From Desulfosarcina ovata subsp. ovata (GTDB lineage Bacteria; Desulfobacterota; Desulfobacteria; Desulfobacterales; Desulfosarcinaceae): DNA of 64,000 bases. Position numbers and translations under genes: made by a program. The stretch lies in the NCBI RefSeq assembly GCF_009689005.1, contig NZ_AP021879.1, forward strand, positions 4,642,652 through 4,706,651. Reading direction: 5' to 3'. The notes below the pieces were generated by a model, which was not told the DNA's origin, ran no database searches, and was given only the letters and a program-made list of their open reading frames with translations. Positions 1-64,000 of this stretch are shown here, in pieces (position 1 is the stretch's first letter; each line of letters opens with the position of its first letter).

Positions 1-1186
1 AGTTGGACATGGCATAGGTCAGGTCGGCCTTACGGGCAACCTTGGGCACGTAATCCAGGTCGCACTCGTCGTCGGGATTCTCCAGATTGATCGTGGGCGG
101 GATGATCCCGTTCTTCAGGGTCAGCACGGTAAAGGCGGTTTCGATGCCGCCAGCGCCCCCAAGAAGGTGCCCGGTCATCGATTTGGTGGATGAAATGGGT
201 ACGTTCGGGGCAAAATCACCGAATACCTTTTTTATCGCCCGGGTTTCGTAAAGGTCGTTGAGTGGCGTGGATGTACCGTGGGCATTGATGTAATCGATCG
301 CCTCACAGGAGATGCCGGCACTCTCAATGGCCGCCCGCATGCAACGGATCATGCCGTCTCCATCCGGACTGGGGGAGGTCATGTGGTAACCGTCGCCGCT
401 TTGACCGTAACCCACCATTTCGGCAAGGATCGTGGCGCCCCGCGCCAGTGCGTGCTCCCGTTCTTCGATGACGATCATGCCGGCACCTTCGCCCACGATG
501 AAGCCGTCGCGATCGCGATCGAACGGACGGGAGGCCTTTTGCGGATCGTCGTTGCGGGTGGAAAGCGCCTTCATGGCATTGAAGCCGGCGATGCAGGTGG
601 GGGTGATCACGGATTCCACCCCGCCGGTAATCATCGCGTCGGCCTGCCCGCGACGGATGGTGTTGCAGGCATCGCCGACGGCATGGGAGCCCGCAGCACA
701 GGCTGTTGCCACCGAAATGTTGGGTCCCTTGGCGCCTACGTGAATGGAGATCATTCCAGGCGCCATGTTACCGATCATCATGGGGATGAAAAACGGACTA
801 ACCCGTTTGGGCCCTTTTTCCTGAATGTTACGGGCCGTCTTCTCGAGAATTTCCAGACCACCCAATCCGCATCCGGTGATCACACCCACGCGGTGACTGT
901 TGGTTTCATCGATGGTCAGACGGGCATCCTCCACGGCCATACGGGCGGCGGCCACGGCGTAGGCAATAAAGTTCTCCGTGCGTTTGGCCTCTTTTTTGGG
1001 GAGAAAATCTTCCGCATTGAAATCTTTTACTTCCCCTGCAATCTTGGTGGTGAAGGCGCTGGCGTCAAACCGAGTGATTTCACCGATGCCGGATCGGCCT
1101 TCACAAAGGGCCGACCAAGTCGTATCAACGCCAACCCCCAATGGGGTAATGAGTCCCAAGCCTGTAACAACAACCCGTCTGCTCAA
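1..1186 (-). CDS. fabF: 3-oxoacyl-[ACP] synthase II, 3' end outside window
   Basis: Condensing enzyme of type II fatty acid synthesis that elongates acyl-ACP with malonyl-ACP in the cytoplasm. The reverse strand translates from a TTG at 1184-1186, preceded by GGAAGGAA, into the N-terminal ~395 residues of a KAS II. It begins LSRRVVVTGLGLITP and has the nucleophile in TACAAG (Cys163, the same number as in E. coli FabF) and the two histidines in INAHGTST and SMTGHLLGGAGG. The family is about 412 aa, so roughly 17 C-terminal residues lie beyond position 1. The gene follows acpP by 64 bp and is the last visible gene of the leftward rpmF-fabF operon. The TTG start is chosen because translation in the frame matches the family from its first residues and has a ribosome site; no ATG fits. 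Confidence 0.95.
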   Translation of the reverse strand, partial: MSRRVVVTGLGLITPLGVGVDTTWSALCEGRSGIGEITRFDASAFTTKIAGEVKDFNAEDFLPKKEAKRTENFIAYAVAAARMAVEDARLTIDETNSHRVGVITGCGLGGLEILEKTARNIQEKGPKRVSPFFIPMMIGNMAPGMISIHVGAKGPNISVATACAAGSHAVGDACNTIRRGQADAMITGGVESVITPTCIAGFNAMKALSTRNDDPQKASRPFDRDRDGFIVGEGAGMIVIEEREHALARGATILAEMVGYGQSGDGYHMTSPSPDGDGMIRCMRAAIESAGISCEAIDYINAHGTSTPLNDLYETRAIKKVFGDFAPNVPISSTKSMTGHLLGGAGGIETAFTVLTLKNGIIPPTINLENPDDECDLDYVPKVARKADLTYAMSN

Positions 1187-1250
1187 CGATTCCTTCCCTT
1201 CTGGAACAATGTAATAAAAATAATTCTAAATTTTTAATTCAAAATTGGTT

Positions 1251-1478
1251 TCAGTGGTTTTTGATGTAGTCGAAGGCGTCTTTGACGGTGACCATCTTTT
1301 CTGCGTCTTCATCGGAAATATCCACATCGAATTCTTCTTCCATGGACATGATCAACTCCACGAGATCCAGGCTGTCTGCACCAAGGTCATCAACAAAGGA
1401 GGCTTCGGGAACCACTTCGGCGATATCTACACTGAGTTTCTCGGCAATGATCTTTTTGACTTTATCTTCTGCGGACAT
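1251..1478 (-). CDS. acpP: acyl carrier protein
   Basis: 75-aa acidic carrier protein that holds growing acyl chains on a 4'-phosphopantetheine arm. The modification site is Ser36 in GADSLDLVE. Length, charge and the four-helix pattern are typical. An AAAGGAGA ribosome site precedes the ATG. It sits between fabG (104 bp upstream) and fabF, the usual fab order. Confidence 0.98.
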
Positions 1479-1582
1479 GTTGTTCTCCTTTCAAACGGTC
1501 AAAATTAAGAATTATGGGATCCGGGCAGACAATGGTGATGAACCATGCCCGTTTTTCCGTAAGTCAATTTTAAAACTGGCGC

Positions 1583-2329
1583 TTACATATACATGCCGCC
1601 GCTGACATGGATGACCTGACCGGTGATGTAGTCGGCAGCCGGGGAGGCGAGAAACGCAACCGCAGCGGCGACATCCTCGGGCGTTCCGATGCGTGCCAAC
1701 GGAATCTGGCTGATCATGGCCGCCTTGGCCTTGTCACCGAGATCCGAGGTCATATCGGTAGCGATGTAACCGGGGGCCACGGCGTTGACCGTAATGTTGC
1801 GGCTGGCCAACTCCTTGGCCACGGCTTTGGTCAGGCCGATAATGCCTGCCTTGGCGGCAACATAGTTGGCCTGGCCGGGGTTGCCGGCGGCACCCACCAC
1901 CGAGGTGATGTTGATGATGCGGCCGTAGCGCTGCTTCATCATCGCCTTGCCGGCGGCTTTCATACAATTGAAGGCACCTTTCAGGTTGACATCCAACACC
2001 GCGTCCCAGTCGCTTTCCTTCATGCGCACCAACAGGCCGTCGCGGGTGATGCCGGCATTATTGACCAATACATCGATTCGCCCGGCTTCTTTAATAACCC
2101 CCCCCAGGTAGTCGGCGACGGCATCTGTCGAGGCCACGTCCACCTGATGGTAACAGGCCTTCCCCCCGGCTTCGCGAATCGCTTCGGCGGTGGCTTCGGC
2201 GGCATCGCTGTTGCTGCTGTAGTTGAAATAGACCACGGTTTCCGGTGCGCTCAATGCGGTGCAGATGGCCCGCCCGATGCCCCGGGACCCGCCGGTGACG
2301 ACAACCACACGATCGGCGGTTTCGGTCAT
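1583..2329 (-). CDS. fabG: 3-oxoacyl-[ACP] reductase
   Basis: NADPH-dependent short-chain dehydrogenase performing the first reduction of each elongation cycle. 248 aa with the TGGSRGIG dinucleotide site (residues 12-19), NNAG (90-93), and the catalytic set Asn114, Ser143, Tyr156, Lys160. Its ATG overlaps the stop of the preceding acyl-CoA dehydrogenase gene (ATGA), so the two are translationally coupled. The sequence is a clear FabG, but many SDR enzymes look alike; the assignment rests on acpP and fabF next door. Confidence 0.95.
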   Translation of the reverse strand: MTETADRVVVVTGGSRGIGRAICTALSAPETVVYFNYSSNSDAAEATAEAIREAGGKACYHQVDVASTDAVADYLGGVIKEAGRIDVLVNNAGITRDGLLVRMKESDWDAVLDVNLKGAFNCMKAAGKAMMKQRYGRIINITSVVGAAGNPGQANYVAAKAGIIGLTKAVAKELASRNITVNAVAPGYIATDMTSDLGDKAKAAMISQIPLARIGTPEDVAAAVAFLASPAADYITGQVIHVSGGMYM

Positions 2330-3975
2330 GACGCCCTCTCGAAAATGTGATCGGCGATGCGATCCATGTCATCAATGCTGCCGCGGCAACTGGCGTCGAG
2401 TGTCGCCAGTTCCAGTGACTGCAGAAATTCATCGGCCGCTGCGGCATCAATCGTTTGGCAACCCAGTATGATCAGGCGCGCTTTGTCGGCCACCAGGCGG
2501 GCGCAAGAGGCAGCGAAGACCCGTGCGGCAGCCATCGTGGGCCCGTCGGCGGGCGAGGCGGCCGAGCGGGCCATGGCGTCGCCGACTTCCACATGCGTCA
2601 TCGTGTCGGCCAGGGCGAACATCACCTGCTGATGGCGGGTAAGACGGTTCGCGTGGGCGAAATCGATGAGCCGGTTCAGCGTCCGGGCACAGGCGGCCAT
2701 GGTCATGCAGCCGGCCTGGTCGCATTCCGCGTGGCATTTTTCAAGTTCCTGGGCGATGGTTTCGTAATAGGTGCCTTTGCTTTTGCGCGTTTTTTTCCAG
2801 CGGAAGGTAGAGATGATGTTCTGCTGAATTTCGCTGGTGCCTTCGTAGATGCAGGTGATTTTTACATCGCGTTTGATCTTTTCCACGCCGAATTCGCAGA
2901 TATAACCATAGCCGCCCAGAGCCTGGATGGCATCGTCAGCCGCGCGATTGGCCGCTTCACTGGTGAAGAGCTTGGCGATGGACCCTTCCACCTGAAGATC
3001 TTCATCCTCGCTGTCCAGCCGCCGGGCAATGGATTCGATGTAAGCGGTTGCGGCTTTCATGTTGACCCAGTGGGGGACGATCAGTTTGTTGGTATAGCCT
3101 TTTTTGTCGCAAAGGGGGCCACCGAACTGGATTCTCTCCTTGGCATAGGGAATGGCGATTTCAAGGGCCGCTTCACCGGCGCCCAGAGCCATGGCGGCCA
3201 CCATCAGGCGGGTATAACCGAAGACCTGATTGGCCTGCTTGAGTCCTTTTCCAGGGACCCCGCCAATCAGATTCTCGACGGGAACGACAACATCGGTAAA
3301 AGTCAGCGGGGAGGTGTTGGAAGCCCGGATGCCGTGTTTTTCTTCGCCTTTGTGCTGTTCAAAGCCCGGCGTTCCCTTTTCGACCACGAAGAAGGTGGGC
3401 CCTTCGGGGGTCTGGGCCAGAACGGTCACGAAATCGGCATAGCCACCCGTGGAGATGAACTGTTTGGTCCCGTTGATGCGATAACCCGTAATGGTGCCGG
3501 ACTCATCCGTGATCGGATCGGCCTTGGTTTTGAAGGAGGCCAGATTGCTGCCGGCTTCCGGTTCGGTTACCGCGTAGGCCACCAGGCTGTTGCCTTCGGC
3601 CACGGCACCCAGCCATTTCTCTTTCTGGGCGTCGGTACCACCGACGATAATGGGATCCGAGCCCAATTGAATGGCGAAGAACGCGGTCCCCACACCCAGG
3701 CAGATCTTGCACGTTTCGCGGGTCACGATGTAGCAGTCCATGGCGCCGCCGCCCATGCCTCCGTAAATTTCGGGGACAAACAGCAGTTGAAGCCCGATTT
3801 CGGGACTCAGCATCTCGCGGATAACGGCTTCGGGGAAAATTTCGTCACGGTCCCATTCCAGGACGGCTTTCTTGGTCAGCAGGCGCTTGGACAGCTGGTG
3901 AACGGTATCGACCACCATCTGCCGGGTCTCTTCGTCCAATCCTCCCGGCGGACGATGGGTTCCGGTATCGGTCAT
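2326..3975 (-). CDS. long acyl-CoA dehydrogenase inside the fab operon
   Basis: 549-aa flavoprotein of the acyl-CoA dehydrogenase family, about 150 aa longer than the short-chain type because of a helical C-terminal extension after residue ~400. The FAD/substrate region (AVTEPEAGSN), a central beta domain and the C-terminal signature IYEGTSEIQQN with the catalytic Glu (about residue 378) are all present, so an active enzyme is expected. The start at 3975 is preceded by AAAGGAAAA; an upstream ATG would add 25 residues unlike the family. It lies between rpmF and fabG, where many bacteria have plsX, fabH and fabD, and shares ATGA with fabG. The acyl substrate cannot be read from sequence. It may serve an enoyl/acyl interconversion tied to lipid synthesis, but that is inference. 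Confidence 0.88.
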   Translation of the reverse strand: MTDTGTHRPPGGLDEETRQMVVDTVHQLSKRLLTKKAVLEWDRDEIFPEAVIREMLSPEIGLQLLFVPEIYGGMGGGAMDCYIVTRETCKICLGVGTAFFAIQLGSDPIIVGGTDAQKEKWLGAVAEGNSLVAYAVTEPEAGSNLASFKTKADPITDESGTITGYRINGTKQFISTGGYADFVTVLAQTPEGPTFFVVEKGTPGFEQHKGEEKHGIRASNTSPLTFTDVVVPVENLIGGVPGKGLKQANQVFGYTRLMVAAMALGAGEAALEIAIPYAKERIQFGGPLCDKKGYTNKLIVPHWVNMKAATAYIESIARRLDSEDEDLQVEGSIAKLFTSEAANRAADDAIQALGGYGYICEFGVEKIKRDVKITCIYEGTSEIQQNIISTFRWKKTRKSKGTYYETIAQELEKCHAECDQAGCMTMAACARTLNRLIDFAHANRLTRHQQVMFALADTMTHVEVGDAMARSAASPADGPTMAAARVFAASCARLVADKARLIILGCQTIDAAAADEFLQSLELATLDASCRGSIDDMDRIADHIFERAS

Positions 3976-4068
3976 GTTAACTTTTCCTTTGGGAAGTCGG
4001 TCCGACGGTTTTACAAAGCGCCATGGCGGGCCTTGCGAAACCGTCGTCAAACAGGTGGCTTGCGGATG

Positions 4069-4251
4069 CTATTCCTCGCCGGGGGTGATTGCGCTTTTTC
4101 CGTTGTATTCACCGCATTCCGGGCAAGCGTGGTGGGGAAGTTTGGCTTCGCCACATTCCGGGCAGGTGCTGACGACAGGTGCGCCAATCTTTTTGTGGGT
4201 GCGTCGTTTATCCCGTTTTGACTTGGATGTCTTGTGCTTTGGTACGGCCAT
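4069..4251 (-). CDS. rpmF: 50S ribosomal protein L32
   Basis: 60-aa basic ribosomal protein. The N-terminus [17 protein letters not shown] and a CxxC...CxxC zinc ribbon ([17 protein letters not shown]) identify it. A zinc-binding (C+) L32. It is the first gene of the leftward lipid operon, as rpmF commonly is ahead of plsX/fab genes. The ATG follows GGAGATTACTC. Confidence 0.97.
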
Positions 4252-4323
4252 GAGTAATCTCCTAATATATTGAAAATATTATGTATTGTTCAGAATCCGT
4301 CGAGCCTGCCAACAATCTGGGGT

Positions 4324-4352
4324 CTAGTAATTAAAAAGATGTCGATTGTCAA
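4324..4352 (-). promoter_or_regulatory. sigma-70 type promoter for rpmF-fab operon
   Basis: On the reverse strand TTGACA (4352-4347), a 17-base spacer and TACTAG (4329-4324) lie about 65 bases before the rpmF start. The -35 is perfect, the -10 is weak. No other promoter of similar quality is seen upstream of the operon. Confidence 0.5.
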
Positions 4353-4654
4353 GGATTTTCCGGAATTTCTTTGTTCCGCGCCCTTGTTACGCCTGTTGGG
4401 ATATGCTATTGAGGTGGCCGGAAATGGTCGGATGATATGCCAGATCACTAATATAAGTTAAAATATAAAATAGTTATGTGGGTTTTGGGCCACCCCGTAT
4501 TTCTGTTAACGGTGTTGGCGAAAATTTCCTGGATGATTTGGGCGACACGCGGTTTTGGCCAAGACTGGCGGTATTTTTTCTTGAAATATCTTATCCTATC
4601 ACTAGCAGTGATGTCAGTGCTCATAGCAAACAACTTTATTTAAGGTAAACCAAC
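4353..4654. other. intergenic between divergent rpmF and gltX
   Basis: About 300 bp, AT-rich near 4450-4480, with no convincing gene. A perfect 6+6 inverted repeat ATCACT-AGC-AGTGAT lies at 4598-4612, 43 bases before the gltX start, and could be an operator; nothing else supports this. Confidence 0.4.
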
Positions 4655-6061
4655 ATGGATCCCATCATTACCCGATTCCCTCCCAGCCCAACGGGATACC
4701 TGCACGTTGGGGGGGCGCGGACGGCTCTGTTTAACTGGCTTTATGCGCGCCATAACAATGGCAAATTTGTCTTGCGAATCGAAGATACCGATACGGTCCG
4801 CTCAACCCAGGCTTCCGTGGATGCCATTTTCGATGCCATGCAGTGGCTGGAGCTGGACTGGGACGATGGGCCGTATTTTCAGACCCAGCGTTTCGATATT
4901 TACCGCGAATATCTGCAGAAACTGATTGATTCGGGTGACGCCTACTACTGTACCTGCACGCCCGAAGAGGTGGATGCCATGCGCCAGAAGGCCAAGGCCG
5001 CCGGCGCAAAACCCAAATATGACGGTCGCTGCCGTGAGCGCGGGCTGGGCCCCTCGGGCAATGCGGTGATCCGGTTCAAATCGCCACTTTCGGGAACGAC
5101 CGTGGTGGAGGATGTGATCAAGGGCAATATCGTTTTTCAGAACACCGAACAGGACGATTTTGTCATCTGCCGCAGCGACGGGACACCCACATACAACTTT
5201 GTGGTGGTGGTGGACGACATCACCATGGGGATCAACACGATTATCCGGGGGGATGACCACGTGATGAACACCCCCAAACAGATCCTTTTATACAAGGCCC
5301 TCAAGGCAACGCTGCCCGTCTTTGGACATGTGCCCATGGTGCTGGGCAAGGACAAGACGCGCCTTTCCAAGCGGCATGGCGCCATGTCGGTGACGGCTTA
5401 CCGGGATATGGGCTTTCTGCCCGACGCCTTTATCAACTATCTGGCGCGGTTGGGATGGTCTTACGGCGACCAGGAATTTTTTACCCGGCAGGAGCTGGTG
5501 GAAAAATTCAGCCTGAAAAATATCGGTCGATCGCCCGGCGTGTTCGACCCGGACAAGTTGACCGCCCTCAATGCCGATCACATCCGGGCCGCATCGATCC
5601 GGCAGTTGGCCCCTCGTGTGATTCCTTTTTTCAAACAGAAAGGTTACGCCGCTCAAGAGGGAGAATACCTGGACGGGGTTATCGACACCCTGCACGCTCG
5701 CAGCAAGACGTTGGTGGAGATGGCCGAGGGGGCCCATTTCTACTATCGCGACGATGTGCGCCCTTACGAGGAAAAGGCGGCCAAAAAATTTCTCAAGCCG
5801 GCGGTGACGCCGGTCCTGGCGCGGCTTGCCGAACTGCTGGAAGAACTCCCCGACTTGACCGAGAAAGCCCAGGAGGAGGCCTTTAAACAAGTTATGGATG
5901 AGACCGGCCTGGGGTTCGGTAAGATTGCCCAGCCGGTGCGGGTGGCACTGACCGGAACTACCGTCAGTCCGGGAATCTTCGAGATGATTGCGGTGTTGGG
6001 CAAGGCACGGGTGCTGAGCCGTCTCAAGGCGGCCATCGAATTTATGGAGTCGGCCGCCTGA
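4655..6061 (+). CDS. gltX: glutamyl-tRNA synthetase
   Basis: 468-aa class I aminoacyl-tRNA synthetase that charges tRNA-Glu. The HIGH-type motif is PSPTGYLHVGG (about residues 10-20) and the KMSKS-type motif is RLSKR (about 236-240). A Cys-rich zinc segment begins YYCTCTPEE near residue 96. AAGG lies 10 bases before the ATG. The gene is followed after 79 bp by tRNA-Gln, with a terminator only after the tRNA, so the two are probably cotranscribed. Because gatB occurs at 11.2-12.6 kb, this enzyme is likely non-discriminating and also mischarges tRNA-Gln with Glu for later amidation. That is inference; discrimination was not read from specific residues. Confidence 0.96.
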   Translation: MDPIITRFPPSPTGYLHVGGARTALFNWLYARHNNGKFVLRIEDTDTVRSTQASVDAIFDAMQWLELDWDDGPYFQTQRFDIYREYLQKLIDSGDAYYCTCTPEEVDAMRQKAKAAGAKPKYDGRCRERGLGPSGNAVIRFKSPLSGTTVVEDVIKGNIVFQNTEQDDFVICRSDGTPTYNFVVVVDDITMGINTIIRGDDHVMNTPKQILLYKALKATLPVFGHVPMVLGKDKTRLSKRHGAMSVTAYRDMGFLPDAFINYLARLGWSYGDQEFFTRQELVEKFSLKNIGRSPGVFDPDKLTALNADHIRAASIRQLAPRVIPFFKQKGYAAQEGEYLDGVIDTLHARSKTLVEMAEGAHFYYRDDVRPYEEKAAKKFLKPAVTPVLARLAELLEELPDLTEKAQEEAFKQVMDETGLGFGKIAQPVRVALTGTTVSPGIFEMIAVLGKARVLSRLKAAIEFMESAA

Positions 6062-6140
6062 GCTGGAGATTCCATTTATCATTGATAATTTGGTCTTGAC
6101 TCACCCGGCGCTTTTGTGTAAACGGGCAGCTACCAGTTGC

Positions 6141-6214
6141 TGGGGGATCGTCTAACGGTAGGACAGCGGACTCTGACTCCGTCAATCAAGGTTCGAATCC
6201 TTGTCCCTCAGCCA
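6141..6214 (+). tRNA. tRNA-Gln (anticodon CUG)
   Basis: 74 nt including an encoded CCA (6212-6214). The acceptor stem TGGGGGA pairs with TCCCTCA (one G-U), the anticodon arm is GCGGA-CTCTGAC-TCCGT, and the T arm is CAAGG-TTCGAAT-CCTTG. The U1-A72 pair and CUG anticodon are characteristic of tRNA-Gln. It sits directly downstream of gltX. Confidence 0.95.
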
Positions 6215-6223
6215 AATGAAAAT

Positions 6224-6266
6224 AAAGGGTTACAGGTTTTCAAATCTGTGGCCCTTTTTGATTTTT
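6224..6266 (+). terminator. intrinsic terminator after gltX-tRNA-Gln
   Basis: A 12-bp stem (AAAGGGTTACAG with CTGTGGCCCTTT, two G-U pairs), a 10-base loop, then a T-run. It closes the gltX-tRNA unit. Confidence 0.85.
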
Positions 6267-6571
6267 ATCCGCCGTGTATGGAAATGGCGATTGAATTCTT
6301 AGCCAATGGGACACTTTTATCGAGGCCACGATAGCGACCGGGGGAGTGTGGGGGGCCGTCGGCACATTGATTCCGGCATTTGACTAATTATACGTAATTA
6401 AATATAGCGTTGCTACTTTGATCATTAATTTGCCTTAAACTGTGCAGACAATACCATATCTAAGCGTTAAAAGTTGATCCGCCTCACAATATAGTGGTTC
6501 CGGCCAGTGATTTCTTCTTCTTTTAAATCCACCATAACCACCTATGGATATTAAAATAAGGTGAAAAGTGC

Positions 6572-6600
6572 TTGACACCGGTAAAACCCGTTGGTAGAAG
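6572..6600 (+). promoter_or_regulatory. candidate promoter of the porin gene
   Basis: TTGACA (6572-6577), exactly 17 bases, then TAGAAG (6595-6600). It is 343 bases before the porin ATG. A perfect -35 with a 4/6 -10 makes it plausible. Confidence 0.45.
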
Positions 6601-6827
6601 TCTGCTAATTCATTATGGTAATCTGCGTGAATAAGATTTATTTGTAATTATTTTAAAGTGTTCTCGCGGATTCAGCTGCTCTTGGCAAATTCAACCCAAT
6701 TTCCATTACGGTGTATTTTAACGCTTCAGGCGTTCGCTCCTTCGCTGAAGGCCCGAGGTTTTAAAATAAATTTGACTCGAAAGGAGGTGGTCGGGGAATA
6801 GGCGATGTAATGTTCGATCCAAAGCAT

Positions 6828-6903
6828 TAACGATGAGAATTATTAGGTTATTAGGTTATTAGGTTTGTGGTATCAGCAGTAACGATGACAATTATTAGGT
6901 TTG
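6828..6903 (+). repeat. TTATTAGG direct repeats in porin leader
   Basis: The block TAACGATGAGAATTATTAGG (6828-6847) continues with two further TTATTAGG units and recurs as TAACGATGACAATTATTAGG (6880-6899). Function unknown; it lies just before the ribosome site. Confidence 0.7.
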
Positions 6904-6942
6904 CAGTAAATGTAGGTTTAATCCGTTAAGGAGGAATTAAGC

Positions 6943-8175
6943 ATGAAGAAATTCGCAGCAATATTTTTTGTGGCTGTGCTCAGTCTCGCGCTTACCGCGC
7001 CGGCCTTTGCACTGGAAAACCAGTTCGGCGGCTACTTTCGCGTCAGAATGTTTAACCAAACCAATTTTGATGGTGATGATAAGAGCCGCGACACTGAAGC
7101 CCAGTTGATCGATAGCCGGACCCGTTTGTACTATACCGCCCTCATCAACGACAACCTCAAGTTTGTCAGCAAGTTCGAGATTGACTCTGTCTGGGGTGAT
7201 AATGAGTACTATGACTCCGGTAAAGGTAGCCAAGGTAGGTTCGCTGCCGATTCAGTTAATATCGAGACAAAGAACGCCTATATCGATTTCAACCTGGGCC
7301 CGGCCAACGTCAAAATGGGTACGCAGGGTGGTGTTATCCAGCGTGGTTTCATCGTTGACGAAGATTTTTCCGGTATCACCCTCGGCCTTACCGGTCTGAC
7401 CGCCCGGTTTGCCAAAATCGATGAGGATGGCGACAGTTCGTCCGATGATGCGCAGCTCTTCCAGCTTGCCTACGCCCTGGATCTGGGTGGGCTTACGCTT
7501 ACCCCGAACTTCACCTATTACGACTTATACGACGACCAGGTTGAAATCGAAGGCTATGAGATCCAATTAGAAGATCCGAAAGTTTGGTTCCTGGGACTTG
7601 ACGTTGACGGTGCTGCTGGTGCATTGAGCTACTGGGGGACTTTTATTTACGAAGGCGGCGAATTGAACTCGGATGTGGATGTTGACGCATTTCTGCTCGC
7701 CGTCGGCGCCGGTATGGATCTGAGCGATGCTATGGAGCTTCACTTCGAGACCTTCTATGCAAGCGGCCAAGATGACGATGCTGACGATCTGGAGGCTTTT
7801 ACCGTTCCTGTTGGCCAGAGTTACTACTGGTCTGAAATCATGGGTTACGGTATCTTTGATAATCAGGTTTCCAACGGTTCCTGCGCGGACTACATTTCCG
7901 ATATCTGGGCCATTAATGTGGGCGTTAGCTACAAGGTAACCGAAAAACTGTCCCTGGGTGCCGACCTCTGGTATGCTCAGTTGGCAGAGGACAACGAAAA
8001 TGACGACACGGATCTGGGTACTGAAATTGACCTCAGTGCAAGCTATACCATCGTGGAAGGTTTGCAGCTGGATGTTGTCGCCGCTTACCTGTTTGCCGGC
8101 GATGCCACCACCATGGATGTTCACGACGATGAGGATCCCATTGAAATCGGTGCTCAGTTCAGCGTTGCCTTCTAA
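6943..8175 (+). CDS. outer-membrane beta-barrel porin
   Basis: 410 aa. A cleavable signal peptide (MKKFAAIFFVAVLSLALTAP..AFA) is followed by alternating, acidic, aromatic-rich beta strands. The protein ends in Phe (QFSVAF), the usual BAM recognition signal. It resembles the porins abundant in sulfate reducers. AAGGAGGAATTAAGC precedes the ATG, a strong ribosome site for an abundant protein. It is a single-gene unit with its own promoter region and a strong terminator. Substrate selectivity cannot be told from sequence. Confidence 0.85.
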   Translation: MKKFAAIFFVAVLSLALTAPAFALENQFGGYFRVRMFNQTNFDGDDKSRDTEAQLIDSRTRLYYTALINDNLKFVSKFEIDSVWGDNEYYDSGKGSQGRFAADSVNIETKNAYIDFNLGPANVKMGTQGGVIQRGFIVDEDFSGITLGLTGLTARFAKIDEDGDSSSDDAQLFQLAYALDLGGLTLTPNFTYYDLYDDQVEIEGYEIQLEDPKVWFLGLDVDGAAGALSYWGTFIYEGGELNSDVDVDAFLLAVGAGMDLSDAMELHFETFYASGQDDDADDLEAFTVPVGQSYYWSEIMGYGIFDNQVSNGSCADYISDIWAINVGVSYKVTEKLSLGADLWYAQLAEDNENDDTDLGTEIDLSASYTIVEGLQLDVVAAYLFAGDATTMDVHDDEDPIEIGAQFSVAF

Positions 8176-8224
8176 GCTTTTAAAATGCGTTAAGCAGATA
8201 TAGCTGATTTGAAGTGCTCTTAAT

Positions 8225-8266
8225 AAAGGCCGGGCGTGTATTTTTGATGTACACACCCGGCCTTTT
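8225..8266 (+). terminator. strong terminator after porin
   Basis: AAAGGCCGGG pairs with CCCGGCCTTT; a further GTGTA/TACAC extends the stem after one mismatch. It is followed by TTTTG. Confidence 0.9.
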
Positions 8267-8270
8267 GTTG

Positions 8271-8825
8271 GTGTAATGAATCCGGTTGAGCCCCATCGTG
8301 CTGCAGACCTGACCGCTTGACAATTTCATGGAGGTGGCGGGGTCCCCCAAGCCTGCCCGCGGTGTACGACAATTGGGTGCATCAGGGTGGGGCGCCATCC
8401 TTTTCGGTCTATGGATGGGGGCGGTTTCGTCGGTTAGGCGATGGTGTCAGCTTCATTGCGTAACCAAGATGCTTTCGAAGCTGCTGAAATTGAAAGGGGT
8501 ATGGGTGCCTATACCGATGGTGTGCGACAATTGGGCATACCAAGGGAATCAACGCGTTGCCCGGTGCAATTCAATATGCCTTGGGAAAGCCCCTATTCGC
8601 GTTGAGGTGATATAATTTGGGTGTATTTAATGGACCGACAACGATTTGCTACGAACAGGTGAACGCGTCAATTTTGATGGGGATGGAAAAAGCAGATTAC
8701 CGCTTGCGGGGGAAACATCATTGAAAACGAAATTGTGTGAAAACAGATAGCTGCTATTTAGAAAAAATAATTGGGCGGCAGGTTGCAGGCGAATTGAAGG
8801 ACATTTTTTGTTTAAAAGGTGAATC
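8271..8825. other. intergenic with a diverged direct repeat
   Basis: No supported gene. Two related segments, GGTGTACGACAATTGGGTGC (8361) and GGTGTGCGACAATTGGGCAT (8519), lie 158 bases apart. They translate as VRQLG in two different frames, so they may be decayed remains of a gene or repeat rather than a functional site. Confidence 0.4.
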
Positions 8826-10379
8826 ATGAAACTCTTCTCTTTAAAATTTCGTATCTTACTCACTGTGCTGCTTTTGGCGGTGACCATTGGGACAGCGGCC
8901 AATGCATTCGCGGCTGAACAAGAAAAAACGTTTTTGATAACCCCGTTTCAAATCAACTCGGAAGAACCGCTCGATTTTCTTAAAAAGGGGATCGACAAAA
9001 TGCTTGATACACGGCTCACCGAACAAGGGCGGTCAAGGGTTGTGTTTGCACCGGATGTTGAAACAGGCAGCGGGTTCGATGCCGATTATATCATCGATGG
9101 TACTATTTTAATTTTCGGTGCGCAGGTGAGCACGGACGTTAAGCTGATAAACGCGGATACCGGCATGGTTGAGCTGAGCTTCGATGAGACGGGAAGCAAA
9201 AAGGGGGATGTCATCAAGCATGTCGACCTTTTTGCAGATAGCGTCAGAACCCGCATATTGGGACTTTCTCCGGTTGCGGGGCCGGCCACATCGGTTCCAA
9301 CGACTGCAACGGCGCCCGCTGCGCAAGCATTCAATCAAGGGCCGGCCATGCTCTCTTCCCAGGTTATTTGGCGGGGACCGTTTCTGAAAAAAACAATTGA
9401 TAGCCTTCAGGTACAGGACATCGACAATGACGGGAAAGATGAAATCCTCATCCTGGCTGAAAACGTGCTTGAGATTTACCGGCGTGAAGGCGGGCGCCTG
9501 ATGCCGATATCTAAAAATAAAATAGATGAAATCAATGTCCGTTGCTATTTTTTGGACGCCATCGACTTGGATAAGGACGGTCGAAAGGAAATTTGTGTTA
9601 CCGGAGTAAATGAAAGCCAGTTGCGGGCCGCTTCTTCGATTTACCGGTTGGAAAACGGGGAGCTATTGAAGCTGCTGGGGCCGGTAAACTATCTTTTCAG
9701 GGTCGTGGATGCTGCAACGGGTCCCATGCTGCTGGGCCAGAAAACACTGGGAGATGATTCTCGGAAACTGAAAACCCCCGTGGTTGAACTCGAATTTGGG
9801 CAAGGCGGGCAGAGCCTTGTTCCCGCCGGTAAATCCTTTCCTTTTGCCGACAATGTGTTCGGTCTTGCTTTTGGTGATTTCATGAACAACGGGGAGGAGA
9901 TTGCCGCTGTTCTCGACCTTAAGGGGATTATTTCACTCTATTCCCAGGAAGGCAGGGAATTGTACCGGAGCAGTGACGAATATGGCGGGTCCGCCGCCTA
10001 TATTGAATACAAAGGCATGCGTTATAACAAGGACGATGGATTTCAGTTGGATCGCATCTTTTTTCAGCAGCGGATTTTTGCAGCGGACGTGAATGGGGAT
10101 GGGAAGACCGGGTTGGTTGTGGTAAAAAACAGCGACACGGCAAGAGGCCTGCTGACAAGCACACGATTTTACAGGAAGAGTCATATCGATGAACTCCTTT
10201 GGAATGAACTCGGGTTCATCGTTCTGGATAAAGGCCAGAACGTGTCCGGATATATCAGCGATTTCAGCCTTGGCGATACGAATGCAGACGGTAAGACAGA
10301 AGTGGTGTTCTCCGTGGTTTCGCCTGCAAAAATCTTAAAGGACAGCCGAAGCCAGATTTTTTCAAAGCAGAGATCGTAA
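8826..10379 (+). CDS. secreted protein with CsgG/TolB-N-like domain and FG-GAP (VCBS) repeats
   Basis: 517 aa with a signal peptide (to about residue 30). Residues ~35-140 form an alpha/beta domain of the kind seen in TolB-N/CsgG/FlgO-like proteins (LITPFQINSEEPLDFLKKG; ADYIIDGTI). The C-terminal ~350 residues contain FG-GAP type calcium loops: DIDNDGKDEI, DLDKDGRKEI, DVNGDGKTGL, DTNADGKTEV, suggesting a beta-propeller in the periplasm or outer membrane. The neighbouring gene on the other strand (10392-10994) is a paralogue of its N-terminal domain. Function unknown; a cell-envelope role is inferred. Confidence 0.7.
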   Translation: MKLFSLKFRILLTVLLLAVTIGTAANAFAAEQEKTFLITPFQINSEEPLDFLKKGIDKMLDTRLTEQGRSRVVFAPDVETGSGFDADYIIDGTILIFGAQVSTDVKLINADTGMVELSFDETGSKKGDVIKHVDLFADSVRTRILGLSPVAGPATSVPTTATAPAAQAFNQGPAMLSSQVIWRGPFLKKTIDSLQVQDIDNDGKDEILILAENVLEIYRREGGRLMPISKNKIDEINVRCYFLDAIDLDKDGRKEICVTGVNESQLRAASSIYRLENGELLKLLGPVNYLFRVVDAATGPMLLGQKTLGDDSRKLKTPVVELEFGQGGQSLVPAGKSFPFADNVFGLAFGDFMNNGEEIAAVLDLKGIISLYSQEGRELYRSSDEYGGSAAYIEYKGMRYNKDDGFQLDRIFFQQRIFAADVNGDGKTGLVVVKNSDTARGLLTSTRFYRKSHIDELLWNELGFIVLDKGQNVSGYISDFSLGDTNADGKTEVVFSVVSPAKILKDSRSQIFSKQRS

Positions 10380-10391
10380 AATTGATTGGCG

Positions 10392-10994
10392 CTATTGGAC
10401 GCCCTGGTGAAGCAGTTTTTCGGGGTGAATGCGTGGGTTGTATGGTTGTTGCTCGCCCGTTTGCTGCTTCTGCACGTCGCCCGTCCGCCCGGCCACCTCC
10501 CGCCCGAATACCTTGGCATTGATGTCAGTGGCGAATGCATTGATTTTAGGAATCACTTCACCCATGCTAGGGGTTACGGCGAAGAAGGGCAAGGGCCGTT
10601 GCAGGCCGCTGATATCCACCATTTTTGCATCGATGCTTACGCTATCATCGAACACCGTCAAGCTTCCGTAAAGAACATAGTCGGCATAGAGCTTGCCGCC
10701 TACCAGCAAAGCGCGACTCTCTCCTTCAAAATCGGTAACTGAGGCAGCCACTGCTCGGGTTTCATTTTTATTGATCACCTCCACATTGTCCTGCCAGGAC
10801 AGCCGGGATGCAAGCATGTCGAGAACACCTTCCTGAAGAAAGGATAGGTCGCTTTCGGCGATGATATCAAATGGAAGAATCGCCACGCGGGCTGGTGCGG
10901 CAGAGGCAGCGGATTCACCGATGAGAAGCATAAGGGGGAGGGTCAGGAAAAGCAGAAGGGTACGATGCAACGATACTTGAGATTTGTTGTTCAA
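10392..10994 (-). CDS. secreted paralogue of the N-terminal domain of the VCBS protein, no propeller
   Basis: 200 aa with signal peptide (residues 1-33). It aligns with residues ~35-150 of the upstream convergent gene: ILPFDIIAESDLSFLQEG with LITPFQINSEEPLDFLKKG, and ADYVLYGSLTVF with ADYIIDGTILIF. It then stops at HPEKLLHQGVQ, in the linker where the other protein goes on into its FG-GAP region. The two genes converge with only 12 bp between stops. It may be a truncated copy that lost its propeller, or a stand-alone version. Confidence 0.6.
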   Translation of the reverse strand: MNNKSQVSLHRTLLLFLTLPLMLLIGESAASAAPARVAILPFDIIAESDLSFLQEGVLDMLASRLSWQDNVEVINKNETRAVAASVTDFEGESRALLVGGKLYADYVLYGSLTVFDDSVSIDAKMVDISGLQRPLPFFAVTPSMGEVIPKINAFATDINAKVFGREVAGRTGDVQKQQTGEQQPYNPRIHPEKLLHQGVQ

Positions 10995-11150
10995 TGGAGT
11001 CTCCTATTGTTCAGAGCCTTGGCTTTCAACACTTGCTGAACCCATCTGTGCGGAAGAGGCATCTCTGCGAATCGGTTGAACTTTTATATCAATGCCAATG
11101 GGCCTGGATCGCGTAAAGCGGGATTTGGATATATTTCTGACACCCTCACT

Positions 11151-12578
11151 CTACTTTAGCTTCTTCATCAGGATCTCGTTTACCACCTTTGGGTTGGCCT
11201 TGCCTTTGGTTGCCTTCATCACCTGGCCGACGAAAAAGCCGATCAGTTTTTTCTGGCCGCCGCGGTAGCGCTCGACCTCGTCGGGATTGGCCGCAACGAT
11301 CGAATCGATAATGGGATCAATGGTCGATGTGTCGGAGACCTGCACCAATCCCTTTTCCTCCACAATGGCCTTGGCCGGCTTGCCGGTGTCGGCCATGGCT
11401 TCGAATACGGTCTTGGCGATTTTTCCGCTGATCACATCACTATCCAGAAGTTCAAGCAGGCCGGCGAGACCGTCGGGGGTGATGGGGGAGTTCTCGATCT
11501 CCAGGCCCCTGGCGTTGAGCAGGCCCAGTAGGTCGCCCATGATCCAGTTGGCTACGGTTTTGGGCTGGTTGTATGCGGTCAGGCAGGCTTCGAAATAGTC
11601 CGCCAACTCACGGCTTCCGGTCAGAACCCGGGCATCGGCGGCGGGCAAGCCGAAGTCGGCCTCGTAGCGGGCCTTGCGCTGGGCGGGCAGTTCAGGCATC
11701 TCGCCGCGCATGCGTTCGACCCAATTATTGTCGACCACCAGGGGCAAAAGATCCGGGTCGGGGAAGTACCGGTAATCGTGGGCGTCTTCCTTGCCGCGCA
11801 TGGATACGGTCTGGCCTTTATCCGGTTGCCACAGCCGGGTTTCCTGCACGACCTCGCCCCCATCCAGAAGGAGTTCCTTTTGGCGGGCAATTTCGTAATA
11901 CAATGCCTTTTCTACATGCTTGAACGAATTAAGGTTTTTGACTTCGGTGCGGGTGCCGAATTCGGTGGCACCCTTGGGCATGATGGAGACGTTGGCGTCG
12001 CAGCGGAAACTGCCCTCTTCCATGTTGCCGTCGCTGATATCCAGATAGCGCAGGATGGTGCGCAATTGGCGCAGGTATTCTCCGGCGGCCTCGGGGCTGC
12101 GGATATCCGGCTCGCTGACGATTTCCATCAGCGGGGTGCCGGTGCGGTTGAGGTCGACGCGGCTGATGGGACGATCCGGATCGTGGATCAGTTTCCCGGC
12201 ATCCTCTTCCATGTGAATGCGCGTAATGCCGATGCGTAGGGCCTGGCCATCGACGTCGATGTCCAGGTGGCCGCCCGTGGCGATGGGCAGTTCGTACTGA
12301 GAAATCTGGTATCCCTTGGGCAGGTCCGGATAGAAATAGTTTTTGCGGGCGAAGCGGCTTTCCGATTGCACGGTGCAACCCGTGGCCAGGGCCATTTTAA
12401 TGGTGTAGTCGACCACTTTTTTGTTCAACACCGGCAAGGACCCGGGCATCCCCAGGCATACCGGGCAGGTGTGCGTATTGGGGGGGGCACCAAAGGCGGT
12501 CGAACAGCTGCAGAAAATTTTGGTGCGGGTTTTCAGTTGGGCGTGGACTTCAAGGCCGATGACAGGGATAAATTCCAT
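11151..12578 (-). CDS. gatB: aspartyl/glutamyl-tRNA amidotransferase subunit B
   Basis: 475 aa, the normal GatB length. The N-terminus [23 protein letters not shown] is the family signature; zinc-site cysteines occur in CSCSTAF and [26 protein letters not shown] is the core ammonia-channel/kinase region; and the C-terminal YqeY-like tail domain is present. GatCAB converts Glu-tRNA-Gln and Asp-tRNA-Asn to the amides. gatC and gatA are not adjacent. The start at 12578 fits the family; the frame stays open upstream to 12665 but adds 29 unrelated residues. The ribosome site is weak, so the start is less certain than the gene. Confidence 0.94.
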
Positions 12579-12870
12579 CTGATCTGTCCATGTTGGTTGC
12601 GAATTCATCATCGAATGGGTATCAATACTTCCATAATCGCGTGTAAAGGCATGCATTATCACCAACGGCAGGGATTGTAAAGGATGCTGTGAGTGGGGGA
12701 CAAGCGGGGTTGCGACCGCCTGAAATGATGAGTCTTAACGGTTTGTCGGCACCGATATTTATGCTATGTTAATTATCAAACTACTGCCGAAGACGGGCGC
12801 AAGAACAAGCAATTTTGTTCAATTAATAAAATTCCCGATCCTTATCCCCCCAAACATAAGGAGAATCGAT

Positions 12871-13647
12871 ATGCCAGAAAGCGTTTTGGTTGCATCTCTG
12901 GATCATCACATCGGTGAAATTACCCTCAATCGTCCGAGTAGTCTCAACACCTTCACCCTCACCCTGGCATCGGAACTGAACCAGGCGCTACTTCAACTGG
13001 ATGGGGACCCGGCGGTGCGGGTGCTCATTATCAAGGGTGCGGGCAAAGCTTTTTGCGCGGGTATCGATGTGTCCGATTTCTCGGATAAAAGCACCATGGA
13101 TTACCGCGAATGGATCGAGTGCATGGAAACGCCCCTGGTGACCATCAGCCGGATGAAAAAACCGGTCATCGCCCAGGTCCATGGGGTGGCGGCCGCCAAT
13201 GGGGCTGGCCTGGTGGCGGCCGCTGACCTGGCCATCGCCGCTGAGACGGCCGGTATGGGGCTGACCGCGATCAACGTTGGGCTGAATTGCGTGGGCCCGG
13301 TGGTTCCGGTTTCCCGCTCGGTGGGGCGCAAACGGGCCATGGAGCTGTTGCTTTACGGTGAGTTGATCAAGGCGCCGCAAGCGCTGGATATGGGGCTTGT
13401 CAACAAAGTGGTCCCGGCCGCCGACCTGGAGATGGAAGCCCGTCGCTGGGCCGCCGTACTGGCTGCCAAAAGCCCGCTTGCCGTGCAGAATGCCAAATCG
13501 GCGTTTTATGCCGCCGCCGACCTCGAGTACGACAAGGCCTTCAATTACATGAATGAAGCCTTTGCCCGGCTCTGCTCCACAGCTGATGCCAAGGAGGGGG
13601 TGTCGGCATTTTTGGAAAAGCGGACACCGACGTGGAAGGAGAAGTAA
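12871..13647 (+). CDS. enoyl-CoA hydratase/isomerase family protein lacking both catalytic Glu
   Basis: 258-aa crotonase-fold protein; the ATG at 12871 follows AAGGAGAATCGAT. The CoA-binding/oxyanion segment is recognisable (GAGKAFCAGIDVSDFS). At the two positions where hydratases carry Glu (GGGxEL and PEIxxG) this protein reads NGAGL (Gly) and LTAIN (Ala). A hydration reaction is therefore unlikely; an isomerase, thioesterase-like, or other crotonase role is possible. A possible promoter is TTGTCG (12743) - 16 - TATGTT (12765). No operon partner is evident. Confidence 0.75.
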   Translation: MPESVLVASLDHHIGEITLNRPSSLNTFTLTLASELNQALLQLDGDPAVRVLIIKGAGKAFCAGIDVSDFSDKSTMDYREWIECMETPLVTISRMKKPVIAQVHGVAAANGAGLVAAADLAIAAETAGMGLTAINVGLNCVGPVVPVSRSVGRKRAMELLLYGELIKAPQALDMGLVNKVVPAADLEMEARRWAAVLAAKSPLAVQNAKSAFYAAADLEYDKAFNYMNEAFARLCSTADAKEGVSAFLEKRTPTWKEK

Positions 13648-13669
13648 ATACTGAAGGACAGGCCCTCAT

Positions 13670-14050
13670 TCAGGGACAATACATATCTGTTCCCGCCACC
13701 TTGGCTTGAATGCTCTGATCCCCGCCAAATTCAAGGCTCACTTTGCATGGCGGCCTTCCGAACGTGGCCGTCAGCAGCTCGTATCTGCTGTGACTGCATC
13801 GGGGGGCGCCGATGATCCGCTTGTCACCCGGGGTCAAGGGCAAAACCATAAGGATGTCGCCCTCATCGCTGCAGGTGCCGTTGATTCGAAGCTGCCCGCT
13901 GACGTATTCGCAGGTATCGATGGTCGCATGGGATATTTTCATGTAGGGATTTTGGACATCGCTGATGTCAAAGTCCCTTTTTTCATCATTGCATCCCATC
14001 AACAGCAAAAGCATCCCTGCCAGAAAAATTTTTTTCGGTTCAACACGCAT
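13670..14050 (-). CDS. small predicted lipoprotein
   Basis: 126 aa. The N-terminus has a lipobox LLLLMGC with Cys20, followed by charged residues NDEKRD. The mature part has several cysteines (DTCEY, GTCSDEG, PRCSHS, PPCKV, MYCP), suggesting disulfides in the periplasm or outer membrane. It converges with the crotonase gene. No family recognised. Confidence 0.55.
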   Translation of the reverse strand: MRVEPKKIFLAGMLLLLMGCNDEKRDFDISDVQNPYMKISHATIDTCEYVSGQLRINGTCSDEGDILMVLPLTPGDKRIIGAPRCSHSRYELLTATFGRPPCKVSLEFGGDQSIQAKVAGTDMYCP

Positions 14051-14505
14051 GTTTTTGATTTTTCACTCTTTGTGTTTGAGGCCGATTGCCGCCCATGACC
14101 TGCCGCCTGAAAGACATGTCGGCGTTCTTCAGGAATTCTTAACGCCTGAGTGTGATTTCGCCGGTGATTCGAACTGGCCACCACAACCAGTGAATGCGTG
14201 TCAGGTCGTCCGTCTTTCACCCTCCGGGATTTGTCAGCAAGGTCGATGCCATTTGTCAATGATATTATATTTCATTTGAATACAGATGCTTTTACTTGGG
14301 CGTGCGCTTTTGGTCGGTGGATTTGACGCAGAATGTCAATTGTCGTTACAAAAAACGGCCGGCCGAAACAATTTGCCATTATCTAAATCGAAAAATAATA
14401 AAAGTAATGAAATGTATTTGACACAAGCAAAATAAGAATTACGGTTTGTCTATCAAAAAATCACCGGTGTGGATCGCCGCACCGGTAAACAGGAGGAGAC
14501 AAACC
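14051..14505. other. intergenic upstream of dnaK
   Basis: 455 bp without a supported gene. It becomes AT-rich towards dnaK. I saw neither a CIRCE element nor a sigma-32 type promoter. Confidence 0.5.
14418..14445 (+). promoter_or_regulatory. candidate dnaK promoter
   Basis: TTGACA (14418-14423), 16 bases, TACGGT (14440-14445), about 60 bases before the dnaK ATG. The -35 is perfect, the -10 poor. Confidence 0.35.
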
Positions 14506-16419
14506 ATGAGTAAAACCATCGGAATCGATCTGGGAACAACCAATTCATGTGTTGCCATTATGGACGGCGGCGATGCATTGGTAATCAACAATGCCGACGG
14601 CGGGCGGACCACCCCGTCAATGGTGGCCATTACCGGCAGCGCAGAACGCCTGGTGGGGCAGGTGGCCAAGCGCCAGGCGGTGACCAACCCGCAGAATACG
14701 GTTTTTGGCGTAAAACGGCTGATTGGCCGCAAGTACGATGCCCCTGAAGTGAGCAACGACAGGAAAAACCTGCCCTACGAGATCAGCCCGGCGGACAACG
14801 GTGACGTACGGATCACCTTGAATGGGCGTCAATACAGCCCGGCGGAGATCTCTTCGTATATTCTGGCCGATCTCAAAAAATCCGCCGAGGCCTACCTGGG
14901 AGAAACGATCACCGACGCCGTCATTACCGTGCCGGCCTATTTCAATGACAGCCAGCGCCAGGCCACCAAAGACGCCGGCAAGATCGCCGGCTTGAATGTT
15001 CAACGGATCATCAACGAACCCACGGCAGCCTCACTGGCCTATGGCCTGGACAAGAAGAAAGAAGAAAAAATCGCCGTTTTCGACCTGGGCGGCGGCACGT
15101 TTGATGTCTCCATCATGGAGATCGGCGACGGTGTCTTCGAGGTCAAGGCCACCAATGGCGACACCCATCTGGGTGGAGAGGATTTCGACCTGCGCCTGAT
15201 CGACTACCTGGCCGACGAATTCAAACGGGAGCAGGGAATCGATTTGCGTGGTGACAAGATGGCCCTGCAGCGCCTCAAGGAAGCCGCCGAAAAAGCCAAA
15301 ATGGAACTCTCCAGCGCCATGGAGACGGATATCAATCTGCCATTTATTACCGCCGATGCCAGCGGCCCCAAACATTTGAATGTCAAGGTTACCCGAGCCA
15401 AACTGGAATCCCTGGTGGATGATCTCCTGAAGCGCCTGGAGGGTCCTTGCCAAACGGCCCTCAAGGACGCCGGATTTTCCGGCAGCGACATCAACGAGGT
15501 TATTCTGGTGGGGGGCATGACCCGCATGCCGGCCGTACAGCAGCGTGTGAAGACGATTTTCGGCAAGGAACCCAACAAAGGTGTCAACCCCGATGAGGTG
15601 GTGGCCATGGGGGCCGCGATTCAGGGCGCCGTTCTGGAAGGCGATGTCAGCGATGTGCTGCTGCTGGATGTGACGCCGCTCTCCCTGGGGATCGAGACCC
15701 TGGGCGGCGTGATGACCAAGTTGATCCAGAAAAACACGACCATTCCCACCCGTCAGAGCCAGGTTTTCTCCACGGCCGAGGATAACCAGCCGGCGGTGAC
15801 GGTGCATGTGCTCCAGGGTGAGCGGGAAATGGCCGGTGACAACAAGACCCTTGGCCGTTTCGAACTCACCGGTATCCCGCCGGCACCGCGGGGCACCCCA
15901 CAAATTGAGGTGACCTTTGACATCGATGCCAACGGTATCGTGGAGGTTTCGGCCAAGGACAATGCCAGCGGAAAGGCCCAAAGCATTCGGATTACCTCCT
16001 CATCGGGTCTCTCCAAGGAAGAGATCGAGCGCTTGGTCAAGGACGCGGAACTGAATGCCGATGCCGACCAGCGGAAGAAAGAACGGGTCGAGGTTAAGAA
16101 TCATGCCGATGCCCTGATCTACCAGACCCAGAAGTCCATGGACGAGATGGGGGCCAATGTGGACGGCGCCCTGCGCATGGAGATCGACGATGCCGTGGCC
16201 AATCTCAAACAGGCTCTCAAAGGTGACGACACCGACCAGATCCGTACGCTGACCGAGGTGCTCACGCGCGCTTCGCATAAGCTGGCGGAATCCGTGTACC
16301 AACAGCAGGCCGGCCCGAAGGGCGATGGATCGCAGGCCGGGCAGGGCGGTGGCCAGGCACGGTCGAACGCCTCCAAGGATGACGATGTGGTTGATGCCGA
16401 GTTCCAGGAAGTGGCATAA
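14506..16419 (+). CDS. dnaK: chaperone DnaK (Hsp70)
   Basis: 637 aa cytoplasmic ATP-dependent chaperone. Signatures: [17 protein letters not shown] at the N-terminus, [27 protein letters not shown], the substrate domain from about residue 390, and a C-terminal tail ending [13 protein letters not shown], close to the E. coli EEVKD-type acidic end. AGGAGG precedes the ATG. grpE and dnaJ are not adjacent; the gene stands alone between its promoter region and a terminator. Confidence 0.98.
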
Positions 16420-16425
16420 TTCAAC

Positions 16426-16455
16426 AGGCCGGGCAATTTGCCCGGCCTTTTGTTT
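16426..16455 (+). terminator. dnaK terminator
   Basis: AGGCCGGGC-AATTT-GCCCGGCCT followed by TTTGTTT. Confidence 0.92.
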
Positions 16456-16584
16456 AATGGGGCCTCAATGACAGCTATCATTGGCTGCTACGAGTACCAA
16501 TGCCTTGAACCTACCGGTGGAGGGTGGTATACACGGCACATGCCGATATCACCGACCCAATTCCTCCCAATGCATGAGGCAACG

Positions 16585-17022
16585 ATGAAAAAATGGACTC
16601 CACTGCTCCTGCTGGCCACCCTGCTTCTTCTCACGCTCGGATGCAGCAAGAAACACGGGCCCGAACCGATTGTGATTCCCAAGGATGCCACCAAAATGGA
16701 GGTCTCCTTTACCTGGGCGGGCATCGACACCTGTACCCATGATTCGCCTGAAATCCAGGTGACCCGTGTTCCCGCAGGCACCGTGGAATTGCAGGTCCGA
16801 CTCAAGGATACCAATGAGCCGGCCTGGAATCACGGGGGCGGCAAGGTAGCCTATGACGGGTCGGGAACGATTTCTGCCGGTGCCCTCAACCGGGGGTATA
16901 ACGGTCCTTGCCCGCCCTGGGACCAGAGTCACAAATACGAATTTTCGGTCATGGCCGTGGATGATCAGGGGACGATCATCGGATTCGGCAAGGCCCGGCA
17001 GCTTTTTCCACCCAAAAACTGA
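16585..17022 (+). CDS. predicted lipoprotein, PEBP/YbhB-like
   Basis: 145 aa. Signal peptide with lipobox LLTLGC. The mature part resembles the phosphatidylethanolamine-binding (YbhB/Raf inhibitor) fold: VELQVRLKDTNEPAWNHGGG and the ligand-site segment YNGPCPPWDQSHKYEFSV, like the GPCPP..HxY motif of that family. It starts at the third in-frame ATG, with GAGG 6 bases upstream. A role cannot be assigned; bacterial members are mostly uncharacterised. Confidence 0.65.
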   Translation: MKKWTPLLLLATLLLLTLGCSKKHGPEPIVIPKDATKMEVSFTWAGIDTCTHDSPEIQVTRVPAGTVELQVRLKDTNEPAWNHGGGKVAYDGSGTISAGALNRGYNGPCPPWDQSHKYEFSVMAVDDQGTIIGFGKARQLFPPKN

Positions 17023-17112
17023 CGGATTCGAAAAACCGAATTTCGAATGATTGAGAATCCGTCGGAACTGTGAATTTTACAATTTCATCAAGAATTGATT
17101 ATTTTTTGCCAG

Positions 17113-17140
17113 AAAGCCGGGCGGTTGCCCGGCTTTTCAT
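17113..17140. terminator. bidirectional terminator between lipoprotein and perR
   Basis: AAAGCCGGGC-GGTT-GCCCGGCTTTT with T-rich flank on one side and A-rich on the other; it can serve both converging genes. Confidence 0.88.
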
Positions 17141-17592
17141 TTTGATCCCTGATTTTTCTTGGCCTGACAGTCCGGGCAGACACCAAAAAAATCGAGGCGA
17201 TGGCGGGTGATGGTAAATCCGGTTTCGCGCATCAGTTCCGCGGTCATGTTTGAAAGCGCCGCAATATCCGGATCGAGGATTTTTTTACAGACCGTACAGA
17301 CCACGTGGGGATGATCGTAGGGTTTGTTGCCGTCGTAACGGTTGCTGTCGTCACTGAATCCCAGTTCCAGGACCTGATTAAGTTCCTTGAGAACCGAGAT
17401 ATTTTTGTAGACGGTGGCCAGGCTGGTGGTGGGGAAGTCCGGTTTGACCTGGGCGTAGATGGCTTCGACGCTGGGATGACCTTTGCTTTCCGCCAGTATT
17501 CTTAGGATGGCCAGGCGTTGGGGGGTGATGCGGTACTGGTTTTCACGCAAGGCGGCAACCATTTTGTGCAGTCGGATTTCAGGATCGGACAT
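17137..17592 (-). CDS. perR: Fur-family peroxide regulator, PerR-like
   Basis: 151 aa. N-terminal winged helix (ITPQRLAILRIL...SLATVYKNISVLKE), then the metal domain DHPHVVCTVCKKILD and a C-terminal CPDC. Two CxxC pairs give the structural zinc site. At the position that separates PerR (Asp) from Fur (Glu), eight residues after the first Cys of CTVC, this protein has Asp, and the N-terminal His (GHPSVEAIY) is kept; both support peroxide sensing. Neighbours (flavoprotein, rhodanese-ferritin fusion, rubrerythrin-like gene) agree. The start is uncertain (17592 or 17616); neither has a strong ribosome site. Confidence 0.8.
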   Translation of the reverse strand: MSDPEIRLHKMVAALRENQYRITPQRLAILRILAESKGHPSVEAIYAQVKPDFPTTSLATVYKNISVLKELNQVLELGFSDDSNRYDGNKPYDHPHVVCTVCKKILDPDIAALSNMTAELMRETGFTITRHRLDFFGVCPDCQAKKNQGSK

Positions 17593-17809
17593 GGGCGTGC
17601 CATCTTTCGGGTGCATGTTTTTAAAAGAAAACCACTTTCCGCTAATAGCAAGTCGGCATTTTGCTGTCAATGGTCAGCAATAAAGGTGGCTTCCAATTGA
17701 CAAGATCAACCGGCATGCCAAATTTATATGAGAATGAATCTTAACAACATCTGCCCGGATATTCAATTCAGAGCAACTGATGGGGTAGACCAGCGCCAGC
17801 CAGGTGCCC

Positions 17810-18922
17810 TTATTCGATGGCCTGGAATTGACGCATGAACTTTCGATCGATGTAGTCCTTGACGATAAACGCCGGCCGGCCGCCAAACTCCAGCCAGCGT
17901 TTTTTCAGGACACCGGTCCGTCCGCCCAGATTGAAGATCAACAAGTAATCCCCGCCCGGATCGAACGGCATCAGATCACGGCCCTCCAGCCGGGCCAGGA
18001 GATTGTGATACAGCACCGGATTTTCGCGTACGGCGTAAACGCCCACCTTGTCCAGCGGCTGTTTTTGGAAGTAGATGCAGTCACCACCACCGAAAATATC
18101 CGGGTGCTGGGTGCTTTGCAGAAACGGGTTGACCCGCAAACCGCCGTCCGGCCCGGTGGCGATGCCGGAATCCGCAAAAATCGGTGACGGCCGCACGCCC
18201 AGGGCCAGGAAGATGAAGTCCGCGGCCAGGGTCTCACCACCGTCCAGGGTGACGGTGTTTGAGGAGATGGCGCGCACATACCCGCCTTCGCGCATGACAA
18301 CGCCCCGGCGGCGCAGGCTGCCCATGATCCGGTGTCGGATCGAGTCGCTGAAGCGGCCCATGAAGGTGCGGCCGGCGCAGACGGTGATCCGGGGCATCGT
18401 TTTCCCGGTATCTCTGGCCAGTTGCCAGACATTGCCGGCGACTTCGGCCGCTGAGGGTCCGCCGCCGACAATCACCACTTGCGTCTGGTGCCGTTCGAAA
18501 TGATCCACAAGGCGTCGTTTGGCTTCCATGAGCCGTTCGATGGGTTTGACCGTAAAAATATCCGTGGGATCCCCGTCAATGGGTGGCTTTGGCACCTGGC
18601 TGCCCGCATTGCAGGAAAGCACGTCGTAGGGCACGCTGCCGCCGCTTTCGAGCATGACCATTTTTTTCTGGGGCTCGATGCGTACGGCCTTGTCGCGGAC
18701 GAAGGTTCCGCCCTGTTTTTCGACCACATGGCGGGTGGCGAAACGAATCTGTTCGGGACGGTAGGTACCCGAAAGCATTCCCGGTCCCATTCCCGAATAA
18801 TAGTGCTCGTCCGATGGGCCGACAACGGTGACGTCAATGCCTTTGGCGGTGATGGCCCCAAGGTTGGCCAGGGTAACCATGTGGGCGTGGCCGCCGCCGA
18901 TGAGAACCAGTTTTTTTTGCAT
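17810..18922 (-). CDS. NAD(P)/FAD-dependent oxidoreductase (NDH-2/SQR-like)
   Basis: 370-aa two-dinucleotide-fold flavoprotein. FAD motif LVLIGGGHAHMVTL at the N-terminus, a second Rossmann site VVIVGGGPSAAEVAG near residue 150, and a C-terminal FAD contact (IFGGGDCIYF). The SDEHYYSGMGPGMLSG segment is typical of the group related to the flavoprotein part of SelD fusions. It lies 11 bp downstream of the rhodanese-ferritin gene in the same direction, so it probably works in the same redox or sulfur response. Electron acceptor unknown. Confidence 0.78.
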   Translation of the reverse strand: MQKKLVLIGGGHAHMVTLANLGAITAKGIDVTVVGPSDEHYYSGMGPGMLSGTYRPEQIRFATRHVVEKQGGTFVRDKAVRIEPQKKMVMLESGGSVPYDVLSCNAGSQVPKPPIDGDPTDIFTVKPIERLMEAKRRLVDHFERHQTQVVIVGGGPSAAEVAGNVWQLARDTGKTMPRITVCAGRTFMGRFSDSIRHRIMGSLRRRGVVMREGGYVRAISSNTVTLDGGETLAADFIFLALGVRPSPIFADSGIATGPDGGLRVNPFLQSTQHPDIFGGGDCIYFQKQPLDKVGVYAVRENPVLYHNLLARLEGRDLMPFDPGGDYLLIFNLGGRTGVLKKRWLEFGGRPAFIVKDYIDRKFMRQFQAIE

Positions 18923-18933
18923 TGTAATTCCTT

Positions 18934-19776
18934 TTATTTCCCTTCCAGGGTCTCTTCCATCAATTCGCCCAGCAGCCTCAGGTGGGTTTTCTCCTCATTG
19001 GCAATCTGGACCAGTGCCTTGCGTCCGGCATCGTTGACCGCTTTTTCGGATGCCCGCAGGTAGAGATCCAGCGCCTGGGCCTCGATGGACATGGCCAGTT
19101 CGATGATTTCGCTGACCGTGTCATAGCTGGGCATGAGCAGATTGGCGTACTCTTCGGTGGTCAGGCCGCCTTCAAGGACACCGGGCAGGGCCTGGTTTTC
19201 GAACGTTTCATGGGAGACCGCTTTGCCGGTGGTTTCGGCGTATTGTTTCAAGATACGCTCCTGGTGTTTGATTTCAATCTGAGACAGTTTTTGAAACAGT
19301 TGCTTTGCTGGATCGTTGTCTACCTTGCCGGCCATGGTTTCGTAAAAATCCTTCAGGCCGGCCTCGAGGGAGTAGGCCACGGTGAGGGCCTGCTCCACGG
19401 AGGTGACGCCGTCGAAAAGCGCCAACCCCTTTTCTTCACCGAGAAATGCCGTGTCGCTGGTCCAGGCCTTGAATCCGCCGGACAGATTCAGGATGTTTTT
19501 AAATCCCTGCCCGGAAAGCAGCTGTGCCGCCACCCGGCTGCGGCCGCCAACGGCGCAGTAAACCATTACGGGTTTGTTTTTATCGATTTTGTCCAGATGA
19601 TCGGTCAACCCCGGCAGAGGCGCCAGGACGGCCCCGGGAATATGGCCGGATTCATACTCTTTTGGCTGACGGACATCCAGAATGGTTACATCTTCCACTT
19701 TTTTATCGGCCAGATAGGCTTTGGCCGCATCGGCATCGACGGACTTTACGGGGGTCAGAAATTGTCGCCAGTTCAT
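18934..19776 (-). CDS. rhodanese - ferritin-like (rubrerythrin) fusion protein
   Basis: 280 aa. Residues ~10-110 are a rhodanese domain with the active-site loop CAVGGRSR. Residues ~125-275 are a ferritin-like four-helix domain with Glu and ExxH type ligands (SLEAGLKDFY; QIEIKHQERIL; SIEAQALDLY; NEEKTHLRLL), suited to a diiron centre. The start at 19776 follows GGAGG at 5 bases; the earlier ATG at 19788 has none. It probably links sulfane-sulfur chemistry to peroxide or oxygen reduction. It is divergent from the sigma-54 driven rubrerythrin-like gene. Confidence 0.82.
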   Translation of the reverse strand: MNWRQFLTPVKSVDADAAKAYLADKKVEDVTILDVRQPKEYESGHIPGAVLAPLPGLTDHLDKIDKNKPVMVYCAVGGRSRVAAQLLSGQGFKNILNLSGGFKAWTSDTAFLGEEKGLALFDGVTSVEQALTVAYSLEAGLKDFYETMAGKVDNDPAKQLFQKLSQIEIKHQERILKQYAETTGKAVSHETFENQALPGVLEGGLTTEEYANLLMPSYDTVSEIIELAMSIEAQALDLYLRASEKAVNDAGRKALVQIANEEKTHLRLLGELMEETLEGK

Positions 19777-19877
19777 GGAGGCCTCCATTTGCTGAAAGTT
19801 GTGGATTATAGGGGTGGAACAGAAAAAAAGAATCGATTATACATAAAACAAACGGGCGAAGCCATGACTTTTTTGAA

Positions 19878-19893
19878 TGGCACACAGTTTGCT
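19878..19893 (+). promoter_or_regulatory. sigma-54 (RpoN) promoter of the rubrerythrin cluster
   Basis: TGGCACA-CAGT-TTGCT matches the -24/-12 consensus TGGCACR-N4-TTGCW at every defined base, with GG-N10-GC spacing. The expected start of transcription is near 19905, about 73 bases before the rubrerythrin-like ATG. No activator gene is in the window. Confidence 0.75.
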
Positions 19894-19977
19894 TGAAGTT
19901 ATGACGCGGACTTACTGTTGATTTAAGTACGGGCCACCGGCGCCCATTTCTCACCATCTTATGGAGGAGGCGTAACC

Positions 19978-20433
19978 ATGAATTTGAGCGAGTACAAGGA
20001 CATCATCAAGCAGGCCATTGCCAACGAAGTCGAGGCCAGAAAGTTTTACGAGGATGCATCCAACACCCTTAAGGATCCGTACCTGAAAAAGCTCTTCGCC
20101 TCCCTGGCCGAAGAGGAGAAGAAACATCGCGATATTCTCACCAAAATCTACACCAGCGATACCGTGGAGACCTATTTTTCGGAAACACGGGATTACAAAG
20201 TGGCAGAGACCGTGGATGCACCGGAACTCTCCATGGATATGAAACCGGCCGACGCCTTTGCTCTGGCCATGAAGAAGGAAGAAGAAGCCATGAAGCAGTA
20301 CACCGAAATGGCCAACCTGTGTGACGATGCGGAAAAACGCAAGATCTTTCTGGATCTGGCCGCCATGGAGCGGGATCACAAACTGAAAATGGAATCCGCG
20401 TTTGTGGATATCGGCTATCCCGAGGTATGGTAA
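19978..20433 (+). CDS. rubrerythrin-like ferritin-family protein without rubredoxin domain
   Basis: 151 aa four-helix protein. Two helix pairs carry diiron-type ligands: EVEARKFYED and EEEKKHRD in the first half, EEEAMKQYTEM and MERDHKLK in the second. There is no CxxC rubredoxin tail, so it must receive electrons from a separate donor, possibly the nearby flavoproteins. The ribosome site is GGAGGAGG. It is the first gene after the sigma-54 promoter, and the next gene starts 3 bases after its stop. Peroxide or oxygen reduction is the family role; the substrate is inferred. Confidence 0.85.
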   Translation: MNLSEYKDIIKQAIANEVEARKFYEDASNTLKDPYLKKLFASLAEEEKKHRDILTKIYTSDTVETYFSETRDYKVAETVDAPELSMDMKPADAFALAMKKEEEAMKQYTEMANLCDDAEKRKIFLDLAAMERDHKLKMESAFVDIGYPEVW

Positions 20434-20436
20434 GCG

Positions 20437-21273
20437 ATGGCGCTATCCGTCGTTGATCTATACCGGGATGTGTTGCCACGGACCAATTGCGGCGACTGCG
20501 GATTTAATAGCTGCCTGGCCTTTGCCGGGATGGTGGTTGCCGAGAAACACCCCCTGGACGGCTGCCCGCACCTGGCGCCGGAGGTGGTGGAACGCTGCAA
20601 CCAGGAGTTGGGCGGGCAATATGCGGCCGGGAAGTGGACCAAACGGGATCTGGCCGAAGATGCCCTGACGTGGGCCAGGGAGCGTTCCGCCTCCATGCGG
20701 CTGGTCGACCTGCCAGAACGTATCGGCGGGCATCTGACGAACGAAGACGGAGAGCCGGCCCTGCACCTACCCTACTACACGGCCAGCGTGATCATCCGTG
20801 GCGACGATATCGTGCGGGCGGACGGGGCGGCCCTGACCCGCTGGGAGAAGGTGTTCATCTACAACCATATGGCCCAGGGGGGGCGGCGGATGCCCACCGG
20901 CAAGTGGAAGGGGTTTGAGGAATTCCCCAACACCGTGTCCAAGGTCAAGACCATGGCCGCGCATGTGGAGGCCCCCCTGGTGGCGCGTTTTTGTGGCCGG
21001 ATTGACGAGTTGCGTTCGGCCGCTGCCGGTATGGGCGGCGAAGACGCCACCGGCAAGGCCAACAGCGCCGATGTCGCCGTTCATTTTCATCCCTTCCCCC
21101 GGGTACCGGTGATGCTGCTTTTCTGGGATGAAGATCCCGAGGATGGTTTCGGGGCCACGGCCAAATTGCTTTTTGACGAAACCGTCATCGAGCATCTGGA
21201 TATTGAATCCATCGTTTTTCTGAGTGAGCGGTTGCGGCAGATGCTGTGTGATGCCGCCGATGAAGGAGCGTGA
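20437..21273 (+). CDS. 4Fe-4S domain plus DUF3786-like protein
   Basis: 278 aa. The N-terminus LPRTNCGDCGFNSCLAFAGMVV...DGCPHL is the four-Cys Fe-S domain found in corrinoid Fe-S proteins and related redox proteins. The rest looks like DUF3786 (HLPYYTASVIIRGDDIVRADG), a domain often fused to this cluster in strict anaerobes and without a known function. It is translationally close to the rubrerythrin-like gene (3-bp gap), so probably under the same sigma-54 control. Confidence 0.75.
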   Translation: MALSVVDLYRDVLPRTNCGDCGFNSCLAFAGMVVAEKHPLDGCPHLAPEVVERCNQELGGQYAAGKWTKRDLAEDALTWARERSASMRLVDLPERIGGHLTNEDGEPALHLPYYTASVIIRGDDIVRADGAALTRWEKVFIYNHMAQGGRRMPTGKWKGFEEFPNTVSKVKTMAAHVEAPLVARFCGRIDELRSAAAGMGGEDATGKANSADVAVHFHPFPRVPVMLLFWDEDPEDGFGATAKLLFDETVIEHLDIESIVFLSERLRQMLCDAADEGA

Positions 21274-21276
21274 TCC

Positions 21277-21498
21277 ATGCAAACCCATGATGTCGCCGTA
21301 TTCGAACCCTACCCCTTTGTGGTGGGGCAGAAAATCAACATTGCATCCGGTCCCCGCAAGGGTGACTGGGAGGTGGTGGGGGTGACCGAGCGCAAAGTCA
21401 GGCTGCGCTGCCCGTTCAGCCACAAGGAGTTCGACTGGAACCGCTTCTGCTACCTGGCCGAAGAGAAGCGGGGTGCTGTCTGGCCCGGTGAGGAGTAA
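21277..21498 (+). CDS. conserved small protein of unknown function
   Basis: 73 aa, starting 3 bases after the stop of the Fe-S/DUF3786 gene and preceded by GAAGGAGCGTGATCC. Mixed beta character (VGQKINIASGPRKGDWEVVGV) resembling a small SH3-like or KOW-like barrel; this is only a pattern. It is probably part of the same operon. Confidence 0.6.
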   Translation: MQTHDVAVFEPYPFVVGQKINIASGPRKGDWEVVGVTERKVRLRCPFSHKEFDWNRFCYLAEEKRGAVWPGEE

Positions 21499-21561
21499 GA
21501 TTTTAGAGCCGTTTGTACACCGTCGCGGGTTTTGGACGGGCATTGAAACGAGGAGAATCGC

Positions 21562-23040
21562 ATGGCCGTCTACGATTACGATATCGGGATCATCGGCGGC
21601 GGTGCCGCCGGTCTGACGGTGGCGTCGGGGGCGGCCCAGCTGGGAGCCAAAACCCTTTTGGTGGAAAAAGAGCCTGCTCTCGGTGGCGATTGCCTGCATT
21701 ACGGCTGTGTGCCCAGCAAAACCCTGATCCACTCGGCCCGCGTTTGGCATCAGATCAAACACGCCGATCGCTTCGGTCTGTCGGTGGTGGATGTGCCGCC
21801 GGTTGACTTTTCCCGGATCGCCAGACGGATTCAGGACGTGATTGCCGTAATCCAGCGGCACGATTCGGAGGAACGCTTCTGCCGGCTGGGGGCCAAGGTG
21901 GTTTTCGGCAGCGTTTTTTTCAGGGATGCGCACACGGTGGACCTGAACGGCAGCCGTGTCAGTGCCAAAACATGGGTGGTGGCCACCGGTTCCTCGCCGG
22001 CCGTTCCGCCCATCCCCGGGCTTGGGGCGGTTGATTTTTTAACCAACCGCCAAATTTTTTCCCTTGAAACCCGGCCGGGCAGCATGATTATTCTGGGTGC
22101 CGGCCCCATCGGCATTGAAATGGCCCAGGCCTTCAACCGACTGGGAACGAAAGTGACGGTCGTGGGGCGGTCCGGTCAGATCCTGTCCAGGGAGGATCGC
22201 GATATGGCTGACGCGGTCCAGGCCCGTCTGGCCGCAGAAGGGGTCTCCTTTTACCTGGGGGCCAGCGTGCAGCGGGTATCCCCGGACGGGCCGAGAAAAT
22301 GCGTGCGTTTGCAGCTGGATTCGGGTAGGAAAATCGACATTCGGGCCGATGCGCTCCTGGTAGCCCTGGGCCGCAGACCCAACGTCGAGGATTTGCGGCT
22401 GGAAGCGGCCGGTGTGGCCGTGGAGCCGGCCGGCATCGTTGTGGACCCGCGTTTGCGGACCCGCCAGAAACACATTTTTGCTGCCGGAGATGTTAATGGG
22501 GGCTTTCAGTTTACCCACGCCGCCGGCTACGAAGGCGGCATCGTGGTCAGCAACGCCGTATTTCATCTGCCGCGCAAAGTCGATTACACCTGGCTGCCGT
22601 GGTGTACCTACACCGATCCCGAACTGGCCAGCATTGGCATGAACGAACGCAGAGCCAGGGCGTCGGGAATCGACTGCACGGTGCTGATCGAATCGTTCGG
22701 GGCCAACGACCGGGCCCTGGCCGAAGGGGAGACCGACGGGCGGATCAAACTGATCCTGGACAAAAAGGAAAAACCCCTGGGCGTGCAGATCCTCGGCCCG
22801 CGGGCCGGTGACCTGATTGCCGAGTGGGTGGCTACTTTGAACGGTGGTACCAAGCTGTCCTCCCTGGCCTCGGCCGTTCACCCATACCCCACGCTGGCGG
22901 AGATCAATAAGCGGGTTGCCGGAAATCTCTTCTCGCCAAAGATCTTTTCCGAGACGGTGCAAAAGGGGCTCAAGTTGTTTTTTAACCTTAAGGGGCGGGC
23001 CTGCACACCCTCGGTGGGTGACGGTCCGGCGGAATCCTGA
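21562..23040 (+). CDS. MerA-like pyridine nucleotide-disulfide oxidoreductase
   Basis: 492 aa flavin disulfide reductase. FAD site IGIIGGGAAGLTVASG, redox-active pair Cys44/Cys49 in GGDCLHYGCVPSK, NAD(P) fold near residue 180 (MIILGAGPIGIEMA), and the C-terminal dimer interface with HPYPTLAE. It lacks the N-terminal metal-binding domain and the C-terminal Cys pair of true mercuric reductase, so mercury is not the likely substrate. It is followed 8 bp later by a TVP38-type gene, a pairing common in bacteria. It may be the reductant partner of the oxidative-stress proteins upstream. Confidence 0.82.
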   Translation: MAVYDYDIGIIGGGAAGLTVASGAAQLGAKTLLVEKEPALGGDCLHYGCVPSKTLIHSARVWHQIKHADRFGLSVVDVPPVDFSRIARRIQDVIAVIQRHDSEERFCRLGAKVVFGSVFFRDAHTVDLNGSRVSAKTWVVATGSSPAVPPIPGLGAVDFLTNRQIFSLETRPGSMIILGAGPIGIEMAQAFNRLGTKVTVVGRSGQILSREDRDMADAVQARLAAEGVSFYLGASVQRVSPDGPRKCVRLQLDSGRKIDIRADALLVALGRRPNVEDLRLEAAGVAVEPAGIVVDPRLRTRQKHIFAAGDVNGGFQFTHAAGYEGGIVVSNAVFHLPRKVDYTWLPWCTYTDPELASIGMNERRARASGIDCTVLIESFGANDRALAEGETDGRIKLILDKKEKPLGVQILGPRAGDLIAEWVATLNGGTKLSSLASAVHPYPTLAEINKRVAGNLFSPKIFSETVQKGLKLFFNLKGRACTPSVGDGPAES

Positions 23041-23048
23041 ACGGGAGT

Positions 23049-23750
23049 TTGATGATGCAATCGGTACCCTCCGAATCCAGCAAGACCAGGGCCAGGATCA
23101 AAGCCTTGCTGCTGATCGTGTTTATTGCCGGTGCGGTTGTCCTGATTCGCTACTCCCCGCTTCGTGCCTACCTGACACCCGATGGGCTGTCAGGGGTGAT
23201 GGCGACGGCCGGCGGGTGGGCGCCGGTGGTTTACGTGGTCATTTACGCCGTGGGCATCTGCCTGTTCATTCCCGGGACCCTGTTGACCGGCATCGGCGCT
23301 GCTATTTTTGGCCCTTTCTGGGGTTTCGTGTGGGTCTGGATCGGTGCCATGATCGGGTCGGTCGGCGGTTTTTTCATCGGACGGACGCTGGGACGGGATT
23401 TTGCCGCTTCACTGATCGGAGACCGGCTCAGCCGTTACGATGCCGCCATTGCGCGCAACGGTTTTGCCACGGTGCTCTACTTGCGGCTGATCTACTTTCC
23501 CTTTACGCCCATGAATTTCGGCATGGGCTTGACCCGGGTGCGTTTTGCAGACTATTTTGCCGGTACTGGCCTGGGGATTGTTGTGGGGACGTTTATTTTC
23601 ACTTTTTTTATCGGTACCCTCAAAACGGTCTGGGTTTCGGGGAACTGGGCCGCACTGATTTCCCCCAAGGTGTTTTTTTCCATCGGCCTGTTTGTTTTCT
23701 CATTTTTCATTCCCGTTATCATCAAAAGCTTCAGAGACCGGCATCCATAA
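23049..23750 (+). CDS. TVP38/TMEM64 (DedA-like, SNARE-associated) membrane protein
   Basis: 233 aa inner-membrane protein with five to six hydrophobic segments and the family features FIPGTLLTGIGAAIFGPFWG, GGFFIGRTLGRDF and LRLIYFPFTPMNFGMGLT. Members are linked to lipid or small-molecule movement across membranes. It forms an operon with the MerA-like gene and is followed by a terminator. Confidence 0.85.
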   Translation: MMMQSVPSESSKTRARIKALLLIVFIAGAVVLIRYSPLRAYLTPDGLSGVMATAGGWAPVVYVVIYAVGICLFIPGTLLTGIGAAIFGPFWGFVWVWIGAMIGSVGGFFIGRTLGRDFAASLIGDRLSRYDAAIARNGFATVLYLRLIYFPFTPMNFGMGLTRVRFADYFAGTGLGIVVGTFIFTFFIGTLKTVWVSGNWAALISPKVFFSIGLFVFSFFIPVIIKSFRDRHP

Positions 23751-23849
23751 ACGGGTGCGCCATGATTCGTGAAACGTGAGACACGTTGTCTCATAAAACA
23801 GCCGGCCCGTTGTTCCCGACGTGATGGTTTTTATCTTCAGCCACGGGAA

Positions 23850-23876
23850 GAAGGCCCTTTTACGGGGCCTTTCTCC
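23850..23876 (+). terminator. terminator after TVP38 gene
   Basis: AGAAGGCCC-TTTTACG-GGGCCTTTCT with one bulge, then CTCC. A moderate hairpin with a short T-run. Confidence 0.6.
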
Positions 23877-23940
23877 TTGACGGTGGTGGCATGGATCTTG
23901 ATAATAGGGAGCAAGATCCGCATTTTTCCATGGAGATCGC

Positions 23941-24246
23941 ATGGAACAGCAGATTCAATTGAAACGGGATTTTTTTGACGACGCCGACCATTACGACATG
24001 CTGGCGGCCACCCGCGCCCTGGACATCCCCATGCTGGTGGTGCACGGTGACCGCGATACGATCATTCCCGTGTCTGAAGCCCACCTGGCCCGGGAGGCCA
24101 ATCCGGCACGGGTGGAGCTGTTGATTGTCGAGGGTGGCGATCACATGCTTTCCCGTTCCGAGCACCAGCAACAGGTCGGTCGTGTGGTTACCGACTGGTT
24201 CTGCCGGCAGGCCGGCGTGCCGGTGACCGGCGCTTCAGCCGGATGA
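23941..24246 (+). pseudogene. C-terminal fragment of an alpha/beta hydrolase
   Basis: 101 codons match only the last third of a dienelactone-hydrolase/serine-esterase type protein: DIPMLVVHGDRDTIIPVSEA carries the catalytic Asp and EGGDHML the catalytic His. The nucleophile-Ser half is missing, and nothing upstream restores it within the 190 bp to the TVP38 gene. It looks like a deletion remnant. Confidence 0.65.
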
Positions 24247-24291
24247 TCTTTTAATAGAGAAATAAAATAATAACCCATCATATCAGTGTTT

Positions 24292-24378
24292 AAGATAATG
24301 TTTTTGGCAAGGCCAGAGGGAGGAAGCTGTATCAATTATACCGCGACGACCGATAACGCCGCCGAAAAACATTATCTT
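24292..24378 (+). repeat. 87-bp palindromic element, copy 1, in the sucA leader
   Basis: Outer arms of about 17 bp (AAGATAATGTTTTTGGC with GCCGAAAAACATTATCTT) enclose GCCAGAGGGAGGA on the left and GACGACCGA on the right, with a small inner hairpin. It has the same length and the same two internal boxes as 49572-49658. It ends 33 bases before the sucA start codon. It could be a mobile repeat or a leader RNA. Confidence 0.8.
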
Positions 24379-24411
24379 GAATGCTATAGCGCTTACAGGA
24401 GAGTGCGGAAG

Positions 24412-27147
24412 ATGAATCTGTCCGAAACCCTGAGCGCCGATTTTATCGACGCCCAATACCGCAAATGGAAGTCCGATCCCGCTTCCGTGCCAGAGGACTG
24501 GCAGTTTTTCTTCCGGGGATTCGAAATCGCCGCTGCAACACCCGTATCGGCGGGCGATGGGGACCCTGAACAGGCCCTTCGCCAGGCCCACGTCGGAGCC
24601 CTGATTCATCGCTACCGGGATATCGGTCATCTGTTGGCCTGCATGGATCCGCTTTCGGCCTGTCCCACATCCCACCCCCTGCTGGATCTCGAAGCCTTCG
24701 GGCTGGACGCCGCCGATATGGAGCGGACTTTTGCCGCACCGGACCTGATGGCGTCAGGCGCGGCACCGCTCAAGGCGATCGTCGGCCGTCTGAAGCAGAC
24801 CTACTGCCACAGCGTCGGGGTCGAATATATGCACCTTCAGGACCCCGATGAGCGGGCCTGGCTGCAGGCACGCATGGAGCCTGGCGGCAACCGGACCGAG
24901 CTTTCCCCGGATTCGCGCATCGATCTGCTGCGGCAGATTTCGGCGGCCGCGCTGTTCGAGGCCTTTCTCAATAAAAAATATGTGGGTGTGACCCGGTTCT
25001 CGCTGGAGGGCGGCGAATCCCTCATCCCCCTGCTGGACACCCTCTGCCGGCGGGCCCACGACGCCGGCTGCCGGGAACTGATTCTCGGCATGGCCCACCG
25101 GGGGCGCCTCAATGTGCTGCGCAACATCCTGGCCAAACCGGCCGAGGAGATCTTCTCGGAATTCGAAAGCTGCTACGATCCCCAGGACCTGGTGGGATCG
25201 GGAGATGTCAAATACCATAACGGCTACCTCTCCCAGCGGGACATGGGCGGCGGGGATCCGTTGACCCTTTACATGGTGAGCAATCCCAGCCATCTGGAAG
25301 CGGTCGATCCGGTGGTCGAGGGCATGGTCCGGGCCCGGCAGGACAGGCTTCCCGAGCGGCCGGAGCAGATGGTGATGCCGGTGCTGCTGCACGGTGACGC
25401 GGCCTTTGCCGGTCAGGGGGTGGTGGCGGAAACCCTGAATATGTCGCAGCTCAAGGGCTACCGTACGGGGGGCACCATCCATGTGATCGTCAACAACCAG
25501 ATCGGCTACACCACCCTTCCCGAAGACGCCCGGTCCACCCGCTATTCCACCGATGTGGCCAAGGGCTTGATGGTGCCCATTTTCCATGTCCACGGCGAGG
25601 ATCCCGAAGCCGTGGTGCACGTGGCCCGCCTGGCCGCCGATTATCGCTACCGCTTCGGCAAGGATGTGGTCATCGATCTGGTCTGCTACCGCCGGTACGG
25701 TCACAACGAGGGCGACGAACCCTATTTCACCCAGCCGACCATGTACCAGCGCATCCGGGAACGGCCACCGCTCAATCGGGTGTACGCTGAACAACTGATG
25801 GCCGAGAAGATCGTCTCCAGGGAAACCGTCGAGAAATTTGAAGCGGCCATCAATGAGGGGCTTGACGCCGCCTACGAGGAGATCCATGGGTCCACCTGCC
25901 TTTTTCCGGAACCGCGCTTTTTCCCGGAATGGGACGGGGTCGGCGGGACCTTCAGTTTTAATTCGGTGAAAACGGCGGTTGCCAAAAAGACGTTGACCGA
26001 CCTGGCCCAGCGCCTGGCCGATATGCCGGACGGCTTTACCGTTCATCCACGGCTGAAACGCGTGCTGGATCAGCGCCTGGAGGCGGTCACGGCCCGTGAG
26101 GGGATCGACTGGGCCGGTGCCGAGGCCCTGGCGTTTGCCTCCCTGCTGGCCGAGGGCCACCCCGTGCGGCTCAGTGGTCAGGATGTGGGCCGGGGCACCT
26201 TCAGCCAGCGTCATAGTGTGCTCTGGGATTACCAGACCGGTGAGCCGCATATTCCGTTGAATCGACTGATGCCGGATCAGGCGCCGTTTGCCGTTTACAA
26301 CAGCCTTCTGGCCGAAGCCGGCGTACTGGGGTTCGAATACGGTTATGCAGTGACCCGGCCCGATGTGCTGACCCTGTGGGAAGCCCAGTTCGGCGATTTT
26401 GCCAACAACGCCCAGTGCGTTATCGATTTGTTCATCGCCAGCGGACAGGCCAAGTGGCAGCAGCTCTGCGGGCTGACCCTGCTTTTGCCCCACGGCTGGG
26501 AAGGATTGGGGCCCGAACATTCCAGCGCCCGGATGGAGCGCTTCCTCCAGCTGTGCGCAGGCGACAACATGCAGGTGGCCAATCTGACCACACCGGCCCA
26601 GTACTTCCACCTGCTGCGCCGCCAGATCAACGCCCCGTTTCGTAAACCCCTGGTGATCATGACGCCCAAAAGCCTGCTTCGCCACCCCATGGCGATCTCT
26701 TCTCTCAAGTCGCTGACCGACGAAGCCTTTGCGCCGGTGATCGATGATGCCGGGGCCGGCGCCTCGATCAAAAAGGTAGTCTTTTGCAGCGGCAAGCTTT
26801 ACTATCAACTGATCGCCCGGCGCCAGCAGATCAAAGCCAACGATACGGCCATCGTACGGGTGGAGCTGTTGCATCCCTTTCCGGAAAAAGCGCTCAAGGC
26901 GGTAATCGGCCGGTACAAAAAAGCCTCGGTGTGGATCTGGGCCCAGGAGGAACCGGAAAACATGGGCGCCTGGCAGTATATCCGGCCCCGGCTGGGCGAG
27001 ATGCTGAAAAAGACACTTGCCTATGTGGGCCGCAACGCGTCGGCCAGCCCGGCCACCGGGTTCCCCAAGATTTACAAAATGGAACAGGATGGCATTATGG
27101 ATCAGGCCATCGGCCTCCACGGCCAGTCGGGTGAGGTCGCCGGGTAA
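24412..27147 (+). CDS. sucA: 2-oxoglutarate dehydrogenase E1
   Basis: 911 aa thiamine-diphosphate enzyme that decarboxylates 2-oxoglutarate and passes succinyl to E2. The N-terminal E1o signature (LSADFIDAQYRKWKSDPASVPEDW), GMAHRGRLNVL, the ThDP/Mg region HGDAAFAGQGVVAETL...VIVNNQIGYTT, and LLLPHGWEGLGPEHSSAR identify OdhA/SucA rather than pyruvate E1. The start is at 24412, preceded by CAGGAGAG; the frame is open 42 codons upstream through the 87-bp repeat. First gene of sucA-sucB-lpd. A complete NAD-linked complex is notable in a likely sulfate reducer, where ferredoxin-linked enzymes are common. Confidence 0.96.
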   Translation: MNLSETLSADFIDAQYRKWKSDPASVPEDWQFFFRGFEIAAATPVSAGDGDPEQALRQAHVGALIHRYRDIGHLLACMDPLSACPTSHPLLDLEAFGLDAADMERTFAAPDLMASGAAPLKAIVGRLKQTYCHSVGVEYMHLQDPDERAWLQARMEPGGNRTELSPDSRIDLLRQISAAALFEAFLNKKYVGVTRFSLEGGESLIPLLDTLCRRAHDAGCRELILGMAHRGRLNVLRNILAKPAEEIFSEFESCYDPQDLVGSGDVKYHNGYLSQRDMGGGDPLTLYMVSNPSHLEAVDPVVEGMVRARQDRLPERPEQMVMPVLLHGDAAFAGQGVVAETLNMSQLKGYRTGGTIHVIVNNQIGYTTLPEDARSTRYSTDVAKGLMVPIFHVHGEDPEAVVHVARLAADYRYRFGKDVVIDLVCYRRYGHNEGDEPYFTQPTMYQRIRERPPLNRVYAEQLMAEKIVSRETVEKFEAAINEGLDAAYEEIHGSTCLFPEPRFFPEWDGVGGTFSFNSVKTAVAKKTLTDLAQRLADMPDGFTVHPRLKRVLDQRLEAVTAREGIDWAGAEALAFASLLAEGHPVRLSGQDVGRGTFSQRHSVLWDYQTGEPHIPLNRLMPDQAPFAVYNSLLAEAGVLGFEYGYAVTRPDVLTLWEAQFGDFANNAQCVIDLFIASGQAKWQQLCGLTLLLPHGWEGLGPEHSSARMERFLQLCAGDNMQVANLTTPAQYFHLLRRQINAPFRKPLVIMTPKSLLRHPMAISSLKSLTDEAFAPVIDDAGAGASIKKVVFCSGKLYYQLIARRQQIKANDTAIVRVELLHPFPEKALKAVIGRYKKASVWIWAQEEPENMGAWQYIRPRLGEMLKKTLAYVGRNASASPATGFPKIYKMEQDGIMDQAIGLHGQSGEVAG

Positions 27148-27182
27148 TCCATCCAAACATTAAATTTTTCCAAGGAGCGTCC

Positions 27183-28442
27183 ATGTCCATCGAAATCAAG
27201 ATACCCAGTGTTGGCGAATCGGTTCAGGAAGCCGTCCTGGCCGAATGGTTCAAGCAGGATGGCGACACGGTCCGCAAGGACGACCCCCTGTTCGTCATCG
27301 AGACGGATAAGGTCACCCTGGAAGTGGTGGCCGAAGCCGACGGGGTCCTTACCATTACCGTTCCGGCCGGTGAAACGGTCGCCATTGGCGCAGTGGTCGG
27401 ATCGATCGAGCCTGGGGGGGCTGCCGCAGCCGCTCCGCAACCGACGGCGGCGAAAGAACCGGTGACCCCGCCGGAAAAGGAATCGGCGGCTCCTCAATCC
27501 GTCGCGCCGACACCGGCGGTACCGGCAGCGGCGGGCTCACCCGTCATTCCGCAGGGCATGGCCCTGGCCCCCTCGGTCCGCCGCCTGATTGCCGAGAAGA
27601 ACCTCGATATTTCCAAGATACAGGGCACCGGTCCCGGCGGGCGCATCAGCAAGGGTGACATCCTGCTGCATCTGGAAAAAGCCCCTGCGGGTATCCCCGA
27701 CGTCCCGTCGGCACCGGCTGTCCAGGCCGCTGACGATCCGGCCGCTTTCGAAACGCGCAAGCCCATGTCGCCCATCCGCAAGCGCATCGCCGAGCGCCTG
27801 CTGGAATCCAAGCAGAACACGGCCATGCTGACCACCTTCAACGAGATCGACATGTCACGGGCCATGCAGATCCGTTCGCTGTACAAGGATGCCTTCCAGA
27901 AACGCCACAGCGTCGCCCTGGGTTTCATGTCCTTCTTCGTCAAGGCGTGTGTGCAGGCGCTCAAGGAGGTCCCCGAGATCAACGCCTTCATCGATGGCGG
28001 CGACATTATCTATCACAACTACCAGCATATCGGCGTGGCCGTGGGTACCGAGCGCGGACTGGTGGTGCCGGTGATCCGCCATGCCGAACGCATGAGTTAC
28101 GCCCAGGTGGAGCAGGCGATTGTGGATTACGTTACCAAAATCAAGGATAACCGGCTGGAACTGGCCGACCTGGAGGGGGGCACCTTTACGGTGAGCAATG
28201 GCGGTGTTTACGGCAGCCTGCTCTCCACGCCCATCCTCAACATGCCCCAGAGCGGTATCCTGGGCATGCACAAAATCGAGAAACGGCCGGTGGTGATCGA
28301 CGACGCGATCGTCATCCGGCCCATGATGTACGTGGCGCTCAGCTACGACCACCGTGTCGTGGACGGCAAGGGCGCGGTGACCTTCCTGAAGCGGGTCAAG
28401 GAGTTTGTTGAGAATCCGGAACGCATGGCATTGGAGGTGTAA
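27183..28442 (+). CDS. sucB: dihydrolipoyllysine-residue succinyltransferase E2
   Basis: 419 aa. An N-terminal lipoyl domain with Lys43 in ETDKVTLEV, an Ala/Pro linker, a peripheral-subunit-binding domain (APSVRRLIAEKNLDISKIQGTGPGGRI), and the acyltransferase core with His390 and Asp394 in SYDHRVVDG. It sits between E1 and E3; 35 bp from sucA and 2 bp from lpd. Confidence 0.96.
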   Translation: MSIEIKIPSVGESVQEAVLAEWFKQDGDTVRKDDPLFVIETDKVTLEVVAEADGVLTITVPAGETVAIGAVVGSIEPGGAAAAAPQPTAAKEPVTPPEKESAAPQSVAPTPAVPAAAGSPVIPQGMALAPSVRRLIAEKNLDISKIQGTGPGGRISKGDILLHLEKAPAGIPDVPSAPAVQAADDPAAFETRKPMSPIRKRIAERLLESKQNTAMLTTFNEIDMSRAMQIRSLYKDAFQKRHSVALGFMSFFVKACVQALKEVPEINAFIDGGDIIYHNYQHIGVAVGTERGLVVPVIRHAERMSYAQVEQAIVDYVTKIKDNRLELADLEGGTFTVSNGGVYGSLLSTPILNMPQSGILGMHKIEKRPVVIDDAIVIRPMMYVALSYDHRVVDGKGAVTFLKRVKEFVENPERMALEV

Positions 28443-28444
28443 AG

Positions 28445-29857
28445 ATGGCACAAGAGACACGGTTCGACCTGGTGATCATCGGTTCCGGTCCCGGCGGGTA
28501 CGTGGCCGCCGTGCGTGCGGCCCAGCTTGGCATGAAGACCGCCGTGGTCGAAAAATCCTCACGGCTCGGCGGAGTTTGCCTCAATGTGGGCTGTATTCCC
28601 AGCAAGGCCCTCTTGGACGCTTCCGAGTACTACCACCTGGCAAAGGAACGGTTTGCCGAATACGGCATCAAGACCGGCAAGGTCGGTCTGGATCTGGCCA
28701 CCATGCTGGCCCGCAAGGACAAGGTGGTGGAAGATCTCACCGAAAACGTGCGCAAACTGATGGAGGGCAACCATATCGAGGTGATCCATGGTTTGGCGAC
28801 GCTGACGGCACCAGGGACGGTGGACGTGGACACGGGCAAAAAGAAAAAACTTACCCTGTCCGCCGGTAACATTTTGCTGGCTACCGGTTCGGAGCCGCTC
28901 GAAGTCAAGGGACTCACGTTTGATGGTGAGTATATTGTCAGTTCCACCGAGGCGCTCTCCTTCGATAGCGTGCCCGGCCGGTTGGGCATTGTCGGCGGGG
29001 GGTATATTGGCCTGGAGCTGGGCTCGGTCTGGAACCGTTTGGGATCCATGGTCACCGTTATCGAGATGCTGCCCAAGATTGCCGCCAATCTGGACGGCCA
29101 GGTGGGGCGTACCCTGGACCGGATTCTCAAGCGCCAGGGCATGCAGTTCAAGCTGGATACCCGGGTGGTCGAGGCCACGGTGTCGGGCAAGGCGGTCAAG
29201 GCCGTGCTGGCCACCGGCGACAAGACAGAGACGATGACTTTCGACCGGTTGCTGGTTTCGGTGGGCCGTCGCCCCTTGACCCGGGGGCTTGGGCTTGAGG
29301 CCTTGGCGGTCGAGACTGACGAACGCACCGGTCAGATTGTGGTGGATCAGGAATATCGCACCAGCGTCAAGGGCATTTACGCCATCGGCGATTTGGTGCC
29401 CGGTCCCATGCTGGCCCACAAGGCGTCTGCCGAGGGGACTGCTGCCGTGGAGTGCATGGCCGGGCGTGCCGGTGAGGTGAACTACGATACCATCCCGGCG
29501 GTGGTCTACACCTGGCCCGAGGTGGCCAGTGTCGGGCTGACCGAGGAGCAGGTCCGCGAACGGGAGATCCCTTACTGCGTGGGCAGTTTCCCCTTCTCCG
29601 GGGCGGGGCGGGCCCGCTGCATGGGCGAGACCGATGGATTTGTCAAACTGATTTCCCACGGCAAGACCGACCGCATCCTGGGGGTTCACATCATCGGCCC
29701 GCGGGCGGCGGACATGATTGCCGAGTGTGTGCTGGCCTTGGAATTCGGTGCCAGCAGCGAGGATATTTCACGCACCATCCATGGCCATCCCACCTTTTCC
29801 GAGGCCTTGCAGGAGGCGGCCATGCATGTCCGCCAGTGTTCCATCTATGCCTCCTGA
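28445..29857 (+). CDS. lpdA: dihydrolipoamide dehydrogenase E3
   Basis: 470 aa flavoprotein that reoxidises the lipoyl group with NAD+. FAD site VIIGSGPGGYVAAVRA, redox pair Cys45/Cys50 in GGVCLNVGCIPSK, NAD fold (LGIVGGGYIGLELGSV), and the C-terminal catalytic HxxxxE in GHPTFSE. Last gene of the sucA-sucB-lpd operon. Confidence 0.95.
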   Translation: MAQETRFDLVIIGSGPGGYVAAVRAAQLGMKTAVVEKSSRLGGVCLNVGCIPSKALLDASEYYHLAKERFAEYGIKTGKVGLDLATMLARKDKVVEDLTENVRKLMEGNHIEVIHGLATLTAPGTVDVDTGKKKKLTLSAGNILLATGSEPLEVKGLTFDGEYIVSSTEALSFDSVPGRLGIVGGGYIGLELGSVWNRLGSMVTVIEMLPKIAANLDGQVGRTLDRILKRQGMQFKLDTRVVEATVSGKAVKAVLATGDKTETMTFDRLLVSVGRRPLTRGLGLEALAVETDERTGQIVVDQEYRTSVKGIYAIGDLVPGPMLAHKASAEGTAAVECMAGRAGEVNYDTIPAVVYTWPEVASVGLTEEQVREREIPYCVGSFPFSGAGRARCMGETDGFVKLISHGKTDRILGVHIIGPRAADMIAECVLALEFGASSEDISRTIHGHPTFSEALQEAAMHVRQCSIYAS

Positions 29858-30047
29858 GTTTGAAGATGGATCGGTTTGCCAGCGCAGCTCAAAAGGCTGT
29901 TTGACAAACTCATCAAAATCTGAGCTTATAACGCGGCCGTCATCTATTGATTCTCTGTTATTCGATCTTAAATTCTCAGCCAACACCCAGATGCCCCAGG
30001 TACATTGCCTCTACCTGAACGATGTAACCTTTTGCCAGGATGGTCCA

Positions 30048-30413
30048 ATGGACGAAAAAGACCTTGACTATTTTCGGAATCTTCTGCAAGCGGAACTGGA
30101 TACGCTGCTTGACAAGGCGGGTGTCGCCGTTGGGGAACTGTTGGGAACGGCATATACTTCCGAGGCCGATCCCCTGGATCGGGCCTCGGAGGACCTGGCG
30201 CGCAACAATCAGTTGCGTATGCGCGAGCGCGAGAGCCGCTTGATTGCAAAAATCAGAAAGTGTCTTCAGGCGATCGAGGAGGGAACTTACGGGATTTGCG
30301 AAACCTGCGAAGAGCCCATCAGTATCGCCCGCCTCAAGGCCAGGCCGGTCACCAGCTACTGCATTGCCTGCAAAACCAGACAAGAGGCGATGGAACGGGT
30401 TACCGGAACCTGA
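30048..30413 (+). CDS. DksA/TraR family zinc-finger transcription factor
   Basis: 121 aa. A coiled-coil N-terminus (YFRNLLQAELDTLLDKAG) with the tip region DPLDRASEDLARNNQLR, then a four-Cys zinc finger CETCEEPISIARLKARPVTSYCIAC. This is the DksA plan: it binds the RNA polymerase secondary channel with ppGpp. The ATG at 30048 follows CCAGGA. A weak promoter TTGATT (29947) - 16 - TAAATT lies upstream. It is outside the lpd operon by 190 bp. Confidence 0.85.
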   Translation: MDEKDLDYFRNLLQAELDTLLDKAGVAVGELLGTAYTSEADPLDRASEDLARNNQLRMRERESRLIAKIRKCLQAIEEGTYGICETCEEPISIARLKARPVTSYCIACKTRQEAMERVTGT

Positions 30414-30632
30414 TCCTGCCGTGCCTTTTGATGCCCTTCCTGATTCAGCGCTGATGGCCGAAAGCTGTATTTGAAGCTGATCGGTTGTCTCCCGGCCCCC
30501 TTCAAGTAAAATGTTTGCGATGTTGCCTGTAACTGGCAGTGAACTTCTTTTTTAAGATATCGAGCTGGTTTCCGCCTGATCCTGTCGGATGGGCATACTG
30601 CTTTTCGATTCCATTGATGAACGAGGGCGCCT

Positions 30633-30962
30633 ATGATAACCAGCACCATCTGCAAAAAATGTGCGGCATGTTGTAAACGCTTCCCTTATATTCAGTTGTC
30701 GGAGAACGATATCCGGGCGATTGAACAGGAGACGGCACTGCCCTTGGAGGTATTTACCCATCCTCAGGATGCCGCCGCTGGAATCTATTTTCTACAATTC
30801 AAGGAAAATGGGGATTGCTTTTTCTTATCCGAGGAAAACGGTCATTATTTTTGCAGCGTCTATAAAACAAGACCGGATATCTGTAGAACTTATCCCGCCA
30901 AACCCATTCAACAAGTCTATTGTTCCATCAATTCCAGTAAAATAATCCCGCCACGACGGTGA
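30633..30962 (+). CDS. YkgJ-type cysteine cluster protein
   Basis: 109 aa. Cysteines CKKCAACCKRFPYI near the N-terminus and CFFL, FCSVYKTRPDICRTYP later match the CxxCxxCC...C zinc/iron cluster family (UPF0153/YkgJ). Function unknown; a metal-bound cluster is predicted. The ATG follows GAACGAGGGCGCCT. Confidence 0.75.
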   Translation: MITSTICKKCAACCKRFPYIQLSENDIRAIEQETALPLEVFTHPQDAAAGIYFLQFKENGDCFFLSEENGHYFCSVYKTRPDICRTYPAKPIQQVYCSINSSKIIPPRR

Positions 30963-31080
30963 TAAAAAGATTCTGGTTGTATTGAATTCAGGGCGCTTGG
31001 TCCCTATCGCCTTCAAGATAATGTTTTTGGACTGCGTGATCGATCGTCGCGGCATGGTTCGTACAAAGGTGTGTTTTTTA

Positions 31081-31134
31081 TTGACAGAAAATTAAAAAAT
31101 GAATTATTTTTAATTTGCCTATCGACCGGTCGGT
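31081..31134 (+). promoter_or_regulatory. promoter and TetR operator of the acyl-CoA operon
   Basis: TTGACA at 31081 is followed by AT-rich sequence with several weak -10 candidates. At 31121-31134 lies ATCGACCGGTCGGT, one base from a perfect palindrome of ACCGACC/GGTCGGT half sites, the pattern used by many acyl-CoA-responsive TetR regulators. It is 30 bases before the tetR start, so autoregulation is likely. Confidence 0.65.
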
Positions 31135-31163
31135 AAAAAATAAATTCAGAGGTGCCCGCGCCG

Positions 31164-31757
31164 ATGTCCGACATGAAAACGACAATCAAATCCGTCTCCA
31201 TCGACCTTTTTTTTCGCAAAGGTTACTTCGCCACCAGCATCAGCGATATCGCCAGGGGCAGCGGCATCCAGAAGGCCAGCATCTACTATCACTACCCCAG
31301 CAAGGAAGCTCTGCTGTTTCACATCCTCAAGTGCACCATGGATGATCTGACCGACTATCTCCAGCAATGCCTGGCCGGTATAGAAGGCATCGAGACACGC
31401 ATGCGTGCAGCGGTGCGCGGACATGTGCGTTTTCATCTGCAACGCCAGAAAGAGAATTTCATCGCCAACAGCGAACTTCGCGGACTCACGGCCGAGCATT
31501 ACCGCGAAATTGTAAAAAAAAGGGACGCATACGAGCTGATCTTTCAGGATCTCATTCGTGAGGGCACTAAGGCCGGCGCCTTCCCCGAAGGGGATGCAAA
31601 GATCCTCTCTTACGCCATTCTGACCCTCTGTACGGCCGGCGCCTCGTGGTACAAGGACGGCGGGCGTTTGTCAGTGGATGCGATCGCCGATATTTATGAA
31701 CGCTTCATTCTCAGCGGCTTGAAGCAGGGACGGCTTGACCAGGGCGGCAACTGTTGA
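31164..31757 (+). CDS. TetR/AcrR family transcriptional regulator
   Basis: 197 aa. The N-terminal helix-turn-helix TSISDIARGSGIQKASIYYHYPSKEALLFHILK is typical; the C-terminal helical part has a hydrophobic ligand pocket of unknown specificity. The ATG at 31164 has GAGG upstream; a GTG at 31152 is an alternative. It heads the run of acyl-CoA genes to 35.9 kb and probably represses them until an acyl-CoA binds. Confidence 0.85.
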   Translation: MSDMKTTIKSVSIDLFFRKGYFATSISDIARGSGIQKASIYYHYPSKEALLFHILKCTMDDLTDYLQQCLAGIEGIETRMRAAVRGHVRFHLQRQKENFIANSELRGLTAEHYREIVKKRDAYELIFQDLIREGTKAGAFPEGDAKILSYAILTLCTAGASWYKDGGRLSVDAIADIYERFILSGLKQGRLDQGGNC

Positions 31758-31836
31758 AGTTCAAACCGTAAACCAACGCGGACCGCGCCCAGGGATGCGC
31801 CGGTGCCCGGATGGCTCCAGCGGAAAGGAGGACATC

Positions 31837-32985
31837 GTGGATTTCGATCTGACCCGAGAACAGCAGATGATCCGCAAGGAGGTCCGCAAGTTCGCCCTAA
31901 GTGAGATCGCCCCGCTCGCGGCCGAACTGGACGAAAGCGAGTCCTTTTCCGTCGCCTTGACCCGTAAAATGGGTGAGATCGGCCTCTTCGGCATGTTCGT
32001 TTCCGAGTCCTACGAGGGCCAGGGGCTGGACTACGTTTCTTATATCATCGCCGTGGAGGAAGTGGCCCGGGTGGATGGCTCCCAGGCGGCGACCATTGCC
32101 GCCGGGAACTCACTGGGGATCGGCCCGCTCTATTACTTTGGCAGCGATGCCCAGAAACAACGCTATCTGCCCCGACTTTGCGCCGGCGAAGGCTTGTGGG
32201 GGTTCGGGCTCACCGAACCCACCGCCGGGTCGGATGCCGGCGGATCGAAGACCACGGCGGTTCGTGACGGAAGCGATTGGGTGATCAACGGCTCCAAGAT
32301 CTTCATCACCAATGCGGCCAGCGAGATGACCCTGGGGGTCACCGTGCAGGCCGTGACCGGTACCCGGCCCAACGGCAAGCCGGAGTACACCTGTTTTATT
32401 GTCGAAAACGGCACCCGGGGGTTCAAGGCGGTGCCCATGAAGAAAAAGATGATGTGGCGGGCGTCCAACACGGCGGAACTCTACTTCGATGACGTGCGCG
32501 TGCCGGCAAAAAACATCCTGGGACGCCAGGGGGACGGGTTCCACCAGATGCTCAAAACCCTGGACGGCGGCCGTCTTTCCATCGCGGCCATGGGGCTGGG
32601 GGGCGCTCAGGGGGCTTACGATGCTGCCCTGAACTACGCCCGCAAGCGCGAGCAGTTCGGCCAGCCCATCTCCAAATTTCAGGCCGTGGCCTTTAAACTG
32701 GCCGACAGCGCCATGGAGATCGAATGCGCCCGCAACCTGCTCTACAAGGCCTGTTGGCTGCGTGACCGGAAGCGTCCTTTCGAGAAAGAGGCCGCCATGG
32801 CCAAGCTATACTGCTCCGAGCTCATGGGGCGGGTGGCCAACCACGCCGTGCAGATTCATGGGGGGTACGGCCTGATGAAAGAATACAACGTGGAGCGCTT
32901 TTACCGGGATCAGAAACTGCTCGATATCGGTGAAGGCACCTCCGAAGTGCAACGCATCGTCATCTCACGGCACATCGGCTGTTGA
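31837..32985 (+). CDS. acyl-CoA dehydrogenase
   Basis: 382 aa, standard length. It begins at a GTG with AAAGGAGG 6 bases upstream; the upstream reading frame does not match the family. Motifs: GFGLTEPTAGSDAGG (FAD/substrate), NGSKIFITNA, and DIGEGTSEVQRIVISR with the catalytic Glu. Second gene of the TetR-headed operon, next to an enoyl-CoA hydratase and an HMG-CoA-lyase-like enzyme, which together suggest breakdown of a branched or short-chain acyl-CoA. Confidence 0.92.
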   Translation: MDFDLTREQQMIRKEVRKFALSEIAPLAAELDESESFSVALTRKMGEIGLFGMFVSESYEGQGLDYVSYIIAVEEVARVDGSQAATIAAGNSLGIGPLYYFGSDAQKQRYLPRLCAGEGLWGFGLTEPTAGSDAGGSKTTAVRDGSDWVINGSKIFITNAASEMTLGVTVQAVTGTRPNGKPEYTCFIVENGTRGFKAVPMKKKMMWRASNTAELYFDDVRVPAKNILGRQGDGFHQMLKTLDGGRLSIAAMGLGGAQGAYDAALNYARKREQFGQPISKFQAVAFKLADSAMEIECARNLLYKACWLRDRKRPFEKEAAMAKLYCSELMGRVANHAVQIHGGYGLMKEYNVERFYRDQKLLDIGEGTSEVQRIVISRHIGC

Positions 32986-33007
32986 CCTCAGCGGCCGGAT
33001 ATTTTTC

Positions 33008-33151
33008 AGAGCTTGTTTGATAAATCCGTCTAAGGCCCGCTAACGGCGTTGGAAAGTGTCTCAAAATGCTCACATATTACCTATATGCTCCGCTTTCGAG
33101 CCACGTTCCGCCTTGTTATCGAGCCTGATCCAGACTTCTCAAACAGGCTCT
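33008..33151 (+). repeat. 144-bp MITE-like repeat, copy 1
   Basis: It has 13-bp terminal inverted repeats AGAGCTTGTTTGA / TCAAACAGGCTCT. It is about 95% identical to the reverse complement of 49428-49571, with the same exact length. It has no coding capacity. It lies between two genes of the acyl-CoA operon and ends just before the ribosome site of the hydratase gene. Confidence 0.88.
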
Positions 33152-33164
33152 CAGGGAGGCGTGT

Positions 33165-33947
33165 ATGAACGACACCATTCTGCTCAGCGAGCAAAACGAT
33201 GGCGTGGTGCTGATCACGTTGAACCGGCCCAAATTGATGAACTCCTTCAACTGGGCGCTGCTGCACGCCATGGAAGCCAAAATCGCCGCCATCCGCTTCG
33301 ATTCTAGCGTCCGCGTGGTCATCATTACCGGGGCCGGGGATCGGGCCTTCTGCACCGGTGCGGACCTGAAAGAGCGTGTCTCTTATACGCCCCTGCAGGT
33401 CAAGGAGTATGTCTTTACCATCCGCAATCTTTTCACGGCCGTGGAGCAGCTCAACAAACCGGTGATCACGGCGATCAACGGCATCGCCCTGGGCGGCGGT
33501 ACCGAGCTGGCCCTGGCCTCGGACATCCGCATCGCCTCTGAGCGGGCCTCCATGGGGCTTACCGAAACCCGGCTGGCGGTGATTCCCGGTGCCGGCGGTA
33601 CCCAGCGCCTGCCGCGCCTGGTGGGTAAGGGCAAGGCCAAGGAGATGATCTATACCGCCAGGCGCATCGGTGCGGCCGAGGCCCTTTCCATCGGCCTGGT
33701 CAACCAGGTGTGTGCCCCGGAGGCGCTGTTGGATACCTGCCGGAAGCTGGCTGCCGAGATCTGTGTGAACGCGCCTCTGGCCATCGAACAGGCCAAATAT
33801 GCCATCGATTACGGCATGGAGACGGATCTTTCCACCGGACTGGCCATCGAGTCCAACGCTTACTGGGTCTGCATTCCCAGCGAAGATCGCCTGGAGGGCC
33901 TGGCTGCTTTCCGGGAAAAGCGTACGCCGGTCTTCAAGGGGCGATAA
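33165..33947 (+). CDS. enoyl-CoA hydratase
   Basis: 260 aa crotonase-fold enzyme. Both catalytic glutamates are present: GGGTELALASDIR and LTETRLAVIPGAGGTQRL, so trans-2-enoyl-CoA hydration is expected. AGGGAGG precedes the ATG, immediately after the MITE. Third enzyme gene of the TetR operon. Confidence 0.9.
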   Translation: MNDTILLSEQNDGVVLITLNRPKLMNSFNWALLHAMEAKIAAIRFDSSVRVVIITGAGDRAFCTGADLKERVSYTPLQVKEYVFTIRNLFTAVEQLNKPVITAINGIALGGGTELALASDIRIASERASMGLTETRLAVIPGAGGTQRLPRLVGKGKAKEMIYTARRIGAAEALSIGLVNQVCAPEALLDTCRKLAAEICVNAPLAIEQAKYAIDYGMETDLSTGLAIESNAYWVCIPSEDRLEGLAAFREKRTPVFKGR

Positions 33948-33974
33948 TAAAAGACGATCCTTTCAGGAGGCACC

Positions 33975-35141
33975 ATGACCGAATACGATTACTGGAAAAT
34001 CTTTCCGCGGATGCCCGGGAAGGTAACCCTGGGCGACATTACCGTCCGAGACGGCTTTCAGCACCTTGAGAAATTCATCTCGACGCGGGCCAAGATCTTT
34101 TACGCCGAGGAGATGATTTTTGCCGGCTGTCGCAACATCGAGGTGACCAATCTGGGAAGCACCTATCTCATGCCCCAGTTCAGTGATGCCGAAGAGATCC
34201 TGGCCCACCTGCGCAGCGATCGTTTCCGCAAACGCTGCCATAAGAGAGGGGTCGATCCGGACGGGATCACCATCACCGCGGTGACCATCCGGGAGCCGGC
34301 CGTGGACCGGGCCATCGCCCTGGCCGGCAAAGGCATCGGTCCGGACCGCTGCCTGATGATGGTCTCCACCGAAGAGGAGCACCATTTCGCCAATTCCGGG
34401 CTCAGCCTGCCGGCCTACTGGAAGGAGTGTGAAAGTGCCATCCGCAAATGCCGCGACGCCGGTCTGAAGATGTGCGGCACGGTGAGCACCATTTGGGGCA
34501 GTCCCATTGCCGGGGCGACCGACCTTGCGGACGCCGTGGAATTTGCCAAGCGCTGGCTGGAAATCGGTGCCACCGATATCGAACACGCCGACCACGACGG
34601 CAGCGCCTCGGCACCGGAAGTGTACCGCTATTTTTCCATGATTCTGGACGAAATTCCTGACACCTCGGTGCATATCGCGCACTTCCATGAAACCAAGCGG
34701 GTGGCCTCGGCCTCGGTGCTGGCGGCCCTCCAGGCGGGCATCTGCCATTTCGAAGGCACCTTGGGCGGCCTGGGCGGTCAGCCGGCCAATTTTCTGGACG
34801 ACTGCCCTGTGCCGGGCACCGGCGAATACTACTATGAAGATCCCCGCTATGTGGGATTGACCTGCCTCGAGGACATGCTGGTGCAGATCGATGAGATGGG
34901 CATCGAGCACGGTTACGACGTGGATCGTGTTCTCTGGCTGGGGCGGCAGATGGAGCGCACCGTGGGGCAGCGGTTGAGGAGTGAGGCCGTGATCAACGGC
35001 CGGACCCTGAAGACGGGGCATCCCCGGTTTGCCCGACCGGAACTGAAATCGCTCAAGGCCAAACTGGGCGAGGTGCCGGGCCAGAAACTGCCCGCCGACT
35101 GGGCCGCCCACGCGGTATTGCCCGAGCACCTGCGTCCCTGA
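33975..35141 (+). CDS. HMG-CoA lyase-like / DRE-TIM metallolyase
   Basis: 388 aa TIM-barrel of the HMGL-like family. The N-terminal LGDITVRDGFQHLEKFIST parallels the xxxRDGxQ motif; HIAHFHETKRVASASVLAALQAG and GTLGGLGGQPANF match the metal-binding HxH and glycine-rich C-terminal motifs of HMG-CoA lyase. It is longer than the ~300-aa lyases. Aldol cleavage of a 3-hydroxyacyl-CoA fits the operon context, but the substrate is unknown. Confidence 0.78.
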   Translation: MTEYDYWKIFPRMPGKVTLGDITVRDGFQHLEKFISTRAKIFYAEEMIFAGCRNIEVTNLGSTYLMPQFSDAEEILAHLRSDRFRKRCHKRGVDPDGITITAVTIREPAVDRAIALAGKGIGPDRCLMMVSTEEEHHFANSGLSLPAYWKECESAIRKCRDAGLKMCGTVSTIWGSPIAGATDLADAVEFAKRWLEIGATDIEHADHDGSASAPEVYRYFSMILDEIPDTSVHIAHFHETKRVASASVLAALQAGICHFEGTLGGLGGQPANFLDDCPVPGTGEYYYEDPRYVGLTCLEDMLVQIDEMGIEHGYDVDRVLWLGRQMERTVGQRLRSEAVINGRTLKTGHPRFARPELKSLKAKLGEVPGQKLPADWAAHAVLPEHLRP

Positions 35142-35251
35142 TTCGCTTGACCCGTCGGCCAAACCCGGGCATGATGGGCACGCGAAAGGGCAAGCGGTCT
35201 CGAGATGCCAACGAAACACCGGGATCCTTTCCCGGAGCAGGAGCATTTGCC

Positions 35252-35896
35252 ATGCATATCGGTGACAAAAAACCCCACATCAACGTGGACTATTTTGAAG
35301 ACCTGACCGGCACCATCAAGGAACACACCTGCAGCGAAGAGGGCCAGGCGGACATCGGACAACGGATCAAGGCCATTCGTGAGGCCAAGGGCATCACCCT
35401 GGAAGAGCTGTCCCACATGACCGGGTTTGACGTGGCGCTTCTGGCCAGTATCGAAAACTGCGACGTCCAGCCCCAGCTGGGAACGGCCATCAAACTCTCC
35501 AAAGCCCTGGACAGCGCCTTTGGCAGATTGGTTTCGGGGGTGGGGGAGCGGCTGTACGCCGTCACCCGCAAAGGGGAGCAGAAGATCGTTTCCCGGTCCA
35601 CGTCCCAGAAAGGTCAGCGCCAGGCCTATACGTACAAGAGCCTGGCGTCGGAAGTAAAAGGCCGCCACATGGAGTCGCTGATCGTGCAGCTGGAGGAGGC
35701 GCCGGACAGTGATCGTTCCATCCATGATGGTGAAGAGTTCATTTACGTGCTGGAAGGGTCGGTCTCCCTGGATATCGGAGAAGAACATTTCGACCTCGCC
35801 CCCGGGGACAGTGCCTACTATCTGTCCACCACCCCGCACCTGATCGCCGCCACCAGCGGACAGGCCACCATCCTGGCGGTGCTTTACAGCGAATAG
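35252..35896 (+). CDS. XRE-cupin transcriptional regulator
   Basis: 214 aa. N-terminal helix-turn-helix (IGQRIKAIREAKGITLEELSHMTGFDVALLASIEN) followed by a C-terminal cupin barrel (DGEEFIYVLEGSVSLDIGEEHFDLAPGDSAYY). Such proteins sense a small molecule. The ATG at 35252 has GGAGCAGGAG upstream. Last gene of the acyl-CoA block, so it may co-regulate it. Confidence 0.82.
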   Translation: MHIGDKKPHINVDYFEDLTGTIKEHTCSEEGQADIGQRIKAIREAKGITLEELSHMTGFDVALLASIENCDVQPQLGTAIKLSKALDSAFGRLVSGVGERLYAVTRKGEQKIVSRSTSQKGQRQAYTYKSLASEVKGRHMESLIVQLEEAPDSDRSIHDGEEFIYVLEGSVSLDIGEEHFDLAPGDSAYYLSTTPHLIAATSGQATILAVLYSE

Positions 35897-35914
35897 CCGC
35901 TGCGGTGTTCATGA

Positions 35915-36382
35915 ACCAACGGCTATCCGGCCATTCACAATGCCCATGCGGGGCTGGCACGATCGGAGCGGGAAGGCCCCCTTCAGACCGTCATTACCCA
36001 GAATATCGACGGGTTGCAACAAGCCGCCGGCTCCCGCAACGTTTTTGAGCTGCACGGCAACACCCGCCGGATCGTCTGCCTGAAATGCGGGCAGCACCAT
36101 ACCATGGAAGCGGTTTATCAATGCCTTGAGACCCGGTTGCCGCCCGCGTGTCCGGATTGCGGGGGGACGTTGAAACCCGACGTGGTCTTTTTCGGCGAGT
36201 CGCTTCCCGCGGACGTGCTGATGCGTGCCATTTCAGAATCGGAGTCCTGCGACCTGTTCCTCGTGGTGGGCAGTTCCCTGGTGGTGCAGCCGGCCGCCGC
36301 CCTGCCGGTAGCCGTGCGCCGGAAAGGGGCCCGCCTGCTTGTCTTTTCATCCGTCTTCTGCATTGGGCTTTTCCACACATAG
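35915..36382 (+). pseudogene. sirtuin (Sir2/CobB) remnant
   Basis: Open frame right after a TGA at 35912 encodes the middle of a sirtuin: TVITQNIDGLQQAAGS (catalytic Asn-Asp), ELHGN (catalytic His), CLKCG and CPDCGG (zinc), KPDVVFFGE, LVVGSSLVVQPA. The N-terminal NAD-binding GAGxS part is absent, and the C-terminus diverges after ARLLVF. Both ends are lost, so it should not make an active deacylase. Confidence 0.85.
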
Positions 36383-36557
36383 CCCCACTATGCGTAAAAA
36401 AGCCCGCCTTGAATACGAATGAAAATCCTGCGCATCCTGGTATATTCTTATCCGACAATCGCCCAAGGCATGGCGGAATGGCATCTTGAATGCGATGTAT
36501 CCCCCTGCTTTTGGTGATGAGAAGCGGTTGAAGAGGCTGTTCGCTAATGGCTGGCGT

Positions 36558-36824
36558 CTATTTAAGCTGGCTGTCTTTGCTGCCGCGGCGGTTGATACCG
36601 GTGTCGTTGGGCTGTAATTTTTCGAGTTCGGCCTGGCAGTGGATGCACAGCCGCACGCCGGGGATGGCCTTGCGGCGGGCTTCTGGAATCTCCTCCTCGC
36701 AGTGGTCGCAAAATTCAGCGCTTTCGCCGACGGGCAGGCGGCTCCTGGCCAGCTTGACGGCGTCGCCGACGCTGGCGTCGATCTGATCCTGTACGGCCCC
36801 GTCGCGGGCCCAACCTACGGCCAT
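36558..36824 (-). CDS. TraR/YbiI-type DksA-family zinc-finger protein
   Basis: 88 aa. DGAVQDQIDASVGDAV is the N-terminal signature of this short family, and FCDHCEEEIPEARRKAIPGVRLCIHCQ is the zinc finger. Related phage and plasmid TraR proteins act like DksA without ppGpp. It stands alone beside the sirtuin remnant. Confidence 0.82.
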   Translation of the reverse strand: MAVGWARDGAVQDQIDASVGDAVKLARSRLPVGESAEFCDHCEEEIPEARRKAIPGVRLCIHCQAELEKLQPNDTGINRRGSKDSQLK

Positions 36825-36970
36825 TTTTCACTCCTTATTTTTGAAACCGCTCAACCACCATTGAATCATGAAGGATCGGCTGCCTTAAATCAAGTGCCAA
36901 TCACAAGCCCGAGGGGGGCGACCCGCCAAGATCTCCAGGGTAACCGCATTTGGATTGATTTTTGTTTTTT

Positions 36971-37048
36971 CGCGGGCATGGCCCGCTCCTACGCGTGCCA
37001 ATCGTTTGGTTCTACACCGTTTTCTGTAGGAGCTGGCCATGCCTGCGA
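36971..37048. repeat. REP-like inverted pair (REPIN)
   Basis: GCGGGCATGGCCCGCTCCTA (36972-36991) and TGTAGGAGCTGGCCATGCCT (37025-37044) form an inverted pair, each with its own small palindrome around GGGCATGGCCC. The rest of the stretch 36825-37172 holds no gene that I can support. Confidence 0.75.
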
Positions 37049-37172
37049 CCAGATTTTTCTAATCCGGGCTCTAAATGCGATCACCCTGAAAGATTTCCCC
37101 GAACCCTTGACAGCAAGGCTGATTGTGGCATGCTGACCGTTTCTTGCTAACCATTATTCAGGAGTGGATACC

Positions 37173-37841
37173 ATGGAACTGACACCCCACCTGCACGCCT
37201 TTTTGTGGACATCCATGCAGGCCAACAACTGCAATACCTATCTGCTGCGCTCGGATGAGAAGAATATTCTTGTGGATCCGGGACACGCGGCCCATTTCGA
37301 GCACGTCGAGCGTGGGCTGCGACAGCTGAACCTGAGCGTTGCCGACATCGATCTGGTGATCTGCACCCACGCCCATCCGGATCATATCGAAGCGGTGCGC
37401 TTTTTTGTTGATACCAAGGCGCAGTTTACCCTGCATGGCGATGAATGGCAATTGATCCAGAATATGCCGCCTTACCTGAGGCGGACCCTGGCCATCGACC
37501 CGGAACAGTTTGCCCCTGATTTTTTCCTGACCGAGGGGGAATTGAATGTGGGTGATATCGCGTTGGAGATTTACCACACCCCCGGTCATTCACCCGGTGG
37601 GGTGACCCTGCGCTGGCCGGCCGAGAGGGCAATGTTCACCGGCGACCTGATTTTCAGAGACGGCCTGGGACGCACCGATCTGCCCGGCGGCAACGGCGTC
37701 CAACTCAAGGCCAGCATCCGCCGGATGGGTGAACTGACGGCCGACTGGCTGCTTTCCGGTCACGGGGAAGTGGTTACGGGCACGGATGCGGTCAGGGAGA
37801 ATTTCCGGCAGGTGGAAGCCACGTGGTTTGCCTATGTATAG
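37173..37841 (+). CDS. MBL-fold metallohydrolase
   Basis: 222 aa. The metal motif THAHPDHIE, a later HTPGHSPGG, and GDLIFRDGLGR with the bridging Asp are those of glyoxalase II-like beta-lactamase-fold hydrolases. CAGGAG precedes the ATG at 37173. Substrate unknown. Single-gene unit. Confidence 0.85.
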   Translation: MELTPHLHAFLWTSMQANNCNTYLLRSDEKNILVDPGHAAHFEHVERGLRQLNLSVADIDLVICTHAHPDHIEAVRFFVDTKAQFTLHGDEWQLIQNMPPYLRRTLAIDPEQFAPDFFLTEGELNVGDIALEIYHTPGHSPGGVTLRWPAERAMFTGDLIFRDGLGRTDLPGGNGVQLKASIRRMGELTADWLLSGHGEVVTGTDAVRENFRQVEATWFAYV

Positions 37842-37947
37842 ACCTTGCCGACCCGTATGAAATGGGATCCATCCGTGGGGCGCTTCCACGCTGGAGCGTG
37901 AAAGCGGGAAGCGACCGGGACCGTTTGGGAATGCGGATCGGCGGCGA

Positions 37948-38466
37948 TCAGGCGCTTATGGTGTCGATGCGCTGCCGAGTCCGGGCTTGCAGGCCGGCCA
38001 GGTGTTCCCGATAGGTGGCATCCAGCAGCGGGTTGGGCACCACGGCCGATCCGCGGATGCCATGATCCCGGGCCAACCGGTCCCGCTGGGCGGTTTCGCA
38101 TTCCTGTTTCAGCGTGGCTTGCTCCTGGCGGTGATCCCCGAGAATGGCTTCCATGGACGGGCACAGCGCGGGGGCCAGCTGGGCCAGGAGATCCAGCCAG
38201 GCCTGGTTATCGCCATCCGGATCGATGCGGCCGAAGATTGCTCTCAATACTGGCTGGCGGCCGGTAACGGCCAGCTCCGTTTGCAGTTCGCTGATGCGCG
38301 TTTGCAGTCGCTCAACGCTCAGTGCTCCATCAGCGAACTGCTGCAGCAGCCCCTGAAGCCGCCGGCTGAAATCCTCCTCATGCTGATGCGCTTTCTCCTC
38401 TGCGGACATGGAGAGATGCCGGGTTCGCTCCATGACCAGATCCAGTGTGCTTTTGATTTCTCCCAT
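37948..38466 (-). CDS. protein of unknown function, helical
   Basis: 172 aa, rich in Gln, Glu and Arg with heptad-like stretches (EEKAHQHEEDFSRRLQGLLQQFADG; LSVERLQTRISELQTELAV), probably coiled coil. No signal peptide or membrane segment. It is transcribed in the same direction as the molybdopterin gene upstream, 82 bp apart, so it may be cotranscribed. No family recognised. Confidence 0.6.
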   Translation of the reverse strand: MGEIKSTLDLVMERTRHLSMSAEEKAHQHEEDFSRRLQGLLQQFADGALSVERLQTRISELQTELAVTGRQPVLRAIFGRIDPDGDNQAWLDLLAQLAPALCPSMEAILGDHRQEQATLKQECETAQRDRLARDHGIRGSAVVPNPLLDATYREHLAGLQARTRQRIDTISA

Positions 38467-38548
38467 CGGATGTCCCCTTCCTTTATCAATAACGGCAGAA
38501 TGCCTTCAATTGACATTTTGAATTTGGTCTTTGACATTCGCTTGACAC

Positions 38549-40756
38549 TTATCCCCCGCATCCCAGCGTCGGGTCCGCCGCTGCCGCCCCCCGTCTCACC
38601 CGTTTCTTCTTTTTAATCTGGCAGAGCAGGGTTTTGTAGACCGGGAAACCGGAAATGTCGTCGTACTGCCGGTCGTCGGTCAGCTGGTTTACGTTGGCCT
38701 GCTGCCATGCCACCGGGCCCTGGGGACCGCCGCCGCCCACGGGTGCATAGACGAAACCGGCCATGATTTTCTCGGTGACAAAGGCGCGCATGGGCACCTG
38801 GCCGCGGGCAGTTTTGATCACCACCAGGTCGCCGGTCTTGATCTTACGGGCCTCGGCATCCACCGGGTTCATCTGTACCATGGGCTCGGGATACTTCTCA
38901 ATGAAGCTGGGAATGGCGCGCAGGCACGACTTCATGTCCGGCTTAAAAGGGCCGGTTCCCAGGATCAATGGAAAGCGGCGCAGAAGATCGGGGCGGCTCA
39001 GCGGTGTTTCGTCGGACTCCTCGTATCTGGGAAGCCCGTCGTAACCGTACTGCTCCAGAATCCCGGCCTTGATCTCGAATTTGCCCGAGGGCGTCTCAAA
39101 GCCCGGCTGACCATCGGCCCGGAGCAGGCCTTTCTCCCATTTGCGATAGACCATCGGCGTCGATGGCAGGGCAAAGACCTTCCGGTCGGCCAGCATCAAA
39201 TCGGCCAGGGAGGTGTCCGATCGGGCCAGATGATCGGCCAGCAGTTCGTCGGGGTGGCCGGGAAATTGGTCTGCGTAGCCTAAGGCCCCGGCCAGTTCGA
39301 TCATGATCTGGTAGGCCGGCCGGGCCTCGCCCACCGGTTCGATCATCTGTTCGCGGTAGCGGATGGCATTGCCGTAGTAGCAGTAGGAGGCTTGCTCGAA
39401 GGCCGTGGTGGCCGGCAGCACCAGATCCGCATAGGCGGCGTCGCGGGTCAGCTGAAGGTCGATGCTGACCAGGAATTCAAGCTTTTCCAGGGCCTGCTGC
39501 CACAGGGAGGGGTTGGGCCAGGCGGTGAGCAGGGAGGCGCCCAGGACGATCAGGCCCCGGACGGGGTAGGGATCCTCGTCGATGATGGCCCGCGGCAGTA
39601 GGATGGCATGGGGCTCGCCGCCGCAGTAATGAGCGTAAACCGGGAATTTGCCGGCACCGATGGAGCACTCGAGACCGGGGGTGGCCAACTGCCGTTCGGT
39701 GGCCAGGGGCAGACTGCGGCCGCGTCCCAGGAAGCAGCGGCCGCCCTCCACGTCCAGCTGGCCGGCCAGGGCCCAGAGCACCATCACGGCCCGGATGTTC
39801 TGCACGCCGCTCTTGGTGTACTCCAGCCCGGTGTACATCACGTAGCTGGCGCCCTCGGCGTCCGCGATGCGCTCGGCCAGGTCCTCGATGGTATCCTCGC
39901 CGATGCCGGTCAGCTCGGCCACCCGCTTCGGCGGGAATTCCTGAACATATTCGGCGAACGCCTCGAAGCCCACGGTCCAGTCGTCCACAAAGGCCTTGTC
40001 GAAGAGGTCGTCGCGGATGAGGATATGGCTGAGCCCGAGGGCTAGGGCGCCGTCGGATCCGGGCCGGATGGGAAGCCACTCGCTTCCGGGAAGGTCGGCG
40101 GCGGCGGTCCGTCGCGGATCGATGACGATGATCTCTGCGCCTTCGTCGGCTGCGGTCCTGAGCTGCTCGAACAGGGCCGGCGGGGTCGAGGTGGAGGGAT
40201 CGGTGCCCCAGACCACGATCAGGTCGGAATTGTCCACATCGGAGAACATGTCGATGTGCAGGCAGCCCATGGTCACCTTGGGGGCCAGCACGCCCAGGGA
40301 GGTGTAGCAGGGGGCGCCCACGCCAAAGGTGTTGGGCGATCCGAAAGGAAAGAGGATGCTGGTGGCCAGGTAAATCTCGGCGCCCTTGAGTTTGAAGGCA
40401 TCCTTGAAGGCCCGCTCGTAGGAGCCGGTGCCGGCGTAAAATGCGGCTGCTTCGGGGCCATGCTGTTCCTTGATCGCCCCCAGCCGCTCGGCGATGATCC
40501 GGTAGGCCGCGTCCCAGGAGATCGGTTCAAAATCAAAGCTGCCTTTGGGGCCGACGCGCTTCATGGGCTGGCGGATGCGTTTATCGGAATAGATCACCTC
40601 TTCGACGCTGTCGGCGATGGGGCAGAGCACCTTGCCCATGGGGGCCTGGGGGTCGGGATCAAGCCGGGTGATCCGGCCGTTTTCATCAAAATGGACAATG
40701 ACGCCGCATCCCGGGCTGTGAAAACAGAGCCCGCAGATGCCATGTTGGGTTCTCAA
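38549..40756 (-). CDS. molybdopterin-dependent oxidoreductase (FDH/DMSO reductase family)
   Basis: 735 aa. The N-terminal CGLCFHSPGC (Cys8, 11, 17) plus a later KVLCP Cys make a 4Fe-4S site; the molybdopterin domains follow (WGTDPSTSTPP, IDPRRTAAADLPGSEWLPIRPGSDGALAL) and the C-terminal cofactor domain NPVDAEARKIKTGDLVVIKTARG. It has no twin-arginine signal, so a cytoplasmic site is likely. Starts at a TTG with GGAGGAG upstream; the frame gives family sequence from the first residues. It is 12 bp after a methyltransferase gene. The substrate is not readable. Confidence 0.85.
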   Translation of the reverse strand: MRTQHGICGLCFHSPGCGVIVHFDENGRITRLDPDPQAPMGKVLCPIADSVEEVIYSDKRIRQPMKRVGPKGSFDFEPISWDAAYRIIAERLGAIKEQHGPEAAAFYAGTGSYERAFKDAFKLKGAEIYLATSILFPFGSPNTFGVGAPCYTSLGVLAPKVTMGCLHIDMFSDVDNSDLIVVWGTDPSTSTPPALFEQLRTAADEGAEIIVIDPRRTAAADLPGSEWLPIRPGSDGALALGLSHILIRDDLFDKAFVDDWTVGFEAFAEYVQEFPPKRVAELTGIGEDTIEDLAERIADAEGASYVMYTGLEYTKSGVQNIRAVMVLWALAGQLDVEGGRCFLGRGRSLPLATERQLATPGLECSIGAGKFPVYAHYCGGEPHAILLPRAIIDEDPYPVRGLIVLGASLLTAWPNPSLWQQALEKLEFLVSIDLQLTRDAAYADLVLPATTAFEQASYCYYGNAIRYREQMIEPVGEARPAYQIMIELAGALGYADQFPGHPDELLADHLARSDTSLADLMLADRKVFALPSTPMVYRKWEKGLLRADGQPGFETPSGKFEIKAGILEQYGYDGLPRYEESDETPLSRPDLLRRFPLILGTGPFKPDMKSCLRAIPSFIEKYPEPMVQMNPVDAEARKIKTGDLVVIKTARGQVPMRAFVTEKIMAGFVYAPVGGGGPQGPVAWQQANVNQLTDDRQYDDISGFPVYKTLLCQIKKKKRVRRGAAAADPTLGCGG

Positions 40757-40768
40757 AGCAACTCCTCC

Positions 40769-41713
40769 TTACTCGCGTCGCCCCACCAGATACTGCGACG
40801 TAATGTGCTCCCACAGGTTCTCGGTTTTACGGATTTTCCAAGCCACATTGCCGTCGTCGGCGATGCCTAAAGGCGGATCGAATACGCCGAATTCTCCGGC
40901 GAATATGCGCCGCATGGTGTCAATACCGCGGGCGCTGTACTGGGCGTTGCCGTTGCCGCTGAGCCAGCGCTCGGGTGGGGAGACCGTCTCATCCCAGGAG
41001 AAGGGATCCGAGAACAGAAACATGGCGGAACGGTCTCGTAACACGCGGTTGATTTCCGTGAGATGCTTCAAGGGGTCAGGCACTTTTTCGAGCAGGTTGA
41101 TGGCTGCCGTGGTGGCAAAGGCGCGCGTCCGAAAGGGCAGGGCCAGGGCGTCGGCCACGATAAAATCGACGCGGCTGAAATCATGGCTTTCATTGAAACG
41201 GTGGGTTCGCGGTTCGGTGATATGGCCTTCCACGATCAGGTCGAATGAAATCTCTTTTCGGGTGAGAATCTCACGGGCCTTGCGGATAAAAGCGATGGAT
41301 GTGTCCAGGCCGATCACATGATCGTGGGTTGCAGCCAGATCGAATGAGAGCCGTCCCACGGCACACCCGACATCCAGGGCATCCCCGGCAGTGGGGGTAA
41401 AGCCGGCCGACCAAACTTGGTAAGCCTGCGTGGCGTCGGGGTCCTTGAGCAGATCTCCAAAGTGGCTCCACAGGTAGGCCGAGAGCATGCCGGGGGCGTT
41501 ATAGCCCCGATGGTCGTTTAAAATAATGCGCGTTTTCTCCGGCAGAAGCACGGCAATTCCCTGCTGGATCGGATAAATACTCCCGCATTGGGGACATGTC
41601 ATTTCGCCGTCCAAGACATCCTCCGCATCTGCTTCGCGAACGGTCAGGTTCAATGCGATTTCGGCGTCCAGACACTGTGGACAAATCAGTTTGTCGGCCA
41701 CCCATTTTTTCAT
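40769..41713 (-). CDS. SAM-dependent methyltransferase with N-terminal zinc ribbon
   Basis: 314 aa. A Trm112-like zinc ribbon (ICPQC...MTCPQCGSIYPIQQGIAVLLP) precedes a class I methyltransferase domain (ALDVGCAVGRLSFDLAATHDHVIGLDTS, then VADALALPF and NLLEKVPDPLKHLTEINRVLR). Methyl acceptor unknown. It lies immediately upstream of the molybdopterin gene and is probably cotranscribed with it. Confidence 0.85.
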   Translation of the reverse strand: MKKWVADKLICPQCLDAEIALNLTVREADAEDVLDGEMTCPQCGSIYPIQQGIAVLLPEKTRIILNDHRGYNAPGMLSAYLWSHFGDLLKDPDATQAYQVWSAGFTPTAGDALDVGCAVGRLSFDLAATHDHVIGLDTSIAFIRKAREILTRKEISFDLIVEGHITEPRTHRFNESHDFSRVDFIVADALALPFRTRAFATTAAINLLEKVPDPLKHLTEINRVLRDRSAMFLFSDPFSWDETVSPPERWLSGNGNAQYSARGIDTMRRIFAGEFGVFDPPLGIADDGNVAWKIRKTENLWEHITSQYLVGRRE

Positions 41714-42111
41714 GGTTGATCACCTATTAAACGATTGTGAGTTTTTGGTTATGACCGGCAGGGATTTAAAACAGGCGTCATGCGAAAATACGAGGTTTGC
41801 AAACCAGAAGTTTATGCGCGTCCAAAAGGGGCAACCGGTCTGCTCCCCTTCACAACCGGCTTTACACGGCTGTCTGCGGTCCACACCATATCCTGTTAAA
41901 AATTGTCAACAAACAAGATGCGCAGTATACATGCGCAGCGGATGGGATTCAAGTGGGCAGAACGATTAATACGGTTAACTGAAATTCATTAACGCTCCCA
42001 TGCAAGAGCATGGGAGCGAATTTGTACGTTCGACTTTGAATGTTCAAGATTTTGGCTTTTGCCCCTTTTGAGGGGGCTTCCTGATACCACCTGCTATGAC
42101 GGTGGAGGATA
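41714..42111. other. intergenic between formate dehydrogenase and methyltransferase operons
   Basis: 398 bp without a gene. Both neighbours read leftward. It holds two hairpins, at 41993-42018 (a 10-bp stem) and near 42058-42075 (GCCCC..GGGGGC). It must contain the methyltransferase promoter, which I could not place. Confidence 0.5.
41993..42018 (-). terminator. hairpin downstream of formate dehydrogenase
   Basis: GCTCCCATGC and GCATGGGAGC form a perfect stem around a four- to six-base loop. The sequence after it on the reverse strand is TTAATGAATTTC, a poor T-run, so it may be a processing or Rho-independent stop of modest strength. Confidence 0.5.
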
Positions 42112-44865
42112 TCATAATTTTTCCAGCCGGACCGCACACGCCTTGAATTCGGCGGTTTTGGAGATCGGATCAAAGGCCGGATTGGTCAGCCAGTTGGCGC
42201 ATCCCTCGCGGAAATGAAAGGCCATCCACACCAGTCCGGGCGGCACCTGCCCGGTGATCCGGGCCGCTACTTCCACCGATCCGCGCCGGGAGACCACGCG
42301 GATTTTTTCTCCCTGGCCGATGCCCAGGGCGTTGGCGTCTTCCGCCGAGATGTCCGCGGTTTCCGATCCGAGCAGGGTGTTGAGCCCTTCGCAGCGGCCG
42401 GTCTGGGTACGGGTGTGGTAATGGTAAAGCCGTCGGCCGGTGCTCAGTACAAAGGGATATTCCTCATCGGGCACCTCGGCCGGCGGGGCCCACTCCAGGG
42501 CCGATAGATTGCCTTTGCCGCAGGTGAATTTGCCATCCTTGTGCATGATGGTCGTTCCGGGATGATCTTCATCCGGCACGGGCCACTGCAGACCATCGGT
42601 TTCAATACGCTGGTAACGGATGCCGCTGAAAATCGGCGACAGGGGCGCCACTTCGTTATCCCAGATCTCCTGGCCGCTGGCCGACGCCCACTCCTGGCCC
42701 ATACGGCGGGCGATCTCCTTGAAAATCCACCAGTTGGGTTTTGCCTCGCCCGGCGGCTCGACGGCCTTGCGCACCCGGCTGACCCGCCGCTCGGCGTTGG
42801 TAAAGGTGCCGTCGTCCTCGCTCCAGGCCGCGGCCGGCAGGACCACATGGGCAAAACGGGTGGTCTCGGTCTCGAAAATATCGTTGCAGACCACAAATTC
42901 GGCCGAGCGCAGGCAATGCTCCACATGGTTGATATCCGGTTCGGTGTTGGCGATATTCTCGCCGAATACGTACAAGGCCTTGACCGTGCCGTTTTCCAGC
43001 CCGTCGATCATGTCGGGAATCATCAGACCCGGTGTATCGGGCAGCTCCACGCCCCACGCCTGGCTGAACTTGGCCCGCGATGCCGCATCGGTCACCTTTT
43101 GATATCCGGGATAGTCGGCGGGCAGGGCCCCCATATCACAGGCACCCTGGACGTTGTTCTGGCCCCGCAAAGGATTGACCCCGCCGTACTCGACCCCAAC
43201 ATTGCCCAGTAGCATCTGCAGGTTGGCGCAGCTGAGCACGTTGTTCACTCCGCAGGTGTGCTCGGTGATGCCCAGGGTGTACATGAGCATGGATGGCCGG
43301 ACGGCGGCCATCTTGCGGGCCACCGCACGGATGGTTTCGGCCGGCACGCCGCTGATTTCGGCGACCCGCTCCGGCGGGTACTGCATGACGACCTCGCGCA
43401 GCTCATCGAATCCGACGGTGTTGGCAATCACATAGTCCCGGTCATACAGCTCCTCGGTGATCAGCACATGCATCATGCCGTTGATCAGGGCCACGTCCGA
43501 TCCGACCTTGATCTGCATGTAGGTGTGGGCATGCTCGGCAATGCCGTTGAAACGCGGGTCGGCCACGATCAGCTCGGCACCGTTGCGCACGGCCTGTTTG
43601 ACGAAGGTGGAAGCCACCGGGTGGGCCTCGGTCATGTTGGAGCCGATCACGAAAAAGAGCTTGGCACCCAGGACCTCGGCAAAGGAGTTGGTCATGGCAC
43701 CCGAACCGAAGGCTCGCGCCAGGCCGGCCACGGTGGGCGCGTGACAGGTGCGGGCGCAGTGGTCGATGTTGTTGGTGCCGATGGTTGCCCGGAAAAGCTT
43801 CTGCATGTTGTAGGAGTCTTCGTTGATGCTGCGGGCGCAGCTGATGCCGGCCAGGGCGTCGGGGCCGTGAAGCTGTTTGATCTGTTTGAACTTTTCGGCC
43901 ACCAGGTCCAGGGCCTCGTCCCAGGATGCTTTCCGAAACGCTTCGCCGTCGCGGATCAGCGGGTGGGTGAGGCGTTCGGGCGAGTGGATGAAATCGTATC
44001 CGAAGCGTCCCTTGACGCACAGCCGCCCCAGGTTGGGGGCGCCTTCCTCCACGGCGGTGACCTTGATCACCCGGCCGTCTTTCACATGCAGCCACTGCTG
44101 GCAGCCGACCCCGCAGTAGGGACAGGTGGTGCGCACTTTTTTCGCTTCACTGCCGGTGGCCAGGCCAAAGGCCTTTTTCTCGAACAGGGCACCGGTGGGG
44201 CAGGCCTGCAGGCACTGGCCGCAGTGGGTGCAGTTTTCGTAATCCACCAACGGATACCATCCGTTGGGGTGGTCTTCGCGGCGGCCATAGGGCGAGGGGA
44301 TGGCCGCATTGACCTGAACCTCGTTGCAGGCCTGGATGCAGCGGCCGCAGCCGATGCAGCGGCTGTAGTCACGCACGATCATGGGCGTGGCGTCGTCCAG
44401 GGGGTGGCCGTCGATTTTCTGATCGATGCCGGCCACGCTGACCTCGTATTCGATGGCCAGGTCCTGTAGCCGGCAGTCGCCATGGGCAGGACAGATCTTG
44501 TCGTGCCAGGGTTGCTGCATGATTTTAAGCTGGCTTTCACTCCAGCTGGACTGGGGCTGGTCCATGAGCAGGCAGTTGTGGGCGCCGGCGGCCAGCATCA
44601 TCTCCAGGATGGCCTTGCGCGCCGTTCTGACGGCCGGGCTGTCGGTGAAAATACGCATGTCGTCGCCGGCTGGCGTATCGCAGGCGGGCAAGAGCTGGTC
44701 GCTGCCCGCCACCTCCACCACGCAGATGCGGCACCCCCCGGTGGCGTGGGCGTCTTTGAGATGGCACAGGGTGGGGATGACCACATCGTTTTGCCGGGCC
44801 ACCTCCAGGATGGTTTGTCCGGTTTCAAAGGAAACGGTCCTGTCGTTCAGACTAAGCGTAGGCAT
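42112..44865 (-). CDS. fdhA: formate dehydrogenase alpha subunit with NuoG-like N-terminus (Cys form)
   Basis: 917 aa. N-terminal 2Fe-2S domain (Cys34, 45, 48, 62), a His/Cys cluster (ICPAHGDCRLQDLA), two 4Fe-4S sets (CIGCGRCIQAC, CTHCGQCLQAC), then a 4Fe-4S at CPYCGVGC and the molybdopterin catalytic domain. The active-site segment HCARTCHAPTVAGL places a Cys (residue 374) where many formate dehydrogenases have selenocysteine. The plan is that of cytoplasmic, NAD(P)-linked or bifurcating formate dehydrogenases. It is coupled to a GltD-like flavoprotein gene 53 bp upstream. Confidence 0.9.
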   Translation of the reverse strand: MPTLSLNDRTVSFETGQTILEVARQNDVVIPTLCHLKDAHATGGCRICVVEVAGSDQLLPACDTPAGDDMRIFTDSPAVRTARKAILEMMLAAGAHNCLLMDQPQSSWSESQLKIMQQPWHDKICPAHGDCRLQDLAIEYEVSVAGIDQKIDGHPLDDATPMIVRDYSRCIGCGRCIQACNEVQVNAAIPSPYGRREDHPNGWYPLVDYENCTHCGQCLQACPTGALFEKKAFGLATGSEAKKVRTTCPYCGVGCQQWLHVKDGRVIKVTAVEEGAPNLGRLCVKGRFGYDFIHSPERLTHPLIRDGEAFRKASWDEALDLVAEKFKQIKQLHGPDALAGISCARSINEDSYNMQKLFRATIGTNNIDHCARTCHAPTVAGLARAFGSGAMTNSFAEVLGAKLFFVIGSNMTEAHPVASTFVKQAVRNGAELIVADPRFNGIAEHAHTYMQIKVGSDVALINGMMHVLITEELYDRDYVIANTVGFDELREVVMQYPPERVAEISGVPAETIRAVARKMAAVRPSMLMYTLGITEHTCGVNNVLSCANLQMLLGNVGVEYGGVNPLRGQNNVQGACDMGALPADYPGYQKVTDAASRAKFSQAWGVELPDTPGLMIPDMIDGLENGTVKALYVFGENIANTEPDINHVEHCLRSAEFVVCNDIFETETTRFAHVVLPAAAWSEDDGTFTNAERRVSRVRKAVEPPGEAKPNWWIFKEIARRMGQEWASASGQEIWDNEVAPLSPIFSGIRYQRIETDGLQWPVPDEDHPGTTIMHKDGKFTCGKGNLSALEWAPPAEVPDEEYPFVLSTGRRLYHYHTRTQTGRCEGLNTLLGSETADISAEDANALGIGQGEKIRVVSRRGSVEVAARITGQVPPGLVWMAFHFREGCANWLTNPAFDPISKTAEFKACAVRLEKL

Positions 44866-44918
44866 AGGGGAAATCCTTTCTATCCTTTTGGATCACTTTA
44901 ATAAAATGGGTGGGCGCC

Positions 44919-46808
44919 TCATATTGCTGAGAGCATCAGTCGGTAACATCGCAAACAGCGAGCTGCCTCAACGCGGGCCTGGGCGGCGGAAAAGCCTTTT
45001 TCGACTTCATCGAAGCTGCCGATACGCACGTCCGGGGCCATGATTTCAGGATGGGCCCTCACGGTTTGGCCTGGATAGGCAAAGGTCTCCTGAGACCTGC
45101 AAACCGTATCGGGGGTGATCATTTTTCTTAAAAGATCAATGGGCTGTGGTGTGCATTGGCCTGCTTCGAGGTACTCGGTGATAAACCGGGCGGCGTGCTT
45201 GCCGGCGGCCAGGGCCTTGATCAGGGTGGCCGGTCCGGTTACGCAGTCGCCACCACCGAAAATGTGGCTGGTTTCGGACTGGAAGGTGGTCTGATCCACC
45301 ACCAGGGTCTTCCAGGGAGTGAGGGCGTCTTCTTCGGGCAGGACGCAGTCCACCACGCAGACCTGTCCGACGGCCGGGATGATGGTGTCGCAGTCGATGA
45401 CAAATTCCGATCCCTGGACCGGAACCGGCCGCCGCCGGCCACTGGCGTCCGGTTCTCCCAATTCCATGCGCTGGCATTTGAGGCCGGTGATCTCCTCCCC
45501 GTCGGCCACGATGGATACCGGCGCCACCAGGTGGTGAAAGTGAACCCCTTCTTCCTTGGCTTCCTCGATCTCCTGGGGATCGGCCGGCATCTCCGCCTCG
45601 GTGCGGCGATAGAGCAGGTTGACATCGTCGAAGCCGATGCGCCGGGCGGTGCGCACGCAGTCCATGGCCACGTTGCCGCCGCCGATCACCACCAGCCGCT
45701 TACCCGACAGTGGCGTGCGGCCCCTGGCCGCCTCGGCCAGGAAATTGACCCCGGTCATGAAACAGCGGTAGCCGGCATCCTCGCCCTCACAGCGCATCTT
45801 GGATGACTCGGGCGCGCCCACGGCCAGAAACACGGCCCCATAGCCCTTACCCAACAGCTCATCCAGGCGGATATCCTCGCCGACCTTGATTCCGTAACGG
45901 ATTTCGGCTCCCTGTTTTTCCACCATGGCCACTTCATGGGCGATCACCTGGCGCGGCAGACGATAGGAGGGGATGCCATAGGCGGCCATGCCGCCGGGAC
46001 CCTCCTGGGCCTCGAAAATGGTGCAGCGATAGCCCTGTTTGCCCAGATAGTAGGCGCAGGAAAGGCCGGCCGGACCGGCTCCGATAACGGCCACCCGGCC
46101 TGGTTTGGCCGGTGGTGGTGGGGTGTCCGCATCCAGTTTGGCGGCCATCTCCTCGTCGGCCAGGAAGCGTTTGACGGCCCGGATGGCCAGCGGCTCGTCA
46201 AGGCGTGAGCGGCGGCAATGGGTTTCGCAGGGACGCACGCAGACCCGGCCGATGGTGCCGGGCATGGGGCAGTCGGCCCGTACCGTGGCCATGGCCTGGG
46301 ACCAGCGATCCATGCGCACATTTTCCAGGTAGGCCGGAATGTCCACGTTGGACGGGCAGGCACTGATACAGGGGGCGGTGACCATGGATGCGTAGCTGCC
46401 GCGGCGCACCGGCCGTTCGTTGTTGATGACGGCCAAAAAATCCGCCTGAAAGTTGTCCATCAGGTCAACGACCGGCTTGGCCATGGTGCGGCCGATATCG
46501 CAGCGGGCCGTGCGGCTGATCTGCAGAACCAGGAAACGGATTTGTTCCAGGGTCTTTTCAGACCCGCGACCACCGACGATGTCGTCCATCAGATCGACCA
46601 ATTGCGCCGTACCCAAACGGCAGGGGATACATTGGCCGCATGATTCGGCGGCCGTGCGCTTGAGATAGGCATCCAAGAGATCCACCGGATCCACTTCCGG
46701 ATCCCGGATCACAATGCCTTCCCACCCCATCAGTGCTCGGACGCTGGCATCACAGGAATCGATCGACGCCTGATCTCCCGTCCATGTGTTGATCACCGGA
46801 TGTTCCAT
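44919..46808 (-). CDS. NuoF-type 4Fe-4S / GltD-like FAD-NAD(P) oxidoreductase, formate dehydrogenase partner
   Basis: 629 aa. Residues ~40-130 match the C-terminal 4Fe-4S part of NuoF (ESCGQCIPCRLGTAQL), then a GltD-type region: Fe-S cysteines (CISACPSNVDIP; VCVRPCETHCRR), FAD site (VAVIGAGPAGLSCAYYLGKQG), NAD(P) site (LVVIGGGNVAMDCVRTARRIG), and a second FAD contact (HIFGGGDCVTGPATLI). It lacks the FMN-binding NuoF body. The start at 46808 follows AAAGGAGAGAAT. It probably passes electrons between NAD(P)H and the formate dehydrogenase. Confidence 0.85.
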   Translation of the reverse strand: MEHPVINTWTGDQASIDSCDASVRALMGWEGIVIRDPEVDPVDLLDAYLKRTAAESCGQCIPCRLGTAQLVDLMDDIVGGRGSEKTLEQIRFLVLQISRTARCDIGRTMAKPVVDLMDNFQADFLAVINNERPVRRGSYASMVTAPCISACPSNVDIPAYLENVRMDRWSQAMATVRADCPMPGTIGRVCVRPCETHCRRSRLDEPLAIRAVKRFLADEEMAAKLDADTPPPPAKPGRVAVIGAGPAGLSCAYYLGKQGYRCTIFEAQEGPGGMAAYGIPSYRLPRQVIAHEVAMVEKQGAEIRYGIKVGEDIRLDELLGKGYGAVFLAVGAPESSKMRCEGEDAGYRCFMTGVNFLAEAARGRTPLSGKRLVVIGGGNVAMDCVRTARRIGFDDVNLLYRRTEAEMPADPQEIEEAKEEGVHFHHLVAPVSIVADGEEITGLKCQRMELGEPDASGRRRPVPVQGSEFVIDCDTIIPAVGQVCVVDCVLPEEDALTPWKTLVVDQTTFQSETSHIFGGGDCVTGPATLIKALAAGKHAARFITEYLEAGQCTPQPIDLLRKMITPDTVCRSQETFAYPGQTVRAHPEIMAPDVRIGSFDEVEKGFSAAQARVEAARCLRCYRLMLSAI

Positions 46809-46980
46809 ATTCTCTCCTTTAGATGGTTCCGCACCGATGCCCGTCAATGCGGAAATACGGGTTGCACACCTCTGGCGCGGATCCGACCGCGAACCGGTCC
46901 GGCGCAGATTTCTCATGGGATTGCGTCCATGCTTCCCATGAATAAAACAGATTAAAAAAGTGATAGACGTTCAGCGGGTT

Positions 46981-47025
46981 GCCGTCACGGGCAACAACAA
47001 CCGGGCACTCAAGTAAAGCCGCTGA
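46981..47025 (+). repeat. intergenic direct repeat, copy 1
   Basis: Contains CACGGGCAA (46986-46994) and CTCAAGTAAAGCCGCTGA (47008-47025). The same two blocks, with the same order and nearly the same spacing, occur in copy 2 at 47220-47266. Confidence 0.65.
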
Positions 47026-47219
47026 GGGGATAAGCGGTGGGGATGGATGCCGTTTGAAGCATGCGGATCCGGTGATCAGGAATCATTGGCCATGAACCCG
47101 TTTGTATCGATTGGTACGCACCTTTTGCCAAATCAGGAAAAATGGAACCGGTTCGTCAATGGATACAATTATTCGTTATGAAAGGCGATATGCGCTGTCA
47201 GCAATAGGCCTGTCGTTTT

Positions 47220-47266
47220 GCCAGCACGGGCAAGATCAGGAAAGCGCTCAAGTGAAGCCGCTGAAA
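47220..47266 (+). repeat. intergenic direct repeat, copy 2
   Basis: GCCAGCACGGGCAA at 47220 and CTCAAGTGAAGCCGCTGA at 47249-47266. It lies 275 bases before the GTG start of the secreted protein, so a leader-RNA role is possible but unproven. Confidence 0.65.
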
Positions 47267-47540
47267 GAAGGTATGGAAGGCATGCGGGTTTTCGTATGAA
47301 AAGGGTTTTCGTTATGTCACTTGGGACTCAGTGCTACTATCATTGGCGCAAAAAGTCAATTTATCATGCAATCGTAAAAAATCATGTCTCCGGCGGATTT
47401 GTAAAATTTTCTGAAAACGCTAAGCCGGCCCTCCCAACGGACGATAATAATCGTATTGATCAAAACCGATGGCACCAACCCTTGCCATCAACCAGCACTA
47501 CCATAACAGCCCAGGCTTTTAACCGTTCAGGAGGTATCCC

Positions 47541-48632
47541 GTGAAATTGAAGTGCTTTCCCTATTTGTGCGTGGCGGCCGTGATCGTCGTCGCTTCCGCT
47601 TCCCTCATGCATCCGGCCATGGCGGCGACGCCCCTTTTCATGCAGACCGTTACCATCAACGATCCTCAGATGGGCGGCATTCCCGCCTTCCGGGTGCTGG
47701 CCCCGGCCGACTGGCGGCCGTCCGGCGGCCTGGCCTGGAACATCGCCCTGGCCAACCTGGTGACCGCCGATGTGGCCATCACCGCAGCGGACGGGTCGGC
47801 AGGCCTTTTTGTCCACCCCGCACGGTTGTTCATCTCCGGCCAGATCGAGTACCAGTGGCAGCGGGGCCAGCCCTATCTGGGAATGATCGTCATGCCCATT
47901 CCCGACAGCCCGGCCGCCTTTGTTCAGCAGATCGTGCTGCCTGAACAGCGGCCGGGGGCCCGCAACCTGCGGCTGATCAGCCAAAAGGACCTGCCGGAAT
48001 GGGCCGACAGCATTGCGGCCGCCAACCAGCAGCCCGGCGGGATCACCCGGGGGTATGGTACCCGTGCGCGATTCGCCTATACGGAAAACGGTGTGGCCTG
48101 GGAGGAGGATTTTTACTGTGTGGTGCTGGTGTTCAAGCCTCAGATGGGGCCGCCGACCCTGCTCTGGCAACCGGATCGGAACCTCTCCGTGAGAGCCAGA
48201 AAGGGCCGGCTGGATGCCCTCGATCCCCTGGCCAACGCGTTTGTCAATTCGTTTCGCGTTGACCGCAGCTGGTTTGCCCGATTCACCAAGGTTCAGCAGC
48301 AGTGGATCGCGGCCCGGCAGCAGGGTATCGCCAATGCCGGTGCCCTGAGCCGCGCCATCAGCCGCAGCAACGATGCTTTTGACAACGCCCTGGCCCAATC
48401 CTGGAAAACCCGCCAGCAGGCCGAGGACCGGGCCAGCCGGGAATTCAGTGAATATATCCGCGGCACGGAGAACTACAACGATCCCTCCAGCGGCAACCCG
48501 GTGGAGCTGCCCGGCGGCTATGATTATGCCTGGGGCAACTCGCTGGGCGAATATGTGCTCTCCAACGATTCCGGGTTCGATCCCAACCAGCATTCGAGTA
48601 CCGACTGGGTGGCCATTGAGCCGGTGCGGTAA
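47541..48632 (+). CDS. secreted protein of unknown function
   Basis: 363 aa with a cleavable signal peptide (to MHPAMA, about residue 29). It starts at GTG with CAGGAGG 7 bases before. The mature protein has a mixed N-terminal domain (FRVLAPADWRPSGGLAWN) and a Gln/Arg-rich helical C-terminal region (WKTRQQAEDRASREFSEYIRGTENY). No catalytic motif recognised. Export to the periplasm or outside is predicted. Confidence 0.7.
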   Translation: MKLKCFPYLCVAAVIVVASASLMHPAMAATPLFMQTVTINDPQMGGIPAFRVLAPADWRPSGGLAWNIALANLVTADVAITAADGSAGLFVHPARLFISGQIEYQWQRGQPYLGMIVMPIPDSPAAFVQQIVLPEQRPGARNLRLISQKDLPEWADSIAAANQQPGGITRGYGTRARFAYTENGVAWEEDFYCVVLVFKPQMGPPTLLWQPDRNLSVRARKGRLDALDPLANAFVNSFRVDRSWFARFTKVQQQWIAARQQGIANAGALSRAISRSNDAFDNALAQSWKTRQQAEDRASREFSEYIRGTENYNDPSSGNPVELPGGYDYAWGNSLGEYVLSNDSGFDPNQHSSTDWVAIEPVR

Positions 48633-48759
48633 TGCGCCCCATATACAACACCCCAGCCGACCGAGCGTGCCAGGGGATTGTGTTACCCACCCCCTGGCAC
48701 AGACGTTGAGATTTCCTGACGGTCACGACGAGCGGTAGCGTTTTATGTCGGATTGATGT

Positions 48760-49263
48760 TTATTCGGAAGGGCCGGGGGAAAGAAATGCCTGTACCGAGC
48801 CTCTGCCCGTATCAGACGGATTGGTACCGTCTTCTGCAAAAGCGATATCCGGAACGCCATCAGCGTTAAAATCAAAGACGACCATATCGAACACGTCAAC
48901 ATCTGAATCAAGATCGATGGCAATGGCGATGTCTTCCTCGACAAATGTGCCATCGCCATAAGCGACGCGAAACATGCGAAGGTTGGTGCCCAGCGAGTAG
49001 CCTTCCAGAGTGCGAATCGTAAATACAAGATCGGCAATGCCATCGCCGTTGAAGTCCCCCGTGGCCAAATCCCCAGTGACTTCGGCATCATCAAAATAAT
49101 AGGCCGCATTCGATGGTTCGCTCCAGGTGCTGTCGTCCTGAAAATGGGCCAATGCGGCGTCAGCGGTGATTAACACCCGCTCGCTTCCATCGTCATAGCC
49201 GGGCAGAATCAACAACAGCAGAGCAACGCACAAACCGACGGTAATTGAAAAACGACAACGCAT
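48760..49263 (-). CDS. small secreted FG-GAP (VCBS) repeat protein
   Basis: 167 aa, signal peptide at the N-terminus. Two calcium-loop repeats, GDFNGDGIADLVF and FDFNADGVPDIAF, indicate a few blades of a beta-propeller or a short adhesive domain. Full FG-GAP propellers need about seven repeats, so it is short. It converges with the secreted protein gene. Function unknown. Confidence 0.65.
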   Translation of the reverse strand: MRCRFSITVGLCVALLLLILPGYDDGSERVLITADAALAHFQDDSTWSEPSNAAYYFDDAEVTGDLATGDFNGDGIADLVFTIRTLEGYSLGTNLRMFRVAYGDGTFVEEDIAIAIDLDSDVDVFDMVVFDFNADGVPDIAFAEDGTNPSDTGRGSVQAFLSPGPSE

Positions 49264-49427
49264 TTTACTACCTCCCTTGTAATAGAAAATGTTCCCAAAA
49301 ATGTGGTGTTATGAATGCAGATTCGCCAATTTGTGAAAAATGACAATGAAGGCCTGAATCAACGGGGTGGGGAACCCGGCGCTGCCCGAATACCGGTAGC
49401 GCCATTGGGCCATTGGTATCGCCTTTA

Positions 49428-49571
49428 AGAGCCTGTTTGAGAAGTCTGCATCAGGCCCGATAACAAGGCGGAAAGTGGCTCGAAAGCGGAGCATATACGT
49501 AATATGTGAGCATTTTGAGACATTTCCCAACGCCGTTAGCGGGCCTTAGACGGATTTATCAAACAGGCTCT
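49428..49571 (-). repeat. 144-bp MITE-like repeat, copy 2 (inverted)
   Basis: Same 144-bp length as 33008-33151 and about 95% identical to its reverse complement, with ends AGAGCCTGTTTGA / TCAAACAGGCTCT. It directly abuts the 87-bp element that begins at 49572. Confidence 0.88.
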
Positions 49572-49658
49572 AAGATAACGGTTTGGGTAAAGCCAGAGGG
49601 AGGACGTTGGACAAGCCATTCTGGGATGACCGACAGAACAGCCAAAAACCATTATTTT
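49572..49658 (+). repeat. 87-bp palindromic element, copy 2
   Basis: Same length as copy 1 at 24292-24378. The GCCAGAGGGAGGA box and the GAYGACCGA box are kept at identical positions, the outer arms still pair imperfectly, and the inner 20 bases are diverged. No gene follows on the same strand. Confidence 0.78.
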
Positions 49659-50085
49659 GATAAACCAAAGTAGGCGATTGTCGAGCTTCCCGCAGATTCA
49701 AGGCAGCTGTTGTGGGGCTATGGTCGGCGATGCGCTGCGGCGGCTAACGCCGAAGATGCGGTGAGATCGGCAATCCCGGAGGGGTTTGCCTGAAGGAAAA
49801 CGGCGAACAGGCTCATGACATCGCGGACTTCATCCAGCAACGATGGCCGTTGGGGACACCCTGCTTCTTTGATGGTATTTTGTCATCATAAGAATCGGTT
49901 TTATGAGCCATGTCCCATCCTCCATGTTTGTGGTAACTCATTAATGTGTCAATATCCAATTGACATGATGGGGAATTAAAGATAGTCAAATATCCATGGT
50001 TCCATCCGTTACGCTCCATACTTAAAGAGAAACAAGCGTGAACGTTTGTTCATATTGCACCACGGATTACACCAAATGCCAAATT
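49659..50085. other. AT-rich intergenic, start of accessory island
   Basis: No supported gene. A 68-codon reverse frame (49813-50019) has no ribosome site and no recognisable features. Confidence 0.45.
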
Positions 50086-50199
50086 TTTATTGGTCTGATG
50101 AGGCCAATAAATGCCGAAATCCGGGGTATTATTGGTCTCATCAGACCAATAATACGATTTCGTCTGCTGATTAGACGTAAAATAAGGCGTCTAACTAGC
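50086..50199 (+). promoter_or_regulatory. three tandem hairpins / palindromic operator-like array
   Basis: Hairpin 1 (50086-50111): TTTATTGGTC and GGCCAATAAA. Hairpin 2 (50127-50154): perfect arms TATTATTGGTCT and AGACCAATAATA. Hairpin 3 (50166-50199): GCTGATTAGACG and CGTCTAACTAGC, 10 of 12 pairing. The first two share ATTGGTC..GRCCAAT, resembling GntR-type operators but with a wider centre. They lie 40-150 bases before a truncated lipoprotein start. Confidence 0.55.
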
Positions 50200-50237
50200 A
50201 GTCTAATCCATGTTCGGAAAAAGCAAAGGAAATGATT

Positions 50238-50381
50238 ATGAATCTAAAACGATTTTCAGTAAAAGTTCTATTGATACATCTTTTTGTCCTTATCATCATC
50301 TTTCAAGGAGGGTGTGCTCCTGGTACTGATATGGCATCTTCGGCCATTGTTGGGAAAAGTGTCGTGTGCCACGTTTTTTGA
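50238..50381 (+). pseudogene. truncated lipoprotein gene
   Basis: 47 codons: an N-terminal hydrophobic signal with lipobox FQGGC, then a short mature part that runs into an IS-end-like sequence and stops. AAAGGA precedes the ATG. Probably cut by a mobile-element insertion. Confidence 0.5.
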
Positions 50382-50410
50382 GACTGTCATCCCACGTTTC
50401 ATGAGACCAT
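50361..50410. mobile_element. possible insertion-sequence end remnant
   Basis: Two related blocks, GCCACGTTTTTTGAGAC and CCCACGTTTCATGAGACC, occur in tandem at the point where the lipoprotein gene breaks. Repeated end-blocks of this kind are typical of IS termini. No transposase matches nearby. Confidence 0.35.
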
Positions 50411-50581
50411 CCAGGTAGCATTCGATATCGTCACGTTAGCATATATCATATCGACCATAATAAAGACGGATTCAAATGACCAGATGATACAGCCTACCGC
50501 GTGGATGGCGTTTCGCCAACTATGCAAAAAGCAACTACCGTAAAAAACCGACTTACAACAAGAAGTCAGTATATTTTTCCT

Positions 50582-51040
50582 CTACATATTAGCAAGGCAG
50601 AAGCGCAACTCACCCCATGAGCCTCTGTTAACAACGACGATCTTGGTATTGATGGATCGAATTTCAAGTTTTTTTTCAACGAGTTTACCGGTGTAGATCA
50701 GGAAGTTTTTAGCGGAAGTGTAGGCGATCAGGAGTCTGTAAGGGGTGTTGTCGAACAACAGATCCAAGCGCACCTGGCCGGTACATGGTTCTCTATCGAT
50801 ACATTTCTGGCAGAGTTTTTCCTGATCATTGATGGGTTTGACGGCATCCAGAGATCGGCAGACAGGGCGTCGGTTCCGGTAGAGCGTTCTGGCGGCGCCG
50901 TAATCAAGGATCCGGCAGTCAAGCGCTGGGATCAGTTTTCTTTTGTCACCCAGATCGATGCCCAGAGGTTTGACGGTGATGTAGCGTGCCATCATGCGCT
51001 GTACGATGTCACGCAGGATTTCGGCTTGCTGCGGGTTCAT
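50582..51040 (-). CDS. unknown protein, accessory region
   Basis: 152 aa with four cysteines in RPVCRSLDAV, KLCQKCIDREPC, so a possible metal site; the rest is beta-rich (LDLLFDNTPYRLLIAYTSAKNFLIY). AAAGGAGAT precedes the ATG. It forms a two-gene unit with 51054-51275 (13 bp apart). No family recognised. Confidence 0.55.
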   Translation of the reverse strand: MNPQQAEILRDIVQRMMARYITVKPLGIDLGDKRKLIPALDCRILDYGAARTLYRNRRPVCRSLDAVKPINDQEKLCQKCIDREPCTGQVRLDLLFDNTPYRLLIAYTSAKNFLIYTGKLVEKKLEIRSINTKIVVVNRGSWGELRFCLANM

Positions 51041-51053
51041 GGCATATCTCCTT

Positions 51054-51275
51054 TCATGTCAGTTCCCAGCGTTGGAGGATGTCGTCGAGGGTAAAGGGAT
51101 CGATGGGGCCGTCCGGTTTGCTTTCGGCCAAGATTTTTTTGAGCATAGGGACAACCAGGCCCGGGATGCCTCTGGCGCGTTCAAACAGGATATGCATCCC
51201 CTGCTGACAGATGCGCTGCAAATTTTCGGGGCCGAAGTGATATTCGATAAAAGGAGGCAGTTCATCGAATGTCAA
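51054..51275 (-). CDS. unknown small protein, probably 5'-truncated by the RAYT element
   Basis: 73 aa from a TTG. The frame stays open upstream (CQTCQYG) up to the end of the RAYT element at about 51291, so the true N-terminus has probably been cut off by that insertion. It is helical, with FTLDDILQRWELT at the C-terminus. Function unknown. Confidence 0.45.
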   Translation of the reverse strand: MTFDELPPFIEYHFGPENLQRICQQGMHILFERARGIPGLVVPMLKKILAESKPDGPIDPFTLDDILQRWELT

Positions 51276-51290
51276 ACCGTATTGACAGGT

Positions 51291-51564
51291 TTGACAGGGG
51301 GTCGGGCCGCGCTAACCAATTGACATTAAACGATTAGTAGATTAAAACAGGACTTAAAACAAGCTTAATCCACTGTTTTCAGCCTCAAAAATATCCGTTT
51401 AAGGAAATCACTGATTTATGGCCCGCGTATTGACAGGGGGTCGGGCCGCGCTAACCAATTGACATTAAACGATTAGTAGATTAAAACAGGACTTAAAACA
51501 AGCTTAATCCACTGTTTTCAGCCTCAAAAATATCCGTTTAAGGAAATCACTGATTTATGGCCCG
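51291..51564 (+). repeat. tandem duplication of RAYT element left end
   Basis: 51291-51425 and 51430-51564 are the same 135-bp sequence (period 139). Each starts TTGACAGGGGGTCGGG and ends with the first codons of the transposase (ATGGCCCG). The copies appear nearly identical, so the event is recent. Confidence 0.92.
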
Positions 51565-52443
51565 TGCAAAGCGACATTATATCCCTGGTCATGTCTGGCA
51601 TATTACCCATCGCTGCCATAAAAGGGCTTTTCTTTTAAAATTCGCTAAAGACCGCAGCAGATGGATCGAATGGCTGTATCAGGCAAAAAAACGTTACCTC
51701 CATTTGAGCGTATTGGATTACATGGTCACCTCCAACCATATTCATCTGCTTTTATTTGACGCTGGCGGGAATAACGTCATTCCGGATTCGATCAAGCTGG
51801 TCGCCGGCAGAACCGGCCAGGAATATAATTTGCGGAAAAACAGAAAAGGCGCCTTCTGGCAGGATCGTTATCATGCTACCGCTGTGGAAAGTAATCGTCA
51901 TCTACGCCAATGTATCGCCTACATCGACATGAACATGGTCCGTGCTGGTGTTGTCGACCATCCCAAAAAGTGGCAATGGTGCGGATATAATGAAATCCAG
52001 AATCCCCGAAAAAGAAAAGGAATTATCGATTTTGATCGTCTCACGGGGTTGCTGGGTTTCGGCACCTATGAGCAGTTGAAGGACTCACATTTCAAATGGA
52101 TAGACAGTGCCATACAGGATGAGAATACCGGTAGAGAGGTAAAATGGTCACAAAGCATTGCCGTCGGCAGCGAAGCTTACATTAAAAAGATCAAAGAAAC
52201 ACTTGGCTTCAGGGTAAGAGGGAGAAAAATCCGCCAGGTTGGGGATGCCTTTGAGCTTCGGGAAACCCTGAGACCCTATGGATCAGCCGATTTCTTCGAA
52301 GCCGATAACACGCATTTATGGGACTGGCAACGATAAGCCTTAACCTCACGTTTTCGGCATCAAAAAGAATCGATTAAGGCCATTTTAGGCCCCTGTTTTA
52401 AGTTCTTTCAAAAACATTACGAGAGGTTGCTGCGGCCCGACCC
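51297..52443 (+). mobile_element. RAYT / IS200-like element with inverted ends
   Basis: Left end GGGTCGGGCCGCGCTAACC (51299; again at 51438 in the duplicated copy) and right end GGTTGCTGCGGCCCGACCC (52425-52443) are inverted repeats with one indel. Inside are subterminal imperfect inverted repeats and one Y1 transposase gene. It borders a truncated gene on the left and the broken IS91 copy on the right. Confidence 0.75.
51557..52336 (+). CDS. REP-associated tyrosine transposase (Y1, HUH)
   Basis: 259 aa. GHVWHITHRCHKRAFLLKF and the HUH motif in SNHIHLLLFDAGG, followed by YNLRKNRKGAFWQDRYHATAVE and RQCIAYIDMNMVRAGVV, are the Y1_Tnp/RAYT signature. Single-strand nickase expected to act on palindromic ends. 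The ATG lies inside the duplicated left-end sequence. The REP pair at 37.0 kb does not share its ends, so it is not an obvious substrate. Confidence 0.85.
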   Translation: MARAKRHYIPGHVWHITHRCHKRAFLLKFAKDRSRWIEWLYQAKKRYLHLSVLDYMVTSNHIHLLLFDAGGNNVIPDSIKLVAGRTGQEYNLRKNRKGAFWQDRYHATAVESNRHLRQCIAYIDMNMVRAGVVDHPKKWQWCGYNEIQNPRKRKGIIDFDRLTGLLGFGTYEQLKDSHFKWIDSAIQDENTGREVKWSQSIAVGSEAYIKKIKETLGFRVRGRKIRQVGDAFELRETLRPYGSADFFEADNTHLWDWQR

Positions 52444-52693
52444 TTTTAAACTTTCGATCGCCGGAAATGGGAAGGAATGGATCAATAGCAAAGGGGAGTT
52501 CCTCTTTCCGGTAAAAGCGCTTTCGAAAGTTTTCCGGGGAAAATTCATATCGTATCTGGAAGATGCATATATACTGTGAATGGCAATAAAATACGATAAT
52601 TTTTACCGATGTTAATTTAAAGCTGGACAATTGGGCTTTTATTTTTCATACTACCCTGGACGCATTGAACCATAAATGACCAGGGAGAAAACA

Positions 52694-53173
52694 ATGATAA
52701 AAGTCGAGTTCTCTGAGCAGGATCTTAAAACTATTGAATATGAACGATTTCATCATCCCATTCCCCGAGTTCAGCGCAGGATGGAAGTCCTCTGGCTAAA
52801 AAGCCAGGGACTCCCACACAAACAAATTGCCAAAATATCGGGAGCCTGTGACAACGCCGTGACAAAATATCTGCGACTTTACCGGCAAGGCGGACTTGAT
52901 GAGGTCAGAAAAGTAAATTTCTATCGCCCTGAAAGTGACCTGGGAACATACAGCGATTCGATTGAACAGCATTTTCGGGACAATCCGGTTGCCAATATTG
53001 CACAAGCGGCTGCTGAAATCGAAAGGCTGACCGGAATTCGACGCAGCAAGACCCAAGTTGGTGTATTTCTAAAAAAGCTTGGCATGAAGTACCGCAAAGT
53101 CGGATCAGTCCCTTCGGGTGCTGATCCCGAGGCCCAAGAAGAATTTAAAAAAAAGACCTTGAGCCAAGAATAG
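52694..53173 (+). CDS. IS630 transposase, orfA (DNA-binding part)
   Basis: 159 aa. Two helix-turn-helix regions (GLPHKQIAKISGACDNAVTKYLRLYRQGG; NIAQAAAEIERLTGIRRSKTQVGVFLKKLG). CAGGGAG precedes this ATG. The frame ends in EEFKKKTLSQE after a run of eight A (53147-53154), where a -1 slip would join orfB. Full-length transposase needs that slip. Confidence 0.88.
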   Translation: MIKVEFSEQDLKTIEYERFHHPIPRVQRRMEVLWLKSQGLPHKQIAKISGACDNAVTKYLRLYRQGGLDEVRKVNFYRPESDLGTYSDSIEQHFRDNPVANIAQAAAEIERLTGIRRSKTQVGVFLKKLGMKYRKVGSVPSGADPEAQEEFKKKTLSQE

Positions 53174-53736
53174 AACAGGCAAAGGCCGGTCAGCGCCACT
53201 TGTTCTTTATGGATGCCGCGCATTTCGTGTTTGCACCCTTTTTAGGTTACCTGTGGTGTTTCGCCAGGCTATTCATCAAAGCGCCGTCAGGCAGAAAGCG
53301 GTTTAATGTACTTGGCGCTCTCGATGCCATCACCCATGAGATGATTACGATCACCAATACCGGTTACATCAATTCATACAGCGTTTGTCAGCTATTGATT
53401 AAGCTCAGCGATAAATACTGTGATTTCCCGATTTCCATTGTTCTTGATAATGCCAGGTATCAAAAGTGCAAACTTGTGCAAAATACGGCAAAACTGCTGA
53501 ACATTGACCTATTGTTTTTGCCACCGTACTCTCCCAATCTCAACCTGATCGAAAGAATGTGGAAATTCGTAAAGAAAAAATGCCTGTACTCGAAATATTA
53601 TTCCGACTTCGAAGCATTCTCTAAGTCGATTCTACAGTGCCTTGCCGAGACGAGCGGCGACTACAAAAAGGAGTTGGATTCCTTACTGGCGTTAAATTTT
53701 CAATCATTTTCAAAATCGCAAATTATAACCGGTTAA
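53155..53736 (+). CDS. IS630 transposase, orfB (DDE catalytic part)
   Basis: In the -1 frame after the A-run the sequence continues DLEPRIEQAKAGQRHLFFMDAAHFV, giving a single IS630 protein. Catalytic residues: Asp in FFMDAAHF, Asp in IVLDNARYQ, Glu in NLIERMWKF. The first in-frame ATG is at 53200 but lies after the conserved start of the domain, so frameshift synthesis is more likely than a separate start. Confidence 0.88.
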   Translation, partial: DLEPRIEQAKAGQRHLFFMDAAHFVFAPFLGYLWCFARLFIKAPSGRKRFNVLGALDAITHEMITITNTGYINSYSVCQLLIKLSDKYCDFPISIVLDNARYQKCKLVQNTAKLLNIDLLFLPPYSPNLNLIERMWKFVKKKCLYSKYYSDFEAFSKSILQCLAETSGDYKKELDSLLALNFQSFSKSQIITG

Positions 53737-54629
53737 AGTATAGCAAGAACCAGTTGTGCTTTCCCGGCAATACCCGTGCGTTAGGGACCCGCCAAGGGTT
53801 CCGGCGCTTGATCAAACAGCTGTGGTCGAAAAACTGGGTGGTCTATACCAAGCCGCCCATTGAGCGCCCGGAATGGGTGCTCGATTACCTTGGGCGCTAT
53901 ACGCATCGCATTGCCATATCGAATCATCGCATCACTGATTTTTCTGACGGCCGTGTGACGTTCACGATCAAAAACAGAAAACGCAAGACGACTGAAACCG
54001 TCACCCTCGATGCGGTCGAATTCATCCGGCGGTTCTTGTTGCATGTACTGCCCAAGCGGTTCGTACGCATCCGGCATTATGGCTTTTTGGCCAACCGTGG
54101 CAAGAAAAAGAACATTGGCCTGTGCCGTTTGTTGATGAACTTGTCCCCCGATATCCCCGAGGTGCGGGATCAGTCCGTCCAGGCAATCATGATGGCACAG
54201 GCCGGTATCGACATATTGAGGTGCCCAAGCTGCAAACAAGGAATGATGAGAAAGATATACGAAATCCCGGAAGGGTCCGGAAACAGTTCATTCCATATTT
54301 TGAGGCCGGTGTCGGTAACCGATAAGGATCCTTAGCAAATCGATCCACGAGCTTGTTTTCCAGGGATAGCTTGAGCGTGCATTTCCAAGGCGCTGAAAGT
54401 GATGGGATCGGTTTGCCCTCAGGTCATGAAACGATCGAAATCGGCATTCCCATAAATTGTGAGTGATGCCGAAAAGGCTTGGTTACCCGGTGTTTTCACC
54501 CATTCAACAATCACGATCACCCCCAGGATTCTGATTCTGCCCTTTCACCAGAACCAGCGAGGCAGTCCTCTGTTTACAATCCCCATATTAAATGGTAGTC
54601 ATTTCGAGAATATGTTCCAAATTGCCTTA

Positions 54630-54760
54630 GTCCAACCAGTTTTATCCATCATCCCGCATCGCGCTAAAAGACCTTCAACATTGATTCAGCACCTTCATTT
54701 GTTGGGGGTACGTCGTTTCAATGGTTGGCGGGACGACGGATAAAACTCTATACGTTGGCC
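54630..54760 (+). other. integron attC site A
   Basis: R'' GTCCAAC (54630-54636); arm GTTTTATCCATCATCCCGC (54639-54657) pairs with GCGGGACGACGGATAAAAC (54728-54746); R' GTTGGCC (54754-54760). 131 bp. The R' belongs to the next cassette, whose own R'' is GGCCAAC. The spacers flanking the arms are unequal (2 and 7 bases), the one atypical point. Confidence 0.7.
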
Positions 54761-54783
54761 ATATAAGCATGTAGGAGCATAAA

Positions 54784-55767
54784 ATGAAATTCTACATAGC
54801 ATCTGGAATAAAGAATAAAGACAATGTTAAAAAAATATTCGATCAACTGATAAACACAGGGCATGAAGTAACTGCCGATTGGACTTTAACGGATGATATC
54901 CCTGAAGATGGGAGAGATCAAAAAAGCGAATATGTACGATCAATAGCTAAAAGAGATTTTGAGGGAATTCGAGAGTGTGATATTTTTGCCTTGCTCAGTG
55001 ATCCAGAAGAAGGACGATCCATGTACGTTGAATTGGGCATAGCCTTATCAATGTACCAATCAACTGGCAGACCAAAAATTTTTATTGTTGGACCAAAGAA
55101 TAATGAATCTGTATTTTATTTTCATCCACTTGTTGATCGCGTTAATACTATAGAGGATATTTTGAAATATTCAGCGAATTTGGATACAATCGAATTGCCA
55201 TCTAAAAGTCATGAGGGGCGACTTGAGGAATATAAATCGTTACGGGCTGAAATGTTAGAGATTATCAAAGAAAGAGTTTGGGGCCAAGCCACATATGCAG
55301 CGTTAAGCGCGGGTATGCTCGCTTTGATGAAGGATTCTGGAAAAATTCCCATTCTCATTTTTACTATACTTCTATCACTTCCATTTATTTTTCATACTAT
55401 GCAGCGTGAGCATGCAAGAATCAGAATGGGAAACTATCTGCGAGCGGTCCTTGAACCAAAAATTCCAGGTATGTATTGGGAAGAGTATCTTGGTTTATGG
55501 CGTGGGAAATTTGGCCAAGAAGAAGGTAAAGGTTTTCTTAATATTTTTGATAGGATAAAGCATCTGATTAGTTTTTCTGGACTCTATTTATTAGTTTCTG
55601 GATTTTGTTTGGTCTATCTGTTTTTTGTAACCAAAAATCCAGATATTAGATTTTTAGGAATATTTTGTTTTATTTTCTTGATAGGGGCGTATGTAAATTT
55701 TTTTCTGTTATATGGTAAAGGTCAAAAAGAATATAAAGAGTTACTGCGCCTCGGTCCAAAAGCTTGA
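54784..55767 (+). CDS. NDT/TIR-like domain fused to multi-pass membrane domain, cassette-encoded
   Basis: 327 aa, AT-rich compared with the chromosome. Residues 1-105 look like a nucleoside 2-deoxyribosyltransferase-like (TIR-related) Rossmannoid: KFYIASGIKNKDNVKKIFDQL at the start and CDIFALLSDPEEGRSMYVELGIAL with a likely catalytic Glu83. The rest has an amphipathic stretch (EYKSLRAEMLEIIKERV) and hydrophobic segments at about 168-182, 188-204, 262-282 and 289-310. This plan of a nucleotide- or NAD-acting domain plus membrane domain is known among bacterial conflict effectors. The ATG lies 24 bases after the cassette 5' end and the stop touches the attC site. The function is inferred; no exact family recognised. 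Confidence 0.7.
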   Translation: MKFYIASGIKNKDNVKKIFDQLINTGHEVTADWTLTDDIPEDGRDQKSEYVRSIAKRDFEGIRECDIFALLSDPEEGRSMYVELGIALSMYQSTGRPKIFIVGPKNNESVFYFHPLVDRVNTIEDILKYSANLDTIELPSKSHEGRLEEYKSLRAEMLEIIKERVWGQATYAALSAGMLALMKDSGKIPILIFTILLSLPFIFHTMQREHARIRMGNYLRAVLEPKIPGMYWEEYLGLWRGKFGQEEGKGFLNIFDRIKHLISFSGLYLLVSGFCLVYLFFVTKNPDIRFLGIFCFIFLIGAYVNFFLLYGKGQKEYKELLRLGPKA

Positions 55768-55893
55768 GGCCAACCTGTTTCTCCACGGGATCGCAAAAGG
55801 CGAGCGATTGTATCTCTGGCCAAGTCATCGTTTAACATCTCACTGCCTGTCCGCCTTCAGTTACTTTTGCGGCCCGTGAGAACGGCGTTGGAC
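55768..55893 (+). other. integron attC site B
   Basis: R'' GGCCAAC (55768-55774), complementary to GTTGGCC at the 5' end of its own cassette. The arms CTCCACGGGATCGCAAAAG (55781) and CTTTTGCGGCCCGTGAG (55864) pair with one extrahelical C. R' GTTGGAC (55887-55893) starts the next cassette. 126 bp. Confidence 0.75.
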
Positions 55894-56037
55894 TAAGCCG
55901 CTACGCGGCAGCTAACCCACCAGAATTTCTGTAATTCTTTCCTCATTTCCGGTTTTTCTCCGATTTTATTATAATTCCCTCCATCGGTATAACTCCGAAA
56001 ATCTCATATTTATCTCATTAATCAAAGGAGGGAACTC

Positions 56038-56919
56038 ATGTCAGAACTGCGTAAAAAGATGATCCGGGCAATGGAACTTAAGGATTTTTCACCGAGGACT
56101 CAGCAATCCTATTTGTCTGCAGTTGAAGGCCTATCAAAATTTCATCGGAAGTCACCGGATCGTCTAACGCAAACAGAAATCGAAGACTACGTGCTTCACC
56201 TTAAAGATGAAGGGAAGAGCGCAAGCACACGCAATGTTATCATTTCCGGGATGAAGTTTTTCTACCAGCATACACTGATAAACAGCGAAATCGCATTGAA
56301 TATGCCAAGTCGTCGTAAACCAAAAATCCTACCTGAAGTTCTCAGTAGAGAGCAGGTTCGCATGATCATCGATACTCCGGCGGATCTCAAGCATCGGCTG
56401 ATATTGATGACGGCTTATTCTGGAGGGCTTCGAGTCAGTGAAGTGGCAGCACTGAAAGTCAAAAGCATCGACAGTGCACGGATGGTGATCCGGGTCTATC
56501 AGGGCAAAGGCATGAAAGACCGCGATACGCTGCTTTCTAAAAAACTGCTGGAGGAACTACGGGGCTATTGGAAGGTCTATCGCCCGACAGATTGGCTGTT
56601 TTACGGTAAACGTCGCGACACTCCCATGAGCATCACATCGATTCAGAGAATGTACCGCCGTGCCAAGAGCGACGCCGGCATCACCAAGGGCAAGGGCATT
56701 CATTGCCTTCGCCATTGCTTTGCCACTCATCTGCTGGAAGCCGGCTATGATGTGCGCAAGATACAGCTTCTCATGGGGCATCGCTCGTTGTCCACCACCA
56801 TGGTCTATCTTCACGTTTCCAGAAACGGGTTGGCCAAGGTCCAGAGCCCGCTGGATTTCATCGAAGAGCCGGAACAACAGGCGCCGCCGTGGGAGGATGA
56901 CGATGAATCCAATCAATAA
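56038..56919 (+). CDS. tyrosine recombinase (XerC/IS91-associated type)
   Basis: 293 aa. An N-terminal SAM-like core-binding domain (SPRTQQSYLSAVEGL), then the catalytic domain: Arg in SGGLRVSEVA, HCLRHCFATHLLEAG (HxxR), GHRSLSTTMVYLHVS with the Tyr nucleophile. The extra helix patch between conserved patches that marks integron integrases is not seen. AAAGGAGGGAACTC precedes the ATG. It overlaps the start of the IS91 transposase by 17 bases, the arrangement of one IS91 subgroup. Confidence 0.85.
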   Translation: MSELRKKMIRAMELKDFSPRTQQSYLSAVEGLSKFHRKSPDRLTQTEIEDYVLHLKDEGKSASTRNVIISGMKFFYQHTLINSEIALNMPSRRKPKILPEVLSREQVRMIIDTPADLKHRLILMTAYSGGLRVSEVAALKVKSIDSARMVIRVYQGKGMKDRDTLLSKKLLEELRGYWKVYRPTDWLFYGKRRDTPMSITSIQRMYRRAKSDAGITKGKGIHCLRHCFATHLLEAGYDVRKIQLLMGHRSLSTTMVYLHVSRNGLAKVQSPLDFIEEPEQQAPPWEDDDESNQ

Positions 56920-58114
56920 TTATCCTCAACCAGCAAACCGACAGGTGGAAGTGGCGGATATTTTGCGCTGCCACATCGGTGACTATCTCAAAAGATACAA
57001 TATGCCGCCGGAGCATTACAGGGTCGTATACGACATTTTAAATTGCCGGACCGCTTATCTTGGCGGGCACGTTGAAATGTGCGATCAATGCGGAGCCGAA
57101 CGCATCCTTTACAACTCGTGCCGCAACCGGCATTGCCCGAAATGCCAGACCATCACCAAGCAACGCTGGTTGTCCGCCCGGCAGGCTGAACTTTTGCCGG
57201 TCAACTATTTTCACAATGTTTTCACCCTTCCTCATGAATTGAATCCTTTGATTTTGTGCAACAAACCACTCATGCTGGGATTCCTGTTTCATGCCGCCAG
57301 CCAGACGTTGCTCGATTTCGGCAAGAATCCGAAAAACGAACTCGGTGGTCAGTTGGGGATCATCGCTATTTTGCACACTTGGACGCAAACATTGATGGAT
57401 CATTTTCACCTGCACTGCCTGGTGCCTGGCGGTGCGATCGCCGGAAATGGGAAGGAATGGATCAATAGCAAAGGGGAGTTCCTCTTTCCGGTAAAAGCGC
57501 TTTCGAAAGTTTTCCGGGGAAAATTCATATCGTATCTGGAAGATGCATATAGCAAGAACCAGTTGTGCTTTCCCGGCAATACCCGTGCGTTAGGGACCCG
57601 CCAAGGGTTCCGGCGCTTGATCAAACAGCTGTGGTCGAAAAACTGGGTGGTCTATACCAAGCCGCCCATTGAGCGCCCGGAATGGGTGCTCGATTACCTT
57701 GGGCGCTATACGCATCGCATTGCCATATCGAATCATCGCATCACTGATTTTTCTGACGGCCGTGTGACGTTCACGATCAAAAACAGAAAACGCAAGACGA
57801 CTGAAACCGTCACCCTCGATGCGGTCGAATTCATCCGGCGGTTCTTGTTGCATGTACTGCCCAAGCGGTTCGTACGCATCCGGCATTATGGCTTTTTGGC
57901 CAACCGTGGCAAGAAAAAGAACATTGGCCTGTGCCGTTTGTTGATGAACTTGTCCCCCGATATCCCCGAGGTGCGGGATCAGTCCGTCCAGGCAATCATG
58001 ATGGCACAGGCCGGTATCGACATATTGAGGTGCCCAAGCTGCAAACAAGGAATGATGAGAAAGATATACGAAATCCCGGAAGGGTCCGGAGACGGCACTG
58101 GTTCAGTTCAATAG
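56903..58114 (+). CDS. IS91-family transposase (HUH)
   Basis: 403 aa. Zinc-binding Cys in MCDQCG...NSCRNRHCPKCQ at the N-terminus, the HUH motif HFHLHCLVPGG, and a conserved C-terminal part (LGRYTHRIAISNHRI; RIRHYGFLANRGKKKNI; CPSCKQGMM). Rolling-circle transposase. The last residues are changed: after EGSG the frame enters a 148-bp MITE and stops at 58112-58114, losing about 15 native residues compared with copy 1. Confidence 0.9.
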   Translation: MNPINNYPQPANRQVEVADILRCHIGDYLKRYNMPPEHYRVVYDILNCRTAYLGGHVEMCDQCGAERILYNSCRNRHCPKCQTITKQRWLSARQAELLPVNYFHNVFTLPHELNPLILCNKPLMLGFLFHAASQTLLDFGKNPKNELGGQLGIIAILHTWTQTLMDHFHLHCLVPGGAIAGNGKEWINSKGEFLFPVKALSKVFRGKFISYLEDAYSKNQLCFPGNTRALGTRQGFRRLIKQLWSKNWVVYTKPPIERPEWVLDYLGRYTHRIAISNHRITDFSDGRVTFTIKNRKRKTTETVTLDAVEFIRRFLLHVLPKRFVRIRHYGFLANRGKKKNIGLCRLLMNLSPDIPEVRDQSVQAIMMAQAGIDILRCPSCKQGMMRKIYEIPEGSGDGTGSVQ

Positions 58115-58241
58115 GTGATCCAATAATATCAATATGTTATAGCAGGCTTGAAAAACCAGTCATATTGAATATAACTATCTGTTATTAAAATGAAAAATTG
58201 TACCCCCTTAGCTAAATTACCTATTGAACTGAACCAGTGCC
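58094..58241. repeat. 148-bp MITE with perfect 23-bp terminal inverted repeats
   Basis: The left end (58094-58116, GGCACTGGTTCAGTTCAA..) and right end (58219-58241) are exact reverse complements over 23 bp. The AT-rich centre has no gene. Starting with GGCACTG, the ends resemble IS6-family tips. Compared with IS91 copy 1, about 120 bp (54282-54402) are replaced, so insertion came with a deletion. Confidence 0.88.
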
Positions 58242-58474
58242 AAGTGATGGGATCGGTTTGCCCTCAGGTCATGAAACGATCGAAATCGGCATTCCCATAA
58301 ATTGTGAGTGATGCCGAAAAGGCTTGGTTACCCGGTGTTTTCACCCATTCAACAATCACGATCACCCCCAGGATTCTGATTCTGCCCTTTCACCAGAACC
58401 AGCGAGGCAGTCCTCTGTTTACAATCCCCATATTAAATGGTAGTCATTTCGAGAATATGTTCCAAATTGCCTTA

Positions 58475-58605
58475 GTCCAACCAGTTTTATCCATCATCCC
58501 GCATCGCGCTAAAAGACCTTCAACATTGATTCAGCACCTTCATTTGTTGGGGGTACGTCGTTTCAATGGTTGGCGGGACGACGGATAAAACTCTATACGT
58601 TGGAC
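58475..58605 (+). other. integron attC site C
   Basis: Same sequence as site A except at the last bases: R'' GTCCAAC (58475-58481), complementary to TTGGAC at the 5' end of its own cassette (55888), and R' GTTGGAC (58599-58605) belonging to the next cassette. The A/C identity with different R' tails is what cassette recombination leaves. Confidence 0.72.
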
Positions 58606-58640
58606 GAATGCTGCCAAGCAGCAGGAAGTAGATTGAAAGG

Positions 58641-58853
58641 ATGGGCAAAGGAAAGCGACTTAAGAAGTTGAGAAGAACATCCGAAGCATCCTTTTCTGAT
58701 AAGTTTCAGGAGACGTTTACCAGGAACTTCCAGAAAGAGGTGAAAAACTCTGAATTGTGGGATGAAATTGTTGCCCAGTATGGTGAAAAACGTGCCCTGG
58801 AAATCATCAGGGAATGTAAGGCGGAAGTAAAGACAGACATGGAAATAAAATGA
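58641..58853 (+). CDS. small basic protein coupled to cassette HUH transposase
   Basis: 70 aa, Lys/Arg-rich N-terminus (MGKGKRLKKLRR) and helical rest (FSDKFQETFTRNFQKEV). It begins 41 bases after the cassette 5' end and its stop overlaps the next ATG (ATGA). Function unknown; perhaps an accessory to the transposase. Confidence 0.55.
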   Translation: MGKGKRLKKLRRTSEASFSDKFQETFTRNFQKEVKNSELWDEIVAQYGEKRALEIIRECKAEVKTDMEIK

Positions 58854-60040
58854 AAGCCGGGATTGTTCAGCAGATATTCAACGATCATTTCGAGGAATAC
58901 CGGAAAGGCCGCATTTTAGATGGCCGGCAGTGGCGGGCGGCCTGGGACATCATGACCTGCCAAACTCCTGAAAAGGGGTTTCATGTCGATGAATGCCCGA
59001 ACGGCGACTATCGGGTGATCCTGCCCAATTCGTGCAAGAACCGGTCTTGTCCCCAGTGCGGCTCGACCGAGACCCAATTGTGGCTTGAGCGCAGACGGTC
59101 CCAGGCGCTTGATTGCCCCTACTTTCATGGTGTGATTACCATCAGCCATGACCTCCACCCCATCTGGGCGGTAAATCGCCGGTTGTTCACCGGCCTTATG
59201 ATGCAAAGCGCATGGCATTCATTACGTGAGATGCTTGCTGACTTGCGATGGTTGGGCGGGCTTCCCGGCGTCATCGCCGTATTCCAAAGCTGGGACGATC
59301 ACCTTAACAAGCATTGTCACCTGCATCTGATCATCACCGCCGGGGGATTGAACGATGATGGTCGGTGGGTAAGCGCGAAGAAAGACATGTTGGTGTATAC
59401 GCCGGCGTTGGCATCCAAGTTCAGGGGCAAGTTTCTCGATTATCTTAAAGAAGGCTTCAACCCTTTGACCAAAACGGGTCGACGGAAGCCGTCGGATCAA
59501 GTGCTGACCCCTCCACCGGGCAAGAGCGTTCAGCAATGCTTGAACCTGCTCAACAAGCTGGGACGGGTTAGCTGGCACGCTGAAATCAAGCCGGCTTACG
59601 AACATGCCAACGGCGTTTTCAAATACGTCGGGCGGTACATCCGCCGGGGGCCGATCTCTGAAAAGCGGATTGTGGGTTATGATGGGGATACGGTAACCAT
59701 CGCCTATGCGCATCCGGAAAAGCATGATCAACTGACATTTAAGTTGGATGCACAGACGTTTATCCGTCGTCTGTTGGATCATGTTCCGGAGAAAGGAACG
59801 CATCTGGTCAGATCCTACGGTCTTTTCCATCCAACCCAGTTGGAAAAACTGAATCTGGCACGAGCGTGTCTGGGCCAAAAGGCGTATATCCCCGGAATTG
59901 AGCGACCGACGACCATTGAGTTGCTGCGCCAAATGTTCCCGGATCTTTCTGAAACCCGTTGTCCGCATTGCGGGGAGATCCTTCGAACCGTTTTTGTCTA
60001 CCGCGGCGGCCATACCGAGCCCTGGAGACTGGCCGCATGA
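58850..60040 (+). CDS. IS91/ISCR-type HUH transposase in cassette
   Basis: 396 aa. N-terminal zinc cysteines (NSCKNRSCPQCGSTETQLW), HUH motif HCHLHLIITAGGL, conserved FKYVGRYIRRGPI, and C-terminal CPHCGEIL. It is only distantly similar to the other IS91 copies here. Coupled by ATGA overlaps to both neighbours, so all three are one transcript within the cassette. Confidence 0.85.
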   Translation: MKAGIVQQIFNDHFEEYRKGRILDGRQWRAAWDIMTCQTPEKGFHVDECPNGDYRVILPNSCKNRSCPQCGSTETQLWLERRRSQALDCPYFHGVITISHDLHPIWAVNRRLFTGLMMQSAWHSLREMLADLRWLGGLPGVIAVFQSWDDHLNKHCHLHLIITAGGLNDDGRWVSAKKDMLVYTPALASKFRGKFLDYLKEGFNPLTKTGRRKPSDQVLTPPPGKSVQQCLNLLNKLGRVSWHAEIKPAYEHANGVFKYVGRYIRRGPISEKRIVGYDGDTVTIAYAHPEKHDQLTFKLDAQTFIRRLLDHVPEKGTHLVRSYGLFHPTQLEKLNLARACLGQKAYIPGIERPTTIELLRQMFPDLSETRCPHCGEILRTVFVYRGGHTEPWRLAA

Positions 60041-60264
60041 CACAATCAACGTCCACTTCTTCAACCGATGCAGATCGCATATGGCATCGTTGCGCCAAAA
60101 ACATGGGAAAGCCGGCTGCATTTATACAAGTTCACCCGCGTTTAAACGATTTTTCCTCACACATGGATCAACATTGTGTGAAACTGGCAGGCATGGCATC
60201 AGAAAGAGCTTGTTTTGGAAGATTTGGGCTTTCAGAAAAATCCATATACTGGATTCCCGTTTGA
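60037..60264 (+). CDS. small protein at end of cassette Z
   Basis: 75 aa (MTQSTSTSSTDADRIWHRC...), whose ATG overlaps the transposase stop (ATGA) and whose own stop is 6 bases before the attC R'' box. That compact fit argues it is a real gene. No family recognised. Confidence 0.45.
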   Translation: MTQSTSTSSTDADRIWHRCAKNMGKPAAFIQVHPRLNDFSSHMDQHCVKLAGMASERACFGRFGLSEKSIYWIPV

Positions 60265-60270
60265 CGCATC

Positions 60271-60407
60271 GTCCAACCAACAGGATGATGCTGACAAGCC
60301 TGGTCTTGGTTCTTAATCGCTAAATCGAGGATTTATTGCAAGCTGTTTCCAAAAGGCATAGCCCTACTATTGAACCCGGCTTGCAGCATATCCTGAACGT
60401 TCGCCAG
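60271..60407 (+). other. integron attC site D
   Basis: R'' GTCCAAC (60271-60277), complementary to TTGGAC at the 5' end of its own cassette (58600). CAGGATGATGCTGACAAGCC (60281-60300) pairs with GGCTTGCAGCATATCCTG (60380-60397) leaving two extrahelical bases, G60287 and A60294, as attC hairpins do. Equal 3-base spacers. R' GTTCGCC (60401-60407) departs from the consensus at one base. Confidence 0.75.
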
Positions 60408-60916
60408 TAACAATTTATCGAGAACAGGGGAAGGTGGTAAAGATTTGAAGCATTAGACAATAAAATGTTAATCAGGAATCAATTTTGATAAGCTCGCTTA
60501 TTTTGTAAACATGGCATTCAGTTTGATACAAAGGATTATAATTGAGCAAACGGATTTTATTCTTCTCCTATCGTATAATTGATAAATAAAAAGGTATAGA
60601 CAATGCTAAGGCAAAAATAGTGTAACGGCCTACCCCGCCTATGCGGCAAAAGTGTAACGGTTGGTTCTACTATCCCGCAGCGAGACCCCGCCCCAAAAAT
60701 CAATAAACCTACCACGCTACCCCGCCGCAATAGCTCCCGCCGGCAATCGTTTTTACCAAAAAGTTTTTGTAGGTTGTAAAGTGGGTATTGTCATGGTCCA
60801 AGAAAATGAGGAGAAAGCCCGGAACCATCACTTCCGGGCTTTCAGGGTGAACTCCGTATCAAGGCCGGATGTTCATTAAGTAAATTACTTTAAACTCCGG
60901 CCACTTTCAAGGCCGG
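60408..60916. other. intergenic, possible left end of the integrase module
   Basis: No supported gene in 509 bp. Two copies of GTGTAACGG (60619 and 60652) may be element-end repeats. A perfect 12-bp hairpin GAAAGCCCGGAA/TTCCGGGCTTTC (60813-60843) and a smaller CCGGCC/GGCCGG hairpin at 60897-60916 follow, with AAGGCCGGATG repeated at 60861 and 60910. Confidence 0.45.
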
Positions 60917-61306
60917 ATGGTAAAGCTGATCCAAATATCCTGTCGTTGGTGCAACACCGTTTTTTGTGTGTGCCGGTGCTGCTTTCGTGGGCATGCTTAT
61001 TGTTGCGATGCATGCCGCATCGCCGGTCGTCTCCAGTCCCGTCGAAAAGCGCAGCGACGCTACCGTAAAACCGATAAAGGTAAAAAAGCCCACCGTCTTG
61101 CCGAAAACCGTCGTCGGCATCGTGAAATCGATCCACGTAGAAAAAACATGGATGATCATACTTCAACAAGCCCTTTTAAACGGGTTATGTTGCCACCACA
61201 GATCGAAATTTCGGTACCTTTTCGCCTCGGTTTTCGATGCCGCTGCCATTTTTGCGGTCGGCCGGGTGAAATTGTGAGCCATTTTCCACGCCGTGGTTAT
61301 GGATGA
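60917..61306 (+). CDS. Cys-rich zinc-finger protein of integrase module
   Basis: 129 aa. Cysteine pairs CRWC, CVCRCC, YCCDAC near the N-terminus, a strongly basic middle (RRKAQRRYRKTDKGKKAHRL), and a C-terminal CRCHFCG. Nucleic-acid binding is likely. First gene of the tight run that ends with the DDE integrase; its stop is 43 bases before the CHC2 gene. Confidence 0.6.
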   Translation: MVKLIQISCRWCNTVFCVCRCCFRGHAYCCDACRIAGRLQSRRKAQRRYRKTDKGKKAHRLAENRRRHREIDPRRKNMDDHTSTSPFKRVMLPPQIEISVPFRLGFRCRCHFCGRPGEIVSHFPRRGYG

Positions 61307-61349
61307 AATCTTTTTCAGGATTTTTTACGCAGATAAGGAGGCCAATATC

Positions 61350-61715
61350 ATGAGACGACGGTTTACAGGGGGAGAACTGTTTCAACTGCGCAATCGGATC
61401 CCGGTTGACTGGCTGATCAAAGAACAGCTTCATATCCCATCTAAAGTGATCGAAGGCATTTTTCGTTTTCTATGCCCGCTATGCAATGAATTTCAAACCG
61501 CGACCAACCCCAAGACCAATCTCGCCAGGTGCTTTCTTTGCGAGAAAAACTTCAACCCGATTGATTTGGTCATGACCGTGAAAGGCCTTGGATTCGTTGA
61601 CAGTGTCAAATATTTGCAAACCCTTGTACCAAACAGACCGGATCCTTTAACGGACCAACGGTTGGAATTGAATCAACTGCTTGGCGATATCGGGAAACGG
61701 ATGAGCATCGGGTGA
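61350..61715 (+). CDS. CHC2 (DnaG-type) zinc-finger protein
   Basis: 121 aa. The sequence matches the N-terminal zinc domain of DnaG primase: FRFLCPLCNEFQTATN, ARCFLCEKNFNPIDLVMTVKGL, FVDSVKYLQ. Four Cys replace the usual CHC2 ligand set. There is no TOPRIM catalytic domain, so it is a stand-alone binding module, not a primase. AAGGAGG precedes the ATG at 61350. 4 bases before the next gene. Confidence 0.8.
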   Translation: MRRRFTGGELFQLRNRIPVDWLIKEQLHIPSKVIEGIFRFLCPLCNEFQTATNPKTNLARCFLCEKNFNPIDLVMTVKGLGFVDSVKYLQTLVPNRPDPLTDQRLELNQLLGDIGKRMSIG

Positions 61716-61719
61716 ACAG

Positions 61720-62295
61720 ATGGCCAACAACCGACTCACCCAATTGGAGGAGATCATCGCTGCCAATCAACACCATTTTCACCAAACCGGTAAGGCATTA
61801 AAGCAGATTCGAGACGATCAATTGTTTCGAGATTTGCTGTTCGATTCGTTTGAAGGCTATGTCAAGGACCGGTGGGATATGGCCCGATCCCAGGCATATC
61901 GTCTGATTAAGGCCGCCAATGTCATCGACAATTTGTCTCCAATTGGCGACGGCATCCTTCCGGAGAATGAATACCAGGCCAGGATTCTAACGCGTTTTAC
62001 AAAAGAGGATCAACGCAAGATCTGGCGTGCATTTATCGCATCCGGCATGGCGCTCACGGCTAAGAATATTAGAAAGTACGCCCATCAAACCCTAAAGGCC
62101 AAGCATGTCAAAAAAAAGAATGCGTCTGTGGTCGATATCATCAGCGCAGACTATAAAACGGCCGTGATGGCCATGCTGGAACAGATTCGGTCGGCGCAAA
62201 ACGATGATTGGCAAACGACATCCAGACAAGCGGCCTTATTCTGGCTGAAAGTGATGAAAGAGAAAATCATTCGTCATGAAAGACAAAGACTTTGA
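61720..62295 (+). CDS. DNA-binding-like accessory protein of integrase module
   Basis: 191 aa. LFDSFEGYVKDRWDMARSQAYRLIKAANVI resembles the helix-turn-helix region of plasmid and phage DNA-binding proteins (ParB/KorB-like). Long helices follow; the C-terminus is basic. It overlaps the start of the integrase gene by 20 bases. A role in target or end binding is inferred. Confidence 0.6.
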   Translation: MANNRLTQLEEIIAANQHHFHQTGKALKQIRDDQLFRDLLFDSFEGYVKDRWDMARSQAYRLIKAANVIDNLSPIGDGILPENEYQARILTRFTKEDQRKIWRAFIASGMALTAKNIRKYAHQTLKAKHVKKKNASVVDIISADYKTAVMAMLEQIRSAQNDDWQTTSRQAALFWLKVMKEKIIRHERQRL

Positions 62296-63955
62296 ACAAC
62301 TGCCCATGGACGACCGTTTCCTGATCTTGCTGCACAAAAAGATCATGGACAAAACCGGCAGCGCCAAACGCAGGGCCAAAAAATATTACATGGATCAATA
62401 CCGTAAGACCGGCGTCATTCCCAAACCGCTGCTGCTTGCCGGCCAAGGCATCATGGAAGGCAGAAAGTGCAGCGGCCGGCGCCGGGTCTTGACCGAAAAA
62501 ATCCAAAACCGCTTCATCGAGATGGTCAAGGCTTCCAGCGATCCATCGGACGATCGTTTTGTATTTATCACCCGCCATGGACGAACCATCAAAAATTACC
62601 ACGCCTGGCTCGAACAAGAGTTCGAACGTAGCATCTCACTTAGCGCTTTAAGGCGTTTTGCCAGGCAAGCCAACCTCAAGGTCTATTTGGAAAAACCAGA
62701 CTTCGAGGAAAAGAACGATCCCAGCGTCTGCTTTAAGGACGAACCGGTCTTCGATTTGATTCAAATGGACGGATGCAGGTTTCGCTATTTCAAGATTCGA
62801 TCGGACGACGGCGTTTGGGCCAAGCCCCAGGTGATCGAGTTTTTTGACACCGGATCGCGCAACATGCTTGTGCTTGACGCCTATTTTTCCGAAAGCAGTC
62901 TAAATTCGGTGGACCTGTTCGAGAAATTTTTGGTGAGCACCCCCTTTCCGCAAAAAAAGATACGGCTGAGACCGGACAATGCAAAGGGTTTTGTCAACCT
63001 GAAACGCCCCATCAACGAACTGAACATCAAATTTTCATTGCCAGGCGGATTTTATCTGCAACCAAACTTCTCACGCATCCATGCGCCCAAGGACAAAGCA
63101 CATCTGGAATCATCCCATCGCAGCATCCATCATTTTGAAATGCGGATCATCAAGCACTTTGAAGACCGCATCGTTAAGACAGAACCGGGCTATATCTACA
63201 AAAAGGGCAAAAAAGGAAAAATTACCATCACCTATCTCGACATCGATCTTGCAACGCTGCGCCAGAGTGGTTTACTCGAAGCCTATCGCCGGCAGCACAA
63301 TGAGCAAAAGCACTATTATTCTGTGAACGGTAAAACATCGGCCTGGGTGCCCAAGGAGAAGTTTGACGACGGTCTTGCCCAATACGAGTGGATAACGTTC
63401 AGTGCGGATGACGTACGCCATTTCGTCAAATACGGCTATGACAAGATCAACGCCACCGTGGGGGCGAAAGGCATCATTACTTTCAAAAAGCAGACCTACT
63501 ATGTGGCCGTTGGCGCGCAACACTTCAGCCGCCACAAGAGCACCAAGGTGTATATCTCCGATCTTGGCGACAAGCTGTTTATCTTCGAGCATAAGGAAAA
63601 CGGTATCCTGCTGGGTGAAGCGCTGCGCCGGGAACCTTACGAAAAGCCGGTCAAAAAGGCAGGCACCGAACCCAACGCGGTTGAATTGATCAGCGCTTTT
63701 CTGCAGGAGAAAAAGATGGCGGTGGACAGGCCACGACTGATTGACATCCATCTTCGGGGTTTGACCCTCGATGCCGCCCAAACAATCTATCGGCAACACC
63801 GGAAACGATATATCGCTTACGCGATCAAACTACGCCAGCCTGAAACCATCACCGGCAAGGCGCTTTTCAATGCGTTCATTTTGGATTGCGAAAGACAATT
63901 GTCAAACAACCCTTTGGCCCCGTATGCCTCATGCAGCGAAAACAAAGTTTTATAA
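62276..63955 (+). CDS. DDE integrase/transposase, rve type
   Basis: 559 aa. N-terminal basic helix-turn-helix part (~1-140), RNase-H-like core with Asp165 (LIQMDGCRF), Asp234 (RPDNAKG) and Glu278 (HLESSHRS), and a C-terminal beta-barrel (FKKQTYYVAVGAQHFSRHKSTKVYISD) like that of Mu/TnsB transposases. Length and plan resemble MuA/TnsB/IstA. No AAA+ ATPase partner is seen in the window; one could lie beyond 64000. Fourth gene of the 60.9-63.96 kb module. Confidence 0.85.
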   Translation: MKDKDFEQLPMDDRFLILLHKKIMDKTGSAKRRAKKYYMDQYRKTGVIPKPLLLAGQGIMEGRKCSGRRRVLTEKIQNRFIEMVKASSDPSDDRFVFITRHGRTIKNYHAWLEQEFERSISLSALRRFARQANLKVYLEKPDFEEKNDPSVCFKDEPVFDLIQMDGCRFRYFKIRSDDGVWAKPQVIEFFDTGSRNMLVLDAYFSESSLNSVDLFEKFLVSTPFPQKKIRLRPDNAKGFVNLKRPINELNIKFSLPGGFYLQPNFSRIHAPKDKAHLESSHRSIHHFEMRIIKHFEDRIVKTEPGYIYKKGKKGKITITYLDIDLATLRQSGLLEAYRRQHNEQKHYYSVNGKTSAWVPKEKFDDGLAQYEWITFSADDVRHFVKYGYDKINATVGAKGIITFKKQTYYVAVGAQHFSRHKSTKVYISDLGDKLFIFEHKENGILLGEALRREPYEKPVKKAGTEPNAVELISAFLQEKKMAVDRPRLIDIHLRGLTLDAAQTIYRQHRKRYIAYAIKLRQPETITGKALFNAFILDCERQLSNNPLAPYASCSENKVL

Positions 63956-64000
63956 ACGATAAGCGCCGGGTCTCCTATCTATCCGCGGTATACAACCGGA

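Follow-up and report, generated by a model that had tools for sequence, protein, structure and literature searches.

A transposon family with a MuA/TnsB/IstA-class DDE transposase and a stand-alone CHC2 zinc-domain protein in Desulfosarcina ovata, and a candidate exchangeable cassette

The closest described systems to the locus studied here are IS21 (IstA/IstB), phage Mu (MuA/MuB), Tn7 and Tn5053 (TnsB/TniA, TnsC/TniB, TniQ), the recombinase-in-trio (RIT) elements and, for a single protein, the zinc-binding domain of the primase DnaG. AAA-dependent transposons often have a zinc-bearing target selector, and the target site duplication (TSD) of phage Mu is 5 bp. The ends of IS21, like those described here, contain repeats, according to the available part of one account (PMC11208146), and RIT elements measure about 3.5 kb, the available part of their description making no mention of zinc-finger, CHC2 or winged-helix cassette genes (PMC3414803). 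For DnaG, the accessible portion of one study reports that the C. difficile and Aquifex enzymes favour 5'-CCC, the former best after C or T, and that a lysine close to the zinc ribbon is important (PMC5204125).

In this study, we analysed a 64,000-nucleotide stretch of the Desulfosarcina ovata subsp. ovata genome (the window), near the end of which lies an element (Table 1) that is, judged from sequence and predicted fold, an autonomous transposon of the MuA/TnsB/IstA class. Six-frame reading of its 4,308 bp identified five genes, encoding a zinc-finger (ZnF) protein, a CHC2 protein, a helix-turn-helix (HTH) protein, a DDE transposase and an AAA ATPase. The first four are as tightly packed as the original prediction had it (gaps of 43 bp and 4 bp, then an overlap of 20 bp), and the ATPase gene shares 25 bp with the end of the DDE gene. 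That prediction had placed the right end and a possible ATPase beyond the window; reading past position 64000 recovered the right terminal inverted repeat (TIR) and the rest of an ATPase gene, the ATG of which lies just inside the window.

Table 1. Positions of the element and its features in the window
Feature	Position	Strand	Basis or remark
Transposon	60604..64000 in window; right end window-equivalent 64911	+	4308 bp in total; 11 genomic copies set the boundaries
Left terminal inverted repeat TGCTAAGGCAAAAATAGTGTAACG	60604..60627	+	24 bp; copy comparison and pattern search
Inward-pointing array	60631..60726	+	TACCCCGCC at 60631, TATCCCGCA at 60671, GACCCCGCC at 60684, TACCCCGCC at 60718
Second GTGTAACGG	60652..60660	+	Repeats the inner TIR part at a subterminal position; relatives show a similar second repeat
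Zinc-finger protein, 129 aa	60917..61306	+	Same lineage in L094, L097, L116, L130, L141
Stand-alone CHC2 (DnaG-type zinc domain) protein, 121 aa	61350 (ATG)..61715	+	Pfam and AF2 model
HTH protein, 191 aa	61720..62295	+	NCBIfam borfam_49, weak; kept in relatives
DDE transposase, 559 aa; D165, D234, E278	62276..63955	+	Alignment and fold
AAA ATPase, 222 aa	63931..64000 in window; window-equivalent end 64599	+	Walker motifs, AAA_22

Eleven near-identical copies in the host genome, 6 of them uninterrupted, place the right end 911 bp past the window edge. The right TIR is an identical inverted copy of the left one (window-equivalent 64888-64911, outside the window), and the 24-bp pattern has 21 exact matches in the whole genome as compared with 0 for the reversed control. 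The upstream GTGTAACGG repeats, which had been suspected of marking an end, do mark the left one, the first overlapping the inner part of the TIR. TSDs of 6 bp were found in 4 of the 11 own copies and, scored by eye, in 14 of 16 copies taken from a further five genomes (the broken copy L104 is not among the 16), and one further 6-bp TSD is common to two own copies, in a pattern as after an inversion. Taken together, the copies, TIRs and TSDs indicate that the element is mobile, now or recently. Neither a TnsA-like nuclease nor a resolvase was recognised among the five gene products, so that a replicative or circle route seems likely. In composition the TSDs are biased only at their two central positions, toward C (12/19) and G (15/19). 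Targeting by fork orientation was considered and rejected, 24 of 52 insertions in five genomes being co-oriented with the fork (p 0.68; fork direction inferred from dnaA, with the terminus assumed opposite). As a side observation, 20 of the 52 insertions fall near dnaA, no further away than 10% of the genome length, as against 10.4 expected (p 0.0025; this was one of two tests and had no control element); two genomes of a single genus contribute 15 of these 20, and G000 another 4.

The three acidic residues of the DDE transposase are invariant across an 18-member alignment, and Foldseek and VIA matches of its predicted model point to an RNase H fold with D-D-E and a C-terminal beta barrel. With a model pLDDT of only 66.9, Foldseek returned TnsB of the V-K CAST (E 1.7e-9) and MuA (7.9e-8), and VIA gave Z scores of 9.4 for Tn7 TnsB (residues 147-458), 8.6 for the MuA core and 7.4 for IstA, the last a level also reached by retroviral integrases. 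This is in line with the integrase class that had been predicted. In profile searches, PHROG 310 'transposase' matched at E 1.8e-4, Pfam gave no match at E <= 1 (rve included), NCBIfam no model over its cut-off, and a PDB profile search with the DDE alignment no real match. As compared by Pfam and NCBIfam, these results support a transposon family without match to curated families, as originally suggested. Its ATPase carries Walker A (GEYGVGKT) and Walker B (IIIDEAND) motifs and matches Pfam AAA_22 over the cut-off, PHROG 296 'DNA transposition protein' (E 1.2e-11) and, weakly, TniB (E 2.4e-4, 1.3 bits under cut-off); a PDB profile search with its alignment (L091 left out) gave no real match. 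The likeness of the HTH protein to borfam_49, a Borrelia replication/partitioning family, is weak (E 2.4e-6, below the NCBIfam cut-off), and its alignment likewise found no real match in the PDB profile search.

Of 291 genomes sampled from the host class, 28 contain relatives, and the same gene order recurs in other genomes. This recurrence and the 11 copies in a single genome go far beyond what chance would give. Among 34 DDE loci from the genome-contig scan, CHC2 lies upstream of the DDE gene in 25; in the other nine, the CHC2 slot holds a winged-helix gene (4), the locus is cut by a contig end (3), the DDE gene is broken off inside the contig (L154), or a distant relative has neither CHC2 nor winged helix (L156). 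The ATPase gene is present in 29 of the 34; of the other five, 4 are cut by contig ends and L153 has its DDE gene broken off. The small genes are conserved in relatives and, as far as dN/dS indicates (CHC2 0.13; DDE 0.12), under selection. The expectation that such genes accompany the integrase held for CHC2. The picture differs from the original one for the first ZnF, of which relatives carry more than one lineage. Desulforapulum autotrophicum HRM2, a culturable sulfate reducer, has 12 ATPase copies; the available part of its genome paper counts more than 100 transposon-related genes and does not mention CHC2 (PMC2702500). There was no plasmid match for the DDE protein, and two CHC2 queries matched one plasmid record, that of HRM2.

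The CHC2 protein conforms to the prediction of a stand-alone DnaG-type zinc domain. Its sole Pfam match is PF01807 (E 4.5e-5; short of the curated cut-off by 1.3 bits), and Pfam identified no primase catalytic or Toprim polymerase domain in its 121 residues. The AF2 model (pLDDT 83.8) best matches 1d0q, the zinc domain of B. stearothermophilus DnaG (E 1.7e-4), followed by the Aquifex primase (E 0.024). The zinc ligands are likely four cysteines, not CHCC; of 68 CHC2 proteins, 67 have a basic residue, arginine, before the third cysteine (the 68th looks like a pattern artefact), at the place taken by H in 1d0q and by K in 2au3. In the literature searched, with preprints and most subscription papers outside it, we found no paper pairing CHC2 with TnsB and, among the papers listed, none on such a cassette; the available part of PMC4747519 combines CHC2 with transposase/transposon and recombinase terms on an unrelated topic.

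CHC2 had been singled out as an unusual partner for such an integrase. It turns out to be a regular one here, and its subfamily is not confined to this family: it occurs in four element types, namely the window type, a second DDE plus ATPase type (ExeA type), IS21-like elements and tyrosine-recombinase trios, and lies within the repeated unit in three of the four, trio and IS21-like elements among these. This sharing with unrelated recombinase types is more surprising than what was originally proposed. Together with a repeat signature of its own in all four types, it suggests a common exchangeable part. On the DDE tree (without the fragment L155), the slot changed between CHC2 and winged helix at least 4 times. 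One of these changes separates the sister loci L135 and L137, which are 90% identical from the HTH gene onward and across 58 bp at the left end; the cassettes of about 1.1 kb that lie between these parts are unrelated. The winged-helix protein weakly matches a PHROG replication initiation protein (E 0.0019). Rampant swapping of CHC2 itself was rejected: its tree, which has few columns, needs 4 changes among the four types where 3 is the minimum possible, so CHC2 mostly stays with its element type (three unassigned rows and L217_4771 not counted; L118 relabelled window type by hand). One transfer is well supported, from the ExeA type to window-type L113/L114/L147.

The repeat signature is TAYCCCGCC, a one-strand repeat near element ends that points inward; the four sites of the window element begin 28-115 bp inside its end, and the consensus is alike in all four types. 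The array is present in 32 of 36 CHC2 leaders and 1 of 22 winged-helix leaders (Fisher 7e-11, which overstates independence because loci are related). This count omits leaders under 120 bp, near-identical leaders and L248, L256 and L262 (neither slot gene), and counts L188 and L253 twice (two frames). The DDE tree offers only 4 independent contrasts, of which a mean of 3.9 agree and none opposes; so few contrasts cannot reach p 0.05. A blind word search found TACCCCGC at least twice in 32 of 35 CHC2 leaders cut to 260 bp (shuffle mean 0.8). A winged-helix counterpart was rejected: its best 8-mer occurs at least twice in 13 of 21 leaders, against a shuffle mean of 4.2, and shuffled sets contain other words that do so in as many as 12. 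Exceptions are L117 and L190, with CHC2 and no array, L205, with none at the expected place, 2 of 7 ExeA-type and 3 of 12 IS21-like loci, which have fewer than two sites, and the winged-helix locus L257, with one motif copy. A search for strict repeat pairs found none in the 8 genomes lacking a CHC2 match; at most 15 candidates were scored per genome, so that CHC2 may still be present there. The host genome's own copies have no strict pair, because of spacing and mismatches, and the backward control of the search gave 6 matches in total, spread over 4 of 14 genomes, which shows that isolated pairs arise by chance.

The description of the element and its cassette we consider virtually certain. 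For its working, fold and family matches suggest that the DDE protein cuts and joins the element ends and that the small AAA ATPase selects the target and activates the DDE protein. Before these transposition genes sits an exchangeable cassette of ZnF with either CHC2 or a winged-helix protein. CHC2 would recognise the directional repeats just inside the element end, perhaps on an exposed strand, much as DnaG does at its priming sites, and thereby bring host replication proteins (DnaG or partners) to the array end. The winged-helix protein, which weakly resembles phage replication initiation proteins, would fill the same role in another way. With the host rather than the recombinase as its partner, such a cassette could serve DDE and tyrosine-recombinase elements alike. 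That CHC2 acts on the array is probable, whereas the view that this action concerns replication or priming falls somewhat short of an even chance; the proposal as a whole, an autonomous transposon with an exchangeable cassette whose CHC2 acts via the array on host replication, we narrowly favour. More tentative is the generalisation to a portable 'end-priming' cassette, in which a primase-type zinc domain or initiator-type winged helix, with its own strand-specific end array, would be exchanged between unrelated chemistries and couple the element end to host replication.

A rather doubtful but possible alternative is autoregulation, in which CHC2 (with ZnF) binds the leader array and represses or attenuates the operon at the DNA or RNA level. 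A regulator with its own operator would be equally portable between chemistries, and the array does lie upstream of the first gene in the window type, in trios and in most elements of the ExeA type; in L135 it starts at bp 65, just inside the segment swapped against L137. This reading fits poorly with the IS21-like elements, where the 600 bp after CHC2 hold 24 bottom-strand sites and 3 top-strand ones in 12 loci (about 1 per strand expected), besides some sites at the left end in L200 and L229. A gene-less derivative of about 218 bp retains the array as well, and an Rfam search of the element found no known RNA. Mere linkage, whereby recombination between elements carried CHC2 and array together while the array belongs elsewhere (a transposase or ZnF site), draws on the relatedness of the loci and their few independent contrasts. 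We consider it unlikely: the two stay together though relative place and strand vary (the array is on the left in the window, trio and ExeA types, and IS21-like elements have it on the right and inverted as well), and the window's ZnF lineage has the array with CHC2 (L015, L094, L188) and not with winged helix (L097, L116, L130, L141; one site by a looser pattern in L141). A shared transposase site is improbable in particular because the recombinases are unrelated.

Two further readings start from known transposons. CHC2 might replace TniQ/TnsD as an adaptor between target DNA and ATPase, and the frequency of zinc-bearing selectors in AAA-dependent transposons, with no TniQ among the five proteins, speaks for this; yet trios also use CHC2 with no such ATPase seen there, which is why we reject it as the main reading, and, with the array in the element rather than in targets and TSD preference limited to the central C and G, we regard it as very unlikely. 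Least plausible of all, and highly improbable, is an ordinary IS21 or Tn7-like element with passenger genes: transposase fold, AAA partner and inner repeats in the ends would suit it, but the proteins match none of IstB_IS21, TniQ or rve, and the small genes are conserved and apparently under selection.

The element adds a family to the AAA-dependent transposons, with many near-identical copies, also in D. autotrophicum HRM2. DDE and tyrosine-recombinase elements have almost no common machinery, yet here they have in common a small DNA-binding-type protein and an apparent DNA signature, a module that families defined by recombinase alone would miss. If the CHC2-array pairing is real, it would offer a direct handle on how mobile elements enlist host replication and amount to a targeting or priming part of a new, transferable kind; an 'end-priming' cassette, if true, would constitute a novel class of mobile-element component that does not depend on the recombinase it serves.

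Set against the known systems, the element shares with IS21 a DDE protein of MuA/TnsB/IstA fold (here like IstA by fold only, Z 7.4) and one small AAA ATPase, but this ATPase has no IstB_IS21 (PF01695) match at E <= 1, and three further genes are present in a family of about 4.3-4.6 kb. It resembles phage Mu in transposase fold and in its PHROG 296 and 310 matches, and differs in its 6-bp TSD and in 4,308 bp without recognised phage lytic or structural genes. To Tn7/Tn5053 it is linked by the TnsB-like fold and, weakly, by the sub-threshold TniB match, although its five proteins give no TniQ/TnsD, TnsA or resolvase match in Pfam (E <= 1). Its CHC2 protein is alike in fold to the DnaG zinc-binding domain and differs in its four likely Cys ligands and in having neither polymerase nor helicase-binding domain, while the YCCC of the array equals the preference reported for C. 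difficile DnaG in the part of that study available (PMC5204125). Finally, some RIT trios carry the same kind of ZnF and CHC2 cassette with array, or ZnF with winged helix, although trios use tyrosine recombinases and the window element a DDE transposase.

The four open reading frames, their spacing and the catalytic residues of the DDE protein are as described in the original prediction of a tightly packed mobile module (zinc finger protein, ZnF; stand-alone CHC2 zinc-domain protein; HTH protein; DDE integrase), and the ATPase suspected beyond the window exists as a fifth gene. It overlaps the DDE gene, lies mostly past the window end and encodes a 222-aa AAA ATPase matching AAA_22 above and TniB slightly below the cut-off, and PHROG 'DNA transposition protein' at E 1.2e-11. 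Comparing genomic copies with their flanks, we found a 4,308-bp transposon with sharp ends, which starts with TGCTAAGG, finishes with CCTTAGCA and has a perfect 24-bp terminal inverted repeat (TIR). The own genome carries 11 copies of the DDE gene, of which ten are full length and encode proteins of 100% identity and the eleventh is in two parts; by DNA search, six transposon copies are uninterrupted, four lie as two separated pieces and one lacks the first 155 bp. A pattern search of this genome allowing up to 3 mismatches returned 21 TIRs, each exact, and no match for the reversed TIR. Four of the 11 copies are flanked by 6-bp duplications (ttcgtc, agctta, ttcgcc, cacgga); a fifth, gttgga, is shared by two copies on opposite strands, standing left of the one and right of the other, the arrangement an inversion would leave. 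The remaining copies show no 6-bp duplication at their flanks, so copies have likely rearranged with one another.

Coordinates of the features discussed
Feature	Position	Observation
Window	4,642,652-4,706,651	on one 7.63-Mb contig
CHC2 start, most likely	window 61350	ATG; fits the originally predicted 43-bp gap
Region upstream of transposon	window 56038-60040	ORF resembling a tyrosine recombinase (by reading) and IS91-type genes, one matching Zn_Tnp_IS91 and Y2_Tnp
L015, own genome	11562-15819	trio-type tyrosine recombinase frames start directly at the transposon's right end
L122 and L123, own genome	~793 kb and 2.79 Mb	second DDE + AAA ATPase + CHC2 type; zinc protein first; DDE matches IS481 under cut-off
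Repeats at L302	4549-4593	three TAYCCCGC repeats

Within the class sample, 28 of 291 genomes, its own included, have a DDE match, with none elsewhere in the same genus or family; one genome of the genus carries a broken ZnF-CHC2 remnant (L188). A second scan, covering each named species by a single genome and repeating several loci of the class sample, gave 34 DDE loci: by title, 27 from Desulfobacterota or Deltaproteobacteria, three from proteobacteria and four from other phyla, these four all being MAGs and possibly mis-binned. The 34 include the isolate Desulfocicer vacuolatum DSM 3385. The HTH gene is found at 30 of these loci and the ATPase gene at 29; the former is absent at two contig ends, at L154 (DDE without a start) and at the distant L156, the latter at four contig ends and at L153 (broken-off DDE). 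Judged by eye in five other genomes with several copies, a 6-bp duplication flanks 14 of the 16 copies read, the exceptions being L093 (5 bp) and L106 (none). Across 19 duplications, C occupies position 3 in 12 and G occupies position 4 in 15. A relative with 36% identity (L156/L083) consists of DDE, two small ORFs and ATPase, with neither a CHC2 nor an HTH gene recognised at the locus, and is possibly an outgroup of the family. Separately, 20 of 52 insertions (from G000, G210, G230, G170 and G005) lie within 10% of genome length from dnaA, where 10.4 are expected, a count with no other element type as control.

The CHC2 gene accompanies four types of module: the window type, an ExeA type, IS21-like modules and tyrosine-recombinase trios. 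Its profile matches at least 46 of 291 class genomes (best 15 candidates or fewer scored per genome); of 395 genomes sampled across the phylum it matches 4, including the two class members G000 and G005. Inspecting at least one locus for each of the 46, we found by manual tally at least one CHC2 gene adjoining a transposition module in 40; the six with no adjoining module (G036, G082, G083, G090, G142, G187) present contig edges, fragments or unclear settings. The ExeA type, as we call it, pairs an AAA_22 ATPase with a DDE protein bearing a Mu-C domain (rve under cut-off), and occurs at two places in the own genome. IS21-like modules encode a ParB-like protein (TIGR00180 under cut-off), an IstA-like protein, an ATPase (IstB_IS21, 3e-50) and, in several, ZnF; the annotation of one in D. 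autotrophicum HRM2 reads ParB, HTH, ATP-binding protein and CHC2. The one trio recombinase tested matches Phage_integrase at 1e-29. The repeated unit includes CHC2 in both trios (~4.03 kb) and IS21-like elements (4.74 and 4.53 kb).

In some window-type elements, a winged-helix protein of ~140 aa replaces CHC2 between ZnF and the HTH gene. It matches HTH_36 slightly above the cut-off and PHROG 'replication initiation protein' at E 0.0019, with matches in 66 of 291 class genomes. Among 30 winged-helix loci listed and tallied by hand, 15 adjoin trio genes, 11 IS21-like genes, two lie in window-type elements and two by no recognised module; a same-strand ZnF was recognised at 20. CHC2 and winged helix have switched at least four times on the DDE tree, likewise when only starred branches are counted. 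One pair, L135 (CHC2) and L137 (winged helix), shares 90.2% identity from the HTH gene to the shorter contig's end and 89.7% over 58 bp at the left end, with no similarity in the ~1.1 kb between.

The leader stretch of CHC2 cassettes holds TACCCCGCC-like repeats, confined to one strand. Among non-redundant leaders, at least one repeat (up to 1 mismatch) occurs in 32 of 36 with CHC2 versus 1 of 22 with winged helix (Fisher 7e-11, a value that ignores relatedness); four independent contrasts on the DDE tree nearly always all agree, and a blind 8-mer count recovers the same word. With a slightly looser pattern at chosen loci, two or more sites were found in 20/20 main window-type loci, 4/5 of a subclade with a drifted motif, 3/3 window-type elements with ExeA-type CHC2, 6/6 trios, 5/7 ExeA-type and 9/12 IS21-like loci, the consensus TAYCCCGCC being identical across types. 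Where ends are known, the sites point inward and start 27-132 bp from the left end in the window type and 66-134 bp in trios. An IS21-like element in G170 has inward-pointing sites at both ends, and its relative in G128 a single site near each; a few stray sites lie within genes.

Strict repeat pairs occurred in 5 of 14 genomes searched, namely five of the six with CHC2, the own genome being without; none occurred in the eight genomes without a CHC2 match (best 15 candidates or fewer scored each). The backward control gave 6 matches in total, 0-2 per genome. By manual count, 45 of 51 array places in the five genomes are at CHC2 elements, an insertion separating array from genes in one. Three of the other six (L297, L298 and L300 in G210) are a gene-less element of ~218 bp with window-type ends and array, one copy having a 6-bp duplication (acaaag), one being split and one having a different left tip; it is possibly a MITE mobilised in trans. 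L303 is a left-end remnant, and the L299 array adjoins a ZnF fragment. The L302 array is unexplained, with no recognised element gene in the 9-kb stretch that contains it.

There is moderate support for CHC2 acting on the array. Just before cysteine three of CHC2 stands an R in 67 of 68 proteins by the first test applied; on alignment grounds, this position may correspond to that of a lysine near the primase zinc ribbon. According to PMC5204125, this lysine accompanies 5'-CCC preference in C. difficile and Aquifex primase, and C or T preceding CCC works best for the former. The array core is YCCC. On these grounds, CHC2 would recognise the array and connect the element end with host replication, its action there conceivably being priming. 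The main rival to this link with replication is autoregulation. Median dN/dS, across 13 to 26 pairs per gene with dS 0.1-1.5, is 0.18 for ZnF, 0.13 for CHC2, 0.16 for HTH, 0.12 for DDE and 0.05 for ATPase, so selection maintains the small genes.

As for the transposase, the DDE protein matches nothing in Pfam at E <= 1 and, in NCBIfam, only IS630, weakly and far under cut-off. Its AF2 model is mediocre (pLDDT 66.9). The IstA score (VIA Z 7.4) says little alone, since retroviral integrases reach 7.0-7.5; Tn7 TnsB scores 9.4 and MuA 8.6, and the best structural matches are, consistently and in order, V-K CAST TnsB, MuA and Tn7 TnsB.
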